From the NCBI RefSeq assembly GCF_039822205.1, contig NZ_JBAGBW010000031.1, forward strand, positions 1-16,500: a stretch of DNA of 16,500 bases. The letters run 5' to 3'. How positions within the stretch are numbered: position 1 is the stretch's first letter; the number at the start of each line of letters is the position of its first letter. A model generated the notes under the pieces. That model ran no database searches. It saw only the letters and a program-made list of their open reading frames with translations, and was not told the DNA's origin. This DNA is from Thermodesulfobium sp. 4217-1 (GTDB lineage Bacteria > Thermodesulfobiota > Thermodesulfobiia > Thermodesulfobiales > Thermodesulfobiaceae). Shown piece after piece: positions 1 to 16,500 of the stretch. Position numbers and translations under genes: made by a program.

Positions 1-87
1 AGAGAATTCTACAAAGCTCTTTGCATTCTCAATATTTGAGATTATCTGTTTAAAGAACTTATCGTGTATTTGATGTATGTCGTCCAT
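1..87 (-). CDS. Rpn-family recombination-promoting nuclease / PD-(D/E)XK transposase-like protein, N-terminal fragment
   Basis: Reading the minus strand from an ATG at 87-85 gives 29 open codons up to the window edge. The peptide begins MDDIHQIHDKFFKQIISN and continues with ENAKSFVEF. The pattern 'HDKFFK..fS..ENAk.Fl' is the typical N-terminus of Rpn/YhgA-like proteins (PD-(D/E)XK nuclease family transposases), which are DNA endonucleases linked to RecA-independent recombination. The catalytic residues lie beyond the edge, so activity cannot be judged. No strong ribosome binding site precedes the ATG. The gene is divergent from the helicase operon, with about 146 bp between the two starts. 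Family assignment rests on a short N-terminal motif only. Confidence 0.7.
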   Translation of the reverse strand, partial: MDDIHQIHDKFFKQIISNIENAKSFVEFS

Positions 88-174
88 AAATTGATTTAAA
101 CACAAGGATAAAAAGATGTCAAATAGGAAAATGAACCTTGCAGGTCTGATTAGATATGCAAAAATAAATCAATA

Positions 175-203
175 TTGAACAAATGTCCAAATAAGTTTAA
201 AAT
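175..203 (+). promoter_or_regulatory. Sigma70-like promoter of the helicase/methyltransferase operon
   Basis: A -35 box TTGAAC (175-180) and a -10 box TAAAAT (198-203) are separated by exactly 17 bp. The start site would fall near 210, about 11 bases before the GAGGGG ribosome binding site at 221-226. The position fits a promoter for the operon running to 8542. Assigned by consensus match only. Confidence 0.55.
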
Positions 204-220
204 TGTATGTAAAATGGTAA

Positions 221-236
221 GAGGGGAATTAAAATC
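221..236 (+). promoter_or_regulatory. Ribosome binding site implying an AUC (or AUU) start codon
   Basis: GAGGGG at 221-226 is the best ribosome binding site upstream of the helicase gene. In the helicase frame it is followed by ATT (228), AAA and ATC (234), with no ATG, GTG or TTG before 300. Spacing favours ATC at 234. AUU and AUC are rare but known bacterial initiators; infC, which uses AUU, is the classic autoregulated case. Confidence 0.5.
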
Positions 237-3200
237 AATACAGACTTAACCTTTATTACAAACGAAAATGGGCAAAGTTTACTTGAGCGCTTTAAGGTAT
301 TGATAAAGGACGCTGAGTCCTTTGACTGCCTGGTTGGATATTTTTATACGAGTGGATTTTATAATCTCTATGAAGCCTTTGAGAACACAAAAAGAATTAG
401 AATTTTAGTTGGGATTGGCACAGATAAAATAACTCATGATCTTATTCAATTTCAATATCAAACCTCCTATCATCAGATAAGAGAGCTATATTCAGATAGG
501 GTGAAAGAAGAGATAGAGAGCTCAGAAAATAAATATGAAGTAGAAAATGGAATTGAACTTTTTAAAAAGTGGCTTAAATCTGGAAAAATTCAGATCAGAG
601 CCTATCCAGAAAGAAATTTACACGCGAAACTATACATAATGAGCTTTTCTGAAGATGACAGGGATACAGGGCGCGTCATAACAGGTTCAAGCAATTTCAG
701 CCAATCCGGCCTGATTAATAATTTAGAATTCAACGTCGAGCTAAAAAATGTTAGCGATTACAAGTTTGCCAAAGAAAAGTTTGAAGAACTTTGGGAAAAC
801 TCCGTTGAAGTAAGTGAAGACTATATCACAACCGTAGAGCAAAAGACATGGCTAAGAAGTGACATATCCCCTTATGAATTATTTTTAAAATTTTTATACG
901 AATACTTCAAGCGCGATTTGGAAGAGTCAGGCGAGCTATACAATTTAGAGCTTCCAGATGAATTTTTACACCTTGAATATCAAAAGCAGGCTGTCATAAA
1001 CGCAAGGCGTATCGTGGAAGAATACGGAGGGGTCTTCCTGTCTGACGTTGTGGGGCTTGGCAAAACCTATATGGCGGCAATGCTTGCCTCACAGCTTGAT
1101 GGCAGAACTCTTATATTAGCCTCTCCTGTTCTAATAGATCCCGAAAATCCTGGCTCATGGGTAAACGTGTTCAGAGAATTTAACTTAAAATTCGAAGCAG
1201 AATCTATTGGGCAATTAAAAAGGATAAAGGAAAGATTCAACCTTGATAAGTACAAAAATGTCATAATAGACGAGTCTCACAGGTTCAGAACTGAAGACAC
1301 AGTCTCTTATACCCTTCTTTCTGAAATATGTCGTGGCAAAAGGGTAATATTGGTTAGTGCAACTCCATATAACAATTCTCCAAAGGATATCCTGTCTCAG
1401 ATAAAACTATTTCAAAATCCACGAAAGAGCACAATACCAGGCATATCAGATTTAGAGGGTTTCTTTAACAATCTGGAAAAAAATTTAAAAAGTATAGACA
1501 AAAAGGAAGACCCAGAAGAGTACATCGAAGCAGTTAAGGAAAACGCATATCTCATAAGAGAAAAAGTTTTAAAATATCTTATGATAAGGCGAACAAGAAG
1601 CGAGATAGAAAGATATTTTTCTAAAGACTTAGAGAAAAATAAATTAAAATTCCCTCAGGTAAACGATCCAATAGCTCTATTTTATGAGTTAAATGACAAA
1701 GAAAACGAAATTTTTGACATAACCATAAAATTAATAACAAAAAAAATTCGCTATGCAAGGTACACCCCACTTCTTTACTTGAAATCAAAAGATCTCTCGA
1801 CCATAGAAAAATATGGACAGCTAAATATGGGTACATTTATGAAAGTGCTGCTTGTAAAGAGACTGGAGAGCTCTTTTTATGCATTTCGACTAACGATAGA
1901 TCGCTTTATAGATGTCTATAAAAAATTTATAGATGAATTTGATAGAGGAAATGTATATATTAGCAAAAAGTATACCAATAAAATATTTGAATATATAGAA
2001 AATGACGATGACAAAGCTATTCAAAAGCTAATAGAAGAAGATAAGGCCGAAAAATATTCAAGCGATGAGTTTGAAGAAAAATTTAAAGAAGATCTAAAAA
2101 ATGATTTCGATACTTTTTGCAGGATAAAAGAGATATGGGAAAAGGTTAATAGAGATCCAAAGCTTGAAAAGCTCCTTGAACAATTAAATACAAATAAAAT
2201 TTTGAAGGATAAGAAATTAATAATTTTTAGCGAATCAAAAGATACAGTAAATTATATTTCAAAAGAGATTAAAAAAAATCTTAATAAAAAAGTGCTGGTA
2301 TTCAGCAGCTCATCAAGCAATAATACAAAAAACATCGTTATAGAGAACTTCGATGCCAAAGCGAAGAATAAAAGAGACGACTACAATATACTCATTTCTA
2401 CTGAAGTGTTGTCTGAAGGCGTGAACCTACATAGGTCAAACGTGATCATAAACTATGATATCCCATGGAACCCCACAAGGATGATGCAGCGAGCAGGCAG
2501 AATAAACAGAGTTGATACGAAATTTGATGAACTATATGTTTTTAATTTCTTCCCCACCCAACAGTCAAACGATCAGATTAACCTCAAAGAAATAGCACAG
2601 GCCAAAATTGATGCCTTTCTCACACTACTTGGTGAAGATGCAGCAGTGCTAACTGAGGGTGAACCAATAGGCTCACATGAACTATTTGGAAGATTGACTT
2701 CAAAAAATACAATTACTGGAGAAAGCGATTTAGACAATAGCGAATTAAAATACTTTAGACTTCTTCAAGATATCAGGGAAAACAATCCAGATCTGTTCCA
2801 AAAAATTAAATACCTGCCAAAAAAGGCAAGAAGTGCGAAGGTTAATAAAGAAAACACTGGTTTGCTCACTTTTTTCAGAAAAGGCAAATTGATGAAATTT
2901 TATTTATCAAATCGTGAATCCACATTAGAACTTGATTTTTTAACGGCTGCGAAAATACTAGAAAGTATTCCTGAAGAGAAAATCATAAAACTTCCACTTG
3001 AGAGCTATTACGAACTGCTTGATAAGAATAAAACTGCATTTTTTAATGCCACAATTGATGAGATAATAGAAATCCGTTCTAAGAAAGGTAGAGATAGTTC
3101 AACACAACTTCTTAAAATCCTTAAAGCAACACAAAAAAATGGCAGGCAATTAACCGAAGACCAGGAAGAATATCTAAAAAAAGTAATAAACCGTCTTGAA

Positions 3201-3416
3201 GAGGGCTCATTACCGAAAAAGACAGTTCAGAAAACCCTTAAAGCATTAAATGAACTTAAGAAAGACATTCAAAATCCATTAAAAGTTATCGGGATACTAC
3301 AAAGGGAGATCTCACCTACCTTTCTTAAAAGTCATTATGCAGAGACTTCTGCTATAACAGAAGGAAAAAGGGAAGTTATTTTATCACTTTATTTAACTGG
3401 GGAAAGCAATGGATAG
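234..3416 (+). CDS. PLD-nuclease domain / SNF2-family DNA helicase (restriction-type translocase subunit)
   Basis: A protein of about 1060 residues, probably an ATP-driven DNA translocase with an attached nuclease domain. Residues 1 to about 190 form a phospholipase-D-like domain, with HAK (H130, K132) and GSSNFS near 151, a single HxK set as in PLD nucleases that work as dimers. The SNF2 motor follows: Walker A GLGKT 274-278, DESH 346-349, SATP 375-378. The C-terminal helicase half has STEVLSEGVNL near 722 and the motif VI region MMQRAGRINRVD from 750. The first canonical start, TTG at 300, would remove conserved-looking sequence (TFITNENGQSLLERF). The frame is open to 213. GAGGGG at 221-226 sits 7 bases before ATC at 234, so I place the start there; ATT at 228 is the alternative. 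The stop overlaps the methyltransferase gene by 8 bp. Helicase and PLD family are clear; the role in restriction is inferred from context. Confidence 0.9.
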   Translation: MNTDLTFITNENGQSLLERFKVLIKDAESFDCLVGYFYTSGFYNLYEAFENTKRIRILVGIGTDKITHDLIQFQYQTSYHQIRELYSDRVKEEIESSENKYEVENGIELFKKWLKSGKIQIRAYPERNLHAKLYIMSFSEDDRDTGRVITGSSNFSQSGLINNLEFNVELKNVSDYKFAKEKFEELWENSVEVSEDYITTVEQKTWLRSDISPYELFLKFLYEYFKRDLEESGELYNLELPDEFLHLEYQKQAVINARRIVEEYGGVFLSDVVGLGKTYMAAMLASQLDGRTLILASPVLIDPENPGSWVNVFREFNLKFEAESIGQLKRIKERFNLDKYKNVIIDESHRFRTEDTVSYTLLSEICRGKRVILVSATPYNNSPKDILSQIKLFQNPRKSTIPGISDLEGFFNNLEKNLKSIDKKEDPEEYIEAVKENAYLIREKVLKYLMIRRTRSEIERYFSKDLEKNKLKFPQVNDPIALFYELNDKENEIFDITIKLITKKIRYARYTPLLYLKSKDLSTIEKYGQLNMGTFMKVLLVKRLESSFYAFRLTIDRFIDVYKKFIDEFDRGNVYISKKYTNKIFEYIENDDDKAIQKLIEEDKAEKYSSDEFEEKFKEDLKNDFDTFCRIKEIWEKVNRDPKLEKLLEQLNTNKILKDKKLIIFSESKDTVNYISKEIKKNLNKKVLVFSSSSSNNTKNIVIENFDAKAKNKRDDYNILISTEVLSEGVNLHRSNVIINYDIPWNPTRMMQRAGRINRVDTKFDELYVFNFFPTQQSNDQINLKEIAQAKIDAFLTLLGEDAAVLTEGEPIGSHELFGRLTSKNTITGESDLDNSELKYFRLLQDIRENNPDLFQKIKYLPKKARSAKVNKENTGLLTFFRKGKLMKFYLSNRESTLELDFLTAAKILESIPEEKIIKLPLESYYELLDKNKTAFFNATIDEIIEIRSKKGRDSSTQLLKILKATQKNGRQLTEDQEEYLKKVINRLEEGSLPKKTVQKTLKALNELKKDIQNPLKVIGILQREISPTFLKSHYAETSAITEGKREVILSLYLTGESNG

Positions 3417-6400
3417 AGAACACGCAAGAAATCTAATAATTGAAACCTTTGAAAATTCTTTTAATGAAAATAATTTTAAAAAATTCATTTCCAATCTATT
3501 CAAGAGCTACGATAGGACTAAAGCCCTTCAGCCAAGATATGGGACACAGGGCATTACCGAAAGATACCTTGGTTTCATTAGCTCCTGGGAAAGAATTGGC
3601 CGTTATGAGGATAGTGATGGCAAAAAAATTGATATATTGATAATAAAACTAAAAAAAGGGCAATCTCTTTCCAGAGCAAGAACCGCTCAGAGAAACTTTG
3701 TCGCCGATTATTTAAAAGGAAAGCTTGGAACAACTACAGAAAAAGATGCAGCTCTTATTGCCTTTGTCCCACCCGATTCCAATGAGTACGATTGGCGATT
3801 TTCTTTGGTAAAATTGGACTATCGTTTTGAGGGGAATAAACCAAAAGAAGAATTTACTTCTGCTAAAAGATGGTCCTTTTTAGTCGGTAAAAATGAAAAA
3901 AGTCATACTGCCCAAAGCAGATTTTTACCCATAATTGAAAATGATGAATTTCAACCCACGCTTGAAGATTTAGAAAAAGCTTTTGATGTTGAAGTTGTAA
4001 CAAAGGAATTTTTTGAAGCTTACAAATATGCTCTCAGAGAGATCATTATTAAGTCCCTTTCTAAGTTTAACCTTCCCTATGAAAAGAAGCATTCATTTTC
4101 TCAGTTGTTATTATCAAGGATTATGTTTTTATACTTCTTACAGAGAAAGGGATGGCTCAAATGGAAAGATTACGTTCAGGATAAAAATTACATAAAAAAT
4201 CTATGGCTAGAATATAAAAATTGGCGTGAAAAGAAAAAAGCGAAAAATCTCTTCTACTCTGAGTGGCTATCCAGCCTTTTCTTTGGAGCTTTTAACAAGA
4301 AAAATCATCTGTTTCATCCAAACTTGCCAGAAGATATTAAAGAATCTTTTAGCATTATGCCTTTTTTAAATGGTGGTCTTTTTTCTCGCACACAACTGGA
4401 TGAACTTAACTTTGACCTTCCTGATGATGTGTTTGAATGGTTGTTTGAACCAGACTTCTCTGACCTAAAAAAAGGCTTTCTTGAAACATTCAATTTTACC
4501 ATTGACGAGTCTCTACCGGTGGATGTGGAAGTTGCTGTTGACCCTGAAATGCTCGGTAAGGTTTATGAATCATTGATTGCGGAGGAAGAAAGGGGAGGAG
4601 CAGGTATATTCTATACTCCAAGGGTAGAGATTGACTTTATATGTAGAACGTCCCTTGTGGAATACATCTCTAATGAAACAACAATCCAAAAACAAAAAAT
4701 AATTGACTTTGTTTTTAATCCTCATGAAAGCATCGTTAATTTATCAAATGATGAAGCAAGAGAGATAAAGAAGAAACTTGATGAAGTAAAAGTTGTTGAT
4801 CCAGCCGTTGGTTCTGCTTCTTTTCTTGTCGGTATGATGAATACTCTGGTTGCAATTCACCAGGAATTAACCAGAAAACTTGAAGACAAAGAAGAGAATC
4901 TATTTACCTTAAAGCAGAAAATAATCCTTGAAAATCTTTATGGTGTTGATGTCAAAGATTGGGCAGTTATGGTTGGAGAGCTTCGGCTCTGGTTTTCTCT
5001 AATTATAGAAACCGATGAAAAATATATGGACATCTACACAAAACCACTTTTGCCAAATCTTTCATTCAAAATCCGTCAGGGCGACTCCCTTATTCAGGAA
5101 ATTGCCGGTGTTCATATAAATCTTAAAATCGAAATCAAAATGTTGAACATTCCAAAGCAAATCAAAGATAAAATAACAGAACTAATTAAAAGAAAATCTA
5201 CATTCTTCTCTGGTTTAAGAAGCGCTGACCTTAAAGAAATCAAAGAAATTGAAAAACAGGAACAGGATATATTCAAAGAGATTATTGAGATGAAAATTAA
5301 CGAAGTATATAAAGACAGATCATATCTTGAAACCCAAATTGCAAACTTAAAATCTACGAAGAAACTTTTTGGAGAAGGAAGAACCAAAAAAGAGCAAGAT
5401 GAAATTAAAAAACTTGAAGAAAAACTGGAAGGAATTAATTCCGCATTTAATAAATACAAATCACTTTTAGAAACAATAGGGAGCAAAACACAAAAAGATT
5501 ATTTCCTCTGGGGACTTGACTTTATTGAGGTCTTTTCTCAAAAAGGTGGCTTTGACATCGTGATTGGCAATCCACCTTATGTTAGGCAGGAACTTATAGC
5601 TCCACCCCTTGAAAATAAAAATAATTACACAGACGATAAGTGGCGTGAAATTAAAAGAGAATACAAAGAAAAACTTATTCAATCAGTAAAAAACACATTG
5701 GATGTTCCAATAAAAATTGACAGAAAAAGCGATCTATATGTGTATTTTTACTATCAGGGATTATCACTTTTAAAACCCGGTGGAATTTTTACCTTTATTA
5801 ACTCAAATTCCTGGCTTGATGTTGGCTATGGAGCAGGACTTCAGGAGTTTTTGCTTAAAAATATGAAACCAGTTTTTGCTTTTGATAACTTGAAAAAGAG
5901 GTCTTTCAAACAGGCAGATGTAAATACAGTTATTGTAGTAATTCAGAAACCAGAACAAAAACTTGATGATTACACAATAAAATTTGTTGCCTTCAAAAAG
6001 CCCTTTGAAGAGGTAAACAATGCAGAAGTTGTAAAGAAAATCTATAACGCAAGCCAGCCCATTTTTGACGATGAAGATTTCAGAATATATCCAAAAACTA
6101 AAAAAGAACTTTTGATTGAAGGAGTTGAGATACCAGAGGAAGAGTCAGGATTGTTAAAATTTGAACCAGAACATCTTCCTTACATTGGCAATAAATGGGG
6201 TGGAAAATATTTGAGAGCACCGGAGATTTATTTTAAGATTTTGGAGAAAGGAAAAGGTAAATTGGTGAGGTTGGGCGATATTGCGGAAGTAAAAGCAGGT
6301 ATTATTACTGGTAATAATGCGAAATATTATCGTCCAAAATTGAAAGAGTTTAATAAAAATGAACATTCTTTAGTATTCAAAAGTCCTCGTGAAGTCAACA

Positions 6401-6963
6401 AAATATTTCTTACAGAGAATGATGCAGTTTCAATTATAAAAGTAAAAAATGTACCTTTTGAAATTAGGAAAGCACCTTTACTTTGGGTTGACCTAAGAGG
6501 TGATAAACATATTTGTCACTTTAATAAAGATAATCTCCCATTTGAACATAATTTTTATGGAATTTTTGGGAAAAATATTGAAAATAAAACAGTGTGTTTA
6601 TTTTTAAATTCCACTTTAGTTTGGTTTTTTATAGAAGTTTTAGGTCGTAAAGGTTTGGGAGGTGGTGCAATTAGGATGGTAAGAATTGATCTCTTACAAC
6701 TTCCATGTTTAAAGAGTCTTCATTTGGATTTTGATAAGTTTCAAGGATTTGTTAATCGTGAAATAAAATCTGTTTTCACCGAGCTTGGTTTTGACCCAAA
6801 CAAGCCCATTCGTGAGCAGGAGCCAAATCCATTGCCCGACAGAAAAGCCCTTGATGACATCATTTTTGATGCCCTTGGCTTGACAGAAGAAGAACGAAAA
6901 GAGGTCTACTGGGCAGTCGCCGAACTCGTAAAAACAAGACTAGAAAAAGCAAAGAGTGTGTGA
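3409..6963 (+). CDS. Eco57I-type N6-adenine DNA methyltransferase with C-terminal target-recognition domain
   Basis: A 1184-residue protein that should transfer a methyl group from SAM to adenine N6 in DNA. Motif I is DPAVGSASFL (464-473) and motif IV is NPPY (721-724), the gamma-type order. Between them lies a long charged, probably coiled-coil insertion (about 590-690), as in Eco57I and PglX-like enzymes. From about 951 (LVRLGDIAEVKAGIITG) it resembles a type I S-subunit/TaqI-type target-recognition domain, so specificity is carried in the same chain. The N-terminal 180 residues contain GRYEDSDGKKIDILIIKLKK, placed where type IIG enzymes carry a nuclease, but the usual acidic residue of an E-x-K motif is not evident. 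It overlaps the helicase gene by 8 bp and is followed after 3 bp by the DUF3800 gene. No separate S subunit or endonuclease gene is present. PglX of BREX is an alternative relative, but no other BREX gene is seen. Confidence 0.9.
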   Translation: MDREHARNLIIETFENSFNENNFKKFISNLFKSYDRTKALQPRYGTQGITERYLGFISSWERIGRYEDSDGKKIDILIIKLKKGQSLSRARTAQRNFVADYLKGKLGTTTEKDAALIAFVPPDSNEYDWRFSLVKLDYRFEGNKPKEEFTSAKRWSFLVGKNEKSHTAQSRFLPIIENDEFQPTLEDLEKAFDVEVVTKEFFEAYKYALREIIIKSLSKFNLPYEKKHSFSQLLLSRIMFLYFLQRKGWLKWKDYVQDKNYIKNLWLEYKNWREKKKAKNLFYSEWLSSLFFGAFNKKNHLFHPNLPEDIKESFSIMPFLNGGLFSRTQLDELNFDLPDDVFEWLFEPDFSDLKKGFLETFNFTIDESLPVDVEVAVDPEMLGKVYESLIAEEERGGAGIFYTPRVEIDFICRTSLVEYISNETTIQKQKIIDFVFNPHESIVNLSNDEAREIKKKLDEVKVVDPAVGSASFLVGMMNTLVAIHQELTRKLEDKEENLFTLKQKIILENLYGVDVKDWAVMVGELRLWFSLIIETDEKYMDIYTKPLLPNLSFKIRQGDSLIQEIAGVHINLKIEIKMLNIPKQIKDKITELIKRKSTFFSGLRSADLKEIKEIEKQEQDIFKEIIEMKINEVYKDRSYLETQIANLKSTKKLFGEGRTKKEQDEIKKLEEKLEGINSAFNKYKSLLETIGSKTQKDYFLWGLDFIEVFSQKGGFDIVIGNPPYVRQELIAPPLENKNNYTDDKWREIKREYKEKLIQSVKNTLDVPIKIDRKSDLYVYFYYQGLSLLKPGGIFTFINSNSWLDVGYGAGLQEFLLKNMKPVFAFDNLKKRSFKQADVNTVIVVIQKPEQKLDDYTIKFVAFKKPFEEVNNAEVVKKIYNASQPIFDDEDFRIYPKTKKELLIEGVEIPEEESGLLKFEPEHLPYIGNKWGGKYLRAPEIYFKILEKGKGKLVRLGDIAEVKAGIITGNNAKYYRPKLKEFNKNEHSLVFKSPREVNKIFLTENDAVSIIKVKNVPFEIRKAPLLWVDLRGDKHICHFNKDNLPFEHNFYGIFGKNIENKTVCLFLNSTLVWFFIEVLGRKGLGGGAIRMVRIDLLQLPCLKSLHLDFDKFQGFVNREIKSVFTELGFDPNKPIREQEPNPLPDRKALDDIIFDALGLTEEERKEVYWAVAELVKTRLEKAKSV

Positions 6964-6966
6964 TGG

Positions 6967-7818
6967 ATGAAAGGTTTTAATGATATTTTAGATATATATA
7001 CAGATGAGAGTGCAAGTAAAAGTCAGAGATTTAGATCAATCTGTGCCATTAGTGGATTGAGCAATAATTTAGAAAAATTAAAAGAAGAACTAAAAAGTAA
7101 GATAAATTTGTATGGGTTATCTGAACTAAAGTTTGCCGAAGTTAGAACTCATCAACCAAGGGTAAATTGTGCAAAAGATTTTATTTCTGTAGCAGTTGAT
7201 TACGCTTCAAGAAGAGAGATAAGAATAGGTGTGATTATATGGGATTTACATGATAGTCGCCATTCAATTCAAGGCAGAGATGACAGGGAAAACTTAGAAA
7301 GAATGTATTTTCATTTGTTAAGGAATATTGTAGAGAGATGGAAAAGATTTAATTGTAGATTCTACCCAGATGAACATTCTAAATACAATTACAAAAAAAT
7401 TGTTGATTATCTTAGTAAAACAAAATATCCGAGAGAGGAACCTTATATCTTGGAACTTTTTAGAAAGGAAAGACGTCAGTTTAACTTCATTGATGTAAAG
7501 GAACAAAAATCAGAAGAACAGGTTTTAATTCAATTAGCTGATTTATTTGCTGGAATTGCTTGTTTTTCAAGGGAAAATGCAAACAATTTTAAAAGCTATA
7601 AAAAGAAAAAAGAAGATGAAACAGAGGATATCGGAAAAACTTTTAAAAATAGATTTGAACTTATTGAACTTATAAAAAAAGAATGTGAAGAATGCAAAAT
7701 AAAAATCAGCTTAAATACCTGTGATTTCCTTAAAACATTTAAACCTTCTCAACCTATAAACTTTTGGCATTATGAACCACAAGGAGAATATGACAAAGCA
7801 CCAACAAGAAAAAAATAA
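6967..7818 (+). CDS. DUF3800 domain-containing protein
   Basis: A 283-residue protein with the hallmarks of DUF3800: an N-terminal strand ending in an acidic pair (IYTDESA, 11-16, D13/E14), WDLHD (92-96), PDEHSKY (134-140) and the C-terminal helix QLADLFAG (189-196). The conserved acidic residues suggest a metal-dependent nuclease-like fold, but no activity is established for the family to my knowledge. No signal peptide or membrane segment is seen. It starts 3 bp after the methyltransferase stop and its end is overlapped by the next gene, so it is probably translationally coupled within the operon. DUF3800 genes are frequent beside restriction and other mobile defence genes, so I infer an accessory or effector role here. 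Confidence 0.85.
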   Translation: MKGFNDILDIYTDESASKSQRFRSICAISGLSNNLEKLKEELKSKINLYGLSELKFAEVRTHQPRVNCAKDFISVAVDYASRREIRIGVIIWDLHDSRHSIQGRDDRENLERMYFHLLRNIVERWKRFNCRFYPDEHSKYNYKKIVDYLSKTKYPREEPYILELFRKERRQFNFIDVKEQKSEEQVLIQLADLFAGIACFSRENANNFKSYKKKKEDETEDIGKTFKNRFELIELIKKECEECKIKISLNTCDFLKTFKPSQPINFWHYEPQGEYDKAPTRKK

Positions 7819-8542
7819 AAATTTAAATCTGAACCAACTTGGCAACCGCTGGCTTGAATTGAAAAAACAGCGGATGCAGAACCTTTTGAAAATTGCCTTG
7901 CCAGATGAAGCACTTTACAGAGAAATTATGCTCTCCCTTGGATATCCCAATAATAAGGTGAATTTCTTAGAGCTTGCACTCATTACTCCTTATGCTGATA
8001 TAAGGAAATTAAAGGAAAGGCAAATTATAGAGAAAGCCCTTTTATACAGGGCAGGATTTACAGATGATAAAGAAGGATTATCAGAGGATTTTGATTTTTC
8101 TTTGAAGATAGATAAATCCGTCTGGAACTATAAAGGCATAAGACCAGCAAACTTTCCTGAGAAAAGAATTAAAGGAATATCAATTCTACTATCGCAGACA
8201 ATTGAAAAAGGAATAGTAAATTTCTTTTTAGAGCGTATTAAAGCGGAGATAAATAATAGAGACCCAAAAGATGCAGTAAAGAAAATAATGAATTTCGGCG
8301 GGATTGGACTTCAAAGAAAAGTGGAGATGTTTTTCAATATAATAATGCCTTTCTTTATGGTTTATTCGGACGGCGATGAAATCATAAATTTTCTGAATTT
8401 CATTTTTCAAAAACATCCACCATTAAGTGAAAACAAACTTATTAAATCTTTCAAACTCAACCATCCAGATATTAAGATTGAGAATTTTAGAACATATATG
8501 GGTGCTATACTGCTTCAAAAAAAGGAACTCTTCAACGATTAA
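7790..8542 (+). CDS. DUF2851 family protein, C-terminal half only
   Basis: About 250 residues. The string LPDEALYREIMLSLGYPNN (37-55), then FLELA, then GIRPANFPEKRIKGI (116-130) and a GGIGLQRK.EMFFNIIMPF segment (about 175-193) match, from memory, the second half of DUF2851 proteins (usual length around 400 or more). The N-terminal half is absent, and its place is taken by the end of the DUF3800 gene. I choose ATG 7790 over the in-frame ATG 7772 because AAGGAG (7781-7786) lies just upstream, though only 3 bases away. This gives a 29-bp overlap with the DUF3800 gene. Function is unknown. It may be a truncated leftover or a protein that now works with DUF3800; its intact frame and coupling favour expression. 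Confidence 0.7.
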   Translation: MTKHQQEKNKNLNLNQLGNRWLELKKQRMQNLLKIALPDEALYREIMLSLGYPNNKVNFLELALITPYADIRKLKERQIIEKALLYRAGFTDDKEGLSEDFDFSLKIDKSVWNYKGIRPANFPEKRIKGISILLSQTIEKGIVNFFLERIKAEINNRDPKDAVKKIMNFGGIGLQRKVEMFFNIIMPFFMVYSDGDEIINFLNFIFQKHPPLSENKLIKSFKLNHPDIKIENFRTYMGAILLQKKELFND

Positions 8543-8625
8543 AATAGCTCTCAAATCACAAATCCTCTCCTTCACCCAATCCCCTGACTACGAGACAAAC
8601 CAAACGAAGCAGGCAAAAGTGTAGC

Positions 8626-8643
8626 CGCAGGCTTCAGCCTGCG
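8626..8643. repeat. REP-like GC-rich palindrome
   Basis: CGCAGGCT (8626-8633) and AGCCTGCG (8636-8643) form a perfect 8-bp inverted repeat around TC, in otherwise AT-rich intergenic DNA. Similar GCAGGCT/AGCCTGC palindromes occur as repetitive extragenic elements in many bacteria and are moved by RAYT (REP-associated tyrosine) transposases. Only one copy was seen in this window and no RAYT gene. No T-run follows, so it is a poor intrinsic terminator. Confidence 0.5.
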
Positions 8644-8648
8644 AAAAT

Positions 8649-9119
8649 GTATTACTTGAAGCCCAATTCGACCACCTGGTTTAAAAGCTTTATAATTTAA
8701 CAGACGAAGAGATTAAAACAATAGAAGGTTACTACCAAGACGGATTATTCAACGGACATGGGGTGTTAAAATGGCCTAGTGGACTAGTTTACTAAGGCGA
8801 ATGGAAAAATGGAATTCGTGAAGGGCATGGCATACTTAAAAACGCTTCAGGAGAAGTAATCTATGATGGTCTCTGGAAAGACGACAAACCGCTTCAAACT
8901 TCAAATCAGCAAGGGAGCACAGCCTCTGAAAAAGTTAAAAAGGTGCTAGACATTCCCTGGGGAGCAAGTAAGGGCGAAGCAAAGCAGATCATGAAACAGC
9001 GTCCAAATACAAATTATGTTAACACTGAAAAGAGAGCTAATAATACAGTCAGACAGAAATATATAGATCAGTTCAACAATAACCAGGCAGAATTCCTTTT
9101 AGATTTAAAGCCTCTTTAA
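8649..9119 (+). pseudogene. Type IIG-like enzyme C-terminal remnant fused to a MORN-repeat gene, with two in-frame stops
   Basis: One frame runs through the whole stretch and is interrupted by TAA at 8682 and TAA at 8793. Before about 8729 it reads VLLEAQFDHLV-stop-KLYNLTDEEIKTIEG, like the C-terminus of Eco57I/type IIG methyltransferases (typically 'ldrlVYeLYgLteeEi.iveg'). It then reads GYYQDGLFNGHGVLKWPSG, GEWKNGIREGHGILKNASG and YDGLWKDDKP, which are MORN repeats. An IPWGASKGEAKQIM tail follows, ending at TAA 9117-9119. The first stop replaces an expected Tyr codon and the second an expected Glu (Y-E-G-E-W, GAA to TAA), each a single base change. No start codon or ribosome binding site was identified. 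The gene is decayed; how the two parts became joined is unclear. Confidence 0.75.
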
Positions 9120-9251
9120 TCTTCATCCTTTCCATCTATTCAAGCAAGGCTTTTCTAACAATGTCGCTAAAATTTGCTTTAGGATCTATGCGTTTAATAT
9201 CTTTAAATATTTTTCATCAATCGTAATTGTTTTTCTGATAATACTATTCAT
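9073..9251 (-). pseudogene. Ribbon-helix-helix (CopG-like) antitoxin, frameshifted
   Basis: From ATG at 9251-9249 the minus strand reads MNSIIRKTITIDEKYL. After one missing base near 9200 another frame continues KDIKRIDPKANFSDIVRKALLE, then TAG at 9138-9136, then MERMKIKEA. Joined, this is a short protein with a basic beta-strand (RKTITID) and two helices, as in CopG/RHH antitoxins. The TAG sits where Tyr is expected. The ribosome binding site is excellent: GAGGTGAT, complement of 9255-9262. The 3' end is uncertain: the second frame stops at 9075-9073, inside the tail of the convergent MORN remnant. No toxin partner is visible, so this appears to be an orphaned, inactivated antitoxin. A sequencing error could explain the frame change but not readily also the TAG. 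Confidence 0.65.
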
Positions 9252-9270
9252 AACATCACCTCAATTATCA

Positions 9271-9307
9271 TATTATTTAATAATACTACTACAACATATT
9301 AAGTCAA
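9271..9307 (-). promoter_or_regulatory. Promoter with palindromic operator of the broken antitoxin gene
   Basis: On the minus strand a -35 box TTGACT (complement of 9302-9307) and a -10 box TATTAT (complement of 9280-9285) are 16 bp apart. The perfect palindrome TATTATT-T-AATAATA (9271-9285) covers the -10 box. That layout is typical of RHH antitoxins that repress their own promoter. Consensus and symmetry are visible; repression is inferred. Confidence 0.5.
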
Positions 9308-9335
9308 GTCTATTTATAAGAAACTCTTTTTCGCT

Positions 9336-9370
9336 CGTTCATCTTCCGTTAATATTCGTTCGTGTATAGT
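9336..9370 (+). promoter_or_regulatory. Candidate OmpR-type regulator sites and -10 box upstream of the PepSY gene
   Basis: CGTTCATCTTC (9336-9346) is followed directly by CGTTAATATTC (9347-9357), 9 of 11 bases alike, and a third CGTT begins at 9357. The steps are 11 and 10 bp, one helical turn, as for tandem binding by OmpR/PhoB-family regulators. A -10 box TATAGT lies at 9365-9370, and 17 bp upstream there is no recognisable -35 box; the repeats flank that position. This suggests activator-dependent transcription, plausibly by the regulator encoded at 9836-10513. Confidence 0.45.
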
Positions 9371-9401
9371 TTTCTACAAGAATTAAAAACGAAGGTGTGT
9401 T

Positions 9402-9773
9402 ATGAACAGCGTAAAAAAATTGGCAGTTTTAGCTCTTGGAGGAATATTACTTACGGCTTCGACAGTAGGAGTAGCAAAAGCTGATCAGCAGGTAACGGGC
9501 TCTATTAGGATTACACAAGACAATGAGACAAGTTATGCAGATCTGTCGAAAACAACGATTGATCAAGCAATATCAAGCGCCCTTGCAGCCCAACCAGGAA
9601 AGGTTATCAAAGCGAAGCTCGAAGATGAAAATAGCTCTTTGGTCTGGAATGTAGACATAGTATCCAACAACCAGATGTACGAAGTAATAGTAGATGCAAA
9701 GAATGCTAAAGTTTTAAGCACAGGGATAGATCAGGTAGATAACCAGAAAGAAACGACTGAAGTAAAAGATTAA
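9402..9773 (+). CDS. Secreted PepSY-domain protein
   Basis: A 123-residue exported protein. Residues 1-27 are a Sec signal peptide: KK at 5-6, a hydrophobic stretch to about 24, and A-K-A at 25-27 before D28. The mature part of about 96 residues holds one PepSY domain (about 50-112), with DQAISSALAAQPGKVIKAKLE, WNVDIV, YEVIVDAKNAKVL. PepSY domains are thought to inhibit or modulate proteases or to act as extracytoplasmic sensing modules. Small PepSY proteins are often encoded next to OmpR-type two-component systems, as here. The ribosome binding site GAAGGTG is well placed before ATG. An intrinsic terminator follows at once, so this gene is likely expressed more strongly than the kinase pair. 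I infer that it is both a target of, and a modulator of, the downstream sensor. Confidence 0.85.
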   Translation: MNSVKKLAVLALGGILLTASTVGVAKADQQVTGSIRITQDNETSYADLSKTTIDQAISSALAAQPGKVIKAKLEDENSSLVWNVDIVSNNQMYEVIVDAKNAKVLSTGIDQVDNQKETTEVKD

Positions 9774-9777
9774 TTTT

Positions 9778-9803
9778 GGGGGGCTCGCCCCCCTTTATTT
9801 ATT
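9778..9803 (+). terminator. Intrinsic terminator after the PepSY gene
   Basis: GGGGGG (9778-9783), loop CTCG, CCCCCC (9788-9793), then a T-rich tail TTTATTTATT. This is the most GC-rich hairpin in the window, 4 bases after the PepSY stop codon and 43 bp before the response regulator start. It probably allows partial read-through into the two-component genes. Confidence 0.85.
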
Positions 9804-9835
9804 ATTTATTGAAAAATTAATGGGATTAAGGTAAT

Positions 9836-10513
9836 ATGAGCACAATGAGACTATTAGTAGTAGAAGATGAAAAGACTCTGGCGAATTTAATAAAAAAGGG
9901 CTTTGAAGAAGAAGGCTATGCCGTAGACGTCGCATACAACGGAGAAAATGGCCTTTTCTTAGCTAAAAACAATATTTACGATGCCATAGTACTTGACATT
10001 ATGATGCCCATAATCGATGGCATTAGTTTACTGAAAGAGCTAAGAGAAGAAGATATCTCAACGCCTGTTATTCTTCTTACAGCTAAAGACTCTGTAAAGG
10101 ATAAAGTCTTAGGTTTAGACAGCGGCTCTGACGATTACCTTACAAAGCCATTCTCTTTTGAAGAGCTACTTTCCAGAGTAAGGGCTTTGATAAGGCGAAA
10201 ATTTGCCACATCCAGCCCCATAATAAAAATTTGCGACTTAGCAATTGACACCGCGCAAAAAACGGTGAAGAGATGTAACAAAAAAATTGATCTTAGCGCA
10301 AAGGAATATGCCCTACTCGAATATTTAGCCCTAAACAAAAATAAAGTAATAAACCGCACAGCAATAATCGAGCACCTATACGATGAGGATTTTGATTTAG
10401 ATAGCAATGTTATAGATGTATTTATCAATAGAATCAGGAATAAAATTGATAAAAATTTTGATAAAAAATTAGTCCACACATTTCGTGGCATTGGTTATAG
10501 CTTAAAAGAATGA
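9836..10513 (+). CDS. OmpR/PhoB-family response regulator
   Basis: A 225-residue cytoplasmic transcription factor. The receiver domain (4-120) has the acidic pocket E10/D11, phosphoacceptor D54 (VLDIMMP), T82 (LLTAKD) and K104 (TKPF). The C-terminal winged-helix DNA-binding domain (about 128-225) contains LSAKEYALLEYLALNKNKVI and ends RIRNKIDKNF..HTFRGIGYSL, the usual recognition-helix and wing pattern. All catalytic residues are present. AAGG precedes ATG 9836 by a short spacer; ATG 9845 is a possible alternative start. The next gene overlaps by 4 bp (ATGA), so it is coupled to its kinase. The tandem CGTT repeats at 9336-9367 are a plausible target. Confidence 0.95.
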   Translation: MSTMRLLVVEDEKTLANLIKKGFEEEGYAVDVAYNGENGLFLAKNNIYDAIVLDIMMPIIDGISLLKELREEDISTPVILLTAKDSVKDKVLGLDSGSDDYLTKPFSFEELLSRVRALIRRKFATSSPIIKICDLAIDTAQKTVKRCNKKIDLSAKEYALLEYLALNKNKVINRTAIIEHLYDEDFDLDSNVIDVFINRIRNKIDKNFDKKLVHTFRGIGYSLKE

Positions 10514-11835
10514 ATTCTATAAAATTTAAGCTGTTCTTATACTACTGCGTTATATCCTTTGCAATATTTGGAATATTGGGGACATTTTTATACCTTAGCC
10601 TTGAAAATATAGTTTTAGAATCAATCGATAACGCTCTAACTGCAAAGGCTAAAGCGATTGCCACGCTTATCAATGAAGACGAGGGAATAAACTTTCAATA
10701 TTCAGATGAAATGTCAAAAGAGTATTCTCAACATTCAAATCAATACTTTCAGATAATTCAAGATTCGAAAGTTGTTGAAAAATCTAAATCTTTAGGCTCT
10801 GATAGCCTGCCGATTGTCAGCTCAGCCCAGACCATTCACTTTAAGAATAAACCCATTCGAATTGTGCTATACAACCTCACAATAGACAAAGAACACCTTA
10901 TTATCGAGTGTGCGCAAGACATTGAAAATAAAATAGACTTGCTCCAAACCTACCTAAGCATATTATTTTTATCAATTGTTGGAGCAATCTTTTTGAGCGC
11001 TTTAGGTGGTCTATTTATCGTAAACATAATGCTCAAACCAATCAAAAAGATCTCTTACACAATCAGTAAACTCTCTGAATCGAATTTGTTCCAGAGTCAT
11101 ATCGACGAAAACGTGGTAGATGAGCTAAGGCCTCTTGCAACCTCATTCAATCGCACATTTGAAAGGCTTGACAACGCGTTTACTAAACAAAAACAATTCG
11201 TCGCAGACGTCTCTCACGAGCTGAAAACTCCTCTTAGCGTAATAATGATGGAGACAGAGATTGCGCTCAGAAAACAGCGAAACGTCCAGGAATATATAAA
11301 CACAATCAATCAGATAAAAGAGAGCTCCCAACACATGAAAAGCATTATAGAAACTCTGTTCAAGCTTATAAAAATAGAAAACACACAGCTTCTGGAAAAG
11401 AAAACTCTTGATATTAAAGAAATAATTCAGAAATCAGCATCGCTATTAAAAGATCAGATAGAAAAAAAGCGCTTAAGGTGTAACATAAAGGGCGATACAT
11501 TTTTGATTGATGCTGATGAAACGCTAATTATGGAAGTCTTCTTAAACCTTATAGACAATGCAATCAAATATAATAGAGAAAGCGGCACGATAGATATTTT
11601 CATTTATCCAGAAAAACGCGTAGAGATAGTAGATAGCGGCATTGGAATATCGAAAGAATCGCTTGAAAGGGTGTTTGACAAGTTCTACAGGGCAGATCCT
11701 TCCAGGTCAAAAGAAATTGAGGGTTTAGGGCTGGGCCTGAGCCTTGTAAAGGAAATTTTAGATCTGCACAATGCCAGAATTGAAATAGAAAGCACGCCCG
11801 ATGTGGGAACGAAAGTAACTATCACAGCCTCTTAG
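10510..11835 (+). CDS. HAMP-containing sensor histidine kinase
   Basis: A 441-residue inner-membrane sensor kinase. Membrane segments lie at about 7-30 and 148-173, enclosing an extracytoplasmic sensing region of about 118 residues. A HAMP domain (about 172-225) follows, then the HisKA dimerisation domain with phosphorylated H236 in VSHELKTPL. The ATPase domain has an N box with N346 and N350 (NLIDNAIKY), G1 DSGIG (375-379), FDKFYRADPSRS and G2 GLGLGL (405-410). All key residues are intact. It overlaps the regulator gene by 4 bp and should phosphorylate D54 of that protein. The signal is unknown; the exported PepSY protein encoded upstream is a candidate modulator of the sensing region. Confidence 0.95.
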   Translation: MNSIKFKLFLYYCVISFAIFGILGTFLYLSLENIVLESIDNALTAKAKAIATLINEDEGINFQYSDEMSKEYSQHSNQYFQIIQDSKVVEKSKSLGSDSLPIVSSAQTIHFKNKPIRIVLYNLTIDKEHLIIECAQDIENKIDLLQTYLSILFLSIVGAIFLSALGGLFIVNIMLKPIKKISYTISKLSESNLFQSHIDENVVDELRPLATSFNRTFERLDNAFTKQKQFVADVSHELKTPLSVIMMETEIALRKQRNVQEYINTINQIKESSQHMKSIIETLFKLIKIENTQLLEKKTLDIKEIIQKSASLLKDQIEKKRLRCNIKGDTFLIDADETLIMEVFLNLIDNAIKYNRESGTIDIFIYPEKRVEIVDSGIGISKESLERVFDKFYRADPSRSKEIEGLGLGLSLVKEILDLHNARIEIESTPDVGTKVTITAS

Positions 11836-11964
11836 TCAAAAGCTCTATTTTAAATACAACTTTTTTTCTAAATAATTTTTCAACCATTTAAGTAGACTTT
11901 TTTTTCTGTTTCTCCCTCCTACAAAACACAATAAGCCCGCTTAGGTAGTCTTTGATTACTATAT

Positions 11965-13379
11965 TTATTTCGTGTCATCTTCATCTAAAAAATCAATCAG
12001 ATTTGGCACAGCTCCTAATTTACCTGTTTTATAAAAATTATAATATGAATTTTTTTTTCGTATCTCCTTAAAATCAGAAAGAGAAAACAGATCAGTAGAA
12101 CCATCTGTCTTTTTCTCAGTAAACCATATAATATCCTTTCTGATTAAGTCTTTATTCATAAGCAATTCTCTGTTGTGAGTGGTGCCTATTAATTGAAAAT
12201 TGTGTTTTCTGCTCATCTTTAAAAAGGTTAAAATAGAATGTTCTATTAAGTCTGGATGCAGCGATCTGTCTATCTCATCAATTACAAAAATTTTACTTTC
12301 ATTTTTGCTTTCAGAAAGTGCCTTTAATAGAATATTCATTAAAACGTAATATCTTTTTATTCCGCTGGACTCATCATCGAAGGGTAAGCTAAAATTCTCT
12401 TTATAAGAGTGATGTAATATAGTTTTAAAAGGCGTAAGATTAAATCCGATATCAGTTTGATCTTGTAAATCTATATCTTGTGTCATATTTTGATCTTCAA
12501 AAAATATATCATTTTCTGTTTCTTGCATTTTTTTGCTTTTTTGTACTATATCTACATCAGTTAAACTAAAATCGGCTATTTTTAATAAATTCACAAGTTT
12601 ATTTTTAGGTATTTTACCATTAAAAATATTTTCAGATATAAAATCTAAAGTGAGAAATTCTTCAAATATGCCCATCAACTTCTCATCTGATAAAATAGAT
12701 GGGTCCAAATTAGAATTAGCAAAAAGTTTACTTTGAAATAATTGAAATAACATCCTGTAAGGAATAAAAAACTTATGTGGATCTATTGTTAGTTCAAGAT
12801 TAAACCAACTTCTAACTGACTTTAAAGTTTCAAACTCTATATTTGTTTTAAGATAACTTGCTATAACAGTATCGTTACATAATGTATTGGCACTCAAAGC
12901 ATCTTTGTCAGCCCTACTTATCTTCACCTTTGAACCAAATTTAATTTTAGATAATTCTTTCTCTTTGTCAGTAGCTCTCTCAAAAATCAAACTTTTTTTA
13001 GGAGAAAAAGAATATAGGGATTCTTTAACAATAAATTTTTTATTCAGTTGAATCTCATATAAATATCTTTCGTCACTTACAAACTCTATTGAAAAAAACT
13101 ATCTTTATCTTTATCAAGAGCAAATGGTTTTAAATTAAACTCAAAACTTTTGTTATTAAATGGCATTATGACAAGTTGTCGCAAAAAGGCAAGAGCTTCC
13201 ACTATGCTCGTCTTTCCAGATGCATTTGGCCCAAATATAAGAGCCATTTTTAATATTTTCGATTTTCCAATAGAACTAACGTAATATTCATCTAAATGAT
13301 CTGACCCAACTGGCTCAAATGATAGGTTAACTTTATCCCTAATAGATTTAAAGTTCTCAACAGAAAAATTTAATATCAT
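11965..13379 (-). pseudogene. RloA-like AAA15-family ATPase, split by a frame change
   Basis: The start is ATG 13379-13377 on the minus strand. The first 97 codons read MILNFSVENFKSIRDKV and Walker A GPNASGKTS (50-58), then end in SFFQ-TAG (13088-13086). A -1 shift within the T7 run (complement of 13092-13098) restores a frame reading SIEFVSDERYLYEIQL, which stays open to TAA at 11967-11965, for about 471 residues in all. The second part holds the signature-like ESSG, Walker B KIFVIDEIDRSLHPDL, the H-loop GTTHN and a C-terminal GKLGAVPNL. That end and the overall layout match RloA/AAA15 ATPases linked to restriction loci. No RloB partner gene follows; the convergent kinase gene lies 129 bp beyond. 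It is either a true pseudogene, a homopolymer error, or a gene read by frameshifting or polymerase slippage. Confidence 0.8.
13092..13098 (-). other. T7 slippery heptamer at the frame break
   Basis: On the coding (minus) strand the zero frame reads agT-TTT-TTT-CAA-TAG. T_TTT_TTT has the X_XXY_YYZ form of -1 frameshift sites, and a -1 slip enters exactly the frame that carries the rest of the ATPase. The zero-frame stop comes one codon later. I see no obvious downstream hairpin or upstream Shine-Dalgarno-like stimulator, so simple indel or sequencing error remains likely. Confidence 0.4.
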
Positions 13380-13416
13380 ATTATTTTTTCTCCCCTTTTT
13401 TACAACTTACTAACGT

Positions 13417-13454
13417 ATTTTATCGAAAAACTATAAAAAGTCAAATGTTTATAG
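13417..13454 (-). promoter_or_regulatory. Promoter of the AAA15 gene with overlapping inverted repeat
   Basis: On the minus strand a -35 box TTGACT (complement of 13439-13444) and a -10 box TAAAAT (complement of 13417-13422) are 16 bp apart. The inverted repeat CTATAAA (13431-13437) and TTTATAG (13448-13454), spaced by 10 bp, straddles the -35 box and could be an operator. Between promoter and ATG is a GGGGAG ribosome binding site, about 10 bases before the start. Confidence 0.5.
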
Positions 13455-13477
13455 TTTAAAAAAAGTAGTATAAAATG

Positions 13478-13500
13478 TTAAGAATGATTAAGAATGATTA
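13478..13500. repeat. Short tandem repeat in the divergent control region
   Basis: The 10-bp unit AGAATGATTA occurs twice in a row (13481-13500), with a preceding TTA partly repeating it. It lies between the two divergent promoters, about one face of the helix per unit, and could be a regulator site. It could also be chance in AT-rich DNA. Confidence 0.4.
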
Positions 13501-13532
13501 AAACTTAATATTTTTCATAAAGAAAGAAATGT

Positions 13533-13561
13533 TTGATTAGAAACTCAATAAAGCTTATAAT
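13533..13561 (+). promoter_or_regulatory. Sigma70-like promoter of the AAA ATPase/TOPRIM operon
   Basis: A -35 box TTGATT (13533-13538), a 17-bp spacer and a perfect -10 box TATAAT (13556-13561). The start site would be near 13568, giving a short leader with GGGAG (13581-13585) 5 bases before ATG 13591. This is the best promoter match in the window. Confidence 0.65.
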
Positions 13562-13590
13562 TTATTTAAAATTAGAGGTTGGGAGAAAAA

Positions 13591-14628
13591 ATGTTTAAAA
13601 AACTATCAATAGAAAATTTTAGAGGATTTAATAAATTCTCGATTGATGGTTTGTCGGATATAAATATTTTTACAGGAGCCAATGGCTGTGGTAAAACTTC
13701 TGTACTTGAAGCTGTATTTTTACTTTCATCTCAATCCCGTACATTACCAATTAATATAAATTCTCTACATCAATTTCGCACCAAGAATACTTATCTTATA
13801 GGTTTTTTCAGTCCGAGCCCATTTGAATACCTTTTTAAAGACATCACAAAACCCATCGTTATTAATTCCGAAGACACTACACTTGAAATAAAGCCTATTA
13901 CTTCTGAATTTTCTCAATTTTCCACAACAGCATCTCCTACTCTTACTGGAATTGATATTTTCCTTAATGGCGAGCATCAAGGCAAATATTCTTGGCATAA
14001 CAACATCATAAAAGATGAGCTTAGTGGAAAAGAAATTACTAATGAAATTACTAATGATTTTCAAAATATCCTTGTAACAACCTTTATATCGCCATATTTT
14101 TGTAATATCGAAGGATTTTATATTACGTTGTTAAGCAATATGATAAAAAATGGAAAACGTAATGAAATATTAAAATTATTTCAGATGTTTCATCCAGAAA
14201 TTAAAGATTTTACCTCACTAAGCGATAGAGGCACCCAAACAATTTTTGTTGATATTGGTACTGGAAGATATATACCCATTAGTCTTCTTGGAACAGGATT
14301 TCTTAATTTTATAGACACAATATTGCCTGTTTTTGCCCTTAAAAATTCAATAATTTTAATTGATGAAATAGAAGATGGCGTCTATTACTTGTATGTGCCA
14401 AAATTATTAAAAACGATTTTTGAAATTGCCAGAGAAAACAACAATCAATTGTTTATTACAACGCATTCAAAAGAGCTCTTGTTATCGATTGTTTCTGTAA
14501 TTCAAGATCTAAATAAAGAAGATAGTATAAGTTTTTTCAATATAAATTTTGCAGAAAATGTTGATGTAGATAGATATTCTATTGAAGATGTCAAAAATTT
14601 AATGGAAATTAACTTAGATATAAGATAA
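13591..14628 (+). CDS. AAA family ATPase (ABC/OLD-type) of a two-gene ATPase-TOPRIM pair
   Basis: A 345-residue SMC/ABC-like ATPase. Walker A is GANGCGKTS (29-37), preceded by the family's typical LSIENFRGF. A signature-like segment ISLLGTGF lies near 230, Walker B LIDEIEDG has D258/E259, and the H-loop TTHSKE has H292. Such proteins (AAA_21/OLD-like) dimerise around ATP and DNA and control a partner nuclease. ATG 13591 is chosen over the in-frame TTG 13579 because GGGAG (13581-13585) lies at the right distance. The stop overlaps the next start by one base (TAATG), indicating coupled translation and probably a protein complex. No membrane segments. It is distinct from the AAA15 protein encoded divergently: here the ATPase lacks any TOPRIM domain of its own, which is supplied by the neighbour. 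Confidence 0.88.
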   Translation: MFKKLSIENFRGFNKFSIDGLSDINIFTGANGCGKTSVLEAVFLLSSQSRTLPININSLHQFRTKNTYLIGFFSPSPFEYLFKDITKPIVINSEDTTLEIKPITSEFSQFSTTASPTLTGIDIFLNGEHQGKYSWHNNIIKDELSGKEITNEITNDFQNILVTTFISPYFCNIEGFYITLLSNMIKNGKRNEILKLFQMFHPEIKDFTSLSDRGTQTIFVDIGTGRYIPISLLGTGFLNFIDTILPVFALKNSIILIDEIEDGVYYLYVPKLLKTIFEIARENNNQLFITTHSKELLLSIVSVIQDLNKEDSISFFNINFAENVDVDRYSIEDVKNLMEINLDIR

Positions 14629-15299
14629 TGAGTTATAAATTTTATGACAATGATAAAGGCAACACAATTTTTAATGAGAAAAATCAAAAATGTATATTTC
14701 TCGCAGAAGGTTTATCAGAGGCGCTTTTTTTAGAAAAGTGGTTAAGCTCAGAAGAAGAATGGTCACAAAAATCTGAATTTATTTCTGTTATCTGCTTTCA
14801 AGGTGTTGACAAAATAAAAGCTACCCTTAAGAGAATTGAACAAAAAATTAGACAATGCCTTGGTGTAGGCTTTTTTCTAGATGCAGAAGATAAAAAAATC
14901 ACTGATAGATTAAAGCAAATCGAAGATGTATTAGAAATACATAAAATTATCGATACTGGAACAAACAAATTAAGAGCTGGAGAATTAAACCAAATTAGTG
15001 ATCGTAACTTATCATCAATAGCTATTTATATATCTCCAAACAACAAAGACAATGGTTGCATAGAAGATATTGTTGTTGAGGAAAACGAGATAAAAACATG
15101 GAAATGCATCGAATGTCTAAGGGAATCAAGCGAATATAATAACATCAACAAGTCTATAGTCCAAGCATATCTGGGATGCAAAAAGCCAGGCCTATGCGGC
15201 ACAGGTCGAGGTTTTGAAAGTGGTATTCTAGATGTTAATAGCTCAGTTTACAGTAAAATTACTGATCTTTTTTCAAAACTTTTAAGGAATTCTTGTTGA
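14628..15299 (+). CDS. DUF3226/TOPRIM-like protein, partner of the AAA ATPase
   Basis: A 223-residue protein with the layout of DUF3226-type TOPRIM domains: a glutamate at the end of strand 1 (FLAEGLSEALFLEKWL, E27), FQGVDKIKATL (57-67), an acidic cluster FFLDAEDK (D85, E87, D88) and PNN..NGCIEDIV (137-149). It ends with a QAYLG and FESGILD region typical of the family. The TOPRIM fold binds Mg2+ and cuts or joins DNA or RNA in OLD nucleases, topoisomerases and primases. Its start overlaps the ATPase stop (TAATG), so the two are co-expressed. I infer an ATPase-gated nuclease analogous to OLD, GajA or the AriA/AriB (PARIS) pair, but whether this subfamily cuts nucleic acid is not shown. Confidence 0.75.
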   Translation: MSYKFYDNDKGNTIFNEKNQKCIFLAEGLSEALFLEKWLSSEEEWSQKSEFISVICFQGVDKIKATLKRIEQKIRQCLGVGFFLDAEDKKITDRLKQIEDVLEIHKIIDTGTNKLRAGELNQISDRNLSSIAIYISPNNKDNGCIEDIVVEENEIKTWKCIECLRESSEYNNINKSIVQAYLGCKKPGLCGTGRGFESGILDVNSSVYSKITDLFSKLLRNSC

Positions 15300-15451
15300 T
15301 ATGAATAGCATTTATCCCCTTGATTAACTTAAACATATTACTCACTTTTTAGCAATAAAAAGCTTGTTAATTTCTTGCATTATCAGTAATTCTTGAGATT
15401 TTTGTTTACTAAAGCTGTCAAAGATAAATTTAGAACATAAAATGAGGTGCT

Positions 15452-16303
15452 ATGCCAATAGTTTTAGAAAAAGATAATTGCAAAGAAAAAATAAAGGTTC
15501 ATCCGATTGTAAAATGGGCAGGAGGGAAAAGACAGCTAATTTCGATAATTAAAGAAGGTATGCCTGAAAATTTCAATCGTTATTTCGAACCTTTTATAGG
15601 AGGCGGCGCTGTTTTCTTTGAAATACAACCTGAAAATGCCTATATTTCTGACACGAATGAAGAATTGATAAATTTATATAATGTAGTAAAAAATAACCCC
15701 CTGGACTTAATAGTTGATTTACGCAAACACAAAAACACTAAAGAATATTTCTTGATAATTAGAAACGCTGATAGGAATGCAAGTTATAGAGATTGGTCAA
15801 ATGTTCAAAAAGCAAGCAGATTTATATATCTAAATAGAACTTGTTATAATGGGCTTTATAGGGTTAACAGCAAGGGTCAGTTCAATGTGCCTTTCGGAGA
15901 TTATTCAAATCCAAAAATTGCTGATGAAGAAAATATTCTTAATTGTTCAGAAATTTTACAAAATACAGAAATAAGATGTGCAAATTTTGCTGAGATATTA
16001 AAATGTGTAAAAAAAGGCGACTTTGTCTACTTCGATCCCCCATATCTTCCTTTAAATAAAACGTCAAGCTTCACATCATACACAAAAGAAGGTTTTAATA
16101 TTGATATGCAGTTTACACTCAAAGCTGTTTGCGATGAGATTGACAAAAAAGGTGCAAAATTTTTACTCTCCAATTCTGATACGGAAGTTATAAACGAGCT
16201 ATACGCATCATATAATATCAAAAAGGTCTTTGCATCGCGCGCTATTAATTCAAAAGCAGATGGACGAGGCAAGATAACTGAGGTATTAATTAGAAACTAT
16301 TGA
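15452..16303 (+). CDS. Dam-type DNA adenine methyltransferase (D12 class, alpha order)
   Basis: A 283-residue N6-adenine methyltransferase. The SAM-binding region has KWAGGKRQL (21-29) and EPFIGGGAVFF (46-56). Next are SDTNEELI and the Dam/DpnM-like DNA-recognition loop LNRTCYNGLYRVNSKGQF (127-144), and the catalytic DPPY (195-198) near the C-terminal third. Length and motif order match DpnM/Dam, which methylate GATC, so GATC is the likely but unproven target. GAGGTG lies just before ATG 15452. No endonuclease gene is adjacent on the same strand, unlike DpnII/MboI operons, so it may be an orphan or provide a self-mark for the neighbouring ATPase-TOPRIM pair. It is separated from that pair by 152 bp and ends 12 bp from the convergent DUF4411 gene. 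Confidence 0.92.
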   Translation: MPIVLEKDNCKEKIKVHPIVKWAGGKRQLISIIKEGMPENFNRYFEPFIGGGAVFFEIQPENAYISDTNEELINLYNVVKNNPLDLIVDLRKHKNTKEYFLIIRNADRNASYRDWSNVQKASRFIYLNRTCYNGLYRVNSKGQFNVPFGDYSNPKIADEENILNCSEILQNTEIRCANFAEILKCVKKGDFVYFDPPYLPLNKTSSFTSYTKEGFNIDMQFTLKAVCDEIDKKGAKFLLSNSDTEVINELYASYNIKKVFASRAINSKADGRGKITEVLIRNY

Positions 16304-16315
16304 ATAGATGATTTT

Positions 16316-16500
16316 TTAACTATTTCCTTCGCAAAATTTAAATCCAGTAATTTTCAAAAAATCAAAAATATTAAGATAATCAATCTGAAAATCCTCACAT
16401 ACATTCGGAATTGGCACATTTTTCTTTATATTTTTATTTAAAATTTCTGTAGTAACAACTTTTAATCCATTAGTCTTAGCATAAGCTATTATCCATGTAT
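16316..16500 (-). CDS. DUF4411 (PIN-like) protein, C-terminal part
   Basis: The minus strand is open from the window edge to TAA at 16318-16316, giving 60 residues. They read WIIAYAKTNGLKVVTTEI, then KNVPIPNVCEDF and IFDFLKITGFKF. This is the ending of DUF4411 proteins (PIN-domain-like; typical 'D.wlIAyA...g.tVVT.E....kIPnvC..f.v....f.lLr..g..F'). PIN-fold proteins are Mg2+ ribonucleases, and DUF4411 genes commonly pair with an HTH/ImmA-type antitoxin gene, which would lie outside the window. The gene is convergent with the Dam-type gene. The N-terminal catalytic acids are not in view. Confidence 0.7.
   Translation of the reverse strand, partial: TWIIAYAKTNGLKVVTTEILNKNIKKNVPIPNVCEDFQIDYLNIFDFLKITGFKFCEGNS

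Follow-up and report, generated by a model that had tools for sequence, protein, structure and literature searches.

Several described restriction and defence systems each resemble in part an operon of Thermodesulfobium sp. 4217-1, which lies within positions 1 to 16,500 of contig NZ_JBAGBW010000031.1 (this whole stretch of 16,500 nucleotides is referred to as the window). In type ISP enzymes such as LlaGI and LlaBIII an SF2 motor, a methyltransferase (MTase) and a target recognition domain (TRD) act as one translocating enzyme, and PMC4666363 describes type ISP as one chain with an Mrr-family nuclease. The operon is alike in motor, MTase and TRD, but differs in having two ORFs with an 8-bp overlap instead of a single polypeptide, in having a PLD domain at the N-terminus of the motor instead of the Mrr-family nuclease, and in the addition of DUF2851h, a short, stand-alone C-terminal half of DUF2851, and a cargo gene. 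The CglI/NgoAVII type also combines a nuclease, a helicase-like ATPase and an MTase, and the PLD part of the operon matches Pfam RE_NgoFVII (1.1e-6). In CglI the nuclease and ATPase are separate proteins (PMC5737866), whereas in the operon they are fused and accompanied by a type IIG-like MTase.

With regard to class 1 DISARM (drmD-drmMI), the likeness is in the motor, which is DrmD-like (2.3e-35), and in the MTase, which is DrmMI-like; none of drmA, drmB and a separate drmC was found among the window ORFs searched, a search bounded by the left end of the window at base 1, or among the families present in at least three related loci. SauUSI is a modification-dependent enzyme that is not known to have a partner MTase, and is in this unlike the operon. 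Its PLD domain is fused to an SF2 ATPase (see also PMC7913695), and there the two are alike. The BREX-related (DUF499/Hma) loci have an N6-MTase and a helicase, the helicase of their type 2 bearing an HKD nuclease, and OLD and Schlafen are among the auxiliary effectors reported in them (PMC12839542). PglZ, BrxC and the DUF499 ATPase were all absent from the window ORFs and cargo genes searched. In the first-pass annotation, made from the sequence alone, BREX (no PglZ or BrxC) and DISARM (no DrmB or DUF1998) fit incompletely. In its logic the operon is closest to type ISP and CglI/NgoAVII, but it lacks what defines type ISP, DISARM, BREX and DUF499 systems.

The features of the operon are as follows.

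234 to 3416, forward strand: PLD nuclease and SNF2/SF2 motor protein (the helicase); start uncertain, ATT/ATC near 225-234 or TTG at 300.
2871 to 3413, forward strand: helicase C-terminal region, putative MTase-docking part, from the contrast in identity with loci L002 and L044.
3409 to 6963, forward strand: type A Eco57I-type N6-adenine MTase with its own TRD, from Pfam, PADLOC and motifs.
3409 to 3963, forward strand: MTase N-terminal domain, putative helicase-matching (docking) part, with two classes that track helicase class.
6290 to 6775, forward strand: TRD, swapped in Desulfurella acetivorans and the variable block of alignment A2.
6967 to 7818, forward strand: DUF3800 gene, the cargo here (PF12686, PADLOC PDC-M04A).
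7772 to 8542, forward strand: DUF2851h, half of DUF2851 as a gene of its own, with a predicted HhH-GPD-like fold; start at 7772 or at 7790.
8291 to 8353, forward strand: helix-hairpin-helix-like motif of DUF2851h, NFGGIGLQRKVEMFFNIIMPF, from alignments; in a combined profile it pairs with LPGVGRKTAN of Nth-type glycosylases.

The first-pass annotation was right on the four genes and on their coordinates, strand and couplings. The MTase start at 3409 precedes the end of the helicase ORF at 3416, giving the 8-bp overlap, the MTase stop at 6963 is followed after a 3-bp gap by the DUF3800 start at 6967, and the last gene overlaps DUF3800 (stop 7818) by 29 bp if it starts at ATG 7790, as the first-pass annotation has it, with ATG 7772 as an alternative. 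The helicase has no ATG, GTG or TTG before 300, but homologous protein sequence, including a conserved DLTFITNE shared with D. acetivorans (L002) and L022, extends upstream of 300 to about 234, so that a rare ATT/ATC near 225-234 is its probable start codon.

In the helicase chain the PLD motif HAK...GSSN and the motor motifs GLGKT, DESH and QRAGRINR are intact, as are DPAVGSASF and NPPY in the MTase, so that the motor, PLD HxK, SAM and NPPY motifs reported earlier are all present and the catalytic motifs undamaged. The helicase matches Pfam PLDc_2 (4e-9), Helicase_C (4e-21) and SNF2-rel_dom, and PADLOC C3a139 HKD+Snf2 (1.2e-47); the MTase matches Eco57I (8.6e-27), MmeI_Mtase and PADLOC REase_MTase_IIG (8.7e-115). 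The proposal of a translocating restriction-modification enzyme divided between two chains, one PLD-SNF2 and the other MTase-TRD, is supported. Likewise, the last gene is indeed half of DUF2851, with only positions 145-284 of the 375 in the PF11013 profile matched.

We favour, with fair confidence, the interpretation of the operon as a modular two-chain ATP-dependent restriction-modification system, to which DUF2851h adds a reader of DNA and the cargo gene a backup effector that can be exchanged. It starts from what is observed, namely the gene content, linkage, co-variation, exchange of cassettes and predicted fold. In such a system the MTase with its TRD would recognise a short site, and N6-adenine methylation would protect the host copy. 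At an unmodified site the MTase N-terminus may hold the helicase C-terminus, upon which the SNF2 motor would translocate or remodel and the PLD domain would cut. DUF2851h would act together with the MTase core as a DNA- or base-binding subunit, perhaps by helping to recognise the site or to flip a base, or by detecting modified bases of phages, and the gene between MTase and DUF2851h, here DUF3800, would be a plug-in second line of defence.

The modularity is seen in a series of close relatives. In D. acetivorans A63 (L002) the operon is at a different site from that in the window, and the two are 94% identical over 2861-6290, 91% over 6775-6965 and 93% over 7835-8522, with the TRD (6290-6775) and the cargo (6965-7835) replaced and the borders at the TRD and gene ends. 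Before 2861 the helicase is only about 60-70% identical to that of D. acetivorans, with a recombination junction at about 2861-2902. At the window's own locus in the congeners L044 and L043 the helicase is 98% and 84% identical respectively up to about 2900, but past that point the helicase C-terminus, MTase and cargo all differ and DUF2851h is absent; the downstream PepSY-response regulator-kinase and dam genes reappear after the differing part. Motor, MTase, TRD and cargo have thus each been exchanged separately.

The helicase C-terminal region is 96% identical to that of L002 although the motor is 62% identical, and 45% identical to that of L044 although the motor is 98% identical. The MTases linked to DUF2851h have a common core, 58-70% identical outside Desulfurella, and divide into two classes by their first 185 residues. 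The class I N-terminus is also found on type B MTases (about 50% identity, with the core only 36%) and pairs with class I helicases, while the class II N-terminus pairs with class II helicases (26-35%, with 10-20% in the C-terminus). This co-variation of N-terminal class and helicase class is most simply explained by docking of the helicase C-terminus on the MTase N-terminus. Helicases of either class accompany DUF2851h, but the only MTase core that it goes with is that of type A.

Scanning genomes with the MTase gave 13 loci, in a Nitrososphaeria archaeal MAG, Bacteroidia, Brevinematales, WOR-3, Aerophobetes, Thermodesulfobacteria and others. Where the contig is long enough the PLD-SNF2 helicase usually adjoins the MTase (L010 is an exception), and the short DUF2851 half is 3' of the MTase in 8 of the 13. 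Genome-wide, of the 12 genomes that have a type A MTase 9 also carry DUF2851h, the three in which it was not found (G008, G011 and G015) comprising a MAG with a contig end after the first cargo gene, a second MAG and a genome with a decayed copy. The background in three of four large phylum samples is about 1% of genomes (3/297, 1/296 and 1/349); in the fourth it is 15/147, of which 5 genomes have the short form and the remainder mostly the longer family form. In one phylum DUF2851h was present in all four genomes with a type A MTase and in none of 11 with other related MTases (Fisher p 7e-4, with the counts uncorrected for relatedness). Association of helicase, MTase and DUF2851h thus exceeds chance, and the earlier suggestion that DUF2851 is more than a chance neighbour stands when conserved neighbours are compared (9/12 genomes against background).

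In a maximum-likelihood tree all 13 MTases linked to DUF2851h are within one clade of 15 (support 98/99), which spans archaea and several bacterial phyla, and the two members without a linked DUF2851h are those of L007 and L010. A search from DUF2851h alone, blind to the MTase, led to the same operon in L019, L021, L022 and L024, and also to L025, in the L008/L025 genome, where the operon is split over contigs and the MTase contig is cut at its end. The contigs of L020 and L023 are too short for the neighbourhood to be judged; L020 has DUF2851h on its short contig with no related MTase in its genome at E 1e-30. Full-length DUF2851 (L029-L036, L038) has other surroundings, with neither helicase nor MTase. 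DUF2851h was absent from IMG/VR in a pattern scan and from plasmids at 1e-5, and scans of viral sequences likewise gave no full-length DUF2851. Many of the loci are MAG contigs, and several copies are decayed, with one stop in the TRD of L002 and frameshifts in L014 and L021.

One could see the locus as an ordinary defence island, in which a two-gene PLD-SNF2 and MTase restriction system does the work and DUF2851h and cargo travel with it in a mobile region with no joint function. The PLD-SNF2 and MTase pair is indeed of a general and widespread type: helicase and MTase pairs without DUF2851h are common (L043, L044, L068-L074, L076-L078), related pairs are also on plasmids (L065, L066), and the cargo is plainly exchangeable. 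However, DUF2851h has kept its place 3' of a single MTase clade in many phyla, whether or not cargo is present, and tracks the type of MTase core rather than helicase or site. The island interpretation is weakened by this, because hitch-hiking alone would not keep DUF2851h linked while the cargo changes, and we think it unlikely.

In the modular system that we favour, DUF3800 is one cargo among many, because the contents of the slot between MTase and DUF2851h vary between loci. DUF3800 was identified by PF12686 (4.7e-8, 34.3 bits, above the Pfam cut-off of 21) and by PADLOC PDC-M04A (1.8e-8). An RNase H-type nuclease fold has been reported for DUF3800 (PMC10910872) and the fold is taken from that report, as our own model, made without an alignment, has a pLDDT of 35. 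It is present in only 3 of about 20 related loci (the window, L005 and L010), and in L010 it is directly 3' of the MTase with no DUF2851h. Elsewhere the slot holds Schlafen AlbA_2 and HATPase (L002), OLD ATPase and the candidate defence genes PDC-M23A/B (L006), Lamassu LmuA/LmuB (L011), TIR-like, PIN-like, SMC and DUF1016_N genes (L024), DUF4258 (L009), a 165-aa protein (L013) or what was judged by eye to be a truncated OLD-ATPase-like remnant (L019), and it is empty in L003, L012 and L022. Loci cut by contig ends have class II pAgo and SIR2 (L025), a Dsr1-like TIR protein (L023), Schlafen and YhcG (L020) or SIR2 (L007).

The first-pass annotation had proposed a fixed four-gene system, which does not hold, as DUF3800 is not a conserved neighbour and the slot otherwise contains unrelated defence genes. 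The cargo slot, the predicted glycosylase-like fold of DUF2851h and the exchange as modules of helicase, putative docking ends, TRD and cargo had escaped that annotation. DUF3800 is cargo and not a fixed member, and its association as a fixed member is not beyond chance. A fixed role for it is rejected, as it is present in 3 of about 20 related loci. DUF3800-linked RNA motifs exist; the window had no Rfam match up to E 1.

The position of DUF2851h, 3' of the cargo in every locus that shows both, and the resemblance of a variable slot between two constant genes to effector exchange would also suit a gatekeeper or immunity-type regulator that restrains toxic cargo until the restriction-modification core is defeated. 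We give this little credence, as DUF2851h is present without cargo in L003, L012 and L022 and there is no part common to all cargo families.

DUF2851h matches PF11013 (2e-9), and an AlphaFold2 model of it has a pLDDT of 89.5 and pTM of 0.86. On structural comparison of the model ranks 1-46 were all HhH-GPD-fold proteins, the best being AGOG with a Z of 8.1 over 193 residues, a value that for a helical protein is borderline, at the edge of the range for unrelated folds. Foldseek with the model gave no PDB match below E 1, and a PDB sequence search with alignment A1 gave a chance match only. The profile of full-length DUF2851 scored 47.3 (P 8e-6) against the Nth/MutY proteins of the same genomes, the maximum for 100 column-shuffled profiles being 22.5, and the alignment is colinear across the RPxxFP..RI motif, the HhH motif and a C-x4-C-x2-C loop. 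The short form alone is not significant against the HhH-GPD profile (E 0.097), so the link is by way of full-length DUF2851. The short form keeps the HhH-like motif, without the cysteines, and R124, P125, P129, R132 and N189 are invariant and common to both forms. The catalytic Asp expected about 20 residues after the hairpin is not conserved in either short or full-length DUF2851 sequences. We predict that DUF2851h has a fold like that of the HhH-GPD DNA glycosylases (AGOG, Nth, OGG1), from which it differs in lacking the catalytic Asp and the FeS cysteines, and that it is probably a DNA- or base-binding, non-excising relative with a putative action on DNA.

Glycosylases are proven antiviral effectors (PMC11078745, PMC13160076), and with this precedent, the predicted fold and the invariant residues one might suppose that DUF2851h is itself an active glycosylase-type effector, excising or nicking at phage-specific modified bases in the manner of the Brig proteins, in a combined restriction-modification and glycosylase defence. 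That is improbable, as the GPD motif has no conserved catalytic Asp here. Brig1 and Brig3 have the uracil-DNA-glycosylase fold, unlike HhH-GPD, and a Brig1-like identity for DUF2851h is rejected on fold.

What is new here is the restriction of the DUF2851h partner to one MTase clade, the fold that it probably has and the slot with its exchangeable content, the last being a new case of a known theme, as auxiliary effectors within defence operons have been described for BREX (PMC12839542). A more specific version of our favoured reading is tentative, with somewhat less than an even chance in our judgement: DUF2851h would be a non-excising glycosylase-fold reader and obligate partner of one N6-adenine MTase clade, originating in a family whose full-length form has a nuclease-like N-terminal half, and the interval between MTase and DUF2851h would be a dedicated socket that exchanges whole defence systems (Lamassu, pAgo-SIR2, Schlafen, DUF3800) in the way that TRDs are exchanged. 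For DUF2851, a name present in a single paper of the literature searched, the analysis suggests a class in structure and function, and it separates a fixed core from exchangeable cargo within a restriction operon. In the series formed by the window, D. acetivorans and two congeners the motor, the recognition domain, the MTase core and the effector have been exchanged independently of one another, and with this series one can test how a single restriction engine is fitted with new specificities and backup effectors. Unknown defence genes may also be sought in the conserved socket.

In the N-terminal half of full-length DUF2851 we see, by eye only, a PD-(D/E)XK-like motif with invariant GPDF and ExH. 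The C-x4-C-x2-C loop of the full-length form resembles the iron-sulphur loop of Nth/MutY.

The target recognition domain (TRD) of the Desulfurella acetivorans A63 methyltransferase carries a single in-frame stop and is similar to TRDs from distant phyla (loci L003 and L006), and this similarity suggests that TRDs are exchanged over long range. In a Thermococcus profundus plasmid the related methyltransferase and helicase are set apart by other genes, an AbiEii-type nucleotidyltransferase gene among them, and thus cargo between the core genes is found in a distant archaeal version too.

L002 (D. acetivorans A63), 12800-13400: TRD region of the methyltransferase, with in-frame stop
L065 (T. profundus plasmid), 7865-18411: related methyltransferase and helicase, with intervening genes

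Further features lie in the window itself.

8688-8882: degraded remnant of a MORN-repeat gene
11965-13379, minus strand: broken AbiLi-like AAA ATPase gene (PADLOC AbiLi profile)
13579-15299, plus strand: AAA ATPase and DUF3226 pair

The MORN-repeat remnant has an open frame as its counterpart at the same locus of the congener G002 (L043, 8662-9141). A frameshift near 13086 splits the AbiLi-like gene, and the two resulting ORFs match consecutive segments of a single PADLOC AbiLi profile. The AAA ATPase and DUF3226 pair is similar to the candidate defence system PDC-M38A/B, and together with the AbiLi block it forms one insertion, missing between the kinase and dam genes in congeners G001 and G002.

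With regard to full-length DUF2851 (loci L029-L036 and L038), the N-terminal half has GPDF... and G[DN][IV]E[IVL]H motifs and looks PD-(D/E)XK-like; it is joined to a half that looks HhH-GPD-like, with an FeS-like cysteine loop. The genomic setting looks to be a housekeeping one, and the protein is possibly an undescribed DNA-repair enzyme.

Follow-up and report, generated by a model that had tools for sequence, protein, structure and literature searches.

An OLD-type ATPase and a TOPRIM-fold DUF3226 protein form a candidate split defence module in Thermodesulfobium

That OLD-ABC ATPases are paired with TOPRIM nucleases is, as a wider idea, established (PMC12839542, PMC10568477). In BpOLD, the OLD protein of Burkholderia, E400, E404, D455, D457, E508, and K562 serve as the ligands of two magnesium ions and as the catalytic lysine (PMC6755086). 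A comparable residue layout is found in the RNA cutters RNase M5 and AriB (PMC6755086, PMC12409363), and the AriB E26A mutant has lost its tRNase activity (PMC12409363). PARIS, in which the OLD-type ATPase AriA and the TOPRIM protein AriB are encoded separately, is known from hotspots in P2-like phages and their P4 satellites (PMC9122126). However, Cran1, an OLD-family ATPase of the Sulfolobales, functions in the cell cycle and, it appears, outside defence (PMC12796447), so the fold alone is no proof of a defence function. PADLOC additionally holds candidate systems (PDCs), which are unpublished, mostly unvalidated, and often located outside known defence islands (PMC12988326, PMC11811056).

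We analyzed a window of 16,500 nucleotides from Thermodesulfobium sp. 4217-1. The window spans an entire contig (16.5 kb) of a draft genome of 2.0 Mb, and its phylum is represented in our collection by four genomes of one genus. The following features were assigned:

13591..14628, + strand: gene for an OLD/ABC-type ATPase (AAA_15/AAA_21; PADLOC PDC-M38A), 345 aa from the ATG
14628..15299, + strand: gene for a DUF3226 protein, a candidate TOPRIM-fold nuclease (PADLOC PDC-M38B), 223 aa
14626..14630, + strand: TAATG stop/start overlap of the two genes, 1 nt, seen in the sequence
13533..13561, + strand: sigma-70-like promoter candidate, TTGATT-17-TATAAT, 10/12 matches, 29 nt upstream of the ATPase ATG
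13573..13585, + strand: purine-rich Shine-Dalgarno-like stretch upstream of the ATPase ATG, from sequence inspection
11814..15330, no strand: variable segment of ~3.5 kb (broken RloA-like gene plus the ATPase/DUF3226 pair)
11965-13379, - strand: RloA/AbiLi-like ATPase gene, present as two ORFs because of a frameshift near a run of seven T (~13093)
15452-16498: Dam-type N6-adenine methylase gene and, behind it in convergent orientation, a DUF4411 gene cut off by the contig end
300-7818: genes for a PLD-SNF2 helicase, an Eco57I-type IIG methylase, and a DUF3800 protein, resembling a DISARM-like or restriction-modification locus
15331-15425 and 1-128: interspersed repeats, present at several places in genomes of the genus

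Both ORFs of the pair and their TAATG overlap, with a single shared nucleotide, were found as the first-pass annotation had described them. The same annotation had credited the pair with a strong promoter of its own. The site is plausible, but the region contains 11 promoter-like sites compared with 12.8 ± 3.3 in shuffled sequences, and this lack of an excess leaves the word "strong" without statistical support. Its placement of the pair between other defence genes held in part. An RloA/AbiLi-like gene does lie upstream, but it is frameshifted and lacks a partner, as no RloB is encoded in the genome; a Dam-type methylase and a DUF4411 protein are encoded downstream. The frameshift may stem from an assembly error, from phase variation, or from the decay of an AbiL system. 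One of the interspersed repeats borders the variable segment and immediately precedes the dam gene. At the other end of the window, in the 300-7818 locus, the N-terminal part of the helicase shares 98% identity with its counterpart in a sister genome (G001), while the methylase DNA is strongly diverged, as if the specificity had been swapped.

The ATPase matches the Pfam families AAA_15 (E = 2e-20) and AAA_21 (E = 5e-20). Walker A (GANGCGKT, residues 29-36), a Walker B ending in D258-E259, a signature loop with G234 and G236, and the H-switch (H292) are all intact, which bears out the earlier claim of a complete motif set; these key residues are invariant or almost so in the homologues. An AlphaFold2 model (pLDDT 78) aligned with the heads of SMC, Rad50, PtuA, and GajA at Z scores of 16-18, supporting a predicted fold of the OLD/Rad50/PtuA type. 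Sequence matches to designed PPR proteins were discarded as an artefact of helix composition. In most pairs the ATPase C-terminus reads -(E/D)(V/I/M/A/L)R (DIR in the window copy); the last residue is R in 123 of 161 pairs, and most of the others end in RGE. This conserved tail may serve to dock the TOPRIM partner. In one homologue, from an Acetatifactor MAG (L189 3807-6011), the ATPase is extended at its N-terminus by 370 aa that weakly match ParB_N, and a PADLOC profile of 715 aa (PDLC04607) suggests that this extended variant recurs.

The partner scored 53.6 bits against Pfam DUF3226 (cut-off 27), and a weak OLD-like_TOPRIM match was also obtained (E = 0.0036). Its AlphaFold2 model, built from an alignment of 22 sequences, reached a pLDDT of 86 and a pTM of 0.86. 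The nearest solved structure, both by fold (Z 12.1, 3.4 Å over 186 residues) and by profile (E = 1e-5), is PH0156 (PDB 2p62), a hypothetical protein of Pyrococcus. Next to it stand the nuclease domains of class 2 OLD proteins (Z 10.6 and 10.2, 4.9 and 4.4 Å), with the C-terminal region of BpOLD at Z 10.6, as well as the Thermus OLD protein TsOLD (Z 9.2, 3.3 Å over 132 residues) and T7 primase (Z 8); unrelated folds appear from Z ~7.6 downward. AriB was not among the best 50 structural matches listed, which excludes nothing. The structure prediction thus agrees with the TOPRIM fold proposed from the sequence: PH0156 and known TOPRIM domains are the best matches, and the modelled protein has the beta-alpha-beta core, the invariant Glu, and the DxD motif.

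The acidic cluster noted in the first-pass annotation is real and conserved. Across 161 pairs, the candidate catalytic residues were found as follows: E27 in 160/160, D/E31 in 147/161, D85 in 159/161, D/E87 in 158/161, E/D146 in 160/161, and K175 in 156/159. In the window protein, E27, E31, D85, E87, E146, and K175 follow the same order as E400, E404, D455, D457, E508, and K562 of BpOLD. Equivalents of a two-metal TOPRIM site (E-x3-E, DxD, E, K) are therefore present by sequence order and predicted fold, and in a profile alignment E27 coincides with E26 of AriB. From the conserved residues and the model we infer that the DUF3226 protein is a two-metal nuclease. The fold fits DNA and RNA targets alike, because DNA-cutting OLD, RNase M5, and AriB have similar arrangements of these residues. 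We slightly prefer DNA over RNA as the substrate, since the active site and the fold are nearest to class 2 OLD.

A rival reading is that the pair directly cleaves the DNA of incoming plasmids or phages as Gabija does, its nuclease being gated by the ATPase according to nucleotide level, without suicide of the cell. The nearest solved active sites, those of class 2 OLD nucleases that nick and degrade DNA, agree with this, and the 370-aa extension of the Acetatifactor homologue hints at contact with DNA. The likeness to the RNA-cutting RNase M5 and AriB sites (PMC6755086, PMC12409363) argues against it, and overall we regard a DNA-cleaving pair of this kind as possible, if somewhat unlikely.

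Co-occurrence of the two families was assessed from both sides. Starting from the DUF3226 protein, an ATPase gene was found upstream on the same strand in 87/87 stand-alone loci (the top-scoring matches and a selection of the lower-scoring ones, not all matches). It was directly adjacent in 86; in the remaining locus, the pair is split by an insertion of ~2.4 kb with a transposase-like ORF. Starting from the ATPase, named genomes of bacteria and archaea were scanned with an ATPase alignment. Of the 80 closest relatives of the window protein obtained in this way, 78 have DUF3226 directly downstream; archaea (Methanosarcinales, Methanothrix, and ANME-2) are among them. The genes are also tightly spaced. 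In 148 pairs, the offset from the ATPase stop to the nearest ATG was -1 in 45, +2 in 33, and -4 in 10 (88/148), and this ATG lay no more than 30 nt away in 130. These counts support a near-obligate pairing, so the refuting case named in the first-pass annotation, homologues that do not co-occur, did not arise.

The first-pass annotation had regarded the pairing as possibly undescribed, which does not hold: it is already catalogued in PADLOC-DB v2 as the candidate PDC-M38. The window ATPase matched PDC-M38A with 134.4 bits (E = 1.9e-39) and the DUF3226 protein matched PDC-M38B with 31.8 bits (E = 2.7e-8). The two genes are adjacent and in the same order as in PDC-M38, and in what was compared the window pair differs by divergence alone, as seen in the low score of the partner. 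Among the homologues, PDC-M38B was matched by 22/22 DUF3226 proteins and PDC-M38A by 20/20 ATPases. Judged by sequence, the window pair is a member of this catalogued candidate. Our literature search found no paper naming PDC-M38 or DUF3226, and no report of phage resistance or nuclease activity of the DUF3226/ATPase family was found in the literature searched.

The best PADLOC match of the window ATPase was, however, to AbiLi (PDLC02336, 152.7 bits), and AbiLii was matched by one of 22 DUF3226 relatives. The pair could hence be read as an AbiL (RloAB) system made up of AbiLi, the ATPase, and a divergent AbiLii, the partner. Yet the window partner matches neither AbiLii nor RloB, and the two PDC-M38 profiles matched all homologues tested. 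We consider this the least probable of the readings weighed here, and without an RloB the pair is not AbiL.

The resemblance to PARIS is closer in design. As in PARIS, the OLD-type ATPase and the TOPRIM protein are encoded by separate genes, E27 aligns with AriB E26, and homologous pairs turn up in mobile elements, P2-like ones included. In contrast to PARIS, the partner is a DUF3226 protein of 223 aa instead of about 310, and no match to DUF4435 or AriB was obtained for it up to E = 1; only one of the 22 homologues matched DUF4435/AriB, weakly. The window ATPase scored 74.8 bits against the AriA profile, but generic matches of the OLD type are widespread. By analogy, the pair may work like PARIS, but the absence of a DUF4435 partner places it outside that system. 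With class 2 OLD and GajA it shares a similar fold and the TOPRIM set E-x3-E/D, D-x-D/E, E, K. Unlike OLD classes 1-3 and Gabija, it has the ATPase and the TOPRIM domain in two ORFs and not in one fused chain. An adjacent UvrD-like GajB helicase is also absent, the neighbours of the pair being the RloA-like gene and the Dam methylase gene, so the pair is not Gabija. The OLD/Gabija/PARIS design proposed earlier therefore stands for the TOPRIM fold, the OLD-type catalytic set, and the ATPase fold, but not for the fused chain, GajB, or DUF4435, all of which are missing.

The distribution of the pair is patchy. It was detected in 18/386 genomes across many families and in 68/386 within one phylum. 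DUF3226 is present in two of the four genomes of the genus, and the window genome has two pairs. The second, divergent ATPase and DUF3226 pair of this genome (G000) lies on contig C38 at 7384-9148 (L041), and one sister species has it too (G002, 416641-417294, L003). In two complete genomes of the genus, the corresponding site between the histidine kinase and dam genes does not contain the segment 11814-15330; in the fourth, each flank of the segment ends at a contig break and lies beside other genes. Homologous pairs were found on plasmids in Acinetobacter, Citrobacter, Klebsiella, and Plesiomonas hosts, and such carriage includes plasmids of 4-14 kb; Citrobacter NZ_CP055541 contains one natural pair. 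A 4071-bp Klebsiella plasmid (NZ_CP070094) has the pair as its sole evident non-maintenance cargo, and on a 6449-bp Citrobacter plasmid it is accompanied by replication and mobilisation genes and an annotated gene for a tRNA modification GTPase. The Plesiomonas pair adjoins P2-like tail genes.

Several searches for viral or further mobile copies gave negative results. The window DUF3226 protein had no true match by sequence in plasmids, phages, or viral contigs, a match at locus L005 being due to chance, and the window ATPase was not found in viral contigs. More conserved DUF3226 proteins (L006, Plesiomonas copy) were not found in the phage collection, and E. coli genomes contained neither the Klebsiella nor the Citrobacter pairs. 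A structure search against viral proteins returned nothing below E = 0.001.

Residence of the family in defence islands, which the earlier annotation implied, was not borne out. When 132 neighbour genes of 20 pairs were compared with 140 genes drawn from randomly chosen regions of those genomes, no enrichment of PADLOC families was detected; this comparison is coarse, as only the 25 commonest families were listed, without a per-gene union. Among 132 neighbour genes of the nearest relatives of the window pair, most are ordinary, with no defence enrichment evident. Since the neighbours are not enriched, proximity to defence islands gives no support for a family-wide role in defence.

The missing enrichment would also suit a housekeeping complex for DNA repair or chromosome maintenance, in which a Rad50- or RecF-like ATPase acts with a TOPRIM protein outside defence. 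The ATPase fold fits PtuA and, equally, the heads of SMC and Rad50, and an archaeal OLD ATPase with a cell-cycle role is known (PMC12796447). The patchy distribution, the strain-specific segment, the carriage on small plasmids, and the adjacency to prophage genes argue against this explanation, which we judge to be highly improbable.

Plasmid carriage itself can be explained in a second way, namely by maintenance of the toxin-antitoxin kind, with the ATPase as antitoxin and the TOPRIM protein as toxin, so that the pair would spread by addiction and not by protecting against phages. The pair is compact, coupled, and near-obligate, it is the only evident cargo of the 4-kb Klebsiella plasmid, and PDB entries name AriA 'AriA antitoxin'. 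On the other hand, the nuclease gene comes second, the regulator is a full ATPase, and most copies found are chromosomal. As mechanisms of defence and addiction overlap, this explanation is partly the same model as a defence module. Taken as an alternative to defence, it appears improbable.

The reading that we prefer, at a probability of roughly 60%, is that the two genes form one accessory, stand-alone defence module of the split OLD/PARIS kind, abortive or nucleolytic in its action. The evidence for defence consists of architecture and mobility: homologous pairs on small plasmids and beside prophage tail genes make a defence role plausible. In such a module, the ATPase would be the regulatory subunit that senses infection, and the DUF3226 protein would be a TOPRIM nuclease with a two-metal site, made in stoichiometric amounts with the ATPase through translational coupling. 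At rest, the nuclease would be bound in a complex with the ATPase and kept inactive, as suggested by analogy with PARIS and Gabija. An infection signal received through the ATPase would release or activate the nuclease, which would then cut nucleic acid and stop the replication of a phage or plasmid, probably at a cost to the cell, and thereby confer protection.

A more specific and rather doubtful proposal is that the pairs constitute a separate class of split OLD systems. They would stand alone on the smallest plasmids or beside prophage tails instead of in defence islands, would serve mainly in the competition between mobile elements by plasmid or phage exclusion, and would have a trigger and a substrate of their own, distinct from PARIS, AbiL, and Gabija.

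If the pair is a defence module as we propose, the name DUF3226 could give way to that of a TOPRIM effector, belonging to a widespread two-gene system that would span bacteria, archaea, and natural plasmids down to 4 kb. It would also suggest that searches based on proximity to defence islands overlook much of the DUF3226/ATPase family. Finally, the pair would make it straightforward to ask whether TOPRIM nucleases caged by ATPases work by one common mechanism or differ in what triggers them and what they cut.
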